Assembly (NCBI GenBank): GCA_021779935.1
Contig: JAJXZT010000061.1
Location: 1 to 64,000, forward strand
Length of the DNA stretch: 64,000 bases
Direction: 5' to 3'
Origin: Acidobacteriota bacterium
GTDB lineage: Bacteria > Acidobacteriota > Terriglobia > Terriglobales > Acidobacteriaceae
A model generated the notes under the pieces. The model was not told the DNA's origin. It saw only the letters and a program-made list of their open reading frames with translations, and ran no database searches. The translations under genes and the position numbers were made by a program. Positions 1 through 64,000 of the stretch are shown here, one piece after another (the stretch's first letter is position 1; each line of letters starts with the position of its first letter).

Positions 1-170
1 ATGTGGGTAGAAACAAAGCCGCGCGCAGCGCGTCCGAGATTCTATCAATGGGGGAACGATCGCGAAAGGATGGAGTGAAAGCCCGACTGAGCGGCTGATC
101 GGTTCTTCTCCCCCAAGTTCCCCGCCGTACTCTCATATTTCCGATGTGCTCCTGGACGTCCATTGATGTG

Positions 171-923
171 CTATTCGTGTCGGGCTTGCTTACGGAGCAT
201 CAAGCCTTTTTCAATCATATTCTGTACTGTCTTGGGACAGCGCGAGTACCCCACAGCAGATTCTCCATAGTTGTCTTTGGTGTTAATGTCAGCTCCTGCG
301 GCTACCAAATCGACTCCGAGCTCTTCGTCGCAATTCCAAGCCGCCCACATGAAAGGCGTGCGCCCGTTCCAATCCCGGGCGTTTGGATCCGCGTCAGATG
401 CCAGTAATATCCGAGCTGCACCAACTTGTCCTTTCTTGCTTGCGTGCATTAACGCTGTCTGACCGCTTTGGTCCCGTATGTCAACTCTCGCATTGGCTGA
501 AATAAGAGTTCTAATTGATGCAATATCACCTTCTTCCGCTGCGTGCATCAAGGGTGTAACTTGGGGATCAATAAGCTTGCCCCCCCAGGTGTCATATGGG
601 TCAAAACCAGACACGTATACTAGGCATACAATACGAACACTGAGTTGGCCACGTGCTGAAGTCCATCCCCTTTGTTTCAGGGCGGCAGCGATATAAGGCT
701 TCGCTTGCGCCGCGATCAAATGGCCATATAGCGAACCATACGGTGACTCTGGGACAGAGATGCTTATGAATCCAGAGGATCGCTCCCAATCAAACTGCAC
801 CGGCACAGTCTTCTTGAATACATAAGGATGGTTCACGATTATCGCAATACCAGCACAGATCATTGCACACACCACAATCCACAGAACTACGCGTCGACGT
901 TTTTGTAGCATCTGCGGGATCAA
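171..923 (-). CDS. Membrane-anchored ankyrin-repeat protein
   Basis: About 250 residues. The N-terminus is a basic stretch (QKRRR) followed by one hydrophobic segment of roughly 20 residues, so the protein is probably anchored in the inner membrane. The C-terminal 120 residues hold three to four ankyrin-type units recognisable by TPLMHAAEEGD, TALMHASKKGQ and TPFMWAAWN, the usual helix-turn-helix protein-binding scaffold. The partner is unknown. A strong AGGAGG site (933-938, complement) lies 9 bases before a TTG at 923 and 6 before another at 926; the first ATG (911) is 21 bases away, so I prefer a TTG start. Longer readings upstream run into the transposase remnant and are not credible. The IS5-type end lies about 70 bases upstream and may have replaced the native promoter. 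Confidence 0.7.
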   Translation of the reverse strand: MIPQMLQKRRRVVLWIVVCAMICAGIAIIVNHPYVFKKTVPVQFDWERSSGFISISVPESPYGSLYGHLIAAQAKPYIAAALKQRGWTSARGQLSVRIVCLVYVSGFDPYDTWGGKLIDPQVTPLMHAAEEGDIASIRTLISANARVDIRDQSGQTALMHASKKGQVGAARILLASDADPNARDWNGRTPFMWAAWNCDEELGVDLVAAGADINTKDNYGESAVGYSRCPKTVQNMIEKGLMLRKQARHE

Positions 924-990
924 CAAAATGTGCCTCCTATCGATATTCGAAGCGCGGTCACTTCCTAATTGAATCGAACGTATATCTTTT

Positions 991-1341
991 CTAGAGCATG
1001 TTTCAAAAACACCTCCGTAGGGTAATCCAGAAGCAAGCGATGTAGAAGAAGGCGCGATAGGTGGAGAGCAGATGTTCATGGCGAACGAGCAATCGGCGGA
1101 ACTGTCCCAGCCAGGCGTTGGTTCGCTCCACAATCCAGCGGCGAAGATATCGCCGCAGCTTGCGACCGTCTTCGTAACGCCGTACCTTGTTGTTCTTCCG
1201 GTAGGGCACAATCAGCTCGATGCCGCGTTTCTGCAGACGTTCGCGCAAGGGATCGGAGTCATATCCGCGATCGGCAATTACGCGCTCGGGTTTTTGCCTC
1301 GGGCGCCCTTTCGGCCGGGGGACGCGGACTTCCGCGGGTTC
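991..1341 (-). mobile_element. IS5-type transposase remnant (3' part plus one element end)
   Basis: The reading frame ending at 1003 encodes the C-terminal catalytic part of an IS5-superfamily DDE transposase: a KGRPRQKPERVIADRGYDSD segment, then RRWIVERTNAWLGQFRRLLVRHE, which carries the catalytic Glu region (xVERTxAWLxxFRRL). The N-terminal half with the first catalytic Asp is missing. Homology-like sequence fades at about 1341, although the frame stays open to 1413. Past the stop, the sequence GAGCATGTTTCAAAAAC looks like an IS5 terminal repeat flanked by CTAG (991-994), which fits the YTAR target preference of IS5 relatives. No second end was found, so this is a dead fragment. Confidence 0.75.
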
Positions 1342-2303
1342 TATAAAAGGGGATGTCAAGAGAAAACACTTCACCCCTTTCGCAGCGGGGGGGCGGTTTG
1401 GCGCATGACCCAAGTCGAAATCCCCGCCTATCCGCAGCCAATCCTCAATCAGAAATCAGCAATCGACAATTCTTCCGAAACTCTACCCGTGAAAATTCAC
1501 GCGAATCCGCGGCTGATGTTTTTCCTCTGTGACTCTGCGTCTCGGTGGTGAATTCTTGTCTTTCTCGAAACTCGAAACTTTTTTGTCAAGCCTCCTCATG
1601 GCATAACTCACGGCAAACAAAGCAAATCGAGGTGGTCCGTTTCCCCGCGCGATTTGCTATTCTAGAAATAGAGGGACTCGTCTTCCGGCGAGTTCCTGTT
1701 CTTTTACAGTCGATCCCCGGCATGAACCCTCGATAATTCCATCCATATTCGCAAATATCTGAAAACAAGCACGTTTAACCCCTTTGTTTTTCAAATATTT
1801 AGCGACAAAACTGCCCAGATATTTGATTTACAAGGATTTAAAACACGGGGGGGTGGGGGCCGTTCACGCCCTTCACCTGTTTCCACTGCCTCGGCCAAGC
1901 CCAGACTCCGGCTATCGGCGTTGTTTCAGCATCGGCCGTAACGCGCACTGTTACTGCAAAACAGCCCGGCGGCTCTGTGGGAAAAAATGTGGAAAACGAG
2001 GCCCATATTTCTACCCTGCTGCGCCAACCGTCGTTTCAGCGCCCAATTTTGGGAGCAAGTCTCAAGATAAGACGTTCGAATTGAAGTAGTTGCGAACCGC
2101 TTAGGTTTCCGGTTGACGGAGGGGGGATTATCTGTTCGCTAAACCTTGCAAAATGGACTTTTGCACATTTGTCACTTTTGTGTGTGACCGCCTGATGCAG
2201 TAGCAGCCTGAAAATCTGTCCCGTTTTCAGCAGCTTAGCGTGTACCGGTTTCGGTTCTGACGTGTCCCCCGTTTGGGGTAGGCCGCCATCGTTGACCGAT
2301 CAG
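1342..2303. other. Intergenic stretch without a supported gene
   Basis: About 960 bases between the IS remnant and lepA. Short open frames exist on both strands (the longest about 100 codons at 1784-2089), but their translations are low-complexity and lack family motifs. The stretch contains a G-rich run near 1847-1862. I see no tRNA, no canonical terminator and no convincing promoter. It reads like decayed sequence. Confidence 0.5.
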
Positions 2304-4115
2304 TTAACTTTCCTCGCTCACTCTCAGGACGGCCAGGAACGCCTCTTGCGGAATGTCCACCTTGCCGATGCGCTTCATGCGTTTCTTCCCCTCTTTTTGT
2401 TTTTCGAGGAGCTTGCGCTTGCGGGATATGTCTCCACCGTAGCATTTGGCAATCACGTTCTTGCGCAGCGCGCCAACCGTTTCGCGCGCAACGATCTTTG
2501 CGCCAATCGCTGCCTGGATTGCGACTTCGAACTGCTGCCGCGGGATCAGCTCGCGCATCTTGGAGACCAATGCCCGGCCGCGCTCCTGGGCGTGGTCCTT
2601 GTGGATGATGATGGAAAGCGCATCGACCGCATCGCCCGCAACCAGGATATCGAGCTTCACCATCGGTGACTCCCACCACCCCGACAGGTGATAGTCCAGC
2701 GAGGCGTATCCTCGCGAAACCGACTTAAGCTTGTCATAGAAGTCGAGCACGATTTCGTTCAGCGGCAGTTCGTAGGTCAGCATCACGCGGTTCGCGCTGA
2801 CGTATTCGAAATTCTTCTGCCGCCCGCGTTTTTCCTCGACGAGCTTCAGGATGCCGCCGACGTACTCTTCCGCCGTCAGGATCGTCGCGGTGATGATCGG
2901 CTCGTTCACCTTCTCGATCAACGTGGGATCGGGCCACTTCGAGGGATTGTCGACTTCGATGATCGCGCCATCGGTCAGCGTCACCATGTAGCGCACGCCG
3001 GGAGCCGTCACAATCAGGTCGAGGTTATATTCCCTCTCCAGCCGTTCCTGGATGATCTCCATGTGCAGCAGGCCCAGGAATCCGCAGCGGAAACCGAACC
3101 CGAGCGCCACCGAGCTTTCCGGTTCGAAGAAGAACGACGAGTCGTTCAACCGCAGCTTTTCCAGCGCATCGCGCAGCAGCGTGTGCTCGTGCGAATCCAC
3201 TGTATAGAGACCGGCGAACACCATCGGCTTCAGTTCTTCGAAGCCCGGCATCGGTTCCAGCGCCGGATGCGTGTCGTCGGTCACCGTATCGCCAATTTTT
3301 GTGTCCGCCACATTCTTCATCGTGGCGAAAAAGAAACCGACTTCGCCGGCGCTCAGTTCCCGTATCTCCACCGGTTTGGGCATCTGCACGCCCATGCTCT
3401 CCACCTCGAACGCCTTTCCGTTCGACATCAGGCGGATTTTCTGTCCCTGGTACATGCGTCCGTTGACCACGCGTGCCAACACTCCGACGCCGCGGTAGGA
3501 GTCGAACCATGAATCGAAGATCAGTGCTTGCAGCGGAATATCGGGATTCCCCTTGGGATGGGGAATTCGTTGGACGATTGCTTCCAGTACCTCGTGAACC
3601 CCAATACCGGTTTTCGCGCTGATGGCCAGGGAACGGCTTGCGTCCAGCCCGATCGTGCTTTCGATCATCTCCTTGGTGCGTTCTATATCCGCGCTCGGCA
3701 AGTCAATCTTGTTGATCACCGGAATGATTTCGAGGCCGTGATTGATCGCCAGGTAGCTGTTCGCCAGCGTCTGTGCCTCAACGCCCTGCGTCGCGTCCAC
3801 CACCAACAGAGCACCCTCGCATGACGCCAGCGAGCGCGACACTTCGTAACTGAAGTCGACGTGCCCCGGCGTATCGATAAGGTTCAGTTGGTACGTATTG
3901 CCATCTTCGGCCGTGTACAGCATGCGAACTGAGTGTGCCTTGATGGTGATGCCGCGTTCTTTCTCCAGGTCCATGGCATCAAGCACCTGTTCGTGCCCCA
4001 GCATCTCGCGTGCGGAAAGAGCGCCCGTCAATTCGAGCAGACGGTCGGAAAGTGTCGTCTTCCCGTGATCGATATGGGCGATGATGGCGAAATTGCGGAT
4101 GAAAGCGCAGTCCAT
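2304..4115 (-). CDS. lepA: Elongation factor 4 (LepA), back-translocating GTPase
   Basis: Ribosome-associated translational GTPase of 603 residues, the usual LepA length. The G domain starts at once: [10 protein letters not shown] (P-loop, residues ~13-22), RGITI (switch I), DTPGH (G3) and NKID (G4). It is followed by domain II, the EF-G-like domains III and V, and the LepA-specific C-terminal domain ([22 protein letters not shown]). The ATG at 4115 gives the family N-terminus [14 protein letters not shown]. An upstream in-frame TTG at 4139 would add eight residues with no better ribosome site. It is a single gene flanked by long non-coding stretches, with no sign of transfer. LepA is thought to act on stalled or mistranslocated ribosomes and in ribosome biogenesis. 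Confidence 0.97.
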
Positions 4116-4694
4116 GCTGGCGAAATCTCTATTAGGCAATCACTTGCGGGTTGCGTTAGGGATTAATTTTGATTGTAGCATCCATGTCAGGGAGCCTGCG
4201 CATCTGAAGCATGCAAGGCGTGTTCCGCAGCGACTCCTGCACACTCCGGAGTTTCCGGCAATGGATCGGTGCGTGTTTTGTTTTCCAACCAGCGGTGGAA
4301 GTGATTCTCCGAAGATTCACGTCTGCAACTTCTGCTTGGTGGTAGGTTGGAAAACAACCATCCCGTTCGTTGCATACGAAAGCCAATCTGCAAGTTGGAT
4401 AGTTACCAAGTAGGAGTTCGCCTTGCAATGTCCATTTTGTAAATGCGAAAACATACGGTCTTCACATTTTCGCGCTCGTGACATACCGGCAGTGCTGAGA
4501 TTTCTTCGGCCCTTCCGTTGCCGCAGTTGCCGGCGGCGGTTCTATTTTCCGGTTTGGAAGACCGCGGAGAAACAGAAAACTCCGGCCACGTCATGAGCCG
4601 AACCGCGATCCATCGCATCGTTCAAGAGAACTTGTTTTAAGCCGGCGCGCCGGTGCCGGACAGGAACTCCGCCTTCTCCGTTCTTTTCGCTAAA
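4116..4694. other. Intergenic region with a 13-bp inverted repeat
   Basis: This 580-base divergent region separates lepA (leftward) from maf (rightward), so it should carry both promoters. The only strong structure is a perfect 13-base inverted repeat, TTGTTTTCCAACC at 4278-4290 and GGTTGGAAAACAA at 4345-4357, enclosing 54 bases. Open frames here lack coding character. I assign no function. Confidence 0.5.
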
Positions 4695-5273
4695 ATGGAG
4701 TCGATGCTGGTTCTTGCCTCTCAATCTCCCCGGCGAGCGGAACTGCTGCGAAACGCCGGAATTCAATTTCGTATCCGTCCCGCGGACGTCGTCGAGAAGA
4801 TGCAACCGAACGAAGCTGCGGAGGCATACGTTCAGCGACTGGCCCGCGAGAAGGCGACCGCCGTCTACGCCGAGTGCGACCCAAGTGACTTCGTGCTTGG
4901 CGCCGACACGGTCGTCGTCACGGACGACGTGTTGGAAAAACCATCGTCCGAATCCGACGCCGCCGCAATGCTGCGATTGCTGTCTGGCCGGGAGCATCAG
5001 GTAATGACCGGCGTCTGCCTCGTGGGACGGAATGGAAACGATCGCTTCGAAGACACCCAGGTCGAAATCACCCGCGTCCGATTCGTGCCGCTCTCGGAAG
5101 AAGAGATCCACACCTATGTCGCCACCGGTGAACCGATGGACAAGGCCGGAGCATATGCCATCCAGGGCATGGCCTCGCGCTGGATCAGCGGTGTGAGCGG
5201 TTGCTACTTCAATGTGGTGGGACTTCCGGTCGCGCGCGTGTATCGAATGCTCCACGCGCACGGTGCCCTCTAA
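4695..5273 (+). CDS. maf: Maf-like nucleoside triphosphate pyrophosphatase
   Basis: A 192-residue Maf/HAM1-fold protein that hydrolyses non-canonical or methylated NTPs to the monophosphate, as a house-cleaning enzyme linked to division arrest. Visible family motifs are LASQSPRRAELL at the N-terminus (phosphate-binding SxSPRR), GADTVVV in the middle (catalytic Asp) and DKAGAYAIQG near the C-terminus. The ATG at 4695 was chosen because the family N-terminus begins here; ATG 4704 is nearly as good, and neither has a clear ribosome site. The sequence DKAGAYAIQG fits the YhdE (dTTP/UTP) subgroup, which is inference. It ends 63 bases before the convergent tatA stop, with a shared hairpin between. 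Confidence 0.93.
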   Translation: MESMLVLASQSPRRAELLRNAGIQFRIRPADVVEKMQPNEAAEAYVQRLAREKATAVYAECDPSDFVLGADTVVVTDDVLEKPSSESDAAAMLRLLSGREHQVMTGVCLVGRNGNDRFEDTQVEITRVRFVPLSEEEIHTYVATGEPMDKAGAYAIQGMASRWISGVSGCYFNVVGLPVARVYRMLHAHGAL

Positions 5274-5282
5274 AAACAACAA

Positions 5283-5303
5283 AGAGCGCCGCACAGGCGC
5301 CCT
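5283..5303. terminator. Bidirectional hairpin between maf and tatA
   Basis: GCGCC (5286-5290) pairs with GGCGC (5296-5300) around GCACA, extendable by imperfect flanks. Read leftward the stem is followed by TTTGTTGTTTTT, a good U-tract for ending tatA transcripts. Read rightward the tail is CTTCTTC, weaker, for maf. Confidence 0.6.
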
Positions 5304-5335
5304 TCTTCAATTCCTTGGAGATGCGTTGAGGGAAG

Positions 5336-5512
5336 CTACTTCTTCTGGTTCTGGTCCGAGTTCGACTCGCCTTCCTTCATCGACGACTTGAAGTTCCTGA
5401 TTCCGTCGCCCAGTCCCTTGCCAAGCTCAGAGAGCTTTGACGGGCCAAAGATGAGCAGTGCAATCGCCAGAATCACCAGCAGCTCGGGAATTCCAATTTT
5501 TCCACCGAACAT
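5336..5512 (-). CDS. tatA: Twin-arginine translocase subunit TatA/E
   Basis: A 58-residue protein. It begins [20 protein letters not shown], has one short N-terminal membrane helix, the conserved [21 protein letters not shown] amphipathic helix after the FGP hinge, and a charged tail ending NSDQNQKK. This is the complete TatA architecture (pore-forming component of the Tat protein export system in the inner membrane). The ribosome site GGGAGGAAGTT immediately precedes the ATG. No tatB or tatC is adjacent, so it is a stand-alone tatA. A Tat-type signal on the GH30 enzyme in this window (43099) suggests a local client. Confidence 0.93.
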
Positions 5513-5741
5513 AACTTCCTCCCTGATACGCTCATCGACTCGCTGCCGGATTCGTTCCGTTGCACACGGGGCGATATAGCCAGTTTAGGCTACCTGTTTC
5601 AGCTAGTCAAAACAAAGCCATGCCATGCAAAGCGAACATCGGCCGGTAATTCCCGCAGTTGCGTGTGGCCCGTGGACAAAGCGCACCAGCGAACCCGCGC
5701 ACTCTGATCACGCCTGCCATATGGCACTTATGTGTCGATTC

Positions 5742-6908
5742 TTATAACTCTTCGATAAGCCGGGCGGCCAATGCAATCCGTCGAGGGACCTCCGCCTCCA
5801 CAATGTGCTCGTGAACGGCGTGAGCCCCGTCTCCCACCGCGCCCAGGCCGTCCAACGTCGGAATGCCAATCGCAGCCGTGAAATTGCCGTCCGATCCGCC
5901 GCCCACTGAAACCTCCGGTAGTTCGAAACCAAGGTCGCTCGCAATATCTTTGGCCTTGCGGTAGAGAACCAACGTTTGCTTGTTGCGTTCCAGCGGTCCG
6001 CGATTGACCCCACCGCTGACCTCAATCGAGCAGCGGCGATCCAACGGCTTCAAGCTGCGGAATCTTCGGTCCAGCGCTGGCGCTTGTGATGTCTTTGTCA
6101 CCCGCACGTCAACCAGGGCTTCCGCAAATTCTGCAACCACATTTGTCCGCGTTCCGCCGCTGATAACTCCGGGATTTACCGTGATGCCGTGCTTCAGGTC
6201 GGTGAACTCGCTGATCTTCTCAATTTGCCGCGCCAGTTCGAGAATTGCGCTCGCTCCTGTCTCGAAGTCAAGACCGGCATGGGAGGGCCGCCCGTGCACG
6301 CGAACCCTGTAATCTCCAACTCCCTTGCGCGACGTTTTGCATGCGCCGCGAGCTCCCGCCGAGGGTTCAAAGACCAGCACCGAGCTGCATTTCTTTGCCA
6401 GCTTCTCCGTGAAGGGACGCGAGGCGCGGCTCCCAACTTCTTCATCAGGGTTGAGCAGCACCGTAATCGGTCGCGGCAATCCGCCGCGTAACTGCTGAAG
6501 AGCTTTGATCGCATACAGCATCTGCACCACCCCGAACTTCATGTCGAAGATGCCCGGTCCGTAAATCTTTCCTGCACTCACTTTCCATGGCATGCGCGCC
6601 AGCGTGCCCATCTCCCACACCGTGTCGAGGTGCCCAAGCAGCAGGATGCCCTGCTTCTTCCCGCCGGAGAAATCCACTTGCAGGACGTGTCCATATTCGC
6701 GTTGCTTGTGCAGCCGGGAACGTCCTCCGGCCTGTTCAAAGAGGCCCGCCGTGTACTCCGCGATGGCATTGACCGCGTCCCTGTTGTTGCTCGGCGACTC
6801 GCGCTCCACCAGGCTGCGCAGGATTCCCAGCGCCTCGGGTTTCATGGATCGTGCAAGTTTCAGGAGGCTCGCCTCAGACGTTTCTGCATGCCGTTCCCGC
6901 CTTTTCAT
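5742..6908 (-). CDS. M20 family metallopeptidase (carboxypeptidase G2-like)
   Basis: A 388-residue zinc peptidase of the M20 family (ArgE/DapE/CPG2 group). The catalytic domain shows GHLDTVW (first zinc His and catalytic Asp), GPGIFDMKFG (bridging Asp), NPDEEVGS (general-base and zinc Glu) and a late zinc His in DGAHAVHEHI. The dimerisation lid lies between RVHGRPSHAG and the GGGSDGN region. There is no signal peptide, so it is cytoplasmic, releasing a terminal amino acid or deacylating a small amidated substrate; the exact substrate is unknown. The ATG at 6908 has GGGAGAGCAG before it; the longer TTG start at 6935 is less likely. It diverges from the fabZ operon over a 73-base shared promoter gap. 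Confidence 0.85.
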   Translation of the reverse strand: MKRRERHAETSEASLLKLARSMKPEALGILRSLVERESPSNNRDAVNAIAEYTAGLFEQAGGRSRLHKQREYGHVLQVDFSGGKKQGILLLGHLDTVWEMGTLARMPWKVSAGKIYGPGIFDMKFGVVQMLYAIKALQQLRGGLPRPITVLLNPDEEVGSRASRPFTEKLAKKCSSVLVFEPSAGARGACKTSRKGVGDYRVRVHGRPSHAGLDFETGASAILELARQIEKISEFTDLKHGITVNPGVISGGTRTNVVAEFAEALVDVRVTKTSQAPALDRRFRSLKPLDRRCSIEVSGGVNRGPLERNKQTLVLYRKAKDIASDLGFELPEVSVGGGSDGNFTAAIGIPTLDGLGAVGDGAHAVHEHIVEAEVPRRIALAARLIEEL

Positions 6909-6955
6909 CTGCTCTCCCGGACGCCGGACGCGCAAATGCAGGTGCGCGCGGCGTG

Positions 6956-6961
6956 TATAAT
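6956..6961 (+). promoter_or_regulatory. Candidate -10 element of the fabZ-lpxA-lpxI operon
   Basis: A perfect TATAAT lies 21 bases upstream of the fabZ start. No good -35 is seen at 17 bases, so the start would be about 12 bases before the ATG. Assignment is from position and consensus only. Confidence 0.4.
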
Positions 6962-6981
6962 TTTCGTTTCGAGACTACCTC

Positions 6982-7500
6982 ATGAGTGACACTGTATCCA
7001 ATACGCCGGAAACCGCCACTGGCGAGCAGAAGACGACCTACGATATTCAGGCGATTCAGAACATCCTGCCGCATCGTTACCCGTTCCTGCTCATTGATCG
7101 CGTGATCGAAGTTGAACCCCATCAGCGAATCGTCGCCCTCAAGAACGTATCCGTGAACGAACCATTCTTCAACGGACATTTTCCCGGCAATCCAATCATG
7201 CCCGGCGTGCTCATCGTGGAAGCCATTGCACAGGCCGGTGGCGCGCTTTTGCTGACCGAGGTTCCCGACCGCGCAAACAAGTTGATGGTCTTCGCGGGTA
7301 TTGAGCGCGCAAAATTCCGCCGCCCGGTCGTTCCCGGCGACCAGCTCCGCATTGAAGTCAAAGTCATCGTCTGGCGCAGCACAGCGGTAAAGATGGAAGG
7401 CAAGGCCTACGTCGACGGCAAGGTGGCCTGCGAAGCCACCGTCACTTGCCGGTTGGTGGACACAAAAGCCAACTCCAACGCCAGCGCGGAAGCGGAATAG
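6982..7500 (+). CDS. fabZ: 3-hydroxyacyl-ACP dehydratase FabZ
   Basis: A 172-residue hot-dog fold dehydratase converting (3R)-hydroxyacyl-ACP to trans-2-enoyl-ACP in type II fatty acid synthesis. The signature LPHRYPFLLIDRV and the active-site helix GHFPGNPIMPGVLIVEAIAQAGG, with catalytic His and the distal Glu, are intact. A roughly 20-residue N-terminal extension and a low-complexity tail (KANSNASAEAE) flank the core. It is the first gene of a tight rightward set with lpxA (12-base gap) and lpxI. FabZ draws on the same hydroxyacyl-ACP pool that LpxA uses, so co-transcription lets the cell balance membrane phospholipid against lipid A. Confidence 0.96.
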   Translation: MSDTVSNTPETATGEQKTTYDIQAIQNILPHRYPFLLIDRVIEVEPHQRIVALKNVSVNEPFFNGHFPGNPIMPGVLIVEAIAQAGGALLLTEVPDRANKLMVFAGIERAKFRRPVVPGDQLRIEVKVIVWRSTAVKMEGKAYVDGKVACEATVTCRLVDTKANSNASAEAE

Positions 7501-7512
7501 CGAGACCGGCAA

Positions 7513-8289
7513 ATGAGTATTCACCCTACAGCAATCGTGGAAGCCGGCGCCATCGTCCCGGAGTCGTGCAAGATCGGCCCTTTCTGCACCGTTGCCTCCA
7601 ACGTCGAGATGGGCGAAGAGTGCGAACTCATATCCCACGTTGTCTTGCACGGGCCAACCAGGATTGGCAGCCGTAACCGCATCTATCCGTTCACATCCAT
7701 CGGCATGGGCCCGCAGGACCTTACGTTCAAGAACGATCCCACGCGGTTGGAGATCGGCGACCGCAATGAGATCCGCGAATTCGTCACCATCCATCGTGGC
7801 ACCATCAAGGGCGGGGGGCTGACGAAGATCGCCAGCGACTGCCTGCTCATGGCCTATTCGCACATCGCTCACGATTGTCGCGTCGGCGACCACGTCATCA
7901 TGGCCAATGCGGCTACGCTCGCCGGTCACGTCATCGTCGAGGATTGGGCCACAATCGGCGCCTTCAGCCCGGTCCACCAGTTCGTGCATGTCGGAACACA
8001 CGCTTACATCGGCGGCGGATCGATCATCACCCAGGACGTGCTTCCCTTTTCCAAGACTTGTGCCGTTCGTGATGTCCACGCCTACGGAGCAAACTCCATT
8101 GGACTGGAGCGCCGCGGCTTCTCCAAGGAACGTGTGCGCGACATCCAGCGCGCGTTTCGTGTTCTCCTTCACTCCAAGCTCAATACCACCCAGGCCCTCG
8201 AGCGGCTGCGCTCGGAAGGTAACCTTTCCGAAGACGTCGAAATCCTGATTCGGTTCATCGAACATGCCGACCGCGGCATCATTAAGTAG
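7513..8289 (+). CDS. lpxA: UDP-N-acetylglucosamine acyltransferase LpxA
   Basis: A 258-residue left-handed beta-helix acyltransferase catalysing the first lipid A step, transfer of a 3-hydroxyacyl chain from ACP to the sugar nucleotide. Hexapeptide repeats run from residue 1 to about 190 (IHPTAIVEAGAIVPESCKIG). The catalytic His sits in YSHIAHDCRVG (HxxHDC), and GGGSIITQDVLPF and YGANSIGLERRGF are typical. A helical C-terminal domain completes the trimer-forming protein. It lies directly downstream of fabZ and upstream of lpxI. Whether the acceptor is UDP-GlcNAc or its 3-amino analogue cannot be told by eye. Confidence 0.96.
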   Translation: MSIHPTAIVEAGAIVPESCKIGPFCTVASNVEMGEECELISHVVLHGPTRIGSRNRIYPFTSIGMGPQDLTFKNDPTRLEIGDRNEIREFVTIHRGTIKGGGLTKIASDCLLMAYSHIAHDCRVGDHVIMANAATLAGHVIVEDWATIGAFSPVHQFVHVGTHAYIGGGSIITQDVLPFSKTCAVRDVHAYGANSIGLERRGFSKERVRDIQRAFRVLLHSKLNTTQALERLRSEGNLSEDVEILIRFIEHADRGIIK

Positions 8290-8337
8290 CTTCCCACTGG
8301 CGATTGCCGATATAAGGGGCATTGGAGATCTGCACTT

Positions 8338-9198
8338 ATGGCGGAACGGCTTGGACTCATCGCGGGCAACGGCAAATTTCCCTTCCTCGTTTTGGACGCT
8401 GCCAAATCGCGCGGCTACGAAGTAGTAGTGGCCGCCATCAAGGAAGAAACTTCTCCCGAGATTGAAAAGATGGGGGCAGTTTCCGTGCACTGGCTGTCCC
8501 TGGGAGAACTCTCCAAGCTGATCGATACCTTCAAGCGCGAGGGCGTGACAAAGGCGATCATGGCCGGCCAGGTCAAACACAAGCAGATTTTCAGCAGCAT
8601 TCGTCCGGACTGGAAACTGGCGAAGCTGTTGCTTACGCTGCCCACCCGCAACACCGATTCCCTGATCGGCGGAGTCGCAAAAATATTGGGCGATGAAGGC
8701 ATCACGTTGCTGAAGTCAACCGAGTTCCTCGAACCCATGCTCGTCTCCGAGGGCGTGCTTACGCGCCGTCAGCCGACCGATCAGGAGCAGACGAACATCA
8801 CCTATGGACGCGCCGTCGCACACCACGTCGCGCGCTTCGACATCGGCCAGACCGTGGTGATCGCCGAAGCTGCCTGCGTGGCCATTGAGGCCATGGAGGG
8901 CACCGACGCAGCCATCCTGCGCTCCGGAGAGCTCATGCAGAGCCTCCACGGCGAGGCTTCCACCTTGAGCCGCGCGTTGACCGTCGTTAAGGTCGCCAAG
9001 CCGAATCAGGACATGCGCTTCGATGTCCCAGTCGTCGGGCAGCACACCATTGAGACCATGCGTAAGGCGGGCGCCACCTGCCTCGCTCTTGATGCCGGCA
9101 AGTGCCTGATGTTCGACAAGGAGTCCGTGATTGCCATGGCAAATGACTCCGGAATCTGCATCGTCGCCGAAGAGCCGGCCGTACATCACCATTCGTAG
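8338..9198 (+). CDS. lpxI: UDP-2,3-diacylglucosamine pyrophosphatase LpxI
   Basis: A 286-residue protein of the LpxI (formerly DUF1009) family, which hydrolyses UDP-2,3-diacylglucosamine to lipid X and UMP at the inner face of the membrane, replacing LpxH. The N-terminal domain begins RLGLIAGNGKFPFLVLDAAK, and GQVKHKQIF is characteristic. The C-terminal catalytic domain includes VIAEAACVAIEAMEGTDA and later PNQDMRFDVPVVGQHTIETM, with the acidic residues used for metal binding. GGAG lies 10 bases before the ATG. Placement after lpxA matches the lpxA-lpxI arrangement seen in other Gram-negatives. Confidence 0.94.
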   Translation: MAERLGLIAGNGKFPFLVLDAAKSRGYEVVVAAIKEETSPEIEKMGAVSVHWLSLGELSKLIDTFKREGVTKAIMAGQVKHKQIFSSIRPDWKLAKLLLTLPTRNTDSLIGGVAKILGDEGITLLKSTEFLEPMLVSEGVLTRRQPTDQEQTNITYGRAVAHHVARFDIGQTVVIAEAACVAIEAMEGTDAAILRSGELMQSLHGEASTLSRALTVVKVAKPNQDMRFDVPVVGQHTIETMRKAGATCLALDAGKCLMFDKESVIAMANDSGICIVAEEPAVHHHS

Positions 9199-9317
9199 TC
9201 ATGCTGGCCAGAAATCTCGTGGCGGTCCCGTCCGTCCTGCCGCGTCGTCTTCCCCCTCCGATGTACTGACCAAACCCTGCCTGAAGTGCGACAATCATCT
9301 TTTTGAGTGAGGCCACT

Positions 9318-10340
9318 TTGAGCACAAGCACTCTTCGCGTCGCCGCCGTTGGCACCGGTTCTTTCGGACGCAACCACGCGCGTGTTTATCAGCAGATTCA
9401 AAAGAGTTATTCGGATACTCCCATCGAATTGGTTGCCGTAGTCGATGGCGATCGCAAGCGCGCCGAGAGCGCGGCATCCGAGTTCGGCGGCCGGGCCTTT
9501 TCGTCCGTCGAGGACATGCTGGCATCCACGCATGTCGATGCTGCTTCCGTCGCGGTCCCCACCGTCGCGCATCTGGCTGTGGCACGGACTCTCATGCAGG
9601 CCGGCGTGGACGTGCTGATCGAAAAGCCCATCGCCATCAACCTTGCCGAAGCCGACGAACTCATCGCGCTCGCCGCGAAGCACGGCCGCATCGCACAGGT
9701 TGGCCATCTGGAGCGCTTTAATCCAGCCGTCCGCGCAACGCTTCCGTTAATCACGCGCCCCATGTTCTTCGAGGTACATCGCCTCAGCGTCTTCACGCCA
9801 CGCTCGCTGGATGTTGACGTCGTGATGGACCTGATGATTCACGACCTCGACGTCGTGCTCGCGATCGTCAAGTCGCCGGTGCGCGAAATCCGCGCCGTGG
9901 GCCTGCCTGTTCTCACCTCCAAAGTCGACATCGCAAACGTCCGCATTGAATTTGATTCCGGCTGCATTGCGAACTTCACCGCCAGTCGCGTCAGCACGGA
10001 GCGCGTACGCAAACTGCGCTTCTTCCAGCCGCATCAGTATGTCTCGCTCGATTTTGCCCGGCGTGATGTCTTCACCCTCACCGTGAAGCCCGCCGAGGAT
10101 GCAGCGCCAGGTTCGTTGCTCGACATGCAACCGGCGGAGGGCATGCCGGTCATCGCGCCCTCGAAACCGCCGGTTGATGCCGAGGAACCTCTGCTCTCCG
10201 AAATTCGCAGTTTTCTCCACGCCGTCCGCACTCGCACGCAGCCTGAAATCCCTCTTGCCGACGGACGCCGCGCCCTGGCCCTGGCGCTCGACATCCAGCG
10301 CAATATGGAGGAACACCGCCGCCGCGCCGGACTTGGATAA
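9318..10340 (+). CDS. Gfo/Idh/MocA family oxidoreductase in the lipid A operon
   Basis: About 340 residues. An N-terminal Rossmann fold (VAAVGTGSFGRNHARVYQQI) binds NAD(P). The EKPIAINLAEADELI motif contains the conserved Lys of Gfo/Idh enzymes, and the C-terminal part follows HLERFNPAVR and LMIHDLDVVL (HD pair near the active site). A TTG at 9318 is preferred because TGAGG lies five bases upstream; TTG 9303 would add five residues. The position after lpxI suggests a role in sugar-nucleotide or lipid A chemistry. GnnA, which makes 3-keto-UDP-GlcNAc for amide-linked lipid A, belongs to this superfamily, but no GnnB aminotransferase gene follows, so that role is inference. Confidence 0.85.
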   Translation: MSTSTLRVAAVGTGSFGRNHARVYQQIQKSYSDTPIELVAVVDGDRKRAESAASEFGGRAFSSVEDMLASTHVDAASVAVPTVAHLAVARTLMQAGVDVLIEKPIAINLAEADELIALAAKHGRIAQVGHLERFNPAVRATLPLITRPMFFEVHRLSVFTPRSLDVDVVMDLMIHDLDVVLAIVKSPVREIRAVGLPVLTSKVDIANVRIEFDSGCIANFTASRVSTERVRKLRFFQPHQYVSLDFARRDVFTLTVKPAEDAAPGSLLDMQPAEGMPVIAPSKPPVDAEEPLLSEIRSFLHAVRTRTQPEIPLADGRRALALALDIQRNMEEHRRRAGLG

Positions 10341-10596
10341 ACCCGATGGCCTATACGTGCCTGACTGGCGCTCGCTGAATTCAGTTTGCCATCAGGCGAT
10401 TTACGGCAGAATTGTTCATAATCACCTCAGGAGTGAGAAAATATCCTCAGCAACAGAGTCCGATGGCGGGGGTTTACGTCTAAGTAGTGTGCGTGGTCCC
10501 GCGTCGGTAGTGTGCTTCGCCAATGGACCAGCCGATGTCCGGTGAATTTGGCCCGGCAATCCTTGACGCGAGAGATTTCCAGAACCGTATATTTTG

Positions 10597-11655
10597 ATGA
10601 CCGGATTACAGATTCCCTCCCCCACACCGAACCCGGCCCCTCTGCCTGAGCCTCCGGCGTGGGAACCACAATCCGCGATTGAGAACGCGGATTTCTCTCC
10701 TGTGTTGCTGGCGCAACTCGAGGATGATCTTGCGCGGTCGCGCTTCCGCGAGGCTTTCTGGATTTCAGTCATCGTCCACATCTGCGTCGTCATGCTGCTG
10801 TACTTCTCGCCGAAGTTGATGCCAAGGCGCAATCCGGTTCAATTGCTGAACGCCCAGGACCTCATCAATCAGCGTGATTTGACATATCTCCAGATGCCCA
10901 AGGACCGGCAGGCTCCCACCAAGCCGCCGGACACAAAGTATCTCTCCGACAAGAACCGAATTGCCGAGTCACGCACTCCGCCCATCGACCGCAAGACGTT
11001 GGAGCAACTTCGGGATGTGATGCCCCAGGGTGCTCCGGGCGCTGCCGGACAGCAGTCCGCCGAAGCCACGCCGCCTGCCATGGGTGCTGGTGGTGGACAG
11101 CGACAGCAGCAGCAACAACAAGCCCAGGCTACAAATCCGAATCCGGCGCTTCCCGTTCCGCAGCCCAAGCCCACGCAGAATTTATTTGCTTCCGCCCTGT
11201 CGTCGGCAGGTTCGTCGATTCAGGAAGCCGCGCGTGACAGTCGCGGCGCTGGCACCGGAGGCAACTACGGAGATTACGGACTCGGCCAGAGCAATTACGG
11301 CCGCATGGGTCCCTTCGATATTCTCAGCGACACCCAGGGTGTGGACTTTGGACCCTACCTGGCACGCGTCTTGCAGACGGTGAAGATGAACTGGTACAAC
11401 CTGATCCCGGAAGAGGCGCGACCGCCGCTCCTGAAGCGAGGAAAGGTTGCCATTCAGTTCGTTATTCTGCCGGACGGAAAGGTAGCTGGCCTCCAGCTCG
11501 TGGGGCCCTCCGGTGACATTGCACTTGATCGCGCTGCCTGGGGCGGAATCACGAACTCCAACCCCTTCTCCGCGTTGCCGTCCCAGTTCCACGGCCCTTA
11601 CCTCGCGCTGCGCTTCCATTTCTTCTACAATCCGCGCAAGGGTGACATGGAATAG
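10597..11655 (+). CDS. TonB-family energy transducer protein
   Basis: A 352-residue protein with the TonB layout. A proline-rich N-terminal cytoplasmic segment is followed by a single membrane helix at about residues 53-70 (FWISVIVHICVVMLLYF). Then comes a long periplasmic linker rich in Pro, Gln and Ala, with a short Gln run, and a C-terminal TonB-like domain from about 265 (GKVAIQFVILPDGKVAGLQL). It would couple the proton motive force to outer-membrane receptors such as the two in this window, which is a guess about partners. No exbB or exbD is adjacent. The ATG at 10597 follows an overlapping TTG at 10594, and no strong ribosome site is visible. Confidence 0.8.
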   Translation: MTGLQIPSPTPNPAPLPEPPAWEPQSAIENADFSPVLLAQLEDDLARSRFREAFWISVIVHICVVMLLYFSPKLMPRRNPVQLLNAQDLINQRDLTYLQMPKDRQAPTKPPDTKYLSDKNRIAESRTPPIDRKTLEQLRDVMPQGAPGAAGQQSAEATPPAMGAGGGQRQQQQQQAQATNPNPALPVPQPKPTQNLFASALSSAGSSIQEAARDSRGAGTGGNYGDYGLGQSNYGRMGPFDILSDTQGVDFGPYLARVLQTVKMNWYNLIPEEARPPLLKRGKVAIQFVILPDGKVAGLQLVGPSGDIALDRAAWGGITNSNPFSALPSQFHGPYLALRFHFFYNPRKGDME

Positions 11656-11685
11656 CGGCATCTTCGCTTGGATGAACGTTCGAGG

Positions 11686-12519
11686 TTAAGCGGCGCGCGG
11701 AGGATACGCCATCAGAGCCAGCACCCTCTGCGCAAATGGCGAGTACACCAGCGCAACGCAACACGCAAAGGCGAGTCCCGTTCCAATCAGGTGCGTAATC
11801 AGGAAGGGCGACAGCGCCCACACCAGATCGAGCGGGAGCGCCAGCCAGAACAGGCGCTGGAACTTGCGTCCCAGGTGAACGTAATCAAACAGCGTGGCGT
11901 TCAGCGTATAAAGTCTCACGCAGATTCCGACCATCGCGGTCACAAGGATCACCGACTCGGTGAGCCCCGGCCTTATGTTCCAGCGGAAATAAACGCGCAG
12001 TCCGCACTCACTCAATCGCCATAGTGCAATGCCGTAGAACAGCAGATACATTCCCTGCAACACTCCGAACAAGGTCCGCGGAATCTTGCGATCCACCGTT
12101 GGGAGGTCGGGATACCGGCCCGTGCTCCCCTCCGCACCAGTCTCCACTTTGCCCGGCTTGGCCGGCGTCTCCGGCTCTTCGTCCAGCCGCTCCACCGGCG
12201 CAATGAATCGGTACCCGCGTCGCGGCAGCGTTTCAATAAAGCGCGGATTGCCCGCCGTGTCGCCCAGGGCTTCCCGCAGTTTGTTGATCGCCGTATTCAG
12301 GCTGTGATCAAAATCGACAAAGGTATCCGCCGGCCAGAGCCTTTCCCGCAACTCGTCGCGCGAGACGGCTTCGCCCGGACGCTCCAGCAGCATCAGCAAT
12401 ACCTGGAACGGCTGTTCCTGCAATCGCAGCCGGTCTCCGTTCTTGCGGAGTTCCCCGGAGCTCTCATTGACTTCGTACAGACCGAAGCGAAATCTGCGGC
12501 CTTGGGTATCTTTGGGCAT
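11686..12519 (-). CDS. Winged-helix regulator fused to a four-helix membrane domain
   Basis: 277 residues. The first ~110 form an OmpR/PhoB-type winged helix (GELRKNGDRLRLQEQPFQVLLMLLE, the recognition-helix region DHSLNTAINKLREALGD, and the wing PRRGYRFIAPV). After a charged linker come about four hydrophobic segments between residues 150 and 260. There is no receiver domain, so it resembles CadC/ToxR-like one-component membrane regulators in which the membrane part senses or is sensed. It converges on the TonB-type gene with 30 bases between stops. Target genes and signal are unknown. Confidence 0.82.
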   Translation of the reverse strand: MPKDTQGRRFRFGLYEVNESSGELRKNGDRLRLQEQPFQVLLMLLERPGEAVSRDELRERLWPADTFVDFDHSLNTAINKLREALGDTAGNPRFIETLPRRGYRFIAPVERLDEEPETPAKPGKVETGAEGSTGRYPDLPTVDRKIPRTLFGVLQGMYLLFYGIALWRLSECGLRVYFRWNIRPGLTESVILVTAMVGICVRLYTLNATLFDYVHLGRKFQRLFWLALPLDLVWALSPFLITHLIGTGLAFACCVALVYSPFAQRVLALMAYPPRAA

Positions 12520-12728
12520 TCCGGCGCGAGTGTATCACTTCCCGTTTTCCGCCGGGTGTCCATCCAAGCTCTGTTTGGGGGCGTTGCTGTTGCTGTTGCT
12601 CATGTGGTTCGGTTGTTCGTTTCTTCTCTTGTCGTTGCCGTTGCTTTTAGTTTCAAGCTAATGCCTAACACCTAATACCTAATAGCTTCTTTGTCTCAGC
12701 TCAGTAGCTTCTTCTGTACAATGACCCC

Positions 12729-12851
12729 GTGCCAAACCATGCCAATCCCGGCACGGTCCGCCGACTGGTGGGCCTCGCGCTGCTCACCCTGCTCATTGTG
12801 GCTTTCACCATCGCGCGTCTCTGGAGACACATTCCATGGAGCGCCCGTTGA
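12729..12851 (+). CDS. Possible 40-aa single-pass membrane peptide overlapping the miaA start
   Basis: A GTG-initiated frame encodes 40 residues: a short polar N-terminus, a clear hydrophobic helix (RRLVGLALLTLLIVAFTIA) and a basic tail RLWRHIPWSAR. Its stop lies 13 bases inside miaA, giving a 16-base overlap that would allow translational coupling. No strong ribosome site precedes it, so coding status is uncertain. Confidence 0.35.
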   Translation: MPNHANPGTVRRLVGLALLTLLIVAFTIARLWRHIPWSAR

Positions 12852-13831
12852 GCGAGCAACTGGCCCTGCCAGGGCATCCACTGGTTGTCATTGTTGGCCC
12901 TACCGCCAGCGGAAAGACTGCGCTCTCCCTCGCCCTCGCAGAGCGCTTCAACGGTGAAATCGTCAGTTGCGACTCGGTTGCCGTCTACCGTGAGTTCGAG
13001 ATCGGTACTGCCAAGCCGAGCCGCGAAGACCGCGCCCGCGTTCCTCATCACCTTATCGACGTCGCCGCCCCGGAGCAGACCTTCACCGCCGGAGACTATT
13101 CACGATTGGCGCGTGTCGCGCTCTCGGAGATTACTGCTCGCGGACGGCTCCCGATTGTCGTCGGCGGCACGGGTCTGTATCTGCGTGCGTTGCTGGAGGG
13201 ACTCTTTCCCGGACCGCCGCGCTCGGAAGATTTGCGCAACCGCTTGCGCGCACGTTCGGCAAAGAAGGGGCCCGGCCATCTTCATCGGATTCTCTCTCGG
13301 CTCGACCCGGCGGCTGCCGCTGGAATCCACGCCAATGACGAAGCCAAAACCGTCCGTGCCATTGAAGTATGCCTCGCCGCTCGGATGGCCATGACCGAAC
13401 TCTGGAAGCGGGGACGCGACCCCTTGGTTGGTTACAAAATCCTGCGCATTGGCCTCAATCCCAACCGGCCCGCCCTCTATGAACGCATAAACCAGCGTGC
13501 GCAGCGGATGTTCGAGACCGGATTGGTCGAGGAGACTCGCGCACTCCTTGAACGCTACGGAAAAGCTCCCGTTGCCGCGTTTGCCGCACTCGGCTACCGG
13601 CAGGCAATTCAATACATCCACGGCGAGCTCACCCTTGAGGAAGCGATATCGGCCGCACAGCAGGGCCATCGCAACTACGCCAAGCGCCAGTTGACCTGGT
13701 TTCGCCGTGAACCGGAGATCAATTGGTTCCCTGATTTTGGGAACCATGCCGGGACGGAAAACGAGGTTTCGCGCCTCGTGGTAGTGTCTCAGTTTCAAGT
13801 TGATGGGGGAATAGCGAGACGGCACGGCTAA
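12836..13831 (+). CDS. miaA: tRNA dimethylallyltransferase MiaA
   Basis: A 331-residue enzyme that prenylates A37 of tRNAs reading UNN codons. The P-loop GPTASGKTALSLALA (residues ~20-34), the DSVAVYREFEIGTAKP substrate segment, HHLIDV, VVGGTGLYLRALLEG and the C-terminal GYRQAIQY and YAKRQLTWFRRE motifs are all present. The usual DSxQVYR reads DSVAVYR here, with Gln replaced by Ala at a tRNA/DMAPP-near position. The C-terminus carries about 25 extra residues after the conserved WF segment. A possible 40-aa membrane peptide overlaps its start. Confidence 0.95.
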   Translation: MERPLSEQLALPGHPLVVIVGPTASGKTALSLALAERFNGEIVSCDSVAVYREFEIGTAKPSREDRARVPHHLIDVAAPEQTFTAGDYSRLARVALSEITARGRLPIVVGGTGLYLRALLEGLFPGPPRSEDLRNRLRARSAKKGPGHLHRILSRLDPAAAAGIHANDEAKTVRAIEVCLAARMAMTELWKRGRDPLVGYKILRIGLNPNRPALYERINQRAQRMFETGLVEETRALLERYGKAPVAAFAALGYRQAIQYIHGELTLEEAISAAQQGHRNYAKRQLTWFRREPEINWFPDFGNHAGTENEVSRLVVVSQFQVDGGIARRHG

Positions 13832-13845
13832 CTGCGGGATGTGGC

Positions 13846-14043
13846 ATGATTGGACTCGTGCAAAGACGCTCAAGCAAGCGGGACGTGACACAAAACGCGC
13901 TTAGCGTCGCAGAGACTTCGACGGGTGCACCACTCAAGCCCAAGCAGAAGAACCCGGCAGCGGTGGCGCTGGGGAAGTTGGGCGGGGCTAAGGGCGGTCG
14001 GGCTAGAGTCGCCAGACTGCCACCCGAAGCCGAAAGGCTTTAG
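13846..14043 (+). pseudogene. Truncated small KGG-motif protein
   Basis: The 65-residue frame has a basic N-terminus (QRRSSKRDVTQNALSV) and then KNPAAVALGKLGGAKGGRAR, a signature I recognise from small bacterial proteins of the type KNPxAVALGxLGGxKGGxAR. In those the motif normally continues with a lysine-rich helix ending in AxxARW. Here the frame passes into a 17-bp palindrome and stops at once (PPEAERL-stop), so the C-terminal helix is missing. A GTG at 13858 could be the real start. Either the palindrome inserted into the gene or it replaced the 3' end. Function of the family is not known to me; nucleic-acid binding is plausible from the charge. Confidence 0.6.
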
Positions 14044-14077
14044 CCCAACGTGCCGCAAAAGCACGTTGGGCTAAAGC
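14037..14077. repeat. REP-like palindrome, 17-bp perfect arms
   Basis: GCTTTAGCCCAACGTGC (14037-14053) and its exact complement (14061-14077) enclose a 7-base loop CGCAAAA. It is the only copy in the window. It supplies the stop codon of the KGG-motif frame. The size and GC-rich stem match REP-type elements rather than a terminator, since no T-run follows. Confidence 0.75.
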
Positions 14078-14147
14078 GGAAACTGGTTTAGAATAACGGT
14101 CAGGGAGTAGCTGGCTCCACGACCGCAATAGCGCAAACGGTGCTACG

Positions 14148-14240
14148 CTATATCGGTACCTCGATCACGTAGGTTTCATCGCCGACGGAAATCGTGATTA
14201 CGACCTTTGTGACCGACCTGTGAACGGTTACCCGTATCAC
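14148..14240 (-). CDS. Possible 30-aa peptide
   Basis: GTG start at 14240, preceded on the same strand by AGAAAGGGGGCCCTAT, a usable purine-rich ribosome site. It encodes a 30-residue, beta-strand-like peptide with alternating hydrophobics (VVITISVGDETYVIEVPI at the end). It lies just downstream of the DUF5343-like gene, beyond a strong hairpin. Coding is a guess from the ribosome site and composition. Confidence 0.3.
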   Translation of the reverse strand: MIRVTVHRSVTKVVITISVGDETYVIEVPI

Positions 14241-14256
14241 ATAGGGCCCCCTTTCT

Positions 14257-14288
14257 GAAACCGCTCGTTCTGACAGACGAGCGGTTTC
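14257..14288. terminator. Strong hairpin downstream of the DUF5343-like gene
   Basis: GAAACCGCTCGT (14257-14268) pairs perfectly with ACGAGCGGTTTC (14277-14288) around 8 bases. On the plus strand a T-rich tail (TTTATTTG) follows. On the minus strand the stem begins one base past the stop of the leftward gene but has no U-tract, so it may be a 3' stabiliser there. Confidence 0.55.
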
Positions 14289-14289
14289 T

Positions 14290-15108
14290 TTATTTGCCAG
14301 AATTCTCGCGCTCGATCGTGACCTTAATTGACCCGGCCTCGCTCGATGAATCCGAATACACGAAATCGAAATTCATAGCGGCTGCTTGGAGCCATTTCCT
14401 TCTCGCGTCTATGCTCCATTCCGTCTCGGCATCAGGTAGCGCCTTTATCAAACCCTCGATTAGTGGATGGTGCCTCTTGCCCCCGTCACCTCCAACGCCG
14501 CCATTCCGCTTATCATCGCTGCCGCCAGCATCCTGCTTTTCTTCACTAGCGGGTGTGGCCTTGACCGATGGCATCACCAAACGGTTGTTGCCATATGCAA
14601 AAAATCCGGCTTGGGTGGCAGAGCGCTGGAATACCTGGCGCGCTTTGTCTTTCTGCTTCGGGGCAACGCCAAGGCTCTCAATTGCCCCCTCTAGACCCGC
14701 GTTGGCAGGAAGGACGGTGGTCTTGAACTGCTCGTATAGGGCGGAATAAAGGGGGACGTTCAAGAATGCATCAGCGCGAGCGGCTTTCTCTTGCTGTGTG
14801 TCGCAGATACGGAAACCTAGGGGAGTCAGTGAAACCGTGCCCTTTTCGGTGTTGATAAGCCCAAACAGCTTCGCAGTGATGAGTCGCAAACCAAACCCGC
14901 CGCCAGTAGCAGCGAGATTCAGATAAGCGGCTAGCTGTTCTTTCTGGCAGTTTGTTCCACCGACTTCGTGAACGCCCTTTGCAATCCCGATGGCGTCGTC
15001 TAGGTCTTGGTACGGGAATTTAATCGTTGATCGGCCCTGCCCGGAGTCTTGGATGCCCTGTTCGTCATGGATAGATTCGACCTGACTGGGAGCTTCCTTA
15101 GGGCTCAT
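14290..15108 (-). CDS. DUF5343-like accessory protein
   Basis: 272 residues, soluble. The N-terminal ~150 residues (FPYQDLDDAIGIAKGVHEVGG, LAAYLNLAATGGGFGLRLITAKLFGLI, VSLTPLGFRI) look like the winged-helix-type DUF5343 domain, which occurs in scattered accessory proteins. The C-terminal part has a Gly/Asp-rich linker (GGSDDKRNGGVGGDGGKRHH) and a short helix-strand tail. A strong GGAGGG lies 9 bases before the ATG. Several GCATA sites precede it, suggesting its own regulation. Function is not established. The position between a truncated gene and a dead transposase marks a small accessory patch. Confidence 0.7.
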   Translation of the reverse strand: MSPKEAPSQVESIHDEQGIQDSGQGRSTIKFPYQDLDDAIGIAKGVHEVGGTNCQKEQLAAYLNLAATGGGFGLRLITAKLFGLINTEKGTVSLTPLGFRICDTQQEKAARADAFLNVPLYSALYEQFKTTVLPANAGLEGAIESLGVAPKQKDKARQVFQRSATQAGFFAYGNNRLVMPSVKATPASEEKQDAGGSDDKRNGGVGGDGGKRHHPLIEGLIKALPDAETEWSIDARRKWLQAAAMNFDFVYSDSSSEAGSIKVTIERENSGK

Positions 15109-15128
15109 TTTAGTAGCCCTCCTTTCAA

Positions 15129-15210
15129 GTGCATATTCAGATTACCGAAGTTCGCATAAATCCGCAAGTTCAAATTTGCGGAATATGCGCATTTAACGCG
15201 TTACGCATAT
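15129..15210. promoter_or_regulatory. Cluster of GCATA/TATGC motifs upstream of the DUF5343-like gene
   Basis: GCATA occurs at 15131-15135, 15154-15158 and 15205-15209, and inverted as TATGC at 15184-15188. The pair ATATGCG (15183-15189) and CGCATAT (15204-15210) forms an inverted repeat, and TCCGCAA/TTGCGGA (15161-15167, 15176-15182) forms another. The array lies 20-100 bases upstream of the start, where an operator would sit. Confidence 0.4.
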
Positions 15211-15236
15211 CGTTACTTCATTCACTCCAGAAAAAT

Positions 15237-15256
15237 ATTATTATTATTATTATTAT
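15237..15256. repeat. ATT microsatellite
   Basis: Six ATT units plus AT, in an AT-rich intergenic stretch between the DUF5343-like gene and the IS1-type remnant. No function inferred. Confidence 0.9.
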
Positions 15257-15335
15257 GAATAAGTTAGCAACAGTTGAGCGGGTATAAATCGCAATGACGT
15301 TAGTTGCGGATAACAGCATCTAGGTAACTTTTCTG

Positions 15336-16075
15336 TTTTCGGGTACCAGGAAAGATGCCGTCACGAAGCTGCTTTCTGACTTGGGACATGCAAACTCAGA
15401 CCATCGCAATGCGGCGGTTCGTGGTGTCCGTTCCCGCCGGGTTCAATGCGATGAAGTGTGGAGCTTCTGCTACGCAAAAGTGAAAAACATCTCTGCCGAG
15501 AAGTAGTCCGAAAGCGTGGGCGGCGTTTGGCGTCGACTATAATCGACGCCGATTCAACACTAGTTCTCTCGTACCTGTGCGGCAGCCGTGATGCTGAGCG
15601 GGCTACGACATTCATGGAAGACTTAGCTTCGCGTGTCGCCACGCGGACTCAGATCACCACTGCTGGTCAGCGGGTTTATGAGGAGGCGGCCACTGGTACG
15701 TTTGGGTTCGATGTACATTGCGCGATGCTGACAAAGCTGTACGGCGCGCCCTCTACTGAAAGCGGAGTACGGCGCAGCCTCGCACGGCGCATTGGTACGC
15801 GCATCGCTGTCCTGAGCAGCGGACCCGACGCCACACACATCAGCACAAACTTTGTTGAACGGCAGAACCTGAATATGAGGATGGGGATTCAGCGGTTGAA
15901 GCAGCTGACGAACGCTTTCAGCAAGAAGTTCGAGGGCCATTGCCACGCGGTCGCGCTGTACCTGTCTTACAACTTTTGCCGTGTGCACCAGACATTGTGC
16001 GTCCTACCAAAAATGGAAGCAGGAATTTCAGATCACGATCGGTCATCAGAAGAACTCGTTCACCTATTAGATTAG
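15336..16075 (+). pseudogene. Frame-broken IS1-type DDE transposase
   Basis: Two reading frames together spell a transposase of the IS1-like DDE_Tnp_IS1 group. Frame one (15336-15509) gives DAVTKLLSDLGHANSDHR and CDEVWSFCYAKVKNISAEK then a stop. The second frame continues with IIDADSTLVLSYLCGSRDAERATTFMEDLASR, VERQNLNMRMGIQRLKQLTNAFSKK and the C-terminal YNFCRVHQTL segment. The catalytic region EVWSF(C/V)YAK and the IDADSTL stretch are in different frames, and the middle around 15750-15830 also looks scrambled. The element is inactive. No terminal inverted repeats were recognised. Confidence 0.8.
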
Positions 16076-16185
16076 ACGCTCAGGACGGAAAAACCGTTTC
16101 AGCGGCATGAGATTTCAAACTGCCCGACTACCCGCCTCGCAGAAAGCTTTCTTTCCCTTACGAATGGCTGATATCGTGGGACGCC

Positions 16186-18066
16186 ATGCGAAAATACCTT
16201 GCGGTTCTCATCCCCCTGATCCTTTGTGCCGTTTCCGCCGTTTCTCAGAATGCCCCTGCGTTGCGCCACGACCGCTCCGTGGATAAGTGGGCCGACAAAA
16301 CCCTTCGGAAGATGTCGCTGGAAGAGAAGGTCGGGCAGATGTTCGTCGTCTGGGCCCGCGTTCAATTCCTGAACATCAACAACCCCGAGTACGCTCATCT
16401 CCGCGACGAAATTCAGAAGTACCACGTCGGAGGCTTCGGACTCACGGTTCCCGTCGAAGGCCCAACCCTCGCCAAGAGCTTGCCTCTTGAAGCCGCCGTG
16501 ATGACCAATGAGTTGCAGCGGGACTCGAAGCTCCCGCTCTTCATCGCCGCCGATTTTGAGCGCGGACTCAGCATGAGGCTCAATGGCGCAACCGCCTTCC
16601 CGCACGCCATGGCCTTCGGCGCCACCGGCAATAAGGACTACGCCTACCAGTCCGGAAAGATCACGGCGGAAGAGTCGCGCGCCATCGGCGTGCAGTGGAA
16701 CTGGTTTCCCGACGCCGACGTCAACTCCAATCCGGCCAACCCCATCATCAACACGCGCTCCTTTGGCGAAGACCCGGCGATGGTCAGCCAGATGGTGACG
16801 GCATACATTGCCGGCGCGCACGCCGGAGGCATGCTCACCACCGCCAAACATTTTCCCGGCCACGGCGACACCGACACGGACACCCACTTGGCCATGGCGC
16901 GCGTCAACGGAGACATGCAGCGCCTGGAGTCGCTGGAGTTGCCTCCCTTCAAGGCCGCCATCGCGGCCGGCGTTGACGCCATCATGGTCGCTCACGTCAC
17001 CGTTCCCGCGCTTGAACCCGATCCCGACAAAGTCGCCACGATTTCGCACAACATCGTTACCGGCCTGCTCAAGGACAAGATGGGCTTCAAGGGACTGGTT
17101 GTGACGGATGCTCTTGAAATGAACGGTCTTATGCGCCTCTTCCAACCAGGAACGCGGGCGGAAATGTCGGCCAGGGCTGCCGTGGCGGCTGTTCTCGCCG
17201 GCGACGACATGCTGCTCATCCCGGGAGACCTCGACGGAGCCTACAACGGCGTGCTGAATGCCGTCCGCTCCGGACAAATACAGGAAAGCCGCATCAATGA
17301 CTCGGTTCGGAAGATCCTCGTCGCCAAGGCCTCCGTCGGCTTGAATAAGCACCGTTTCGTCGACATCAACGCCGTCAACAAGATCGTGGCCTCTCCGGAA
17401 AGCCTCGCCCTGGCGCAGCAAATCGCGGATGACGCCGTAACCCTGGTTCGCGACAATCACCAGGTTTTCCCCCTGGAACCCTCCGCCGCCGGAACTTCTC
17501 AGTCTGGCCTTGCGTATCATGCAGAGGGGCCTGGGGGGAACAGCGTGCTTGCCGTAATTTTTTCAGACGACGTTCGTGGCGACTCCGGTCGCGTGCTCGA
17601 GCGCCAGCTCCGTTCCCGCATTCACGATGCTCGCGTGATCTACGTGGATGAAGGCACCGCCGGTCCGCGCACGCCGGAGATCATGGATCTCGTAGCCAAG
17701 GCGCATGCCGTCATAGCCGCTGTTTACGTTGCTCCCTCCGCTGGTCGCACCGCGAAAGGCGGGAATTCGGCTGGTTCCATCGCCATGGACGAAGGTCAAG
17801 CCGCCCTGCTGCACCAGATCCTACAGGCGGCAAATTCGCGCACGGCGGTCGTAGCGCTGGGAAATCCCTACGTCGCTTCCTCCGTCCCCGAGGTGCAGAA
17901 TTACATCTGCACCTTCTCGAACGCCCCAGTTTCAGAGATCAGTGCCGTGAAGGCGCTGTTTGGCGAAATTCCCATGCGCGGGCATTTGCCGGTAACCATT
18001 CCCGGCATCGCACCGCGTGGCTTCAGCCTGCTCGATAAACCGGCGCAGCCGGCTTCGGGCTCTTAG
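16186..18066 (+). CDS. Exported GH3 beta-N-acetylhexosaminidase-like hydrolase
   Basis: 626 residues with an N-terminal signal peptide (MRKYLAVLIPLILCAVSAVS). The GH3 catalytic barrel has the NagZ-type motif KHFPGHGDTDTDTH at about 221-234, whose His/Asp dyad acts as acid/base in NagZ enzymes. The nucleophile is in VVTDALEM (Asp ~308). A second alpha/beta domain with a long C-terminal part (residues ~400-626) makes it larger than cytoplasmic NagZ of about 340 residues, resembling secreted two-domain members. Expected substrates are N-acetylglucosaminides from cell wall or chitin. It is followed 23 bases later by a lipoprotein gene. Confidence 0.87.
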   Translation: MRKYLAVLIPLILCAVSAVSQNAPALRHDRSVDKWADKTLRKMSLEEKVGQMFVVWARVQFLNINNPEYAHLRDEIQKYHVGGFGLTVPVEGPTLAKSLPLEAAVMTNELQRDSKLPLFIAADFERGLSMRLNGATAFPHAMAFGATGNKDYAYQSGKITAEESRAIGVQWNWFPDADVNSNPANPIINTRSFGEDPAMVSQMVTAYIAGAHAGGMLTTAKHFPGHGDTDTDTHLAMARVNGDMQRLESLELPPFKAAIAAGVDAIMVAHVTVPALEPDPDKVATISHNIVTGLLKDKMGFKGLVVTDALEMNGLMRLFQPGTRAEMSARAAVAAVLAGDDMLLIPGDLDGAYNGVLNAVRSGQIQESRINDSVRKILVAKASVGLNKHRFVDINAVNKIVASPESLALAQQIADDAVTLVRDNHQVFPLEPSAAGTSQSGLAYHAEGPGGNSVLAVIFSDDVRGDSGRVLERQLRSRIHDARVIYVDEGTAGPRTPEIMDLVAKAHAVIAAVYVAPSAGRTAKGGNSAGSIAMDEGQAALLHQILQAANSRTAVVALGNPYVASSVPEVQNYICTFSNAPVSEISAVKALFGEIPMRGHLPVTIPGIAPRGFSLLDKPAQPASGS

Positions 18067-18089
18067 TATTGTTTCAGTGGAGGATCATC

Positions 18090-18734
18090 ATGAAACGGTC
18101 AGCCGTCGTCCCAGCTACGCTGCTCCTCGCAATTGCGGTCACCTTCGTGATTGCCTTCTCGGCTTGCACGGTTACCAAGCAAGGCGAGGGCGACAACAAA
18201 AGGGTAGACATCCGTACACCCCTCGGTGACATGAAGGTAAACACCGATGTTAATCATGTGGACACTGGCCTTGCCGTGTATCCGAACGCCAAATTGATGC
18301 CAAAAACTGGCGACGATGAGGGCCGGGCCAATGTAAACATGGACACTCCCTTCTTCGGACTGAAGGTCGCCGCCGTCAAATACACCTCCGATGACTCCCC
18401 CGCCAAGGTCCTCTCGTTCTATCAAAATGAGCTAAAAAAATATGGTGACGTCATCGCCTGCCAAGGCGGTTCGCATACCAGCTACACGTATAAGGGGAAG
18501 GACAAAAATGGTGACCGCCCCGTCAGTTGTGACTCCGGCACCACCCACATCACCATCACCACCGACTCAAACGGCGGCATGAAGGTGAGCAATTCGAAAG
18601 ACAACATTGAACTCAAGGTCGGCACCGACAAGAACCAGCACATCGTTGCGGTCAAGCCCTCCGGCACTGGAACGCAATTCACGCTTGTCTACGTCCGAGT
18701 GCATGGCGGCAACGACAAAGGTGACGCCATTTAA
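18090..18734 (+). CDS. Putative lipoprotein of unknown function
   Basis: 214 residues. A signal peptide ends in AFSAC, a lipobox-like site with Cys at position 26. The mature protein is polar and beta-rich (GLAVYPNAKLMPKTGDD, then FFGLKVAAVKYTSDDSPAKVLSFYQNELKKYG). The latter resembles the Y(x)S..SPxxVxxFYxxxLxxxG pattern of small envelope lipoproteins that I have seen in Acidobacteria. GGAGG (18079-18083) precedes the ATG at the right distance. The start codon at 18069 is not needed. It is downstream of the GH3 gene, probably co-transcribed. Confidence 0.75.
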   Translation: MKRSAVVPATLLLAIAVTFVIAFSACTVTKQGEGDNKRVDIRTPLGDMKVNTDVNHVDTGLAVYPNAKLMPKTGDDEGRANVNMDTPFFGLKVAAVKYTSDDSPAKVLSFYQNELKKYGDVIACQGGSHTSYTYKGKDKNGDRPVSCDSGTTHITITTDSNGGMKVSNSKDNIELKVGTDKNQHIVAVKPSGTGTQFTLVYVRVHGGNDKGDAI

Positions 18735-18809
18735 CCTGCATTCACAGCGCGGGCGGTCTCCAGGGCGTCAAGCCTTGCACCGCTCTCGCGCTGCTGTTAC
18801 CTTGCATTT

Positions 18810-19559
18810 GTGGAACATCCATGTCCAAAGTGCGGCGCTTCCGTGGTAAACGGGACGCCCTTCTGTTCGCAGTGCGGTGCACCTCAGATCAGGGTATCGA
18901 TTCAGGCAGAGCCGCTTCCGTCCGCCACTGAACCCCTTCCACCCGGCACTCCGGAGGACATTCAACCTCCGGCCGAGCCTGTTGTTCCGCCCGCATTTCC
19001 CGTGATTCCGCCGCCGCACATGGCGTTTCCTGCCGCGAATCTCGACCGGATCAACTGGCGCGATGCCATGATCGGCATTCTGATCGCCGGCATCGTTGGC
19101 GGCTTCGCCACCCTGGTTTTCTCCGCCGTGATTCCGTTTCTGCCGTTCACTGCGCTATGCATGATTGCCTGCGGAGGCATCGCCGTAAGCCTCTATGGAC
19201 ACCGTGCGCACGCCATTCACGTAAAGCCCTCGCAAGGCTTTCGCGTTGGAGCGCTCGCCGGACTTGTCGGGTTTCTCTTGACCTCGATCATCGCGCTTGT
19301 AGACTTGACCTCCGCCTACGCCCGCTCCCAGATTCGCCTCCAGATTCAGGAGCAGGCCAATAAAGCGATGGCCTCAGCTACAGACGCCGCCTCCCGCGAC
19401 GCCATCCAATCCATCGTCAGCCGCACTTACACCAATTCCGGATTGTTTTCGCTGTTCCTGATTTTCCTGGCGATTTTTGGGGTGCTATTCATTTTTTTGA
19501 GCGGATTCGGCGGTCTTCTCGGCGCCTGGCTTTTTGGCCGAAAACCGCACGAACAATAA
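18810..19559 (+). CDS. Zinc-ribbon membrane protein
   Basis: 249 residues starting with GTG. The first 25 residues form a rubredoxin-like zinc ribbon (CPKCGASVVNGTPFCSQCG). A proline-rich linker of about 45 residues follows, then hydrophobic segments at about residues 85-105, 108-128, 146-168 and 215-245, separated by an amphipathic stretch (QIRLQIQEQANKAMASATDAASRD). This fusion of a ribbon and a small membrane domain is common and uncharacterised. The gene ends 100 bases before pyrR. Confidence 0.7.
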   Translation: MEHPCPKCGASVVNGTPFCSQCGAPQIRVSIQAEPLPSATEPLPPGTPEDIQPPAEPVVPPAFPVIPPPHMAFPAANLDRINWRDAMIGILIAGIVGGFATLVFSAVIPFLPFTALCMIACGGIAVSLYGHRAHAIHVKPSQGFRVGALAGLVGFLLTSIIALVDLTSAYARSQIRLQIQEQANKAMASATDAASRDAIQSIVSRTYTNSGLFSLFLIFLAIFGVLFIFLSGFGGLLGAWLFGRKPHEQ

Positions 19560-19659
19560 GGCGAGCCCGAGCAACTTCTCGTCCTCCAGTTCCAAGCCGA
19601 CTTTCTGCAGATATGTGCTGTTGCCCGCTCCCTCCGCCATCCCGTATCATCGGAAGGCT

Positions 19660-20232
19660 ATGAACGCGACTTCCCGCCCAGCAAACCTCCATGAGAAGGG
19701 GCAGCTTATGTCTGCCTCCGAAATCGAACGCACGCTCGTACGCCTTGCGCACGAAATCGTGGAGAAAAATAACGGAATTGAAAACATCGGTCTGGTTGGC
19801 ATCAAGCGCCGTGGCATTCCAATCGCCCAGCGCCTTGCCAGGCACATCGAACGCATCGAGAAGGCTCCCGTACCGGTGGGCACTCTCGACATCACGCTCT
19901 ACCGCGACGATCTTTCCACGGTTGGCCCCAAGCCGGTAGTGCAGCCCACGCCGATGGAGTTCGACATCGTCGGCAAGGATATCGTCATCTGTGACGATGT
20001 TCTCTACACCGGGCGCACGGTTCGCGCCGCTCTCGACGCACTCTTCGACCACGGTCGCCCGCGCCGCGTGCAGTTGCTGGTGCTCATCGATCGTGGCCAT
20101 CGCGAACTGCCCATCGAAGCGACATTCGTCGGTCGCCGTGTGCAGACCAGCGATCTGGAGATCATCGAGGTAAAACTGCAGGAAACCGACCAGTTGGAGA
20201 AAGTGCTTCTGGTTGAACGCGACGCCCTGTAA
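19660..20232 (+). CDS. pyrR: PyrR uracil phosphoribosyltransferase/regulator
   Basis: About 190 residues. It has the PRTase fold with the PRPP-binding motif IVICDDVLYTGRTVRAALDAL and the N-terminal signature EKGQLMSASEIERTLVRLAHEI. PyrR proteins bind pyr mRNA under high UMP and have weak uracil phosphoribosyltransferase activity. The ATG at 19660 reproduces the family N-terminus; a better Shine-Dalgarno (AAGGGG) precedes the internal ATG at 19708. It begins the pyrR-pyrB-pyrC operon (12 bases to pyrB). I do not see a clear PyrR anti-antiterminator loop in the 100 bases upstream, so regulation by attenuation is unproven here. Confidence 0.9.
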   Translation: MNATSRPANLHEKGQLMSASEIERTLVRLAHEIVEKNNGIENIGLVGIKRRGIPIAQRLARHIERIEKAPVPVGTLDITLYRDDLSTVGPKPVVQPTPMEFDIVGKDIVICDDVLYTGRTVRAALDALFDHGRPRRVQLLVLIDRGHRELPIEATFVGRRVQTSDLEIIEVKLQETDQLEKVLLVERDAL

Positions 20233-20244
20233 AGGCTGGTTCTC

Positions 20245-21153
20245 ATGAACGGCAAGCCGCGATCTCTGCTCGGGATCGAACCGCTCACCTCCCGGCAGAT
20301 CATCGACTTCCTCTCCGCTGCCCGGAAGATGGACCCTAAGCGGCCGCGCACCACTCTTCGTGGCCGCCGCATCGCCCTTCTTTTTTACGAAAACTCGACT
20401 CGCACCCGCGTCAGCTTTGAGGTTGCCGCCAAGTCGCTGGGCGCGAGCACGGTCGTCATGCACGCCAGTTCGTCGAGTATCGAGAAGGGGGAATCGCTGA
20501 AGGACACTGGTCTGACGTTGCAATCCATCGTCGACGCCATCGTCGTTCGGCACCCAAACTCCGGCGCTCCCACGCTTCTCTCTCGCATCCTCGACATCCC
20601 CATCGTCAACGCCGGCGATGGCATGCACGAGCATCCATCGCAGGCGCTGCTCGATGCCTTCACGATTCTCGAGCACAAGAAAACGCTCAAGGGGCTGAAG
20701 ATCGTCACGGTCGGGGATATCTATCACAGTCGGGTGGCGCGCAGCGACGCGCATCTCTTCACCAAGCTTGGCGCACACGTGACATTCTGCGGCCCGGAAG
20801 TCCTGCTCCCCGAGGAAGCCACTCAGCTCGCGCCCGGCATCCGCATCGTCCGCGACATGGACGAGGCGCTTACCGGCGCCGATGTCGTCATGATGCTCCG
20901 CGTACAACAGGAGCGCCTCTCCGGATTGCAGATCAACCTGGACGAATACATCCGGCGCTATCAACTCAACCCTCGGCGCGTGAAGCTTGCGAAAAAGAAC
21001 GCGCTCGTCATGCATCCCGGCCCGATGATCCGCGGCATGGAGATGACCGACGAAGTTGCCGACGGCCCACAGTCCGTGGTGCTCGAACAGGTCCTGAACG
21101 GCGTGAAAGTCCGCATGGCAATTCTTGCATCAATTCTCGGAGGCCGCCGATGA
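20245..21153 (+). CDS. pyrB: Aspartate carbamoyltransferase catalytic subunit
   Basis: A 302-residue ATCase, the committed pyrimidine step joining carbamoyl phosphate and aspartate. The carbamoyl-phosphate site FYENSTRTRVSFE and HPSQALLDAFT are intact, as is the GDIYHSRVARSD segment of the aspartate domain and the C-terminal MHPGPMIRGMEM. AAAGG precedes the start at 9 bases. It overlaps pyrC by 4 bases (ATGA), so translation is coupled. No pyrI is adjacent, implying the PyrB-PyrC style enzyme found with a downstream dihydroorotase. Confidence 0.97.
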   Translation: MNGKPRSLLGIEPLTSRQIIDFLSAARKMDPKRPRTTLRGRRIALLFYENSTRTRVSFEVAAKSLGASTVVMHASSSSIEKGESLKDTGLTLQSIVDAIVVRHPNSGAPTLLSRILDIPIVNAGDGMHEHPSQALLDAFTILEHKKTLKGLKIVTVGDIYHSRVARSDAHLFTKLGAHVTFCGPEVLLPEEATQLAPGIRIVRDMDEALTGADVVMMLRVQQERLSGLQINLDEYIRRYQLNPRRVKLAKKNALVMHPGPMIRGMEMTDEVADGPQSVVLEQVLNGVKVRMAILASILGGRR

Positions 21154-22430
21154 ACAGCTTACTCATCCGTGGTGGCCACCTCGTAGACCCTGCGCAGAAC
21201 ATCGACGAACCGCGCGACATCCTGATCGTCGATGGGCGCGTCGCGGAAGTGGGCGCCCCTGGCAAATTGCAGTCCGCCGACAAAGTGGTGAACGCTCTCG
21301 GACTCATCGTTGCTCCTGGGTTGATCGATCTTCACGTTCATCTTCGCGAGCCCGGCCAGACGCACAAGGAGACCATCGCGACCGGCACCGCTGCGGCAGC
21401 TGCTGGCGGATTCACTTCCGTTTGCGCGATGCCCAACACCAAGCCAGTAAACGATTCTCCGGCGATCACCCGCTGGATGCAGGACCCCGAACGCGGCGCC
21501 GTCGTCAATGTATTTCCCATCGCGGCCGCCACTGCCGGCAGCGCCGGGGAAAAACTTTCCGACTTTGCGGCACTTTGCCGTGCGGGTGCCGTCGCCGTCA
21601 GCGACGATGGCAAGCCGATCCTCGATGACGCACTCATGCACGAAGCGCTGGCAACCGCCGCGCGGCTCGGCATCCCGGTCATTCAACACGCGGAAGACAC
21701 TCGCCTCACCGCCTCCGCGCCGATGCACCTCGGCGTAACTTCATTTCGCCTCGGACTCCGCGGCCAACCCGCCGAAGCCGAGTGGAAGATCGTGGAACGC
21801 GACATTCGCCTCGCCGAGATGGCGGGAGCGCAACTGCACGTTGCGCACATCTCCACCAGGGAAGGGCTCGCGCTGGTGCGAGAGGCCAAGCAGCGCGGTC
21901 TGAAAGTAAGTGCCGAGGCCTGCCCGCACTACTTCCTGTTTACCGACGAAAATTGCGCCGATTATGACACGCGCTACAAGATGAATCCTCCGCTGCGCAC
22001 TGCCGCCGATCGCGATGCCCTGCTTCACGGCCTCGTCGATGGCACGCTCGATATCATCGCAAGCGATCACGCGCCGCACGCGAAGTTTGAGAAATTCGTC
22101 GAGTTCGACCGCGCAGCCTTCGGCATCACCGGCCTGGAGATTGTTGTGGGCGCGACGCTAACGCACCTCCATCGTGCGCGCAAGGTACCGCTAAAACGAA
22201 TTATTGAGTTGCTTTCGACGAATCCTGCTCGCATCGTTCACCTCGAAGGCCGCGGCACGCTCGCACCTGGAGCGCATGCCGACGTGACCGTCCTTGATCC
22301 GAAGAAGCGCTGGATTTACGATCTCTCCAAGACGCTCTCGAAGTCGCGCAATGCGCCTTATGGTGGCATGGAGTTCTACGGAAAAGTCATGAAGACGATT
22401 GTTGCCGGAAACATTGTCTTCGAAGCATAA
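21150..22430 (+). CDS. pyrC: Dihydroorotase
   Basis: A 426-residue type I dihydroorotase of the amidohydrolase superfamily. The metal motif DLHVHLREPGQTHKET is intact, with later metal-ligand His residues in IQHAEDT and LHVAHIS and the catalytic Asp in ASDHAPHAKFEK. The MPNTKPV segment is present. It converts carbamoyl aspartate to dihydroorotate. It is the third gene of the pyrR-pyrB-pyrC set, and a good rho-independent terminator follows at 22454-22484. The intact active site argues for a working enzyme rather than the inactive scaffold type. Confidence 0.95.
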   Translation: MNSLLIRGGHLVDPAQNIDEPRDILIVDGRVAEVGAPGKLQSADKVVNALGLIVAPGLIDLHVHLREPGQTHKETIATGTAAAAAGGFTSVCAMPNTKPVNDSPAITRWMQDPERGAVVNVFPIAAATAGSAGEKLSDFAALCRAGAVAVSDDGKPILDDALMHEALATAARLGIPVIQHAEDTRLTASAPMHLGVTSFRLGLRGQPAEAEWKIVERDIRLAEMAGAQLHVAHISTREGLALVREAKQRGLKVSAEACPHYFLFTDENCADYDTRYKMNPPLRTAADRDALLHGLVDGTLDIIASDHAPHAKFEKFVEFDRAAFGITGLEIVVGATLTHLHRARKVPLKRIIELLSTNPARIVHLEGRGTLAPGAHADVTVLDPKKRWIYDLSKTLSKSRNAPYGGMEFYGKVMKTIVAGNIVFEA

Positions 22431-22453
22431 CTTCGAAAATATTCTCACCGATG

Positions 22454-22484
22454 ATCGGCGGCTGACTTGGCCGCCGATTTATTC
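22454..22484 (+). terminator. Rho-independent terminator of the pyr operon
   Basis: ATCGGCGGC (22454-22462) pairs with GCCGCCGAT (22470-22478) around 7 bases and is followed by TTATTCT. It is 24 bases past the pyrC stop. Confidence 0.85.
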
Positions 22485-22518
22485 TGTTACTCTTGGGATG
22501 TTGGTTTCCGTGTAGGCA

Positions 22519-24096
22519 ATGCCGAATTTAGACCATATTTTGCAGACCGTCTTTGGGCTCCATCAGTTCCGGCCTCATCAGCGCGAGGTCATCCAGGACA
22601 TTCTCGACAAAAAAGACGTTGTCTGCGTCATGCCGACGGGCGCCGGCAAGAGTCTCTGCTTCCAACTGCCGGCGGTTGCACTGGGCGGTCTCACCATCAT
22701 CGTCTCGCCGTTGATTTCGCTGATGGCCGATCAGGTCGTGCAGTTGCGCCGGCTCAAGGTTCCCACTCTTCTGCTCAACAGTTCTCAAACATTTGACCAG
22801 CAACGTCGCGTGCTTCACGAACTTGCCAATGGATTCGCCGGGTTGCTCTACATTGCTCCGGAGCGCTTCTCTGCGCCATCGTTCCAGAGGCTCGTCCCGC
22901 GCTTGCGACCGCGTTTGTTCGTCATCGATGAAGCCCACTGCGTCAGTTTCTGGGGACACGACTTCCGCCCGGAATACATGCGACTCCGCGAACTGCGCAC
23001 GCAACTCGGGTCTCCGGTGACCGTCGCCGTCACGGCCACTGCAACGCCGCAGGTTCGGCAGGACATCGTCGACATGCTGGCTCTCGAACATCCGCAGCTC
23101 CATGTCACCGGTTTCGACCGGCCGAACCTTTCCTATGCATGCCGGCACTTCGAGCGCGCTTCCGAGAAGGACGCAGCGTTGCTGCGCTTCCTTGAAAACC
23201 GCACCGGAAGCGGCATTGTCTACTGTTCCACCCGCCGCGCCGTGGAGGAACTGGCCGCACTCTTCGAGGAGAAATTTCCCAGCCGCGAAGTTTGCGCGTA
23301 TCACGCAGGGATGGATCAGGCCGCGCGAAAGAAGAGTCACACGCGTTTCATGGATTGCGAAGACGTACTGGCTGTCGCCACCAACGCTTTTGGCATGGGC
23401 ATCAATAAGCCGAACATCCGCTTCGTCGTCCACTACAACTTGCCGGGAAGTTTGGAAGCTTATTACCAGGAGGCGGGACGTGCAGGCCGCGATGGTCAAC
23501 CGGCAGCATGTGTGCTTTACCACGCTAACCGCGACCTGCGCACGCAGGAGTTCTTCATCGACCACATCGGCGAGAACAACGATTCCCTGGCGGAGAGCGC
23601 GATCCTTGCCTTACAGCAGCACGCCCGGCGAAAACTTGACCTGATGTTGCGCTACGCTACCCAGGGACAATGCCGTCGCCAGCATATTTTGGACTATTTT
23701 GGCGAGAGGAAAACAGTCAGTTCCTGTGAGTGCGACATCTGCCAACTTCTTCGCACTCACCGCTATCGCCCCGATCCCTCGGCTGTGGCTCGCCGCGCAG
23801 AGCATGAAAAAGCACTCGACTCTAAGAGCACAAAGCACCGGGCCTCCAAATCGCAAGAATCGCATTCCATAAACGCCAATGCGGAGGACCTTTTCCAGAG
23901 ACTTCGCCAAGTGCGCCTTGAACTTGCCCGCGAAAACGACTGGCCCGCCTACTGCATCTTCCACGACCGGCACTTGCGCGAAATTGCATCAACCCTGCCG
24001 CGTTCGATTGAATCATTGGCGGGAATTAAAGGCATTGGAATTAACAAGGCTGCGAAGTTCGGCCCCGCCATCCTCGCTGCTCTCGCCAAGGAATAA
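22519..24096 (+). CDS. recQ: ATP-dependent DNA helicase RecQ
   Basis: A 525-residue 3'-5' DNA helicase of recombination and repair. Motif I MPTGAGKSLCFQLPA, motif II DEAHCVSFWGHDFRPEYM, motif III AVTATATPQVR, the motif IV-VI region (YHAGMDQAARK, TNAFGMGINKPNIRFVVHYNLPGS, QEAGRAGRDG) and a RecQ zinc-binding helix (CRRQHILDYFGE then CECDIC) are visible. The C-terminal 75 residues form an HRDC domain (LFQRLRQVRLELARENDWPAYCIFHDRHLREIA). The RQC winged helix appears shortened between the zinc site and HRDC. It is a single gene, converging on the MetX-like gene with 5 bases between stops. Confidence 0.94.
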   Translation: MPNLDHILQTVFGLHQFRPHQREVIQDILDKKDVVCVMPTGAGKSLCFQLPAVALGGLTIIVSPLISLMADQVVQLRRLKVPTLLLNSSQTFDQQRRVLHELANGFAGLLYIAPERFSAPSFQRLVPRLRPRLFVIDEAHCVSFWGHDFRPEYMRLRELRTQLGSPVTVAVTATATPQVRQDIVDMLALEHPQLHVTGFDRPNLSYACRHFERASEKDAALLRFLENRTGSGIVYCSTRRAVEELAALFEEKFPSREVCAYHAGMDQAARKKSHTRFMDCEDVLAVATNAFGMGINKPNIRFVVHYNLPGSLEAYYQEAGRAGRDGQPAACVLYHANRDLRTQEFFIDHIGENNDSLAESAILALQQHARRKLDLMLRYATQGQCRRQHILDYFGERKTVSSCECDICQLLRTHRYRPDPSAVARRAEHEKALDSKSTKHRASKSQESHSINANAEDLFQRLRQVRLELARENDWPAYCIFHDRHLREIASTLPRSIESLAGIKGIGINKAAKFGPAILAALAKE

Positions 24097-24101
24097 CCTC
24101 A

Positions 24102-25133
24102 CTACTTGCCCGTCGCCAGAAATGTCTGCACCACCGGAACCAATTTGTCGTGCTCGCAACCGACGGCGCTGTGCCCGCAATCGGAGTGAAGTACGAACGT
24201 CTGCGCGTCGAGATACTTCGCAATTTCCAGCGCCGGCGTTGGATTCACCATGTGGTCCTGCGCCGAGACAATGATCAGAAACTTCGCCTTCAAATTTTTC
24301 GCCGCCTGTTGCAGCGTCTCTCCGGGCGCGATGTCCTGTGCGATCATCGCCTGCAACTGCCGCATGCGGTCATTGGGATCGAAGTGTGCCGCCTCGATTT
24401 TTTCGGCGAACTGCGGATAGGGACTCGCAGGTGTGTGCTCCACCTGGTATTCCGGCGTGTTGATGTGCAACCAATGTATGTCTGCCACCACGGGCATTTC
24501 CGGTTCGCCCTGGTAGTTGCCATTCTTCCAGTTCGGGTCTCTCTCAATTGCCTGCAACTCGGCGCGCCACAGGATCAAGTCGTAAGAGGTCTGGCGCGGT
24601 GTTCCGACGATCGGTATCGCGAGGTCAAAGAAGTTCGGGTACGATGCCGCCCACTGGAAAGTCTGCATGCCTCCCATGGAAATTCCGGCCACCGCGTGCA
24701 GATGATTCAGTTTCAGCACCTCGGTCGCCAACCGGTACTCCGCGCTCACCATGTCGCGAATCGTGATTTCCGGAAACTGCATGCGCGGCTGCACCGTGCT
24801 GTTTGAAGGCGAAGAGGAAATACCGTTCGCCAGCGCGTCCACGGTGATAACAAAATATTTCGTGGAATCAAAAATATTTCCCGGTCCCACGACTGACGCC
24901 AGGTTGGCCGACGTTCCTCCAAACCATGTCGGAATCATCACGGCGTTGTCCGCTGCGGCGTCAAGCTTGCCGTAGGTCCGATAGCCAAGCCGGCAGTCGT
25001 GGATCACCTGCCCGCTCTCAAGTTTGCAATCGCCAAGATTCGCAACCTGCTGTACGCCGTCGGCGGCCATCGCGGAGAGCGAGAACAAGATCACCGCACA
25101 CAGCACAATCCAAAAGTTCCGCCTGATCACCAT
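24102..25133 (-). CDS. Exported MetX-like alpha/beta hydrolase
   Basis: 343 residues with a signal peptide (RRNFWIVLCAVILFSLSAMAA). The mature domain has the homoserine acetyltransferase-like fold: GISMGGMQTFQWAASYP (nucleophile Ser), a candidate Asp in SAQDHMVNP and a candidate His in DCGHSAVGCE. Cytoplasmic MetX enzymes carry no signal peptide, so a role in methionine synthesis is unlikely; an exported esterase or acyltransferase is a better guess. The ATG at 25133 is preceded by AGGAGGGGA; a GTG three bases later is also possible. It lies downstream of kbl, separated by a strong hairpin. Confidence 0.8.
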   Translation of the reverse strand: MVIRRNFWIVLCAVILFSLSAMAADGVQQVANLGDCKLESGQVIHDCRLGYRTYGKLDAAADNAVMIPTWFGGTSANLASVVGPGNIFDSTKYFVITVDALANGISSSPSNSTVQPRMQFPEITIRDMVSAEYRLATEVLKLNHLHAVAGISMGGMQTFQWAASYPNFFDLAIPIVGTPRQTSYDLILWRAELQAIERDPNWKNGNYQGEPEMPVVADIHWLHINTPEYQVEHTPASPYPQFAEKIEAAHFDPNDRMRQLQAMIAQDIAPGETLQQAAKNLKAKFLIIVSAQDHMVNPTPALEIAKYLDAQTFVLHSDCGHSAVGCEHDKLVPVVQTFLATGK

Positions 25134-25165
25134 TCCCCTCCTGAACATCTTCTCCGCAAAATAGC

Positions 25166-25190
25166 ACAGCGGACGCAATGCGTCCGCTGT
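25166..25190 (-). terminator. 12-bp palindromic hairpin after kbl
   Basis: ACAGCGGACGCA (25166-25177) and TGCGTCCGCTGT (25179-25190) form a palindrome around one base, so a stem of about 9 pairs with a short loop is realistic. On the minus strand CTATTTTGC follows. It lies 22 bases past the kbl stop, fitting a terminator or 3' stabiliser. Confidence 0.55.
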
Positions 25191-25211
25191 TTCCTGCAGG
25201 TACCTGCGTTC

Positions 25212-26429
25212 TTACTGGATGATCCCCATTCGCTTGCCCACTCGCTTGATGACTTCGAGTGCCTGCGTGAGATCATCTTTGGTGTGGGTCGCGGTAACAA
25301 TCGTCCGCACGCGCGCCTTGCCCTCGGGCACCGTCGGGAACGCGAGTCCGGTTCCCATTACGCCCTCTTCGAACAGCGCCTTGGAGAAGTCCATTGTCGT
25401 GCGCCCGTCGCCAATGATAATTGGCGTGATTGGCGTTTCGCTGGCCGGAGTGTTCACGCCACCGATGTTGTATCCGAGCAGGCCAAGTTCCTTCTTGAAG
25501 AACTTCGTGTTGTCCCAGAGTTGCTCCATCCACTGCGGTTCCTGCTCCAGCACGTCGAAAGCGGCGATGCAGGTTGCCGCAACGGATGGCGGGTGAGAGG
25601 TGGAGAACAGGAATGGCCGTCCGCGGTGATAAAGGAACTCGATCAGGTCACGTGAGCCGCAGACGTATCCGCCCAGTGCGCCTATCGCCTTCGAAAGCGT
25701 TCCCACCTGGATGTCCACGCGTCCATGCACACCAAAGTGATCGATCGTACCGCGTCCATTCCGGCCCAGGACGCCCGAGGAGTGAGCATCGTCCACCATC
25801 ATGATCGCGCCATACTTCTCCGCGATATCGCACAGCCCCGGCAGCGGACCGATATCGCCGTCCATCGAGAACACACCGTCCGTGATCAGCAACTTTCGTC
25901 CTGGCTGGTCCTTGACGCTCGCCAACTGCTCCTCGGCGTGCGCGACATCCTTGTGATGAAATACGAGGATCTTCGCGCGCGACAACCGGCAACCGTCGAT
26001 GATCGACGCATGATTCAGCTCGTCCGAGATAATGAAATCTTCCTTGCCGAGAATCGCCGAAACCGTTCCGGCGTTCGCCGTGAAGCCTGACTGAAAAACT
26101 ACGCACGCCTCCACGTTCTTGAAGCGCGCAATCTTTTCTTCCAGCTCCATGTGAATCTTCATGGTTCCGGCAATTGTCCGCACCGCGCCCGACCCGACGC
26201 CGTACTCCTTGATCGCCTTCAGCGCTGCTTCGCGAAGCTTAGGGTGGGTCGCCAGTCCCAGGTAGTTGTTGGACGCAAGATTGATCACCTTCTTGCCGTC
26301 GAAGTGGCAGACCGCCGCCTGTTCGTCGTCAAGCACGCGCAGCTTGAAGTACGTGCCCTTCTGCTTCAGTTCGTTCAGTTGATCGGTCAAATAGGAAAGC
26401 TGCGGACGTGTCCCTGTGCTTGATGCCAT
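25212..26429 (-). CDS. kbl: 2-amino-3-ketobutyrate CoA ligase (glycine C-acetyltransferase)
   Basis: 405 residues, a PLP-dependent alpha-oxoamine synthase converting 2-amino-3-ketobutyrate and CoA into glycine and acetyl-CoA. The PLP Lys is in VGTLSKAIGALGGYVCG. DGVFSMDGDIGPL, MVDDAHSSGVLG, SDELNHASIIDG and the N-terminal NNYLGLA signature are all present. Two ATGs are adjacent; the one at 26429 has AGAGG at 6 bases. It is the second gene of the tdh-kbl threonine-degradation pair, separated from tdh by a 70-base gap containing a stable hairpin. Confidence 0.94.
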   Translation of the reverse strand: MASSTGTRPQLSYLTDQLNELKQKGTYFKLRVLDDEQAAVCHFDGKKVINLASNNYLGLATHPKLREAALKAIKEYGVGSGAVRTIAGTMKIHMELEEKIARFKNVEACVVFQSGFTANAGTVSAILGKEDFIISDELNHASIIDGCRLSRAKILVFHHKDVAHAEEQLASVKDQPGRKLLITDGVFSMDGDIGPLPGLCDIAEKYGAIMMVDDAHSSGVLGRNGRGTIDHFGVHGRVDIQVGTLSKAIGALGGYVCGSRDLIEFLYHRGRPFLFSTSHPPSVAATCIAAFDVLEQEPQWMEQLWDNTKFFKKELGLLGYNIGGVNTPASETPITPIIIGDGRTTMDFSKALFEEGVMGTGLAFPTVPEGKARVRTIVTATHTKDDLTQALEVIKRVGKRMGIIQ

Positions 26430-26471
26430 CATTCGCCTCTCGGATTGCGCAGTTACGCGCGAGAACAAAAT

Positions 26472-26491
26472 GTGCGGCCCGAAGGCCGCAC
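26472..26491 (-). terminator. Intercistronic UUCG hairpin between tdh and kbl
   Basis: GTGCGGCC (26472-26479) and GGCCGCAC (26484-26491) form an 8-pair stem. In the leftward transcript the loop reads UUCG, an especially stable tetraloop, and ATTTTGTTC follows. It could partially terminate after tdh and set the tdh:kbl ratio, or stabilise the tdh message. Confidence 0.55.
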
Positions 26492-26500
26492 GGAACCCTG

Positions 26501-27553
26501 TTACTTCACTCCTTGCGGGTAGAGAAGAATCTTGCTCGCCTTACCCGAATTCAGCTTCTCCATACCCTTGCTGAAATCGCGCATCGCCATGCGGTCTGTA
26601 ATCACCGGATGCAGGTTGAGCTTTCCGGCTTTCAACAGGGCCGTCATCTGGTACCAGGTCTCATACATCTTGCGCCCGTTGATTCCCTGTACCAGCGCAC
26701 CCTTGAAGATGATGTCGTTCGCCAGGTCAAGTTCCACCGGCCGCGACGGAATTCCCAGCAGCGACATCCGGCCGCCCCGGCGCAATACGTCGAACCCCAG
26801 TTTGATTGCGTCCTTGTGGCCTGCCATTTCCAGTACCACGTCGACTCCCGTACCTCCCGTATGATCCATAATCATCGTCCGCACATCGTCTTTTGTCGGA
26901 TCGAGCACCAGGTCGGCATCCATTTTCTTTGCTACTTCACGGCGGTATTCGTTTACCTCAATCGCATACACCGCCGTCGCTCCGCAGGCCCTTGCCACGG
27001 CGATCGAGAACAATCCGATTGGGCCGCAGCCCGTGATGGCGACAGTTTTTGCAGCGATATCTCCCGCTAGAACCGTATGCACGGCGTTACCCAGCGGATC
27101 GAGTATGGAGGCATAATCCGGAGGAATCGTAGGATCAAGTTTCCAGATATTCGATTCGGGAATCGTCACGTATTCGGCGAATGCACCATCGGCATCAACG
27201 CCGATGATCTTGACGTGCTGGCAGATGTGCGCCTGTCCAGTCCTGCATTGCAGGCACTTGCCGCAGGCCACGTGCATTTCGGCCGAGACAAAGTCGCCTT
27301 CCTTGACGCTCGTGACTTCATCGCCAAGTGCCACAACTTCACCGCAGAACTCGTGGCCGGGAATGAGCGGGGGATGAATGCGCCCCTGCGCCCACGGATC
27401 CCAGTTGTAAATATGAACGTCGGTACCGCATACCGATGCTACTTTTACCTTTACCAATACATCGGTTCGGCCGTATTTCGGGATTTTGACTTCACGAATT
27501 TCCGCGCCCGCTTTTGCTTCGGGCTTTACAACGGCGAGCATTGTGTCAGACAT
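26501..27553 (-). CDS. tdh: L-threonine 3-dehydrogenase
   Basis: 350-residue zinc-dependent medium-chain dehydrogenase oxidising threonine to 2-amino-3-ketobutyrate with NAD+. It shows the catalytic zinc ligands in SVCGTDVH and PGHEFCGEV, the structural four-Cys zinc loop CGKCLQCRTGQAHIC, and the Rossmann fold VAITGCGPIGLFSIAVARACG with an acidic residue after beta-2 (EVNEYR), consistent with NAD. The start MSDTML at 27553 gives the family length; the upstream extension in the longer frame is not typical. It forms a leftward pair with kbl. Confidence 0.94.
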   Translation of the reverse strand: MSDTMLAVVKPEAKAGAEIREVKIPKYGRTDVLVKVKVASVCGTDVHIYNWDPWAQGRIHPPLIPGHEFCGEVVALGDEVTSVKEGDFVSAEMHVACGKCLQCRTGQAHICQHVKIIGVDADGAFAEYVTIPESNIWKLDPTIPPDYASILDPLGNAVHTVLAGDIAAKTVAITGCGPIGLFSIAVARACGATAVYAIEVNEYRREVAKKMDADLVLDPTKDDVRTMIMDHTGGTGVDVVLEMAGHKDAIKLGFDVLRRGGRMSLLGIPSRPVELDLANDIIFKGALVQGINGRKMYETWYQMTALLKAGKLNLHPVITDRMAMRDFSKGMEKLNSGKASKILLYPQGVK

Positions 27554-27914
27554 GGGATGATGGCTTTCCAGCCGCTGTAAAATTCCCGCGCATGGGCCGC
27601 GCGGACAACGGCGCAATGATGGAGTTAAGAACTGCGTATTTTAACACTGCGTGGGCTTTCTACTCCGCACCCGCCGTCACTTCATCGTGGGTCGCCTCCT
27701 CCATTTTTTCTGCAAGTGACGGCCAGCGTCCTCAGGTACACCCTTCTCTCGTAACTTCGACTTTCTTTCAAATATGTAAAAATCTGTTGACATGTGCACT
27801 AACTAACCACAAAATATTGTGGCAGTGGCAGTAATCATCCAAGTTGTGGGATGGTACTGTTGGCTAGGCCCAAATCTAACCACCTTCAAGGGAGAAGGTT
27901 CTAGGAGGCATCAC
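27554..27914. other. Divergent intergenic region between tdh and the mini-gene
   Basis: 360 bases that should carry the leftward tdh promoter and a rightward promoter for the 18-codon mini-gene. A TTGACA at 27787-27792 is the best rightward -35 candidate, with AT-rich CACAAAATATTG about 16-18 bases downstream. ACCTTC (27882-27887) and GAAGGT (27894-27899) form a small hairpin right before the ribosome site of the mini-gene. No other gene is seen. Confidence 0.5.
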
Positions 27915-27971
27915 ATGCCAGTAAAGAAGAAGGCCGCAAAGAAAGCTGCAAAGAAGAAAGCCAAGAAGTAA
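27915..27971 (+). CDS. 18-aa Lys/Ala mini-gene
   Basis: The frame encodes MPVKKKAAKKAAKKKAKK, of which 11 residues are Lys and 5 Ala. It is preceded by a near-perfect Shine-Dalgarno, TAGGAGGCATCAC, and followed by two hairpins, the second a canonical terminator. Such composition is that of histone H1-like or AlgP-type tails and of disordered nucleic-acid-binding extensions, but here it is a whole gene. The frame is also open upstream for more than 20 codons, but the ribosome site points to this ATG. A regulatory or leader function for the ORF, rather than the peptide itself, cannot be excluded. Confidence 0.65.
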   Translation: MPVKKKAAKKAAKKKAKK

Positions 27972-27976
27972 CTGGT

Positions 27977-27994
27977 GCGAGGTCTGAACCTCGC
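27977..27994 (+). other. Short stem-loop after the mini-gene
   Basis: GCGAGGT (27977-27983) and ACCTCGC (27988-27994) around CTGA. It lies 5 bases past the stop and 26 bases before the terminator, so the transcript has two consecutive hairpins. Confidence 0.6.
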
Positions 27995-28020
27995 GAGAAA
28001 GTTTAGGCCCTATCTGTAGA

Positions 28021-28046
28021 GTCTCCGCTAACGCGGAGACTTTTTT
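28021..28046 (+). terminator. Canonical rho-independent terminator of the mini-gene
   Basis: GTCTCCGC (28021-28028) and GCGGAGAC (28033-28040) around TAAC, followed directly by six Ts. It proves a rightward transcript ends here, about 50 bases beyond the 18-codon frame. Confidence 0.9.
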
Positions 28047-28251
28047 GTTGCTCGCTACAATTTCCACGGGAATCAAAACGTCAGCGGCACGTCCGTCCGC
28101 TATGGCACTTGGCGGCCAGTTTCGTCAGGGCAGAGTTGTTACACCCATCGCATACGTGTTACAAAGCAATGAAAGCACGGAAGGGGAGGCGCCCGCTGCG
28201 AATGCGGGCCGCTCGCGCAACACGCTGGCGCCAGCTTCCGCTCAGAGGCAC

Positions 28252-28674
28252 ATGGCAACGTCCAACAAGAAGCGCGGCAAGGCAAAATCCGAGGAAGTCA
28301 TCATCCCGGACAAGCTTTACTTTCGCATCGGCGAAGTCTCCAAACTCGCGAAGTTGCCCGCCTACGTTCTTCGCTTCTGGGAGACCGAGTTTCCACAGCT
28401 TCGCCCCAACAAGGGCAGCACGGGCCAGCGCATGTATCGCCGTCGCGACGTCGAAAACACCCTGCTTATCAAGAAGCTGCTTTACGAGGATGGGTACACA
28501 ATTGCCGGTGCGCGCGAGAAGTTACGCGCCGACCTGAAGCCCGGAAAAGACCAGGTGGTCCTTCCATTTACGTCAGGCCAACCGAATACTGCCCAACTCA
28601 AGCACGTTCGTCAGGAATTGAATGAAATCCTGAAGCTCCTGAATAAAAGCTCGCGCAAGCGCCGCGAGGACTAG
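28252..28674 (+). CDS. MerR-type winged-helix transcriptional regulator
   Basis: 140 residues from the ATG at 28252 (AGAGGC upstream). After a basic start (SNKKRGKAKSEE) the MerR DNA-binding domain reads YFRIGEVSKLAKLPAYVLRFWETEFPQLRPNKGSTGQRMYRRRDVENTLLIKKLLY, followed by DGYTIAGAREKLRADL. There is no cysteine-rich metal site and only a short C-terminal coiled tail (QLKHVRQELNEILKLLNKSS). This class is widespread as a housekeeping regulator of unknown ligand. The longer frame upstream of 28252 is unlikely, as it lies between the terminator and a weak context. It converges on the PilT-type gene. Confidence 0.85.
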   Translation: MATSNKKRGKAKSEEVIIPDKLYFRIGEVSKLAKLPAYVLRFWETEFPQLRPNKGSTGQRMYRRRDVENTLLIKKLLYEDGYTIAGAREKLRADLKPGKDQVVLPFTSGQPNTAQLKHVRQELNEILKLLNKSSRKRRED

Positions 28675-28692
28675 CGGCTGCCGCTTACGTTT

Positions 28693-29892
28693 CTACCGTT
28701 CGATCTCCGGGTCTCCGCTGAGTTTCTCCGCGTCCCGCTGCTCTTCAATCAAATCTGCCAGCGATAGCCGCAGATTACCTGGATTGGTCGCATACTGCAG
28801 GGCAATTTCCATGTCCACTACGCCGTTGCGGACCATCTTCTCCAGTTCGCCGTCGAAATACTGCATGCCATCCTGCTCACCATCGCGCATCGCGTCCAGC
28901 AAGGTTTTTCCCTCTCCTTCGCCCTTCTCCACATACTCCTGCGTGCGCAGCGTCGACTTCAGGACTTCCATCGCGGCCACGCGCCCGTTGCCGTCCTTGC
29001 GCGGCAGCAGCCGTTGCGCGACAAAATAGCGGAACGATGCAGCCAACCTCACTCGAATCGTGTCCTGGTCGGAGAGCGGAAAGACACCGATGATGCGCTC
29101 CACCGTCTTTGACGCATCGATCGTATGCAGTGTGGAAAATACGAGATGCCCGGTTTCAGCGGCGGTCAGAGCGATGTCGATCGTCTCCTTGTCGCGCATT
29201 TCGCCGACTAGGATGACCTTTGGCGCCTGCCGCAGCGCCGCGCGCAACGCCGATGAAAAGCTGAACGTGTCGCTATGCAGTTCGCGCTGATGAATCGTCG
29301 CCTTCTTGTGCGGGTGGACGAACTCCACCGGGTCTTCGATGGTAATGATGTGTTCGGCTTTCGTCTGGTTAATCAGGTCGATGATCGCTGCCAGCGTCGA
29401 CGACTTTCCAGATCCGGTCGGCCCCGTGACCAGCACGATGCCGTTCTTCAGATCGCCAATCTTCTTCAATTCATCGGGCAGCCCAAGTTCCTCGAACGTC
29501 GGGATTCGGCTGGCGATCACGCGCATCACGATCGCATACGTGCCGCGTTGCTTGAAGATGTTTGTCCGGAAACGTCCTACCTGCGGAATTCCATACGAAA
29601 GATCGGCCGAGCCTTCGTCCTTGAGCATCTGCGCTGCCACGCGGTTCGTCCCGATCAGGTCCGCAGCGATCTGCGCCGTGTGCAACGGCCCAAGCACGCC
29701 CACTCCCGGCACCGGCACCGGCACCAGGTGTCCGCTAAGTTCCACTTGCGGCGGCCGCCCGGGAGAGAAGATAAGATCACTCACGCCCTTGCCGCTCTTC
29801 AGCATGGCGGTAATCAACTCAGGCGTTGAAATTGGCAGCCGATTTGAATTTGCCGCGCTGTCTGCCGGCACGCTTGAAGGAGGAGTACTCAC
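28693..29892 (-). CDS. PilT/PilU-type twitching motility ATPase
   Basis: 399 residues with GTG start and GGAGGG six bases upstream. The N-terminal PAS-like domain (ISTPELITAMLKSGKGVSDLIFSPGRPPQVELSG) is followed by the secretion-ATPase core: Walker A GPTGSGKSSTLAAIIDLIN, the Asp box EDPVEFVH, Walker B VILVGEMRDKETIDIAL and the His box GHLVFSTLHTIDA. The family drives pilus retraction at the inner membrane. An additional 40-residue C-terminal acidic region (LEKMVRNGVVDMEIALQYATNPGN) is PilU-like. It is a single gene; no pilus structural genes are in the window. Confidence 0.88.
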   Translation of the reverse strand: MSTPPSSVPADSAANSNRLPISTPELITAMLKSGKGVSDLIFSPGRPPQVELSGHLVPVPVPGVGVLGPLHTAQIAADLIGTNRVAAQMLKDEGSADLSYGIPQVGRFRTNIFKQRGTYAIVMRVIASRIPTFEELGLPDELKKIGDLKNGIVLVTGPTGSGKSSTLAAIIDLINQTKAEHIITIEDPVEFVHPHKKATIHQRELHSDTFSFSSALRAALRQAPKVILVGEMRDKETIDIALTAAETGHLVFSTLHTIDASKTVERIIGVFPLSDQDTIRVRLAASFRYFVAQRLLPRKDGNGRVAAMEVLKSTLRTQEYVEKGEGEGKTLLDAMRDGEQDGMQYFDGELEKMVRNGVVDMEIALQYATNPGNLRLSLADLIEEQRDAEKLSGDPEIER

Positions 29893-30014
29893 CCGTGACC
29901 CTCCACGATAGGATGTTCGTTACCCTATCGAAGAATTGCTCCGCAATCAATCGCATCTTGGGAATTAATAGCGTAATCTGTTCCGTCTCAGGCATTCGGC
30001 GCTATGGCCAGTCG

Positions 30015-31073
30015 TTACCCGCGAACGGAATAATGCGCTGGAGACACACTACGCAGCCGTTCAGCGGCGGATTCAGGCGTGATGTCGCGCTGCGGCGACG
30101 CCAGCAATTCGAAGCCAACCATGAATTTCCTTACGGTGGCCGAGCGCAGCAGTGGCGGCAGGAAATGCGCGTGGAAATGCCACTCCGGGTGCTCACGCCC
30201 GTCCGTGGGACGCTGATGGAAGCCCATCGAATAAGGGAAGGAAATCTCGAAGAGGTTGTCGTAGCGGGTTGTCAGTTGCTTCAGAATATCTGCAAGTGCC
30301 GTTCTTCCGCGACCATCCAGTCCCGTGATGTCAGACACGTGTCTCCGGCTTACCACCAGCGTCTCGAACGGCCAGACTGCCCAGAAGGGCACCACGGCGA
30401 GGAAGTCGTCATTCGCGCAGACGGCGCGATCTCCTGCCGTAGCCTCCAGCGCAAGATACTCGCACAATAGACACTTTCCATGGCGCTCCAGGTATTCTTT
30501 CTGCGCCTGTTGTTCTTTTTTCGGTTCGTTCGGCAGGCTCTTGGTCGCCCAGATTTGGCAGTGCGGATGCGGATTGCTTGCGCCCATCATCGCGCCGCGG
30601 TTTTCGAAAATCTGCACGTACCCTACGTTGTTCCTGCATCCAAGTTCCGCGAATTGCGCCGCCCACAGGTCCACTACCGTTCGGATTTCTGCCACCGTCA
30701 TCCGCGCCAGCGTGAGATCGTGTCGCGGCGAGAAGCACAAAACCCGGCAGTTGCCCGGCTCGCTTTCCGCAACCAGCAACTCATCGCCATTTGTGTCCAT
30801 GGCAACCGCAGGCACATCCGGTTTCAGCGCCGCAAAGTCGTTGTCGAACACAAACGTCGAGTCGTATTTCGGATTTCGCGCTCCACCTGCGCGTTCATTA
30901 CCTGGACACAGGTAACACTCGGGATCGTAGGCAGGAACCGCCTCCTGCTCGGTTCTCTCCACCTGCCCTTGCCACGGACGCTTTGTTCGATGGGGAGAAA
31001 CCACCACCCATTCGCCCGTCAGGGGATTAAACCGCCGATGCGGCACTTCCTTCAATTCGTCGATGCCAGCCAT
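30015..31073 (-). CDS. galT: Galactose-1-phosphate uridylyltransferase
   Basis: 352 residues transferring UMP between UDP-glucose and galactose 1-phosphate. The nucleophile motif reads [12 protein letters not shown], where the canonical sequence is GxSNPHPHGQIWA; the catalytic His pair is retained. Zinc-site cysteines appear in [10 protein letters not shown], and the C-terminal half includes [14 protein letters not shown] and [18 protein letters not shown] 31073 lies 8 bases past the galE stop. It is the last gene of the leftward galactose operon. Confidence 0.94.
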
Positions 31074-31081
31074 GCCGCCGT

Positions 31082-32071
31082 TTATCCTTCGTATCCGTTT
31101 GGATTTCGCTGCGCCCATTCCCACGCAGATTGGATGATCGCCTCCAACTCCGCATACTGAGGCTTCCAGCCGAGTTCGCGTCGAATCTTCTCCGAGCTTG
31201 CCACCAGCACCGCAGGATCGCCAGGTCGCCGCGCGTTCTCCACCGCGGGAATTGCATGCCCAGTCACGCGCCGCGCAGCTTCAATCACTTCCCGCACGCT
31301 GAACCCGCGTCCATTGCCAAGGTTGTAGATGAGTGCCGCCGCGTCGTCTCTCTTCGCCAACGCGTCCAATGCCAGCAGATGGGCGCTCGCCAGGTCCGTG
31401 ATGTGAATGTAGTCGCGGACGCACGTGCCATCTGGAGTGTTGTAATCGGTTCCGAAAATTGAGATGCTCTGTCGCGTTCCGGCAGCCACTTGCAGGATCA
31501 GGGGGATCAGGTGCGTTTCCGGATGATGTGCTTCGCCGCGTTCCGCCGTGGCTCCGGCAGCATTGAAATATCGCAGGCTGGCATACGACAAGCCGTGAAT
31601 GCGGTGAAACCAGCTCAACATCTTCTCCACCAGCAGCTTCGACTCCCCGTACGCATTTGTCGGACGCAGTGGATCGTCTTCTTCAATCGGAATGCGCTCA
31701 GGATCGCCAAACAACGCAGCCGTCGACGAGAACACGAATCGCTTCACGCCCTTTTCCAGCATCACTTCCAGCAGGGTCAGTGCGTTGGCTGAATTGTTGC
31801 GAAAGAATCGCTCCGGCTCTTTCATCGATTCGCCGGCTTCGATCCACGCGGCGAAATGCATCACCGCGTCGAATTCCTGCGCGTCGAAGAGCTCTCGCAA
31901 GCGATCGCGATTGCCCACGTCCCCCACCACCAACTTCGCCCCAACCGGCACCGCGTGTGTGCTGCCCTTGCTGAGGTTGTCGTAGATAACGACGGAGTGC
32001 CCCGCATCCAGCAACTGCGCGGCAACCACGCTTCCGATGTAGCCCGCACCGCCAGTCACCAGGACTTTCAT
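31082..32071 (-). CDS. galE: UDP-glucose 4-epimerase
   Basis: 329 residues of the extended SDR family, interconverting UDP-galactose and UDP-glucose. The NAD fold TGGAGYIGS opens the protein, the catalytic Tyr-Lys appears in YGESK and the Ser/Thr of the triad in [24 protein letters not shown] is a GalE hallmark. ATG 32071 overlaps the galK stop in an ATGA junction, showing translational coupling. Confidence 0.96.
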
Positions 32072-33261
32072 CGCGCGCCATCCTCCACTACCTCGCCAGC
32101 AGCTTCCGCCGCCGAGCATACGTAAACATCCGCCGCTAGATTTGTCACTCGCTGGTACTCTCGCTTGATCGTGCTGGTGAATGCTTCCACCGCGTCGGCT
32201 CTTACAAGATTCACTGTACAGCCGCCAAAACCCCCGCCCGTCATGCGTGCGCCATAGACGCCGTCGATTGCCGAAGCAATTTCCACCATCGCATCCAATT
32301 CCGCGCAGCTCACTTCATAGTCGTCACGCAGACTTCGGTGCGATTCCGCCATCAGCACGCCGAACTCCTTCATATCGCCTCTCAACAGCGCCCTCGCCGC
32401 CTTTTCCACGCGCACGTCTTCGCTAACCACGTGGCGGCATCTGCGATAAGTCGTCTCCGGAATTTCACTCGCAAATTTCTCCAGATCCGCAGGAGTGACA
32501 TCGCGCAGCGCCCGGATCGCCGGCAGATGTTGCCTGAGGATTCGCACGCCTTCCTCGCAACTGGCGCGGCGCAGGTTGTACTCTCCGCCTGCCAGTTCGT
32601 GTTTGACGTTCGTATTGCAGATCACTAGACGCGCATTGTCGTCCAGCGGAAGCAGTTGGTAGAAAAGGCTGCGGCAGTCGAGCATCAGCGCGTGTTGCCG
32701 CTGTCCGAAGCATGCGATGAACTGGTCCATGATGCCGCACATTGTTCCGGCATATTCGTGCTCCGCTTTTTGGCAGACCCTCGACACCTCCGCACGATCC
32801 ATCTCGACGCCAGAGTTTGCCAGCAATGCATTTGCCACCGCCACTTCGATTGCCGCCGAGGAACTCAGTCCAGCGCCAATCGGAACTTCTCCGCGCAACA
32901 CAAGATTCGCGCCACCCAGTTTGGTCCCCTTACTGAGCAGGACACCCGCGACACCTCTCACGTAATCCGACCAGTGCCCCGTGGGACCGCGATCGATGCG
33001 GTCAAGGCCGAACTCCACCGCTTCGCTGAAATTATCTGAGTAAACACTCAGCTTCCTGTCAGCCCGCGGGCCGATGGCGGCAAAAGTGTAGAACTCTATT
33101 GCGGCGGGCATCACGAAACCGTCGTTGTAATCCGTGTGCTCGCCAATCAGGTTCACGCGTCCCGGAGCACGAAACACACGCGGCTTGTCGCCATAAAACT
33201 CCGTGAAGATTCCTCTTGCGCGTTCGGCGCCGAAGGTCTCCCCTCTGGTCGTTAGATCCAT
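32068..33261 (-). CDS. galK: Galactokinase
   Basis: 397-residue GHMP kinase phosphorylating galactose at C1. The galactose signature GRVNLIGEHTDYNDGFVMP, the ATP loop PIGAGLSSSAAIEVA and the C-terminal GARMTGGGFGGCTVNLV are intact. The ATG at 33261 gives the family N-terminus; a longer open frame overlaps the upstream membrane-protein gene and is not used. It sits between a small membrane protein and galE. Confidence 0.96.
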   Translation of the reverse strand: MDLTTRGETFGAERARGIFTEFYGDKPRVFRAPGRVNLIGEHTDYNDGFVMPAAIEFYTFAAIGPRADRKLSVYSDNFSEAVEFGLDRIDRGPTGHWSDYVRGVAGVLLSKGTKLGGANLVLRGEVPIGAGLSSSAAIEVAVANALLANSGVEMDRAEVSRVCQKAEHEYAGTMCGIMDQFIACFGQRQHALMLDCRSLFYQLLPLDDNARLVICNTNVKHELAGGEYNLRRASCEEGVRILRQHLPAIRALRDVTPADLEKFASEIPETTYRRCRHVVSEDVRVEKAARALLRGDMKEFGVLMAESHRSLRDDYEVSCAELDAMVEIASAIDGVYGARMTGGGFGGCTVNLVRADAVEAFTSTIKREYQRVTNLAADVYVCSAAEAAGEVVEDGAR

Positions 33262-33278
33262 GTCTGTTCTGCTTGTTT

Positions 33279-33545
33279 CTAGTGTCCGTTTGGCCGTGAT
33301 TGCTTGCCTGCCTGATTTCCGGCTCCGGCTTCTTTCGCCGCCGCGGCTGCCCGTCTTCCGCCGCGAATGCCATACGCCAGCATCAATGCGCCAAACACCA
33401 GCAGCACAGAGCCCCAATCCAGGTTAACGTTGATCCCCAACGATCGCTGATAGATCGCGGAATTGCCAAACGCACCAAACAGGACAAGGATCATCCCCAG
33501 GATGGAGAACATCAGGCCAATCGGTATCCGAATATCGAGACCCAT
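33279..33545 (-). CDS. Small membrane protein of the galactose operon
   Basis: 88 residues with two hydrophobic helices (IPIGLMFSILGMILVLFGAFG and WGSVLLVFGALMLAYGI) and a basic, Ala/Gly-rich tail. It lies between the SSS transporter, whose stop is 12 bases upstream, and galK. The tight spacing implies one transcript. I recognise no family. An accessory to the symporter is the simplest guess. Confidence 0.75.
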   Translation of the reverse strand: MGLDIRIPIGLMFSILGMILVLFGAFGNSAIYQRSLGINVNLDWGSVLLVFGALMLAYGIRGGRRAAAAAKEAGAGNQAGKQSRPNGH

Positions 33546-33557
33546 CGCATTCACTTC

Positions 33558-35357
33558 CTACCAGAAGATAATGTTCAGCAAGAGAGCCACACCCAGAACG
33601 AATACGCCCAGCACCGCCGGCCTCTTGTACCACGGCAGGTGCCCTTCACTCGGCTTCTCCGTCAACGAATACACCAGTCCCACCAGTTCTTTTTCTTCGC
33701 GAGGTTTTGTGACCATGCTGACCAGGATCGTCACCACGAAGCACGTCGTCCACGCCCAGATCGCCGTCCAGAAGTTCTGCGCCATGTCGCTTGGATACAC
33801 ATGAACCAGGCCCAGCCATCCGCCTTTAATACCCGCCACGGCTCCTTCCGGCAGGGTCAATCCATGATGAAGCGCCGCGGCCGCCGTACCCGAGAGCAAG
33901 CCCGTAAACGCGGCGTGGCCCGTTGTGCGCTTCCAGAACATTCCCAGCAGGAATGTCGCAAACAGCGGTGCATTCACAAATGCAAATACAAGCTGCAGGA
34001 AGTCCATGATGTTGTTGAAGCGCGTGGCCGCGTAGGCCGCCCCCATGGAAAGTATGATGCCGAAAATCGTCGCCATCCTCCCCATCCACAGATAGTGCTC
34101 GTCACTGGCGTTCTTGTGGATGTACGACTGGTAGATGTCGTAGGTCCAGACCGTGTTGAACGCCGTCACGTTGCCGGCCATGCCGGACATGAAACTCGCC
34201 AGCAGCGCCGTCAACCCCAGCCCAAGCAATCCCGTCGGGCAGTAGTGCAGCAACATGTTCGGAATCGCCAGGTCATAGTCCAGCACCGGTTTGCCATCGG
34301 TGTTGAACATCGGCTTGCCCGTGTCGGGATCGATCTTCACCGGGATAAGGCCCTTGCCCTGCGGGGCAGTAGTCGATATTTGTGTTCCGGTGCCGGTCAC
34401 GTTCGCAGCCGTCACCAGCTTCGGCACGGCGATGGCGATCATGCCCGGCAGGATGACGATCAGGGGAAAGACCATCTTCGGCAGCGCGGCAATCAGCGGC
34501 GTCCTGCGCGCCGAACTCATCGAGTCGGCCGCCATGGCGCGCTGTACCACCAGGAAGTCCGTGCACCAGTATCCGAACGAGAGCACGAAGCCGAGGCCCA
34601 TCACCAGTCCGAACCACTCCACGCCCAGTGGATTCGTGTGTGCATTGCTCATACCCTGCCACGAGTGGGTGAAGTTGGAAGGCAAGTCGTGCTTCAAACC
34701 GCTCCATCCGCCAACATTCTTCAGGCCCAGCATCACCAGCGGCAGGAATCCGGCGACGATCAGGAAGAACTGCAGCACCTCGTTGTAGATCGCGCTCGTC
34801 AGTCCGCCGAGGAAGATGTAGATGAGCACGATGATCCCGGACAGGATGATGCTGATGTGGAACGTCCATCCCTGCGACAGTCCCATCGCCGCCAGTGGTT
34901 TGTCCAGGATGTGCAGCACCTGGATCAGCTTGGCCATGGCATACATCGAGATGCCGGACGAAAACACGGTCATCGTCGCGAACGAAATCGCGTTCAACCC
35001 GCGCGTCTTCTCGTCGAAGCGCAGGCTGAGATATTCCGGCACCGAACGCGCTCTCGATCCGTAGTAGAACGGCATCATGAACACGCCGACAAATACCATC
35101 GCCGGGATTGCGCCGATCCAGTAGAAGTGGCTGGTCGCAATTCCGTACTTGGCACCCGAGGCCGCCATGCCGATAACTTCCTGCGCGCCAAGGTTGGCCG
35201 AGATAAAGGCCAGTCCGCATACCCAAGCAGGCAGCGACCGCCCCGCGAGAAAAAAGTCCGTACTGCTCTTCATGTAGCGCTTCAGGGCAAAGCCAATCCC
35301 TAGCACAAACACGAAGTAGACGAACATGATCAGCCAGTCGATCAGTGTTAGGTTCAC
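33558..35357 (-). CDS. Sodium:solute symporter (SSS family), probable galactose/glucose uptake
   Basis: 599 residues with about 14 hydrophobic helices; GTG start with AAAGGG six bases upstream. The SSS family signature is visible as LDWLIMFVYFVFVLGIGFALKR at the start, FLAGRSLPAWVCGLAFISANLGAQEVIGMAASG (Na+-site helix 1), GGLTSAIYNEVLQ and SFGYWCTDFLVVQRAMAA. It resembles SglT-type sugar symporters. The linked galK-galE-galT genes point to galactose, which is inference. A LacI-type palindrome lies about 330 bases upstream. Confidence 0.88.
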   Translation of the reverse strand: MNLTLIDWLIMFVYFVFVLGIGFALKRYMKSSTDFFLAGRSLPAWVCGLAFISANLGAQEVIGMAASGAKYGIATSHFYWIGAIPAMVFVGVFMMPFYYGSRARSVPEYLSLRFDEKTRGLNAISFATMTVFSSGISMYAMAKLIQVLHILDKPLAAMGLSQGWTFHISIILSGIIVLIYIFLGGLTSAIYNEVLQFFLIVAGFLPLVMLGLKNVGGWSGLKHDLPSNFTHSWQGMSNAHTNPLGVEWFGLVMGLGFVLSFGYWCTDFLVVQRAMAADSMSSARRTPLIAALPKMVFPLIVILPGMIAIAVPKLVTAANVTGTGTQISTTAPQGKGLIPVKIDPDTGKPMFNTDGKPVLDYDLAIPNMLLHYCPTGLLGLGLTALLASFMSGMAGNVTAFNTVWTYDIYQSYIHKNASDEHYLWMGRMATIFGIILSMGAAYAATRFNNIMDFLQLVFAFVNAPLFATFLLGMFWKRTTGHAAFTGLLSGTAAAALHHGLTLPEGAVAGIKGGWLGLVHVYPSDMAQNFWTAIWAWTTCFVVTILVSMVTKPREEKELVGLVYSLTEKPSEGHLPWYKRPAVLGVFVLGVALLLNIIFW

Positions 35358-35952
35358 GTTAGACCCTTTCGAGGGAGTCGTCGGCCGTCACCGAAACTCA
35401 ATTTCGCCCTTACTAAAACGAATAACCTGCACTGGAAAATACACTGTGACCCGCCTTTTGTCAGTGGCGGAATTCAACTTTCTTCACAAATTCTACTCGG
35501 CGCGCGATTCTCGCAGGCTGGCTGCTGAATGCAGGGCCGTCGCCGTGTCCACAAAAACCGCACAATAGTGGAGCAGCACTACTTCTGGTTGCTGCCCACG
35601 CCCGCTCGCCACCCGAAGGGGTGCAAGCATTCCTCGTCCCACGGACTATACCGCGCCACTTGCGGCATTGCGATCCAAACGAATGTAATCGTTTACAAAA
35701 TGGATATAAACGAATTAATTGCGTATCCGGACGACATTTCGCGTATATCTTTACGACCTCACAGGTGCAAATGGGACGCCGCCGTCCTTCTCCGGTGTCG
35801 AGGCCTTGATGAACATTAAGAGTGTGGCTGCGTGAGCCCCCGTCCTCCGCGAATCCACCGCTGTTGTCAAATGTCGGACAGATCGCCATCAATAATGCGA
35901 TTGAACAAACGGTCGCTCTTGGCGATGATGATAAGTACGCATCGACTACAGC
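35358..35952. other. 595-base divergent region upstream of the galactose operon
   Basis: This separates the leftward galactose operon from the rightward GNAT gene. The only clear site is the palindrome at 35684-35697. AT-rich sequence just to its right (GATATAAACGAATTAATTGC) could supply a leftward promoter, leaving a leader of over 300 bases. No coding frame is supported. Confidence 0.5.
35684..35697. promoter_or_regulatory. LacI/GalR-type operator candidate
   Basis: TGTAATCGTTTACA is a near-perfect 14-base palindrome with a central CG, the classical LacI-family layout (TGTAAnCGnTTACA). It is upstream of the galactose operon. A similar core, TAATCGnTTA, lies at 50657-50668. Confidence 0.55.
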
Positions 35953-36708
35953 ATGAACTCCATGGGAAAGCACTCCGCAATCACAATCCGCCCCTGTCAG
36001 GGCATCGACGAACTCGAAGCCTGCTTCGAGATTCAAAAGCATGTTTGGGGATTTTCCGACCGTGATGGTGTGCCTTCGCAGGTTTTCGTCGTGGCGCAGA
36101 AGACCGGTGGGCAAGTCATTGCGGCCTTCGACGGTCCGCGCCAGATCGGTTTTGTGCTGGCGTTCATGGCCGCCGACGACCGCGGAATCTTCATTCATTC
36201 GCACTTTGCCGCCGTGCTCCCCGAATACCAGGGTCACGGCATCGGACGCAGGCTGAAGCTGGCGCAGCGCGACGACTGCCTGCAGCGTGGCATCTCGCGT
36301 ATGCAGTGGACCTTCGATCCCCTCGCCTTCGTCAACGCTCACTTCAACATCAATCAGCTTGGCTGCATCGTTCGCCACTACGTGCGCAACCAGTACGGGC
36401 TCACGTCCAGTCATCTTCACGGTGGACTGGAGACTGATCGTTTTGTCGCCGAGTGGGAACTAAGTTCGCCGCGCGTGCTTCGCATCCTCGAAGGCTGCGT
36501 CCCTGCATTCCCCATCAATTGCACGGCCATCACGCTGCCCGCCAACACCACGGCTCTCGCACGCAACGGCTCTCGCGATGCCGCGGATATCCAGGCCCGT
36601 ATCCGGCAGGAGTTTGCGGATCACTTTGCCAGGGGCTACGCCATCACCGCCTTCGACCTCGGCCCCGAGCAGGCCCGATACCTTCTGGAACCTTACGCAG
36701 AACCGTGA
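35953..36708 (+). CDS. GNAT superfamily acetyltransferase-like protein
   Basis: 251 residues. The GNAT fold is visible: IRPCQGIDELEACFEIQKHVWG at the N-terminus, VFVVAQKTGGQVIAAFD as beta strands, and the acetyl-CoA loop AAVLPEYQGHGIGRRLKLAQRD (Q/RxxGxG/A). The C-terminal half (LHGGLETDRFVAEWEL and beyond) is like that of predicted GNAT proteins of the COG3375 type. The substrate is unknown. It begins near a 595-base divergent region and converges on the winged-helix/propeller gene. Confidence 0.8.
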   Translation: MNSMGKHSAITIRPCQGIDELEACFEIQKHVWGFSDRDGVPSQVFVVAQKTGGQVIAAFDGPRQIGFVLAFMAADDRGIFIHSHFAAVLPEYQGHGIGRRLKLAQRDDCLQRGISRMQWTFDPLAFVNAHFNINQLGCIVRHYVRNQYGLTSSHLHGGLETDRFVAEWELSSPRVLRILEGCVPAFPINCTAITLPANTTALARNGSRDAADIQARIRQEFADHFARGYAITAFDLGPEQARYLLEPYAEP

Positions 36709-36771
36709 CCGCAGGACACGTTGCATCACGCGCCATCCTGCAACGCTTTCCGTGACATCTGGGATTCTGGC

Positions 36772-38913
36772 TTACCGGAAATTCTCAACCAGTGTGATGT
36801 GGCTGCCTGCTTCTGTCAGGTCGGTATAGAGAAGCGATCGACCGTCCGGCGAGACCGTCAGCCCGGGGACCGGCGGGAGCACTCGTTGCAAAGGCATGAT
36901 TCGCGTCGTGCGCCGAGAGGATATATTGAAAGATTCCAATGCAGGAGCTATCGGCGTCGCATTCAGATAGAAAATTTCATCTCCGCGAATGGCCCATGAG
37001 CCCCAATATCCGATGCTCGGATAACTCAGCACCTTTTCTTCCGCGCCTCCGGAAACAGGAACCCGCCAGATACCTGCCATGTCTGACTTGGTGTAATACG
37101 CCCACTTGCCATCGGCGGATTCGGAGGCGACAAAACCGCCTTGCGCCGTTACCTGTTGTGGCGTGCCGCCTTTCGACGGCACCTTCCAAATCTGCCAGAC
37201 ACCTGATCGATTGGAGCCAAAATAAATCCATCGGCCATCGTGCGACCAACTCGGCACGATGTCGTTGTTCCCGCCGCCGGTGATCTCCTTCGGACTACCG
37301 CCATTGACTTCGATCACGTAAATGTGGGAGTGCGCGCGAGGCCGCGAGTCGAAGGCAATCTGTTGTCCATCGGGCGACCATGACGGGCTGCCCGTAAGTG
37401 GGCCGCCAAAGGAGGTCAGCTTGACCAGATCGTTCCCTTCACTGGTACACGCCCAAATTTCCTGCGTGCCAGAACGTAACGATTGGAATGCAATGCGCGA
37501 TCCATCTGGCGAGAATTGCGGAGCCGAATCCTGCTGAGTCGAAGACAGCAGGCGTGTCGGAACAGGTTTAGCAGTATTAAGTCCAATTCGCGAAATACTC
37601 CATTTTGCCGACCGCTGCGAATATGCAAGTAGATTTCCTTGCCGCGAAATGGCGGGATCAAACGCGTCATCGCCGCCCACGGGAAGGCGTTCCGGCGACC
37701 CGCCTCCGGCAGAGATCCGCCACAGCGAGTACATGCCGCCGCGATTGCTGGAAAACACAATGGCTGTACCGTCGGCAGTCCATGTCAACCCTGACACGAA
37801 GCGGTCGTCAAAGGTCAGTCGGCGTGGCTTTCCGCCGGACGCCGGCATGACATAAATATCGCGAACATAGCCTTCCGTACCGCGGATGAATGCTATTTGC
37901 GACCCGTCCGGCGAGTAGACAGCACTGAAGTCGCCATCGATGAGCTTGGAGGGAGTCGTAATCTGCTTCACCTCCATGCTCGTCAGGTCTAACTCATAAA
38001 TTGCAGAAGGACTCTTGGCCGATTTGCCATCCGGAAAAATGAGGCGCTTGCCATCCGGAGACCACGACAGTGCGCCCCGATCCCATTCTATTTTGCCAAC
38101 CGGGGTAAAAAGCTTGCGCACCGCTCCACCAATCGCTGCCACAACGTAGATTCCGCGTTCACTCGGCGATATGCGAAGGAAAGCAATCGACCGCCCATCC
38201 GGGCTCCACGTTGGACTGATGTCATTGTCCGGTCCTGAGGTGAGTTGCAGCGACGTCTCTGCCCCAATCAACTTCACATAAAGGTGTTGCACTCCATCCG
38301 GCCCGCCATTCCAAACGTACGCAACCTGGTTGCCGTCTGGTGAGAAGGCCGGTTGAGTTTCCGCGCCAAGATTAGAAGTCAACGGAATCGTGATGTATGC
38401 GTCATCCTGATCGCTCGCGGAGTCCGCCCTTGAGGTCACTCGGTACACGATCCCGGCAGCCACAATGACCGCCAAGGCCACCAATGCAATCCAGCCCGGA
38501 ATGAACCATCGCCTGGCGGCCGCTATTCGGGCGAAAGGCACTTCCACAGGTGGCTCGACGGTGGACGTGGACGTAGTAACCGGCACCAGTAATTCTTGAT
38601 CCATAGATACAGGGACCATGAGCCGGTACCCTGATTTCGGGATCGTCTGAATGAAATGTGGAGCGCGTGCATCGTCCTCGAATACTCTCCGGAGCTCCGA
38701 GATGGATCGAGTCAGCACGTCATCGCCGACAAACGTGTCTGGCCAGACGGCGTGTATGAGTTGTTCCTTGGAAAGGACCGTATTCGGTTGGGACGCCAGT
38801 TGGATCAGGACCTGCATCACCTTAGGTTCGAGGTGAATCGAGCGAGTTCCCCGGCTGACGCAATTAAGTTGCGGCTGAATCTCCCACTCGGCAATGTGAA
38901 AGGTTCCTTTCAA
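36772..38913 (-). CDS. Transmembrane winged-helix regulator with a PD40/TolB-like propeller
   Basis: 713 residues. The domain order is a winged helix (~1-105: LEPKVMQVLIQLASQPNTVLSKEQLI, DDVLTRSISELRRVFED, IPKSGYRLMVPV), a membrane helix at 136-158 (WFIPGWIALVALAVIVAAGIV), and a beta-propeller outside the membrane made of repeated PD40 units (FSPDGNQVAYV, WSPDGRSIAFL, WSPDGKRLIFP, YSPDGSQIAFI and so on). TTG 38913 is the inferred start; an in-frame stop precedes it and CTG 38919 is an alternative. The propeller could read a periplasmic state, such as glycans, and pass it to the DNA-binding head. It diverges from the receptor gene at 39290. Confidence 0.86.
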   Translation of the reverse strand: MKGTFHIAEWEIQPQLNCVSRGTRSIHLEPKVMQVLIQLASQPNTVLSKEQLIHAVWPDTFVGDDVLTRSISELRRVFEDDARAPHFIQTIPKSGYRLMVPVSMDQELLVPVTTSTSTVEPPVEVPFARIAAARRWFIPGWIALVALAVIVAAGIVYRVTSRADSASDQDDAYITIPLTSNLGAETQPAFSPDGNQVAYVWNGGPDGVQHLYVKLIGAETSLQLTSGPDNDISPTWSPDGRSIAFLRISPSERGIYVVAAIGGAVRKLFTPVGKIEWDRGALSWSPDGKRLIFPDGKSAKSPSAIYELDLTSMEVKQITTPSKLIDGDFSAVYSPDGSQIAFIRGTEGYVRDIYVMPASGGKPRRLTFDDRFVSGLTWTADGTAIVFSSNRGGMYSLWRISAGGGSPERLPVGGDDAFDPAISRQGNLLAYSQRSAKWSISRIGLNTAKPVPTRLLSSTQQDSAPQFSPDGSRIAFQSLRSGTQEIWACTSEGNDLVKLTSFGGPLTGSPSWSPDGQQIAFDSRPRAHSHIYVIEVNGGSPKEITGGGNNDIVPSWSHDGRWIYFGSNRSGVWQIWKVPSKGGTPQQVTAQGGFVASESADGKWAYYTKSDMAGIWRVPVSGGAEEKVLSYPSIGYWGSWAIRGDEIFYLNATPIAPALESFNISSRRTTRIMPLQRVLPPVPGLTVSPDGRSLLYTDLTEAGSHITLVENFR

Positions 38914-39289
38914 GGCCAGCCATTCCTCGCGTCTCTTCTATTCCATTCATTATAAAGCGTATTGGCACGTGACTATATATCTCCGCGAGAGCCGTTTCGA
39001 ACCTCCCTCGGAATTTCCTCAGAAAAACATTTGCATTCGTGAAGGACTTGCAGGGCGCAAGAAACATAACCTCGGTCGGCTTTCGGCACAGTTCACGGCG
39101 TATACCGCGGTTTCCATGCCGCACTTCACCTGGATGTGATCAAGGTATCGATATCGCCCCCATGTGGATTGTGGTGCGTCCGCAAAACCTCAGAACGTCG
39201 AGAGAGTCATCTGGAAAGAACCGGGCTCAGGCTTTCAGCTGCCGAGTCCGTACATTCAGAAAGTGTAGCTCTAAACGGGAGATGACAGC
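38914..39289. other. Divergent promoter region between the regulator and the receptor
   Basis: About 375 bases, AT-rich near 38940-38985 (ATTATAAAGCG, CTATATATC). It must hold both promoters. I find no convincing palindrome, so any operator of the winged-helix regulator is unresolved. Confidence 0.45.
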
Positions 39290-42200
39290 ATGTCGCAACA
39301 AAATTCGTCGCGGCCGGCACACTTACCACCAATGAGTCGATCCATGAAAAATAATTCACCTCACCCCTTTCGCCCCAATGGAATAAATCCACGAGTTCTC
39401 CTGACGTTGTTCATTCTGGCATTCGTGCTCTGCGGCACGGTGATCGCCCAGGTAACATCAGGAACAATTTTCGGCGTCGTCAAAGACAGTTCCGGCGCCG
39501 TAGTGCCCAACGCCAGCGTCACCGTCATGAATCCCGAAAAGGGAGTGGTGCGTAATGTGCAATCAGGTGGGACTGGATCATTCGTCGTTCCCAGTCTTCC
39601 TCCCGGAACTTACACGATTGCCGTGGAGGCTCCCGGCTTTACGAAGCTCGAGAAAAAAGGTGTCATCTTGAGCGCCACAGACAAACTCGATTCCGGCGAG
39701 TTCGTCCTCCATGTAGGCGCGGCCGGGACTGCGGTCACGGTGAGCGCGGACACCGCGGAGCTCCAGCTACAGAGCAACTCCGGCGAACGTTCGGACTTGA
39801 TCTCCAATAAGCAACTTAACGATGTCGCGCTCAACGGGCGCATGGTCCTGGATTACATGAAGCTCATTCCTGGCGTGGTCAGCTCCTTTGACGGCCATCA
39901 GTCTGGAACCGGCGGCATCGATGCATTCAACATCAACGGCACTCGCGCCAACGAGCACGAGTTCACCATCGACGGCGCTTCCAACGTCGACACCGGCAAT
40001 AACGGTGGCACCCACGTCACTATCAATCCCGATGCCATCGCCGAGGTGAAGGTACTCACGTCAAACTACCAGGCCGAATTCGGCAAGGCTGCCGGCGGCC
40101 AGGTGATCATCACCACCAAGGGTGGCAGCAACGAATTCCATGGAAATGCGCGCTTCTTCCATCGCAACGAGGGACTGAACGCCAATGATTGGTTCGCCAA
40201 CCAGAACAAAACACCCATCGCAAAGTACCGTTACAACTATGCCGGCTACCAACTCGGCGGTCCGGTCATCATCCCCGGAACCGAGTTCAACAAAAAGCGT
40301 GACAAGCTCTTCTTCTTCTGGAGTCAGGAGTATTACAACCAGTTGATCCCTGTCAGCGGCGTGACCACTTTCTACACGCCGACCACTCTGGAGCGGCAGG
40401 GAGATTTTTCGCAGTCGAAGGACGGCAATGGAAATCCCATCCTGATTTCCGGCCCGGGAGTCGTCAACAACAAGATCAACCGTAATCTCCTCTCACCGTC
40501 GCAACAGGGCGTGTTCGATCAGGTTCAGAAGATTCTGAACCTGTATCCCACGCCAAATATCTCCGGTCATAACGATTACAACTACTCAACCACTTTGTCT
40601 TACGACAACCCTCGCCGCGAAGACATCCTCCGCGTTGACTACCAGCTCAATAACAGCAACCGTATGTTTGTCCGCTGGATCCACAATGCGGATTCACAGA
40701 CCGCACCGATTCTGCCGTGGCCCGGCCTGGGAACTTTCGCTTGCGCGGGCGCCATCAACCTTGCCGGCGGCTGCACCTCGAATCACCCCGGCTGGAACCT
40801 TTCGACAAACATCGTCAGCGTTATCACCCCCACCATCATCAACGAATTTTCCGTCGGGCCGAGCGTCACCAAAACGCTGACGCAGAGCGTAGGAGGAAGT
40901 CTTTCGATCGGGAAGAATGGCATCAACCTGCCGATGCTCTATCCTCTCTCGTCCGATCAGTCGATTCCGGACATGAGTTTCGGTGGCATCCCTGGTGTCA
41001 ACTTCGGTTGGAGCTACCTCGGCGCCACGCCCTGGTATCAGGCCAACACCACCATCAATATCAATGACAACCTGACTTGGTCGAAGGGCAACCACATCTT
41101 CAAGACTGGCATTTTCTATCAGCGCAGTCGCAAGGACCAGATCGCCTGGGGCAACATCAACGGCCAGTTCAGTTTCAGTAACAGTCAAACTGCGCCGTCC
41201 AACTGCCCCGCCAACACTACCTGCGGAGATCCCTATGCCAGCGCGTTGCTGGGCATGTTCCAGACCTTCAGCCAGTCGACGGCTCGCCCGAGGGGTTACT
41301 TCCGCTATAACCAACTTGAGTTCTACGTGCAGGACACGTGGAAGGTCACGCCCCGCTTGACGCTCGACTACGGAATGCGATTCGCCTGGATCCCGCCGCA
41401 ATACGACGCTAAGAACCAGATCGCGGTCTTCGATCCGGCCGCGTATGATCCGGCCCAGGCGGTTCACGTCAATCCCGACGGAAGCATCGATCTGAGCTTG
41501 GGCGGAAATCGCCTCAACGGACTCGTATTCACCAAGAACGGCACCGTGCCTGATGGCGGCTGGAACAGCCGTGGCATTATGCCCGAGCCACGTTTTGGTT
41601 TCGCCTTCGATTTATTTGGCGATCACAAGACCGTTCTGCGCGGCGGTGCAGGCATGATGCATGACCGCACGCAGGGCAACCTGATCTTCAACACTGTCTT
41701 CAATAACCCTGCCATCGTCGTTACACCGCAGGTATCGAACAACAACATCGCAAACCTCCCGACACTCGCGGCCGCCGCGCAGGCCGGCCTCACCTCGCCG
41801 TTAACCAACATTTTTGGAGCGGAGAGGGGCGGAAAGGTTCCGACCGTTTACAGCTTCAGCTTCGGCATCCAGCATGACCTCGGTGCCGGCATCACGCTGG
41901 ATATGGCATACGTCGGAACGCTCTCACGGCACCTCGTGACCTCCCGCGACATCAACGCCATTCCTTACGGCACGGCATTCACCAAGGCAGCGCAAGACCC
42001 AGCCTGCTTCGCGGGCGGAGTTGTTCCCAATGTCGAGCCAAATCTCCCGTCGCAGTACGCTGCTGCGGGATATAGCTTCAGCGGACAGTGTGCACTCGGC
42101 CGGGCCAACTACACGGATGCACCGCTGGTTCCGTACAAGGGCTACGGCCAAATCAGCTACATGCGCTTCGACGGAACTTCCAACTACAACTCGCTGCAAG

Positions 42201-42922
42201 TCTCGTTGCAGCGCCGTTTCGGTAAGGGCTTGACGTTCGGAGCCGCATACACCTGGTCCAAGTCGCTCACCACCGCGAATTCGGATCAGGACTTGCAGGA
42301 TCCATTCAATGCGCTGCTCGACTATCGCGCTGCAAGCTGGGACCGCACGCATGTAGTAGCCATCAGCTACGTTTATGACCTGCCGAGTCTCACCAAGCGC
42401 TTCGGCGGGCCGAAGTGGCTCTCCGTCATCACCGACAACTTCCAGTTGAGCGGCGTTACCCAGTTCATGACCGGCAACCCGATCGACCTGAACAACGGCT
42501 GGTCGTTCGAATCCGGCGCCCTGGATGGATCGAACATGTGGGGTGCAATTCCCTACTACTACACGCTCGACCAGAGCGGGAACCTTGTCGCTCCCAAGAT
42601 CGGCCCGCCGACGCGCGGCACTCGCGACGTCCTGCGAAACGGCGGAATGCAGAATTGGGATATGTCTCTGTTCAAGAACATCCATCTCGGGTCCAACGAA
42701 CAGCGGTATCTCCAAATCCGTCTGGAAACCTTCAACGTCTTTAACCATCCCAACTTCCAGAGCAAGTATTACAACGTCAACGTAAACGGGCCCTGGCAGT
42801 GGAACTCACCTTCCACCCCGGTCACCGTTTCCAAGGGCGACAAATGGGGCCAATACTCCGGTCAATACACTGGAGTCGGCGGCCCGCGCGTTGTTCAACT
42901 CGGGGCGAAGATTTACTTCTAA
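39290..42922 (+). CDS. Oar-type TonB-dependent receptor
   Basis: 1210 residues. A signal segment (VLLTLFILAFVLCGTVIAQ) is followed by a carboxypeptidase-regulatory-like beta domain (TIFGVVKDSSGAVVPNASVTVMN to ~130), a plug (LNGRMVLDYMKLIPGV, FTIDGASNVDTGNNGG, GKAAGGQVIITTKGGSNEFHGNARFF) and an outer-membrane barrel ending in LGAKIYF with the terminal aromatic residue. The GNARFF/GxxxEFHG pattern is that of the Acidobacteria Oar-like group. It would import large ligands, probably oligosaccharides since a GH30 gene follows. GGGAG lies 10 bases upstream. A 10-bp hairpin follows the stop. Confidence 0.9.
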   Translation: MSQQNSSRPAHLPPMSRSMKNNSPHPFRPNGINPRVLLTLFILAFVLCGTVIAQVTSGTIFGVVKDSSGAVVPNASVTVMNPEKGVVRNVQSGGTGSFVVPSLPPGTYTIAVEAPGFTKLEKKGVILSATDKLDSGEFVLHVGAAGTAVTVSADTAELQLQSNSGERSDLISNKQLNDVALNGRMVLDYMKLIPGVVSSFDGHQSGTGGIDAFNINGTRANEHEFTIDGASNVDTGNNGGTHVTINPDAIAEVKVLTSNYQAEFGKAAGGQVIITTKGGSNEFHGNARFFHRNEGLNANDWFANQNKTPIAKYRYNYAGYQLGGPVIIPGTEFNKKRDKLFFFWSQEYYNQLIPVSGVTTFYTPTTLERQGDFSQSKDGNGNPILISGPGVVNNKINRNLLSPSQQGVFDQVQKILNLYPTPNISGHNDYNYSTTLSYDNPRREDILRVDYQLNNSNRMFVRWIHNADSQTAPILPWPGLGTFACAGAINLAGGCTSNHPGWNLSTNIVSVITPTIINEFSVGPSVTKTLTQSVGGSLSIGKNGINLPMLYPLSSDQSIPDMSFGGIPGVNFGWSYLGATPWYQANTTININDNLTWSKGNHIFKTGIFYQRSRKDQIAWGNINGQFSFSNSQTAPSNCPANTTCGDPYASALLGMFQTFSQSTARPRGYFRYNQLEFYVQDTWKVTPRLTLDYGMRFAWIPPQYDAKNQIAVFDPAAYDPAQAVHVNPDGSIDLSLGGNRLNGLVFTKNGTVPDGGWNSRGIMPEPRFGFAFDLFGDHKTVLRGGAGMMHDRTQGNLIFNTVFNNPAIVVTPQVSNNNIANLPTLAAAAQAGLTSPLTNIFGAERGGKVPTVYSFSFGIQHDLGAGITLDMAYVGTLSRHLVTSRDINAIPYGTAFTKAAQDPACFAGGVVPNVEPNLPSQYAAAGYSFSGQCALGRANYTDAPLVPYKGYGQISYMRFDGTSNYNSLQVSLQRRFGKGLTFGAAYTWSKSLTTANSDQDLQDPFNALLDYRAASWDRTHVVAISYVYDLPSLTKRFGGPKWLSVITDNFQLSGVTQFMTGNPIDLNNGWSFESGALDGSNMWGAIPYYYTLDQSGNLVAPKIGPPTRGTRDVLRNGGMQNWDMSLFKNIHLGSNEQRYLQIRLETFNVFNHPNFQSKYYNVNVNGPWQWNSPSTPVTVSKGDKWGQYSGQYTGVGGPRVVQLGAKIYF

Positions 42923-42938
42923 CGCCTCCACTTCCGGA

Positions 42939-42967
42939 GAGCCCGCGGTCATCCAGGCCGCGGGCTC
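42939..42967 (+). terminator. Hairpin downstream of the receptor gene
   Basis: GAGCCCGCGG (42939-42948) pairs with CCGCGGGCTC (42958-42967) around 9 bases. There is no T-run, so it may be a 3' stabiliser rather than an intrinsic terminator. Confidence 0.45.
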
Positions 42968-43098
42968 CAGGGATGTCATTGAACAAAACCAGTCACCGTC
43001 GTTATCTTTAGCAACAACGAGAAGAAGAGTAGAGTCTTGCTGACAAAGTAAGGACAAGAACGCAATTCATAACTTTCGCAAGCCGGACGGAGACAGAC

Positions 43099-44520
43099 GT
43101 GAGCAATTTCAATCGACGTGAATTTCTCAAGATCTCAGCCGCAACCGCCGCAGTGACAGCCGTCCCCGAAGTGATGGAAGCCTTCGCGTCCGTCGCGCCC
43201 GAGGGCGAGATCCAGGTATGGAGCACCTTCAAGGACCAGCGCCATGCGAAACAGCAGCCGCTGCGTTGGAGTGCGCCCCGGAAAACCAACAACGTCATCC
43301 AGGTCGATGCTTCGCGGCAGTATCAGCAGGTGCTTGGATTCGGCGCAGCGTTCACCGATGCAGCTTGTTTCACGCTCAACCGGCTGGATGCAGACGTTCG
43401 CAAGCAACTGTTCAACGAACTGTTTGGCCCGGCGGAGATGGGTTTATCCGTCAGCCGCATCTGCGTCGGTTCAAGCGACTACGCGACCAGAGCTTACAAC
43501 TACAGCGAGGGCACGGAGCCTGATCCGGAGTTGCAACGCTTCTCCATCGATCACGATCGCGAATACATCCTTCCAATTCTTCGCGAGGCGCGAGCGACGA
43601 ACCCTGACCTTTGGCTCCTGGCATCGCCGTGGAGTCCTCCAGCGTGGATGAAGTTCAACAAGTCGATGCTCGGCGGAAGCATGCGGCGCTATTGGCTGGG
43701 CGTTTACGCGCAGTACTTCGATCGCTTCCTCGCCGCGTATGCCGCCGCTGGCGTCCGCGTGAACTCCATCACGTCACAGAACGAAGTCGACACCGATCAG
43801 GATGGCCGCATGCCAGCCTGCATCTGGCCGCAGGAGTATGAGATCGAATTTGTTCGCGATCACCTGGGGCCGGTGATGGCGAAGTCGGCGAACCCGGCCG
43901 ATATCTGGATACTCGACCACAACTACAACCTGTGGGGCCGTGCCATCTGCGAACTGGAGGACGAAGGCGCGCGTAAATACGTCAAGGGTATTGCGTGGCA
44001 CGGCTACGTCGGATCTCCCGACGCGATGACGCGCGTGAAGAACACTTACCCCGCGATCGACAACTTCTGGACGGAAGGCGGGCCCGACTTCGACACACCC
44101 GGATACGAAACCGAGTGGGCAAAATGGGGCGACCAATTCGCCGGCATCCTGCGCAACTCGGCGCGCTCCATCATCGCGTGGAACTATGCACTCGACGAGA
44201 AGGGCAAACCCAACATCGGCCCCTTCAACTGTGCTGGCATGGTCACAATCCATTCGGCAACGAAGGAGATCACGCGCAGCGGACAGTACTGGGCGATGAG
44301 GCACTTCGCCTCTCACATCCGGCGCGATGCTCGCATCGTCCACTCGACGGGCGAGATCGCCGGTGTCTCACATGTCGTGGCGAAGAATCTGGATGGGAGT
44401 TTTGCCGCTGTCCTCACAAACACAAACAAGGAAGACGTTTCCGCAACCTTGTCGGCCGACTCCTCTTCGGCAACATTGGTACTCACTCCAGACTCGGTGA
44501 CAACATTGACATGGAGCTGA
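43099..44520 (+). CDS. Tat-exported GH30 glycoside hydrolase
   Basis: 473 residues with a GTG start. The N-terminus NFNRREFLKISAATAAVTAV has a twin-arginine motif, so export in the folded state is likely. The GH30 (glucosylceramidase/beta-1,6-glucanase-like) barrel shows GFGAAFTDAACFTLN, the acid/base Glu in SQNEVD (~229) and the nucleophile in FWTEGG (~326), then a short C-terminal beta-sandwich. It is downstream of the Oar-type receptor, suggesting a pair for a beta-glucan-like substrate; the specific linkage is not decidable. A classic terminator follows. Confidence 0.88.
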   Translation: MSNFNRREFLKISAATAAVTAVPEVMEAFASVAPEGEIQVWSTFKDQRHAKQQPLRWSAPRKTNNVIQVDASRQYQQVLGFGAAFTDAACFTLNRLDADVRKQLFNELFGPAEMGLSVSRICVGSSDYATRAYNYSEGTEPDPELQRFSIDHDREYILPILREARATNPDLWLLASPWSPPAWMKFNKSMLGGSMRRYWLGVYAQYFDRFLAAYAAAGVRVNSITSQNEVDTDQDGRMPACIWPQEYEIEFVRDHLGPVMAKSANPADIWILDHNYNLWGRAICELEDEGARKYVKGIAWHGYVGSPDAMTRVKNTYPAIDNFWTEGGPDFDTPGYETEWAKWGDQFAGILRNSARSIIAWNYALDEKGKPNIGPFNCAGMVTIHSATKEITRSGQYWAMRHFASHIRRDARIVHSTGEIAGVSHVVAKNLDGSFAAVLTNTNKEDVSATLSADSSSATLVLTPDSVTTLTWS

Positions 44521-44550
44521 GCCGGGCACAAGGTAAAGGCTGAATACTGA

Positions 44551-44580
44551 AACGCCCTGATCTCGGTCAGGGCGTTTTTG
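44551..44580 (+). terminator. Rho-independent terminator after the GH30 gene
   Basis: AACGCCCTGA (44551-44560) pairs with TCAGGGCGTT (44567-44576) around 6 bases, with TTTTTG after. Confidence 0.9.
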
Positions 44581-44603
44581 CGATATGGCGTACTTGCGGG
44601 TGA

Positions 44604-44850
44604 TCAGGAAAACTGAACAATCACGGTCAAAGCGGTAACGGTGTCATTCACTGTTACTGCTTTTGTGGTCGATCCCCCAAGCCCATAGTTGCGGGATCTA
44701 ATGAGCACGACGCCGTTGAAGAGTCAGACGTGCAAGTAAGAGTAACGGTCATCGAGCTCGCTGTGTAATTTGACACATTAAGTGTGGTGCCGTTTTCTTC
44801 ATTGGGAATGAATACTTGCGCGTCCACTGATGAGATGACCCGGTGTTCTC
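44604..44850 (-). pseudogene. Frameshifted remnant of an extracellular beta-domain protein
   Basis: Leftward, the frame gives TLNVSNYTASSMTVTLTCTSDSSTASCSLDP and then breaks in a GGGGG homopolymer near 44680. Read one base over, the sequence continues as GGSTTKAVTVNDTVTALTVIVQFS and stops at 44604. The Ser/Thr-rich repeats and Cys pair resemble Ig-like or fibronectin-like cell-surface domains. No complete N-terminus is present and it runs up to the tRNA gene, so it is most likely an orphaned C-terminal piece. Confidence 0.5.
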
Positions 44851-44917
44851 GGGAACAGAAATATCCGGCAGCAATACTTAAGCGGGCCTGCGACAGCCGA
44901 TCGACCATGGGAAGAAA

Positions 44918-45007
44918 TGGCGGAGGGTGAGGGATTCGAACCCCCGGTACGGTTTCCCGTACAGCGGTTTTCAAGACCGCCTGTTTCAACCGCTCACACA
45001 ACCCTCC
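44918..45007 (-). tRNA. tRNA-Ser(UGA)
   Basis: A 90-base class II tRNA. The acceptor stem GGAGGGT pairs with ACCCTCC. The anticodon stem-loop GCGGT-CTTGAAA-ACCGC gives anticodon TGA, the long variable arm GTACGG/CCGTAC is that of serine tRNAs, and the T arm GGGGGTTCGAATCCC is canonical. G73 and CCA are encoded. It serves UCA and other UCN codons. Confidence 0.97.
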
Positions 45008-45072
45008 GCGGTTTGGAGCCCCTTGCTTTCTTATATTGTACGATGATTCCGCTTCGGAAGGCTTCTTCCATC

Positions 45073-46932
45073 TCACCGTACGCGGAATACCGCTACGGTC
45101 ATTCCCGGCAATGTGACGCTCAACTCTCCCGCCGCAAGGTTTGACTTCGCTTTGCCGTAGAGCACGTCTACTCCGCGCAGATTCTGCAAGGGCGTGTCTC
45201 CCAGTTTCAACTTGATCGTTTGTTCGGCGGGCGCGGAGTTCAGCACGACCAGTACGCGATCACTGCCCTCTTCGCGGAGAAACGCATAATATGTATCGCC
45301 CAATCCCATGTGGAACTGCCTGCCGGTTCGCAGCGCCGGATGTTCACCGCGCAGTTTGAGCAGCGCCTGCGTATTCTCGAACGCGGCCTGTTCTTCCGTA
45401 GTTCTGCCTGCCGTGGTGAAAGCGTCTTTCGGGTCGCCGGGGAATCCGCCGGGAAAATCACGCCGGTTGTCAGGATCGTCGCCACCCGGCATCGCTATCT
45501 CATCGCCGGAGTAAATCTGCGGCACGCCGCGCATGGTGAGCAACAGGGCCATGGCCGCATTGAGTTTTTCGACCGTCGCTCCCGGTTCGCCCATAAAGCG
45601 CTTCTGATCGTGGTTGCCGATCAGCGTGACCAGTCCGTATGGGTGGACATACAGTGAATCGTGTTGCAGCACGTTGACGATTTTCTTTGCCGAGGCGCCT
45701 TGCAGGATCACATCGCGCACTGTCGATTCCAGCGGGAAATCGAATACGGTCGAGACGCCGGTGTCGATGCCGCGTTCCTTTCGCCCTCCAACAAAGAACG
45801 ATGTGATCCACGGGTCCGTGTTCATCACTTCGCCCACCGTCCAGGTGTGCGGGTAGACGCGGAAAAGGCGCCTGTGCCATCCCGCCCAGAAGGAGCGCGG
45901 CGAATACGGAAATGTGTCGAGACGGAACGCATCGAAGCCCGTCGACTCCATCCACCAGATCGCGTTGTCCGCGAGATACTCCGCCAGCAGCGGATCTTCC
46001 ACGTGGAGGTCGGGAAGGATATTGGCAAACCAGCCGTCGAGCACGTTGCGATATTCACGCCGGGTCGCGTGCGGATCGACGAGGGTGGCGAAATCATAAT
46101 CCGCCGCCGTGTGATGCTCGGGCGTGCCATTGATCCACGTCGGCGTCGGCGGATGCTGCGCCCACGGATGCAACGGCCCGGTATGATTCACCACGTAGTC
46201 CATGATGACCTTGATTCCGGCTCGATGCGCGGCCGTCACCATCGCGTCGAGATCCTTCATGGTGCCCAGGTGTTCGTCTGTCGCGTAGAAATCCACGCAT
46301 CCATAACCGTGGTAGTCGGAAGTTGTCGTGGCTTGCTTCCACCACGGAGTCAGCCAGATCGCGGTTACACCCAGCTTCTTCAGATACGGAATGTGCTCGG
46401 TCACTCCCTTCAAGTCGCCACCGTGCCACTTGCGCGGCTGCGAGCGATCGGTCTCGCCCGGTGCGTCCGGAGGATTATCGTTCGCCGTGTCTCCGTCGGC
46501 AAAACGATCGGGCATGATGAGATAGATCACGTCGTTCGGTGTGATGCCCTGGTAGCGCCCCCTCTGGCTGGCGCGTGCTTCCACTGGAAATGTAAACGAG
46601 GTTGTGCCGCGTTCGGTCGTCACCGTGAACTTTGCAGCGCCGGGCTTGGCGCCTGCTCCAATCTCCAGCCACGCGAAGAGGTAGCGACCGTCGGGCCGTG
46701 GCTCAACACGAGAAATTCTTAGTCCCGGATAATCCGTTGCGAGTTTCGCTCCAGCCAGTCCCTGCCCCGTCAGCATCACCATTGGCTGCTGCGGCATGTT
46801 CACCCACCAGTTTGGCGGCTCCACTTTGCTGATGGACGGCGCTTGCGCCAGGGCCGCGCACGTGAGCGAAAGAAGAATGATTGCGAGTAGAACGGAACGT
46901 CGGCGTGAATTATGCAGGGCGTTTGCCGTCAT
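45073..46932 (-). CDS. Exported GH13 alpha-glucan hydrolase (cyclomaltodextrinase/neopullulanase-like)
   Basis: 619 residues with a signal peptide (RRRSVLLAIILLSLTCAALAQ). An N-terminal Ig-like domain (~30-125, PNWWVNMPQQPMVMLTGQGL) precedes the GH13 barrel: DYVVNHTG (region I), GFDAFRLDTF (nucleophile Asp ~339), GEVMN (acid/base Glu ~368) and GNHDQKR (Asp ~442). A C-terminal beta domain ends with LPGMTVAVFRVR. This domain order matches cyclomaltodextrinase-type enzymes that open or shorten malto-oligosaccharides. It is leftward, downstream of the second receptor, whose terminator lies between. Confidence 0.9.
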   Translation of the reverse strand: MTANALHNSRRRSVLLAIILLSLTCAALAQAPSISKVEPPNWWVNMPQQPMVMLTGQGLAGAKLATDYPGLRISRVEPRPDGRYLFAWLEIGAGAKPGAAKFTVTTERGTTSFTFPVEARASQRGRYQGITPNDVIYLIMPDRFADGDTANDNPPDAPGETDRSQPRKWHGGDLKGVTEHIPYLKKLGVTAIWLTPWWKQATTTSDYHGYGCVDFYATDEHLGTMKDLDAMVTAAHRAGIKVIMDYVVNHTGPLHPWAQHPPTPTWINGTPEHHTAADYDFATLVDPHATRREYRNVLDGWFANILPDLHVEDPLLAEYLADNAIWWMESTGFDAFRLDTFPYSPRSFWAGWHRRLFRVYPHTWTVGEVMNTDPWITSFFVGGRKERGIDTGVSTVFDFPLESTVRDVILQGASAKKIVNVLQHDSLYVHPYGLVTLIGNHDQKRFMGEPGATVEKLNAAMALLLTMRGVPQIYSGDEIAMPGGDDPDNRRDFPGGFPGDPKDAFTTAGRTTEEQAAFENTQALLKLRGEHPALRTGRQFHMGLGDTYYAFLREEGSDRVLVVLNSAPAEQTIKLKLGDTPLQNLRGVDVLYGKAKSNLAAGELSVTLPGMTVAVFRVR

Positions 46933-46944
46933 GGGCGTTCACAC

Positions 46945-46979
46945 AGAAAAAAGGGGAACAGGTCTCCCTGTCCCCCTTG
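46945..46979 (-). terminator. Intrinsic terminator of the second receptor gene
   Basis: Read leftward, AAGGGGGACAGG and CCTGTTCCCCTT form a 12-position stem with one mismatch around a 4-base loop, followed by TTTTTT. It is 14 bases past the receptor stop (46993) and just upstream of the GH13 start (46932). Confidence 0.85.
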
Positions 46980-46992
46980 AGTTGTCCAAATG

Positions 46993-49900
46993 TTAGAACG
47001 TGAAGCGCAGAGCAAACTGCATCTGGCGCTCCGAAGAGAACCTAGTACTCACGTTCGTGGTGTAGACGTTTGGCGATGGGTTGGTGAAGTTGCTCAACGA
47101 ATTGCTGCCGTAGTAGTACTGCGGCGTATTCATGAGGTTGAAGACTTCCCAACGGAACTGCGACTTGACACGTTCGGTCAGCGCGAAGTCCTTGAAGATG
47201 GACATATCCCACGTGTGCAGCCCTGGCCCGTATAAAGTGTTGCGGCCAAGGGTTCCCGGACGCGTAAAGACGCCGGCTGCATTCGTCGGTGGCGCGCTGA
47301 AGTTACCCTTCACCGTCAGCACTCCATTGCCCCAGGAAACGGAAGCGGGGCCGGTGAGGTCCGGACGGTTATTCGGAGTGCCGTTCATCTGGAGATCGAA
47401 CGGCGCGCCGGACGCCAGCGTCACGATATTGTTCCACTGCCAGCCACCGAACGCGTAATCGAGTGCCTTCGGCATGTGGGAACCAAACTCCTGGCCCCGC
47501 CCGAAGGGCAGCGAATACATCGAACTGAAGACAAAGTAGTGGCGGATATCGTTATCCGAGTTGCCGTTGTTCAGCGAGAGCATCGCGTTGCCGTTCGCGT
47601 CCACAAAGATGCGACCGCCACCGCCAGTTGCGCTGAAGGCGCCGTTGGAGTTGTCGATGGTGTGCGACCACGTATAAGCAGCGGTGAACTGCAAGCCCTT
47701 CGAGAAGCGTTGCGTCAGGCGGGTCTGCAATCCGTTGTATGTTCCCGAGCCGATAAAGGCATAGGTCGTAACGCTGCCCAGGTTCGGGAACAGACGAGTC
47801 GAACTGGTCGCCGCATTCAACGGAACCGCGTTCGAGTTATATGGCGTCGCCAGGTGGGTCATCTTCGTCCCGACGTAGGCGATGTTCAGCGCCATGTTAT
47901 TGGTGAGCTGGTGATCGAGCTGAACGTTCCACTCATGAACGCGCGAGTTCTTGCTGTCCTTTGGATACTCGATCACGTTCACGTTCTGTGGGTTGTTGAT
48001 GTTGACCGTACTGGTCGCCAACGGCATTGCGCCTGTCGCGAGCGTCCAGTTGTTGTTACCAATCGGGCCCATGCCGCTCAACGTCGGACGGTATCCCGTG
48101 GCGCACGAAGCGGTGGGGCAAGCCTGGTACGTGGAAGTACCGTTGAAGTTGGCATTGTTGCTCAACTGGTTGCCAACGCCGCCACGGTCCAGGTAGTAGA
48201 AGAGGCCGTACCCGCCACGCAGCACCGTGCGGCCATTGCCGAACAGGTCATAGGCAAAACCGACGCGCGGCGCGAAGTCGTGCTTGTCGGTATTGATCAA
48301 GCTGCTGGGCCATCCCGGAGTTCCCGGCAGGATGAGTTTGCCGGTCGTGGGATCAAAGTTCGACTGCTGTCCGTGTTCTTCGGTGGGCCACGTAAAGAGG
48401 TCGTAGCGCAAGCCGAGGTTCAATGTTAGCCGGTTATTGACGCGCCAATCGTCCTGAACGAAATAGCCCGTCTCCCAGTTGCGAGTGTTGTAGTAGTTGC
48501 TAGCCTGGCCAATGGTGTAATCCACAAAGCCCGCCAGCAATTCGGACACTTCATATCCGGTGAAGCGGCCCGTTCCCGGGTAGTTTACGCCACCGATGAT
48601 GAAGTAGCCCTTCGCACTGTTGCCTTGGAAGAAGTCCACGTGACGCCGGATGATGTTCGCGCCGAACTTCACCGAGTGGTTGCCGTGGTTCCAGCTCACC
48701 GAGTCCTCGAACTGGGTTGCGTACTGCGGAACCACGTATGGACCGCCGTCACCCGTGTACTCAAGTTCGTTATTGTTGCCGCCGATCAGCGCCATGCCGC
48801 CAAGCAGCGCGCTGCGGTTGGCGTTCGGAATGCCGAAGTTCGCGGCCATCGGAATGTTCTGCATCGGCGGGTTGTAGCCAAAGTTGGGATGAGTCCAGCC
48901 GAAGTGGAATTCGTTCACCAGGTTGCTGGTGAAGATGTGCGTCCACCCCATTGCCACGCCGCGAGGATGGTTGAAGTTGTCGCCCGACCCAAAACCCGAA
49001 GGCAGCGGTGGGAGGCGGTTGGTCACCGTGAAGTTGTCTTCACCGTAGCTCCAGCGACCAAAGAGAGAATCCTTCTCCGACACGACGTAATCCACGCGGA
49101 TGTCGTAATCGTCGAAGTTGCGGATGCTCTGGCGCTGTGCGCGGTAGTTCTGGAGAATTACGCCGGCGATATTCGGCTCGGGGTACGCATTGAGGTACTT
49201 CAATGCAACCGGATTTGGATTTGGAATAATGTTCGTGCCGGTGGTTCCGTTCCATCCGAACGGCAGGCAGGTCGTGGGATTGTAGATGTAACCTTTGCCC
49301 GCGAACTGCGGCATCACCGTACCGCCGGAATACAGGTTGGGACAAATTGCCGCTGCCGGAACCGTCGGCAGGGTCGTGCCGAGCAACTGGCTGAAGTCGC
49401 CCTTGCGCATCTGGTCCGTAGGAACCGTTGCGTATTCGATGTTCAGAGGCTGCGACTGGCGAAGTCCCTGGTAATCACCAAAGAAGAACAGCTTGTTCTT
49501 GATGATCGGTCCGCCGAGCGTGCCGCCAAACTGATTGCGCTTGAAGGGAGCCGGCCCGACAGTTCCGTACGGCTTCGCGTCAAATTCGCTGCTACGCCGG
49601 AATTCAAACGCCGAACCATGGAAAGCGTTCGATCCGGATTTGATCGAGGTCTGGATGATCGCGCCGCCAGCGCGTCCGAACTCTGCCGGAGCCACGCTGG
49701 TGTTGACGCGGAATTCCTGGATCGCTTCGGCAGGCGGAAAGAACACGATCGAGTTGACCATGCCTTCGTTGTTGTCGATGCCGTCCAGAATGAAGTTGTT
49801 TGCCTGCTGGCGCAGGCCGTTGGCGGAGATCGATGCGCCACCGGTTTCCGAGTTGCGGAACGCCTCGGCATTGGTGCCCGAGGTGCCGCCCATCGAAACG

Positions 49901-50409
49901 TCGCCATATGCGCCGCGCGTCACGCCCGGCGTCAACAACGCCAGTTGCGTGAAGTTACGGCCATTCAGCGGAAGGTCCGTGACCTGCACTCCCTGGATCA
50001 CTTCGCCCGTCGAAGACGTGCTGGTGGACACCAACGGAACTTCATCCGTTACGTTGACCACCGTATCCACGGCACCAGGCTGAAGTTTGAAGGTAATGTT
50101 CTGGACCTGCGATACCGTCAGCGTGAGGTCCGCCGTCGCAGTCTTGAAGTTGGCCATCTTCGCGTCAAGATGGTAATTTCCCGGCGTCAATGCGGGTATA
50201 TTGAATGCCCCCGTTGCGCTGGATTTGACGGTGAATTTGCGTGCCGTAGCGGTGTTGGTCACGGTAACTGTTGCACCTGCTACTGCCGCTCCTGTCGAAT
50301 CGGTAACCGTTCCTATGATTCGCGCTGTATCAGTCTGGGCGAAGCAAAGTACCCCCATGCCGATGATTAGCGCCAATGCCAGGAAACGGTATGTACTGAA
50401 CCGTTTCAT
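46993..50409 (-). CDS. Oar-type TonB-dependent receptor of the maltodextrin locus
   Basis: 1138 residues, leftward, with GGGAGGAATT before the ATG. A signal peptide (FLALALIIGMGVLCFAQ) precedes a carboxypeptidase-regulatory-like domain (RIIGTVTDSTGAAVAGATVTVTNTAT). The plug has LPLNGRNFTQLALLTPGV and NNFILDGIDNNEGMVNSIVFFPPAEAIQEFRV, and the barrel has GSAFEFRRSSEFDAKP, ending in ALRFTF with the terminal Phe. The adjoining GH13, GH31, MalQ and MFS genes suggest malto-oligosaccharide import. A hairpin lies in its 5' leader at 50440-50457. Confidence 0.9.
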   Translation of the reverse strand: MKRFSTYRFLALALIIGMGVLCFAQTDTARIIGTVTDSTGAAVAGATVTVTNTATARKFTVKSSATGAFNIPALTPGNYHLDAKMANFKTATADLTLTVSQVQNITFKLQPGAVDTVVNVTDEVPLVSTSTSSTGEVIQGVQVTDLPLNGRNFTQLALLTPGVTRGAYGDVSMGGTSGTNAEAFRNSETGGASISANGLRQQANNFILDGIDNNEGMVNSIVFFPPAEAIQEFRVNTSVAPAEFGRAGGAIIQTSIKSGSNAFHGSAFEFRRSSEFDAKPYGTVGPAPFKRNQFGGTLGGPIIKNKLFFFGDYQGLRQSQPLNIEYATVPTDQMRKGDFSQLLGTTLPTVPAAAICPNLYSGGTVMPQFAGKGYIYNPTTCLPFGWNGTTGTNIIPNPNPVALKYLNAYPEPNIAGVILQNYRAQRQSIRNFDDYDIRVDYVVSEKDSLFGRWSYGEDNFTVTNRLPPLPSGFGSGDNFNHPRGVAMGWTHIFTSNLVNEFHFGWTHPNFGYNPPMQNIPMAANFGIPNANRSALLGGMALIGGNNNELEYTGDGGPYVVPQYATQFEDSVSWNHGNHSVKFGANIIRRHVDFFQGNSAKGYFIIGGVNYPGTGRFTGYEVSELLAGFVDYTIGQASNYYNTRNWETGYFVQDDWRVNNRLTLNLGLRYDLFTWPTEEHGQQSNFDPTTGKLILPGTPGWPSSLINTDKHDFAPRVGFAYDLFGNGRTVLRGGYGLFYYLDRGGVGNQLSNNANFNGTSTYQACPTASCATGYRPTLSGMGPIGNNNWTLATGAMPLATSTVNINNPQNVNVIEYPKDSKNSRVHEWNVQLDHQLTNNMALNIAYVGTKMTHLATPYNSNAVPLNAATSSTRLFPNLGSVTTYAFIGSGTYNGLQTRLTQRFSKGLQFTAAYTWSHTIDNSNGAFSATGGGGRIFVDANGNAMLSLNNGNSDNDIRHYFVFSSMYSLPFGRGQEFGSHMPKALDYAFGGWQWNNIVTLASGAPFDLQMNGTPNNRPDLTGPASVSWGNGVLTVKGNFSAPPTNAAGVFTRPGTLGRNTLYGPGLHTWDMSIFKDFALTERVKSQFRWEVFNLMNTPQYYYGSNSLSNFTNPSPNVYTTNVSTRFSSERQMQFALRFTF

Positions 50410-50723
50410 AATTCCTCCCTGATCCGGAAAGCGTAATAGCGTCTCCGTCTGGAGACGTCTGGTTGTTTTTATGGTTGTTGGTGGAAATGGGCATGCACGG
50501 CAGAGTCGCCGCGCATTGCTGATGGAATGCGTCAGGAGGGTGCTGGGAACTGCTTCCGTCTTCTCGAAGAAATATCATCCCAAAAGTCCGAACGCCTCGC
50601 ACATTCTAATCATGAGTGCCGGAGTTTCACAACCGTTCCGGAAAAAATTAATTCAATTAATCGATTAAGCACTGGGTAATTGTTTGACACCACCGGCGTG
50701 ACTGCCATACGCTTGCGCCCGTC
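50410..50723. other. Divergent promoter region of the maltodextrin locus
   Basis: 314 bases between the leftward receptor and the rightward GH31 gene. It contains a leader hairpin (CGTCTCC 50440-50446, GGAGACG 50451-50457), a second small stem-loop (CGCATT/AATGCG at about 50511-50530), an operator-like palindrome at 50657-50668, and TTGACA at 50684-50689 as a rightward -35 with a weak -10 near 50706. No coding frame is supported. Confidence 0.55.
50657..50668. promoter_or_regulatory. LacI-type operator candidate in the maltodextrin divergon
   Basis: TTAATCGATTAA is a perfect 12-base palindrome with a central CG. It is 16 bases upstream of the TTGACA for the GH31 gene. The core TAATCGnTTA is shared with the galactose-operon palindrome at 35684. 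Confidence 0.5.
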
Positions 50724-53168
50724 ATGATCCGATTACGACTGGCCGTGCTCTTGTTGTTGACACTTTCGTATACAGCTTTTTCCCTTGACGAAAATTCTTC
50801 TACTCGCTTGACTGTCGGCAAAGTTGAGCACTACAAAGCTTTAACCAACGGCGCTGAGTACCAGTCTGGAAATGCGCTGGTTCGCATCACCGCGCTCACG
50901 CCTTCCATCGTCCGGTTGCGCTACACTGCGGGCAAACAATTTCCACAGGATTTTTCCTACGCCGTCGTTCCCAGCGCAAATGCGCTCACTTCGCCGGTGC
51001 AGCAATCAGAAGACGCTCAGTCGTTCGCTTTCGATACCGGCGGCATGGTGGTTCGCATTCAACGTGCGACCGGGCAGGTACAGTTCCTCGATCATGCGGG
51101 CAAACTCATCTCGGGCGATGATGCCACTCGGCCCATCGTTTGGCACGGCAGCGAGTTCCGCGTCTATAAATCGATGCCTGTCGATGAACACTACTTCGGG
51201 CTCGGCGACAAGGCCGGCCCCATCGATCATCGCAACTCCGCCTTTACCATGTGGAACACCGACGCCTTCGGTTGGACCGAGGGGACCGATCCACTCTACA
51301 AAAGCATTCCGTTCTTCCTCGGATTGCGTGGCGGCAAAGCTTACGGCATTTTTCTTGATAACACTTTCCGCAGCAGCTTCGACTTCGGAAAGGCGTCGCC
51401 CGACTATTACTCCTTCGGCGCCACCGGCGGCGAGTTGAACTACTACTTCATCTATGGTCCAGACCCCAAGTCCGTCATCGAGAACTACACCACGCTGACG
51501 GGACGCACTCCGCTTCCGCCGCTGTTTTCGCTGGCCTACCAGCAGAGCCGCTACAGTTATTTTCCAGAAGCGCGCGTGCGCCAGGTGGCCGAGGAATTTC
51601 GCCGCCGCCACATCCCGCTCGACGTCATCTACTTCGACATTGATTATCTGCAGGGCTACCGGGCCTTCGACATCAACCGCACATACTTCCCGCACTTCGA
51701 GCAACTCATCAAGGATCTCGCCGCGGAAGGCATCAAGAGCGTCGTCATCTCTGACCTTCATCTCGAAGCCAAGCCCGGATACGCTCCCTACGACGAGGGC
51801 CTGAAGGGCGACGATTTTCTCAAGAATCCCGACGGCAGTCTTTATCTCGGACACGTCTGGCCGGGAATGTGCGTCTTCCCAGACTTCACGCGCCAGTCCG
51901 TGCGCGACTGGTATGGTTCGCTCTACAAGGACTTTGTCGACATGGGCGTGCGCGGCTTCTGGAACGACATGAACGAGCCTGCGGTTTTTCGCTATCCGCA
52001 GAAGACAATTCCGCTCGATGTGGTCGACCGTATCGACGACCCCGGCTACCACCGCGTCACCAACCAGCGCGAGATCCACAACGTTTTTGGCATGCAGAAC
52101 GTCCGCGCCACGCATGATGGCCTGCTCAAACTCGCGCCGAATCTTCGACCCTTCGTGTTGACGCGCGCCGCCTTTGCTGGAACGCAGCGCTACGCGGCCA
52201 CATGGACCGGCGACAATTCCTCCACTTGGACGCACTACCGGCTCACGTTGCCCACCATTCTCAGTATGAATGTTTCGGGCTATCCACTCGTCGGTGATGA
52301 CATCGGCGGCTTCGCCGGCAGCCCGACGCCCGACCTGCTCACTCGCTGGATGGAACTCGGCGCGTTCATCCCCATCTATCGCAACCACACATCCAACGGC
52401 ACGCTTGACCAGGAGCCGTGGGTGCACGGGCCTTACCAGGAAGCGATTCGCAAGCGCTACATCGAGACGCGCTATCGATTGCTGCCTTACATCTACACCA
52501 GCATGGAGAAGACTTCGCGCACCGGTGTCCCGCTGATGCGCCCGATGTTTGTCGAGTTCCCTTCTGACGATCGGCTCGCCACCATCGATAGCGAGTACAT
52601 GTTCGGTCCGGACTTACTGGTGGCGCCGAAGCTGCTGGAAACACTCGACCCCTACGACGTCATCTTCCCCAAGGGCCCGTGGTATGACTACTGGACAGGC
52701 GAGCGCATCGAGGGCGGCGTCACGCGCAAATTGAATCCTCCTCTCGATGTACTGCCCGTCTACGTGCGCGGTGGCTCCATCCTGCCGCAACAACCCGTGG
52801 TGCAATCCACGGATGATGTGCCGAACGGCCCGCTCGAACTTCGCGTCTATCCTGGCCCCGACTGCCACGGCTCCATTTATTCCGACGACGGCAAGACTTT
52901 CGACTATCGCAAGGGAGCCTTCTTTCGCCAGTCGTTCACCTGTGAAGTTTCAAGCACGGGCATTCAAGTGAAGCTCGACGTGCCAGCCGGAAACTATCAT
53001 CCATGGTGGCATCAGCTTCGGTTGACCATCTTTGGCGAAACCCGTCCGCGGGAAGTTTTCATCGATGGCCGCCCGGCGCAGGGTTGGAAGTACGATGAGG
53101 CAGCGCGCGTCGTCACCATCAACATGCCGGCGACTGCGCAAGCCTCTGCGGTCAGCATCGCTCGCTGA
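50724..53168 (+). CDS. Exported GH31 alpha-glucosidase
   Basis: 814 residues with a signal peptide (IRLRLAVLLLLTLSYTAFS). GH31 domain order: N-terminal beta-sandwich, (beta/alpha)8 barrel with GFWNDMNEPA (nucleophile Asp ~415) and TWTGDNSSTW (acid/base Asp ~497), then proximal and distal C-terminal beta domains (YVRGGSILPQQPVVQ). FFLGLRGGKAYGIFLDNTFRSSFDFG is family-typical. It removes terminal alpha-glucose units from malto-oligosaccharides in the periplasm. It is the first of three rightward genes (GH31, malQ, MFS). Confidence 0.94.
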   Translation: MIRLRLAVLLLLTLSYTAFSLDENSSTRLTVGKVEHYKALTNGAEYQSGNALVRITALTPSIVRLRYTAGKQFPQDFSYAVVPSANALTSPVQQSEDAQSFAFDTGGMVVRIQRATGQVQFLDHAGKLISGDDATRPIVWHGSEFRVYKSMPVDEHYFGLGDKAGPIDHRNSAFTMWNTDAFGWTEGTDPLYKSIPFFLGLRGGKAYGIFLDNTFRSSFDFGKASPDYYSFGATGGELNYYFIYGPDPKSVIENYTTLTGRTPLPPLFSLAYQQSRYSYFPEARVRQVAEEFRRRHIPLDVIYFDIDYLQGYRAFDINRTYFPHFEQLIKDLAAEGIKSVVISDLHLEAKPGYAPYDEGLKGDDFLKNPDGSLYLGHVWPGMCVFPDFTRQSVRDWYGSLYKDFVDMGVRGFWNDMNEPAVFRYPQKTIPLDVVDRIDDPGYHRVTNQREIHNVFGMQNVRATHDGLLKLAPNLRPFVLTRAAFAGTQRYAATWTGDNSSTWTHYRLTLPTILSMNVSGYPLVGDDIGGFAGSPTPDLLTRWMELGAFIPIYRNHTSNGTLDQEPWVHGPYQEAIRKRYIETRYRLLPYIYTSMEKTSRTGVPLMRPMFVEFPSDDRLATIDSEYMFGPDLLVAPKLLETLDPYDVIFPKGPWYDYWTGERIEGGVTRKLNPPLDVLPVYVRGGSILPQQPVVQSTDDVPNGPLELRVYPGPDCHGSIYSDDGKTFDYRKGAFFRQSFTCEVSSTGIQVKLDVPAGNYHPWWHQLRLTIFGETRPREVFIDGRPAQGWKYDEAARVVTINMPATAQASAVSIAR

Positions 53169-53270
53169 TCCCGGAAACATTGGCTGGCCGCGGCCTCGGG
53201 TCGCAGCCCATTTCGCTCGCTTCGCCGATACTTGCGAAGTGGCCCACGGAACGCTTACTGTAACGAACCA

Positions 53271-54803
53271 ATGAAATTTCCTCGCTCCAGTGGAATCCTG
53301 CTGCACCCTACGTCGTTGCCCGGTCCTTACGGCATCGGAGAACTCGGCAAGGAAGCCTTTCGGTTTGTGGACTACCTGCGCGGCGCCGGCATGAAAATCT
53401 GGCAGGTGCTCCCGCTTAACCCGACGGGATATGGCGACTCTCCGTACCAGTCATTCTCGGCCTTCGCCGGCAACCCCCTGCTCGTCAGTCTTGATAATCT
53501 CGCCGCGCAAGGGCTGCTTGATACATCGTCACTTGCCGATGTTCCGAAGTTCCCCACGTCGCAGGTCGATTTTGGCTCGGTCATTGCATTCAAGTTCCCG
53601 CTCCTGCGGAAGGCCGCCGCAAAGTTCTTTCTCTCTGCAACACCCTCGCAGCGCGACGCCTTCGAGCGCTTCTGCCGCGAGAACGCTGCATGGCTCGACG
53701 ATTACGCGCTCTTCATGGCCGTCAAGGACGCGCACCACGGCGTCGTCTGGACAAGTTGGGACGCGGCCATCGCCGCACGCAAGCCCGCCGCAATGGCCCA
53801 TTGGCGGCAAAAGCTCTCCGCCGAAATCGACGCCTATAAATTCTGGCAGTTTGAATTCTTCCGCCAGTGGCGCGCTCTCAAGCAGCACTGCCACCACGGC
53901 GGAATTCGCGTTATGGGCGATATCCCCATCTACGTCGCACACGATAGCGCCGACGTCTGGGCTAATCCTGAACTTTTCTGGCTCGACGAGCGCGGCAACC
54001 CAATGCGCGTCGCGGGCGTTCCACCCGATTACTTCAGCGCCACCGGACAACTCTGGGGCAATCCCATCTATCGTTGGGACCTCATGAAGCAAAACGGATA
54101 CCAGTGGTGGATCGAGCGTTTCCGCGCCTGCTTCGAAATGTTCGACATGGTTCGCGTCGATCACTTCCGCGGCTTCGAGGCTTACTGGGAGATCCCTGCC
54201 GGCGAACCCACGGCGATGAACGGCCAGTGGATCAAGGGACCCGGCGCCGATCTCTTCCATACACTCACGCGCACGCTTCCTGAACTGCCCATCGTCGCGG
54301 AAAATCTTGGCGTTATCACTCCCGAGGTCGAAGCCATTCGCCACCAGTTCGAATTTCCCGGCATGGCTATTTTTCAATTCGCCTTCAGCACGGACCCGCA
54401 GGCGCCGACATTCCGTCCGCACAATTACGTACGGAACCTCGTCGCCTACACCGGCGGGCACGATAACGACACCATGTTCGGCTGGTGGCGTTCGGGCGTT
54501 TCCGATAGCACGCGCAGTGCCGCTGATGTCGAAAAGGAATACGCCGACACGCGGGACTATCTCGGCGTCACACGCGAGCAACTCGATCGCGAAGTGAACT
54601 GGATCTTCATCCGCCACGTGATGATGTCGATTGCGGATACGGTTCTGTTTCCCATGCAGGATGTGCTGGGGCTCGGCTCGGAGGCTCGCATGAATCTTCC
54701 TGGCAGTCTTGGCCGCAACTGGAAGTGGCGCATGCAGCCTGATGCTTTGCGGCCGGAGCATCAAGCACGACTGAAGAGGTTCGTGGAGATGTACGACCGC
54801 TGA
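53271..54803 (+). CDS. malQ: 4-alpha-glucanotransferase
   Basis: 510-residue GH77 amylomaltase, disproportionating maltose and maltodextrins in the cytoplasm. The start at 53271 gives the family N-terminus KFPRSSGILLHPTSLPGPYGIG. The catalytic residues are in VRVDHFRG (Asp ~297), IVAENLGVIT (Glu ~344) and TGGHDNDT (Asp ~398). It lacks a signal peptide, so imported glucans are processed inside. The gap to the GH31 stop is 102 bases with no terminator. Confidence 0.95.
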   Translation: MKFPRSSGILLHPTSLPGPYGIGELGKEAFRFVDYLRGAGMKIWQVLPLNPTGYGDSPYQSFSAFAGNPLLVSLDNLAAQGLLDTSSLADVPKFPTSQVDFGSVIAFKFPLLRKAAAKFFLSATPSQRDAFERFCRENAAWLDDYALFMAVKDAHHGVVWTSWDAAIAARKPAAMAHWRQKLSAEIDAYKFWQFEFFRQWRALKQHCHHGGIRVMGDIPIYVAHDSADVWANPELFWLDERGNPMRVAGVPPDYFSATGQLWGNPIYRWDLMKQNGYQWWIERFRACFEMFDMVRVDHFRGFEAYWEIPAGEPTAMNGQWIKGPGADLFHTLTRTLPELPIVAENLGVITPEVEAIRHQFEFPGMAIFQFAFSTDPQAPTFRPHNYVRNLVAYTGGHDNDTMFGWWRSGVSDSTRSAADVEKEYADTRDYLGVTREQLDREVNWIFIRHVMMSIADTVLFPMQDVLGLGSEARMNLPGSLGRNWKWRMQPDALRPEHQARLKRFVEMYDR

Positions 54804-54883
54804 TCGATGCGGCCGCACGCCGTCACGCGTTGGCGGGATGTTTTGGTTTTTGATTTCTGCGATACTGCGCAAAAGGATCGTGC

Positions 54884-56227
54884 ATGAATAAGCCCCGTCG
54901 AAGTTTTTGGCAGATCTGGAACATGAGTTTTGGCTTCCTCGGCATTCAGTTCGGCTGGGGCCTACAGATGGCCAACATGAGCGCCATTTACGAGTATCTT
55001 GGCGCAAGCGCTGACCGCATTCCCATGCTTTGGCTGGCCGCACCGCTCACCGGCCTGCTCGTTCAGCCGCTCATCGGACACGCCAGCGACCACACCTGGG
55101 GCCGCCTCGGACGCCGTCGCCCATACTTCCTCACGGGCGCCCTTCTCAGTAGTTTCGCGCTGCTGCTCATGCCGCGCAGTTCCGCGCTCTGGATGGCTGC
55201 CGGTCTGCTCTGGGTTCTCGACGCCTCCATCAATATCTCCATGGAACCCTTTCGCGCCTTCGTCGCCGATCTGCTCCCGGAGGAGCAGCGCACCGAAGGC
55301 TTCGCGATGCAGTCGCTGTTCATCGGGCTCGGCGCGGTGGTCGCGTCCGCGCTCCCCTGGATACTGACCAACTGGTTCCATCTCCACAGCGAGGCCACTG
55401 GCGCGCATGCCATCCCGCTGACGATTCGCCTCTCGTTCTACATGGGCGCAGTTGCGTTCCTCGGCGCGGTTCTCTGGACAATTTTCTCCACGCCTGAATA
55501 TCCGCCGGAGAATCTCGACGAATTCCATCGCATGAAATCGGAAAGGCGCGGCATCGGGCAAAACGTTGCGGAAATTTTCGAATCCATTCGCCTGATGCCG
55601 AAAACGATGCGGCAGCTCGCGCCGGTGCAGCTCATGACCTGGCTCGGACTCTTCTGCATGTGGCTTTATTTCCCGGTCGCCGTCGCCCACAACGTTTTTG
55701 GCGCGCCCTCCGAGAAGTCTCCCATCTACACCGCGGGTGTTGAGTGGGCCGGCATCTGTTTCGGACTCTACTCCGCCGTCTGTTTCGTCTGGTCGTTCGC
55801 GCTCCCCGGACTGGCAAAGCACCTTGGGCGCAGACACACACATTCACTGTGTCTTGCTGCCGGAGCCATCGGCTTGATCTCGGTCGCGGTCATCCACAAC
55901 AAATTTCTACTGTTGCTTTCGATGACGGGTGTCGGCATCGCCTGGGCCAGCATTCTCTCCATGCCTTACGCCATCCTCGCCGGATCACTGCCCGAGGAGA
56001 AAACCGGCGTCTACATGGGCATTTTCAACTTTTTTATCGTGACGCCGGAAATCATTGCGTCGCTCTTTTTCGGCTGGGTAATGAATCACCTGCTGCACAA
56101 CAATCGCCTTGCAGCCGTTATCGCCGGCGGAGTTTTTCTTCTGATCGCTGCCCTGCTGATGCAGCGCGTCCACGACCCCTTCGAAGCCGCGACGAAATCC
56201 AAAACCGTTTCCGCCGCGCAGTCATAA
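54884..56227 (+). CDS. MFS sugar permease, probable maltose transporter
   Basis: 447 residues with 12 predicted membrane helices. The MFS loop 2-3 motif appears as PLIGHASDHTWGRLGRRRPYFLTGALLSS, followed by INISMEPFRAFVADLLPEEQRTEGFAMQSLFIGLG. The N-terminus (MSFGFLGIQFGWGLQMANMSAIYEYLGA) and that loop are typical of the bacterial sucrose/maltose MFS group (SLC45-like). Its location after malQ supports maltose or glucose-oligomer import, which is inference. It ends the rightward sugar operon; the YceH gene begins 81 bases on. Confidence 0.86.
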   Translation: MNKPRRSFWQIWNMSFGFLGIQFGWGLQMANMSAIYEYLGASADRIPMLWLAAPLTGLLVQPLIGHASDHTWGRLGRRRPYFLTGALLSSFALLLMPRSSALWMAAGLLWVLDASINISMEPFRAFVADLLPEEQRTEGFAMQSLFIGLGAVVASALPWILTNWFHLHSEATGAHAIPLTIRLSFYMGAVAFLGAVLWTIFSTPEYPPENLDEFHRMKSERRGIGQNVAEIFESIRLMPKTMRQLAPVQLMTWLGLFCMWLYFPVAVAHNVFGAPSEKSPIYTAGVEWAGICFGLYSAVCFVWSFALPGLAKHLGRRHTHSLCLAAGAIGLISVAVIHNKFLLLLSMTGVGIAWASILSMPYAILAGSLPEEKTGVYMGIFNFFIVTPEIIASLFFGWVMNHLLHNNRLAAVIAGGVFLLIAALLMQRVHDPFEAATKSKTVSAAQS

Positions 56228-56308
56228 AGCGATCCGCGTCTTCAGCATCGGCCACGATGATGGGATAATCTCTACGAAGCCAAATTTCTTTGTGGATCGA
56301 TTCACGCC

Positions 56309-56965
56309 GTGAATATCGTGCTCAACGAAGTGGAAGTCCGTGTCCTGGGCTCGCTGGTGGAAAAAGGGATCACCACGCCCGAGTACTACCCTCTCTCGCT
56401 GAACGCGCTCACCAACGCGTGCAATCAGAAATCCAGCCGCGATCCCGTGATGGAACTCTCCGACGATGCCGTTCGCGAGGCGCTGTATTCGCTCGACGAA
56501 AAGGGATTGGCTTCAACCTCCGCCGGGTCCTCCGGACGCGTTTCGAAGTTCGAGCACCGTTTGCAGGAGGTCTTCAACTTCGACCGCCGCGAGACCGCCG
56601 TCTTCTGCATGTTGCTGCTGCGCGGTCCGCAGACGCCCGGCGAACTGCGCGGACGCACCGAGCGCATGCATCATTTCGAGGACCTTGACGAGGTGCAATT
56701 CGCGCTCCAGCGCCTGATGCAGCGCGAGCCTCCGCTCGTCAAGCTGCTGCCTCGTCAACCGGGAACAAAAGAGGCGCGTTACGCACACCTGATGGCAGGC
56801 GACGTGGAAGCTCCATCCGCCGCGCAGGTGTCAATGATGGAAGGCGCAATGGATTCGAGCGAGAAAGAACGCGTCGCGCGGATGGAAGAGGAAATCGCCA
56901 GTCTGAGAAATGAAGTAGAGGAACTGAAGCGCCTGTTCGCGGACTTCCGCAAACAGTTTGAGTGA
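56309..56965 (+). CDS. YceH-family (DUF480) protein
   Basis: 218 residues, GTG start. It has two tandem winged-helix domains of the YceH family: the first reads VEVRVLGSLVEKGITTPEYYPLSLNALTNACNQKSSRDPVMELSDDAVREAL, the second VFCMLLLRGPQTPGELRGRTERMHHFEDLDEV. A C-terminal coiled coil (EKERVARMEEEIASLRNEVEELKRLFADFRKQ) ends it. The molecular function of YceH is not established; DNA or partner binding is expected from the fold. It is cytoplasmic. Confidence 0.92.
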   Translation: MNIVLNEVEVRVLGSLVEKGITTPEYYPLSLNALTNACNQKSSRDPVMELSDDAVREALYSLDEKGLASTSAGSSGRVSKFEHRLQEVFNFDRRETAVFCMLLLRGPQTPGELRGRTERMHHFEDLDEVQFALQRLMQREPPLVKLLPRQPGTKEARYAHLMAGDVEAPSAAQVSMMEGAMDSSEKERVARMEEEIASLRNEVEELKRLFADFRKQFE

Positions 56966-57046
56966 TGCTGATTACTCAGGAAACTGGCTCACGCCGAGCC
57001 CCGAGGTGAGGAAATTTCGCAGAGTGTCTTCACTTTTCACTTTCTC

Positions 57047-58066
57047 TTACAGCGTAATTTCCGGCATGTCCATGTTGTGCTTGGCGAAGGCGTTCAGGAA
57101 AGCCCGCACCACCATCGGATCGAACTCCCGTCTAGCGCCATGTTCAATGATGTCCTTCGCTTCGTAGGGAGAGCTTCCCTTGCGATACGGACGGTCGCTG
57201 GTGATGGCATCGTATGCGTCCGCCACCGCGAGGATTCTTGATTCCAGCGGAATCTCTTCCCCTGCACGCGGCGTGTAACCTGAGCCATCGAAGCGGTCAT
57301 GATGCGAGAAGATGATCGGCAGCACGCGTTTCAGCGAGCCGCCCACTGGCTCCAGAATATCGATTCCCCGGGCCACATGCTGACGAATCTCTTCGTATTC
57401 GTCCTTGGTCAGGCGCGCTGCCTTGAAGAGCAGGTCCTTGCTGATGTCCAGCTTTCCAATATCGTGGAGCAGCGCGGCAGCGCGGACATCTTCCGTGCGC
57501 TCCGGCGTAAATCCCATCTCCTGCGCAATCCGCGTGGCGTAGATCGAAACGCGGTAGGAGTGGTTCTGCGTGTACTTATCTTTTGAAATGAAGTGGCCCA
57601 GGATCATCACCACGCCGTAATACGTCTCGCGCAGTTCGCGCATCTTCGCCTGGTTCAAGTCGTAGAGTGAACCCATCGCGAATGCGGTCAGGATCAGGAT
57701 TCCACCCCAGACTCCGATGTCGTACCACTTCTCGCCGGCCAGTACCATTCCGCGATCGCTGAACAGCGCCGGGTTGTAGTACGTCACCACAACCACCAGC
57801 AGCACACTCGCCACCGCCGTCAGCATCGCGTGACGGCGTCCATAACAATAGGCTGAGAAGATTGTCGGCAGCGTGTAGAAACTTAACAGCATGCCGTGAG
57901 AGCCGATTACGAAGTTGAACAAACCGGCTATGACAAATAGCGACAATACCAACCAGAGCTCGCGATTGACCTCGGACACCCTGGCCAGAACCCGGCCGAA
58001 TAGATTCCCTTTTTCGCGCCGTGGCCACATCTCATGTTCGAGGCGATGTTCCACTTCAGTATTCAT
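57047..58066 (-). CDS. Membrane HD-GYP-type phosphodiesterase
   Basis: 339 residues. The N-terminal half has about five hydrophobic segments (residues 36-135), like MASE-type sensor membrane domains. The HD-GYP domain follows: HSYRVSIYATRIAQEMG, LLHDIGKLDI (HD pair ~201) and HHDRFDGSGYTPRAGEEIPLESRILAVADAYDAITSDRPYR. The GYP motif reads GYT, a common variant. It probably hydrolyses cyclic di-GMP or a related dinucleotide. It lies downstream of typA in the same direction with an 87-base gap. Confidence 0.88.
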   Translation of the reverse strand: MNTEVEHRLEHEMWPRREKGNLFGRVLARVSEVNRELWLVLSLFVIAGLFNFVIGSHGMLLSFYTLPTIFSAYCYGRRHAMLTAVASVLLVVVVTYYNPALFSDRGMVLAGEKWYDIGVWGGILILTAFAMGSLYDLNQAKMRELRETYYGVVMILGHFISKDKYTQNHSYRVSIYATRIAQEMGFTPERTEDVRAAALLHDIGKLDISKDLLFKAARLTKDEYEEIRQHVARGIDILEPVGGSLKRVLPIIFSHHDRFDGSGYTPRAGEEIPLESRILAVADAYDAITSDRPYRKGSSPYEAKDIIEHGARREFDPMVVRAFLNAFAKHNMDMPEITL

Positions 58067-58153
58067 GACCTACCCCAAAACCCAAGCGGAATCGTATCGA
58101 GTAGGAGGCTGCTTGGCAAGTAACCTTGGGCAGAACGCAAGCGGCTTGGAACC

Positions 58154-59968
<1,815 letters not shown>

Positions 59969-60133
59969 ACGGAATCCTTCTGTCTCTTGCGTAAATCGGG
60001 TGATCGAATCCGGAGGGATCTCTACCGTACGCTGCGGGAAATTACCGGAAAATGCCTACTTCTTAGTGTACATCAGGGCAGGTATCTATCAGGCGGGGCG
60101 GCTGCCGCTCTGGCCATTTTCACCCAAAAGAGT

Positions 60134-60155
60134 AGGGCGGCCCGTAAGCCGCCCT
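60134..60155 (-). terminator. Terminator of the cold-shock gene
   Basis: AGGGCGGC (60134-60141) and GCCGCCCT (60148-60155) around CCGTAA. Read leftward, ACTCTTTTGGG follows. It is 34 bases past the cspA stop. Confidence 0.65.
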
Positions 60156-60188
60156 CTCCCAAACTTTGAACGGTTCGCCTTGAACAAC

Positions 60189-60389
60189 TTACAGCGGCAT
60201 TACGTTCTCTGCCTGCCAGCCCTTGGGTCCCTTTACGACGTCGAACTGCACGGCTTGTCCCTCTTTTAAACTGCGGAAGCCGCCGCCCTGAATAGCGGAA
60301 AAGTGAACGAATACGTCTTCGCCATTTTGGCGGCTGATGAAGCCAAAGCCCTTTGCGTCGTTAAACCACTTAACTGTTCCTTGTTCCAT
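60189..60389 (-). CDS. Cold-shock domain protein
   Basis: 66 residues, a whole [23 protein letters not shown] carries RNP1 (KGFGFIS), DVFVHFSAI carries RNP2 (VFVHFS), and the tail [21 protein letters not shown] closes the barrel. It binds single-stranded RNA/DNA and acts as an RNA chaperone. CspA-type genes often have a long leader; here about 220 bases separate it from the divergent hemerythrin gene. Confidence 0.97.
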
Positions 60390-60612
60390 GGTGTAGCAAA
60401 ATCCTTTTATTGATTGAAATCAGCGGGTGAATCGAAGGTACTAGCTGGGCAGGCACGTGCCATGTGTTGCAGTTTCTGCTCACGTCCTTCCAAGTCAAAC
60501 GCACACCAATTATACATCGAAACATCGACGTATTCATCAAACTTGCCGTCCATGGCCTGATGGACCGTCCTCCATGCGCATTCTGGGCGATAATGAAGTG
60601 GGTGGTTTTTCC

Positions 60613-61179
60613 ATGCTGAATCAGATTCGTAATCGGGCCGCGTCTTCCGGACCGCAGACCGCCGCCAGCCTTTTACTAGGCTGTCATGATCGCATCCGTC
60701 ACTTTACCGGCGTCGCCGTCAACCTTGCGCATGCGCACGCCGCCGAACCCGGCCAGATTTCTCGTGCTGCTGATGCCGTTTACCGGTATTTCTCGATCTC
60801 CCTTCCGCTCCACGAAGCCGACGAAAATCTCTCGCTGCACCCGCGCCTTCATCGCGCCCTCGGCACCGCCGCGCCTGACGAACACAGTACGCTCCGGCAG
60901 TTGGCCGGCCCCGCCGCCGACGCCATGCTCGAGCAGCACGAGTCGATCGATCAGCTCGTCGAGCGCATGTTGCCCTTGCTCACCATCCTGCGCAATAATC
61001 CCGCCGCGCTGCCCGATGTAGCCAACGAGTTGTGCGAAATTACTTCGGCACTCAAGCAGATGTTCGATGGACATTTAAAGCTGGAAGAAGAGACGGTCTT
61101 CCCCGCGATGGAGAAGTATTTATCGCCGGAAGAGTTGGCAGGCCTGGTCGCGGAGATGCAGGCCCGCCGCAAGAATTAG
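60613..61179 (+). CDS. Hemerythrin-like HHE-domain protein
   Basis: About 188 residues. The HHE cation-binding four-helix bundle is seen from residue ~25: GCHDRIRHFTGVAVNLAHAH, then LPLHEADENLSLHPRL, EQHESIDQLVERMLPLL and GHLKLEEETVFPAMEKYL, together supplying the His and Glu ligands for a diiron centre. The longer frame upstream has two ATGs at 60457 and 60574; 60613 starts with the first plausible domain residues. A role in oxygen/NO sensing or iron handling is plausible. It is a single gene. Confidence 0.78.
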   Translation: MLNQIRNRAASSGPQTAASLLLGCHDRIRHFTGVAVNLAHAHAAEPGQISRAADAVYRYFSISLPLHEADENLSLHPRLHRALGTAAPDEHSTLRQLAGPAADAMLEQHESIDQLVERMLPLLTILRNNPAALPDVANELCEITSALKQMFDGHLKLEEETVFPAMEKYLSPEELAGLVAEMQARRKN

Positions 61180-61261
61180 CAGTAAAAGAAACAGGCAATC
61201 GGAAGACAAACCACGTCGCGTCCGTCTTCAGTTCTTCCGATTTTCGGTTTTTCCGATTACT

Positions 61262-62539
61262 TCACTCGTAGCGCAACGCTTCCACGGGATCGAGTCTTGA
61301 AGCCTTCACTGCCGGGTAGAGTCCGAAAAAGAGTCCCACGCTCATTGCCGCCGCCACCGCCACGCCGATCGCCCAGATCGGTACCGCTGCCGGAATCTTC
61401 GGCAATGCAATGTTGGCAATGAAGACCAGCGAGAGGGCGCAGATCACCCCGAGCACACCTCCGGCTCCGGTGAGCACAACCGCCTCCACCAGGAACTGCC
61501 GGATAACGTCCGTGCGCCGTGCGCCGATCGCCTTGCGAATGCCGATCTCGTGAGTTCTCTCGGTCACCGACATCAGCATGATGTTCATCACGCCGACGCC
61601 GCCCACCATCAATCCCACCGATGCAATCGCCATCGTCAGCAGCGCCACCGAACTCATGATCTGCCGGAATTGCGTGGCGATTGCCTCCGCGCTGGAGATG
61701 CCAAAATTATTCTTGGCGTCATACGGCACTTGCCTCAACCGCCGCAGCACGCCGGTAATTTCGTCCTCCGCCTCGGATTTCCGTCCGGGATAGGCCAGCG
61801 CGGTAATAAAGTTCTCCAGGTCCTGCGGACGGTGCTTGCGATACGTGAGGTATGGAATGATGACTTCCTTGTCGGCGCTGCTGTCGCGCAGAAAGACACC
61901 TTTCCGTTTCTCCAGCACGCCGATCACGCGGAAGTTCATTCCGCCGACTTGCACTTCTTTGCCAAGGGCGTCCTGTGCCGGGAAGAGCGTGTCCGCCAGG
62001 TCGTAGCCCAGCACCGTCACGTCCTGCCGGTGATAATTCTCGGCGTCCGTGAAGAAGCGTCCGTACGCCATCTTCGCGTTTTGTACTTCCGGGTAATTTG
62101 GCGTAGCACCGGAGAAGTCGATGTTGAATACTTCCTTGCCCTCATAGCGCGCCGTCGGCAGAAATGTCGGTGGCCCTGGCGTGAAGCTCCACGGCTCTAC
62201 CTGAACGTTAACCGCTTTCACGTCCGGGCAATCCTCCGCCAGCGCTTCGCCCTCTTCCAGTGTCAGCGGTTTGCGCATGCGCTCTTCCTGCGAGAGCCGC
62301 CCGATGTGTATGCCTGGCTCAAACTTGAAGATGAACAGAGTGTCCGTACCAAAGTCTTCCAGGTAAGCGCGCATGTCGGAGTCCACGCCGTACATGATGG
62401 CGAACACCAGCAGCAGGACAACCACGGCAATCACCACTCCGAGGACGGTCAACGCCGAGCGCGTCTTGTGTTCGCGCAGCGTATCTATCGCCATCTTCGT
62501 GTTCTCGCCGAGTTGAAGAAGTTTCCGTAGCTGCTTCAT
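61262..62539 (-). CDS. MacB-type ABC transporter permease
   Basis: 425 residues. One N-terminal helix (SALTVLGVVIAVVVLLLVFAIM) is followed by a large periplasmic MacB-type domain and then the FtsX-like core (VALLTMAIASVGLMVGGVGVMNIMLMSVTERTHEIGIRKAIGARRTDVIRQFLVEA) with three further helices. The C-terminus ends DPVEALRYE, the usual MacB tail. ATG 62539 has AGGTG eight bases upstream. It is 12 bases downstream of a paralogous permease; the ATPase partner is not in the window. Confidence 0.9.
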   Translation of the reverse strand: MKQLRKLLQLGENTKMAIDTLREHKTRSALTVLGVVIAVVVLLLVFAIMYGVDSDMRAYLEDFGTDTLFIFKFEPGIHIGRLSQEERMRKPLTLEEGEALAEDCPDVKAVNVQVEPWSFTPGPPTFLPTARYEGKEVFNIDFSGATPNYPEVQNAKMAYGRFFTDAENYHRQDVTVLGYDLADTLFPAQDALGKEVQVGGMNFRVIGVLEKRKGVFLRDSSADKEVIIPYLTYRKHRPQDLENFITALAYPGRKSEAEDEITGVLRRLRQVPYDAKNNFGISSAEAIATQFRQIMSSVALLTMAIASVGLMVGGVGVMNIMLMSVTERTHEIGIRKAIGARRTDVIRQFLVEAVVLTGAGGVLGVICALSLVFIANIALPKIPAAVPIWAIGVAVAAAMSVGLFFGLYPAVKASRLDPVEALRYE

Positions 62540-62551
62540 CGCCACACCTGT

Positions 62552-63790
62552 TTAGTTCTCAAACCGCAACGCTTCGATCGGGTCCAGCTTGGCGGCGCGC
62601 CTCGCCGGATATACGCCGAAGAACACGCCCACGCTGGTCGACACCAGTAAAGCCACAATCACCGCTGAAATCGGCACCTGCATCGGCAATGGCGTCGTCC
62701 GCTCCAGTATCACCGCCAGCAACCACGCCACGGCGATCCCGATCGCTCCGCCAATCGCGGTCATTACCGCCGATTCAATCAGGAATTGCGCCAGGATATC
62801 GTTCCGCTTCGCACCCAGCGACTTCCTGACTCCGATCTCCCGCGTCCTCTCCGTTACGCTTGCCAGCATCACGTTCATCACCACAATGCCGCCGATCACC
62901 AGGAAGATCGAGACGAAGCCGACCATCGCACCCGCCAGGGTTGCCGTCAGGTTGTTCCAGAGCTGCATGATCGTGTCCGACCCGATCAGCCCGAAATTGT
63001 CGTCCTGGTTGGGAGCGAGATGGCGCCGCGCTCTCATCAGCGCACGCGCTTCGTCTTCCGTCCTCTGCATCCAACCCGCGCTGCGCGCCTGTATGTTGAT
63101 ATTGATGCTGTCCGTGTGATCACCGTAAATCTTGAACCATGTCTGGATCGGGATATAGGCGAAGTTATCCTGCGGTTGGCCCAGGATGCTGCCCATCGGC
63201 TTGGCCACGCCCACCACGGTAAACAGTTCGCCGCCAATATTCACGTCCCGGCCAATGGGATCGACGCTGGGAAAGAGTTTCTTCACCACGTCCGCGCCCA
63301 GCATCGTCACCGCCGAGCGGTGGTCATTGTCGGTGTCGGAGATATACCGTCCGCGCGCAACTTCTTCCACATCCATCGGGCCTATATTGGCCGTCACGCC
63401 ACGGATTCTCACGTCGTCCGCCGTATGGCCGTCGCCCCGCACCTGGTCCGTTGCGTTGGCTTGCAACCCCACGGCCCTTGGCAGTTTCAGCCCATCGCGC
63501 AGCGCCACGTAGTCGTCCCACGTGATCTGCCGGTTCCGGCGGGTCGCCCTGATGAACGCTTGTTGATCGTTGATGATGCCGTAACGCGTGATGATGAAGA
63601 CATCGGAACCCAGGTTGGCTACCCGATCCGCGATATAGACGTTTGTTCCATTAATCAGCGCCACGACCAGGATGAGTGTCGAGACCGAGAGAATGATGCC
63701 GAGCAACATCAGAAACGAGCGCAACTTGTGCGTTCGCATCGTTTCAAAGGCAATCACTGCGGGTTCACGGATAGAAGATATGCGGCGCAT
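62552..63790 (-). CDS. MacB-type ABC transporter permease (paralogue)
   Basis: 412 residues with the same architecture as its downstream neighbour: an N-terminal helix (RSFLMLLGIILSVSTLILVVAL), a periplasmic domain, and a FtsX core (IFLVIGGIVVMNVMLASVTERTREIGVRKSLGAKRNDILAQFLIES) ending DPIEALRFEN. The pair likely forms a heterodimer exporting a substrate or moving a periplasmic tether, as in lipoprotein or macrolide exporters. No substrate can be inferred. A partial gene lies upstream with a 95-base gap. Confidence 0.9.
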   Translation of the reverse strand: MRRISSIREPAVIAFETMRTHKLRSFLMLLGIILSVSTLILVVALINGTNVYIADRVANLGSDVFIITRYGIINDQQAFIRATRRNRQITWDDYVALRDGLKLPRAVGLQANATDQVRGDGHTADDVRIRGVTANIGPMDVEEVARGRYISDTDNDHRSAVTMLGADVVKKLFPSVDPIGRDVNIGGELFTVVGVAKPMGSILGQPQDNFAYIPIQTWFKIYGDHTDSININIQARSAGWMQRTEDEARALMRARRHLAPNQDDNFGLIGSDTIMQLWNNLTATLAGAMVGFVSIFLVIGGIVVMNVMLASVTERTREIGVRKSLGAKRNDILAQFLIESAVMTAIGGAIGIAVAWLLAVILERTTPLPMQVPISAVIVALLVSTSVGVFFGVYPARRAAKLDPIEALRFEN

Positions 63791-63885
63791 ACGTTCCCAT
63801 GGGCTTATACGGCAGCGGGAGTCCCGAAGTTCCGCGTTTCCGGAAAAAGCGGCTTTCGGCGCGTAGATTTCCCTCCGCGCACTCT

Positions 63886-64000
63886 CTACTCTATCTTACA
63901 GACGTACACGGCGCTGTTTTGGTAGGGACAATCCTGCAATACCGGTGGTTTTCCGTTTTTCGCCAGGATCGCCCAGTTCACTCCGAATTGTTTGTTCAAG
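63886..64000 (-). CDS. C-terminal end of an unknown protein (5' part outside window)
   Basis: The leftward frame entering at the window edge is open for 38 codons and stops at 63886. It reads FGVNWAILAKNGKPPVL followed by QDCPYQNSAVYVCKIE, with two Cys residues that could form a disulphide. I do not recognise the family. It does not look like an ABC ATPase, which would have been the expected partner of the downstream permeases. Confidence 0.45.
   Translation of the reverse strand, partial: LNKQFGVNWAILAKNGKPPVLQDCPYQNSAVYVCKIE

Follow-up and report, generated by a model that had tools for sequence, protein, structure and literature searches.

Predicted stand-alone genes for lysine/alanine micropeptides recur, often in pairs, in genomes of Acidobacteriaceae

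The DNA analysed here (the window) is a stretch of 64,000 nucleotides from an Acidobacteriota bacterium. At positions 27787-28046 of its forward strand lies a complete single-gene unit, consisting of a promoter, a two-hairpin leader, an AGGAGG sequence, an 18-codon frame and a strong terminator. As judged by sequence comparison, most Acidobacteriaceae genomes carry this Lys/Ala cassette, often as a pair of paralogues, and both translation and conservation of the family are well supported. Peptides of 11-18 residues fall below the size that gene finders normally report. The micropeptides are nevertheless conserved in the majority of genera in a large family of soil bacteria, and beyond it, and their amino acids are clearly under selection.

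Results and Discussion

Anatomy of the type A unit

The elements of the unit are collected in Table 1. The first-pass annotation of this DNA had seen here a full expression cassette that makes a Lys/Ala micropeptide on its own, with AGGAGG before the ATG, two hairpins and a terminator ending in six Ts. It further suggested a micropeptide of the nucleoid or one that binds RNA, a role that is inferred here too. Each of these elements was found, and the cassette itself was borne out, its frame being conserved with synonymous drift. The composition it gave, 11 Lys and 5 Ala, holds for alanine only: besides M, P and V, MPVKKKAAKKAAKKKAKK contains 10 Lys and 5 Ala. The promoter, the 5' stem-loop, a second paralogue and the breadth of the family come in addition to what was noted there.

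Table 1. Elements of the type A unit and the grounds on which each was assigned (positions in the window)
Feature	Positions	Strand	Basis
Sigma-70-type promoter, TTGACA-17-CAAAAT	27787..27815	+	10/12 to consensus, 17-nt spacer
5' stem-loop of leader, CAGTA.ATCATCC / GGATGG.TACTG	27829..27859	+	Sequence and fold; equivalent hairpins in relatives
Second leader hairpin, ACCTTC-AAGGGA-GAAGGT, bearing the conserved GGGAGAA element	27882..27899	+	Sequence; GGGAGAA...GGAGG...ATG leader in relatives
Shine-Dalgarno (SD) sequence, AGGAGG	27903..27908	+	6-nt spacer to ATG
Type A micropeptide gene, MPVKKKAAKKAAKKKAKK, 18 aa (ATG at 27915, stop codon ends at 27971)	27915..27971	+	Orthologues; purifying selection on frame
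Post-stop hairpin, GCGAGG-TCTGAA-CCTCGC	27977..27994	+	Sequence and fold
Intrinsic terminator, 11-pair stem and T6	28018..28046	+	Sequence; terminators in relatives

The position of the promoter places the predicted transcription start near 27822. The predicted product is a monocistronic transcript of about 225-228 nt, in which 5' hairpins precede the single 18-codon frame and a post-stop hairpin and the terminator follow it. The fold of the 228-nt predicted transcript beats that of 200/200 shuffled sequences (z = -3.0). Related cassettes share the flanking signals: a promoter matching the consensus in at least 9 of 12 positions is present in 116 of 129 cassettes versus 18% of shuffles, and a terminator, by a loose criterion, in 118 of 129 versus 47% of shuffles.

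A longer reading of the same region, a 50-aa frame from GTG at 27819, was rejected because its start would precede the predicted transcript start. It is also countered by an in-frame stop at most 90 nt upstream in 76 of 132 cassettes, and by leader lengths that differ by single bases within one genus (g28).

Distribution of the family

Searched for simply as a protein, the 18-mer by itself had no match, not even in its own genome, and relatives were therefore gathered by DNA similarity and by patterns combining an SD with an ORF. When 200 genomes of the family were searched at the DNA level, orthologues aligned over leader and frame; many weaker matches were Lys/Ala tracts inside longer proteins. 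Orthologous peptides include MPVKKKPAKKAAKKKAKK, MPAKKKAAKKTAKKKK and MATKKKATKKAAKKKKR, all preceded by GGAGG and almost all accompanied by a TTGACA-like promoter and a terminator.

The pattern GGAGG and ATG preceded by GGGAGAA, joined to the ORF, occurs in 47 of 398 family genomes, representing 14 genera, and its reversed control gave none. Two paralogue types can be distinguished: type A, to which the gene of the window belongs, has the SD AGGAGG, and type B has the SD GGGAGAATAG; many genomes have both. A looser SD+ORF pattern admitting either SD was present in 122 of 160 family genomes that are nearly complete, and in 50 of 62 genera, whereas its reversed version matched nothing here either. 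Because the looser pattern does not require an in-frame stop, a few of its matches are longer proteins. The GGAGG type and the GGGAGAATAG-like type stand together in about 43 genomes among the matches listed.

Scanning about 85,000 species with the leader+ORF pattern yielded mainly metagenome-assembled genomes (MAGs) of Acidobacteriaceae/Terriglobia, the other matches being mostly chance N-termini of longer proteins. MAGs also make up most of the relatives. Genus g129, which belongs to a different family, has two genes for peptides of 11-12 residues (e.g. MAAKKKAKKKR and MAAKKAKKKKR), and further members of the phylum have versions of 19-24 residues. In five Chloroflexi MAGs the species scan picked up a version of 21 residues, MAAKKKAGGKKKAAKKSSKKK. 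In the phylum of these MAGs such genes exist in a few genomes, two of which hold two copies (L282, L286, L283 and L287), pairing MPAKKKKAAKKAKKH with MPAKKKAAKKSAKKKK and MPAKKKAAKKSTKKSSKKK with MPAKKKAAKKSAKKSAKKK; at least one Lys/Ala gene there has the promoter TTGACA-17-TATATA. These genes resemble those of Acidobacteriota and may be homologous or convergent, the sequences being too short to tell. MPAKKKKAAKKAKKH is one residue away from the Acidobacteriota type A peptide MPMKKKKAAKKAKKH. Plasmid-borne copies were looked for and none was found.

Selection on the frame

For each type and length class, substitutions were counted on a minimum-spanning tree. Of 575 substitutions, 328 were synonymous, while 134 were expected. 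Because the search pattern itself favours Lys/Ala codons, we repeated the test on codons outside the pattern and on loci found by BLAST/DNA similarity only. The former gave 149 synonymous changes out of 308 (69 expected, omega 0.31) and the latter 62 out of 112 (26.5 expected, omega 0.25), although a post-filter for K/A-rich frames may mildly bias this kind of test. Such a strong preference for synonymous change (omega about 0.25-0.3) identifies the peptide, as far as sequences can, as the conserved product of the cassette.

Genus g28 (loci L051-L070 and L081-L141) gives a closer view. Its 13-codon ORF is nearly invariant in nucleotides, synonymous sites too; 21 cassettes encode the identical peptide MATKKKAAKKKKH, with identical nucleotides in almost all of them, while the spacing of the leader shifts by single bases. 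Since peptides stay identical where leader spacing varies, and since synonymous changes are in excess, the frame is the conserved unit. An extra nucleotide-level constraint on the ORF is possible in this genus. The first-pass annotation had named poor codon conservation beside fixed hairpins as an outcome that would speak against a gene. The opposite was found, the frame being kept and the leader changing in length and sequence by single-base indels.

Peptide composition and proposed function

The family set of 133 distinct cassettes encodes 70 different peptides of 11-24 aa. Taken together they consist of 54% Lys and 27% Ala, carry a charge of +7 to +12 and contain no acidic residue (neither D nor E). 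Residue order and length drift among them; positive charge, Lys/Ala composition, a MAT/MAA/MPx start, a Lys-rich end with Lys, His or Arg as the last residue, and a minimum of 11 residues are kept. Preservation of composition, minimum length and Lys-rich end under drifting order and length points to binding by charge rather than to one precise pocket. The frequent C-terminal His and the conserved starts (MAT, MAA, MPA, MPM, MPV) are nevertheless more specific than charge alone would need, and seem to count against a reading of pure charge.

In composition the micropeptides are Lys/Ala-rich like the C-terminal tail of histone H1. The C-terminal KPAA-repeat domains of AlgP and PhaF of Pseudomonas, and H1-like proteins such as chlamydial Hc2, are likewise Lys/Ala-rich, disordered and polycationic; these proteins are thought to bind DNA and to organise nucleoid or granules, and KPAA-repeat peptides bind DNA in vitro (PMC9239181). 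The long repeat tail on a folded N-terminal domain that marks AlgP and H1-like proteins is absent from the 18-codon gene: AlgP carries a tail of about 150 residues on its folded domain, whereas the whole micropeptide gene has 11-24 codons, no domain and hardly any proline.

Given the precedent of these tails and of the DNA-binding repeat peptides, binding of polyanions by a free peptide is the most likely function. By comparative sequence, type A is a monocistronic gene for a stand-alone polycationic peptide, and this peptide probably binds nucleic acids or another polyanion. The near-consensus -35 element, strong SD, hairpin-capped leader and strong terminator suggest constitutive and high expression. 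The 18-residue peptide, with a charge of about +10, would be disordered or transiently helical and would coat or bridge polyanions, namely chromosomal DNA, rRNA or mRNA, possibly polyphosphate, acting in the manner of the Lys/Ala tails of AlgP, PhaF or histone H1 but as a free molecule. More tentatively, and with somewhat less confidence than we would need to prefer it, we suggest that Acidobacteriota and some Chloroflexota have overlooked pairs of constitutive, histone-tail-like polycations of 11-24 residues that set the physical state of nucleoid or ribosome, a proteinaceous counterpart of polyamines. Nucleic-acid binding, if it occurs, would place the peptides with the smallest known proteins dedicated to chromatin or the ribosome. 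They would then also offer a natural test of the amount of biological function that charge alone can carry in the absence of a fold.

In the main competing explanation, the peptide would be a very small protein specific to this lineage, part of the ribosome or associated with it and seated in rRNA, as is bL37 (24 aa) in mycobacteria. The size, the charge, the strong expression signals and the unannotated ORF all resemble the discovery of bL37, which shares with other tiny bacterial ribosomal proteins that it is very short, basic, lineage-restricted and missed by annotation (PMC5876184). In several genomes, moreover, the type B gene adjoins rsmE, which encodes a 16S rRNA methyltransferase. bL37, however, fits one rRNA pocket, whereas peptides that drift in order and in length between 11 and 24 aa, keeping only their composition, do not look like a protein fitted to such a pocket, and the two paralogues often present per genome would be unusual for a ribosomal protein. 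We regard this explanation as unlikely, though it deserves more weight than any of those that follow.

The type B paralogue and its leader

The source genome has its own type B gene (G000:C4:42994-43076; locus L228, ORF 5509-5577), which encodes MATKKAAKKPAKKAAKKTAKKK and sits between a thiolase gene and rsmE-dnaJ-grpE. In an alignment of 18 type B loci (L043 to L241), the leader element AGGGAGAATAG, SD included, is invariant. In the two hairpins of this leader, 8 of 11 pairs have changed on both sides, compared with a mean of 3.4 after shuffling and 0-5 in slid versions. The invariant element together with the covarying hairpins suggests that part of the function may reside in the RNA. The invariant stretch exceeds the length an SD requires, and GGGAGAA recurs in the leader hairpin of type A.

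These properties bear on another interpretation, by which the locus serves chiefly as a small regulatory RNA, its hairpins, purine-rich SD and Lys-codon tract working in trans and translation being secondary, as in a dual-function RNA. The stable fold of the transcript, the covarying type B hairpins with their invariant GGGAGAATAG element, and the nearly invariant ORF nucleotides of genus g28 would all agree with it. It does not account for the strong synonymous bias and for a peptide conserved in composition across genera, or for the persistence of that peptide where leader hairpins differ between the types, and no Rfam family corresponds to it; as a principal explanation we find it improbable. 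Regulation by CsrA through an ANGGAN-like loop and the SD was also considered and rejected, as CsrA (PF02599) is absent from 16/16 genomes of the family and order, with controls working.

Three genera seemingly devoid of type B (g9, g20 and g67) proved to have it near rsmE, with peptides that vary in Pro or in length. The surroundings of rsmE in g31, g44 and g64 yielded no such peptide.

Genomic neighbourhood

The commonest setting of type A has a divergent hydantoinase B or tdh gene upstream and merR downstream after the terminator; many loci differ. Type B lies 3' of a divergent gene and before others, which from reading their sequences we take to be thiolase and, for example, rmuC-uvrD or rsmE-dnaJ-grpE. 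Where type B loci with a conserved downstream neighbour were examined, that neighbour was on the opposite strand in almost all (exceptions L234 and L043). In another family, a gene for MAAKKKAKKKK is followed by rmuC-uvrD in the same orientation as at type B. A conserved co-directional gene that could be regulated was not found downstream at the type A and type B loci examined.

Downstream neighbours being variable or opposite-strand, the micropeptide genes are autonomous. This arrangement bears directly on the alternative, raised in the first-pass annotation, that the frame is merely the translation of a leader, which synteny excludes. In its specific form, an attenuator leader peptide would sense lysine or charged tRNA-Lys on behalf of a downstream gene, and the anatomy does resemble that of known amino-acid attenuators, in which codons for one amino acid dominate a short ORF and hairpins and a terminator come after it; in the window and several relatives, merR also lies downstream in the same orientation. 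Attenuators, however, regulate the gene behind them, and here that gene changes among loci or, at almost all type B loci examined with a conserved neighbour, is inverted, with no lysine-metabolism gene consistently downstream, so that we give this alternative very little credence. Least credible of all is a spurious intergenic ORF: Lys/Ala codons are simple, and sequence of low complexity may pass for conserved, but 122 of 160 genomes against no reversed-pattern controls, the enrichment of promoters and terminators and an omega of 0.25-0.3 leave practically no room for it.

Database and literature matches

Relatives of 21-23 residues were used as queries against Pfam and NCBIfam, the 18-mer being too short, and had no match. 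The type B paralogue had none in PDB, for which the 18-mer itself was again too short, and we know of no Acidobacteriota ribosome structure. Since no Rfam model matches, the transcript belongs to no known structured RNA family. The family is not described in the open-licence full texts searched. As far as this literature shows, the stand-alone, paired gene form of 11-24 codons is undescribed, and its chemistry, that of H1-like Lys/Ala tails and tiny basic proteins, is familiar.

Proteins with a K/A-rich head, starting with MATKKAAKK behind a GGAGG SD, were observed at L153 (1298-1555, minus strand) and at L145. The L153 protein is a DUF6496 (PF20106) protein, in which a micropeptide-like head is fused to a domain. 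Such DUF6496 proteins, present in the same family, share the MATKKAAKK-type head and its GGAGG SD with the micropeptides; they differ in having a 55-residue domain after the head and are not stand-alone micropeptides.
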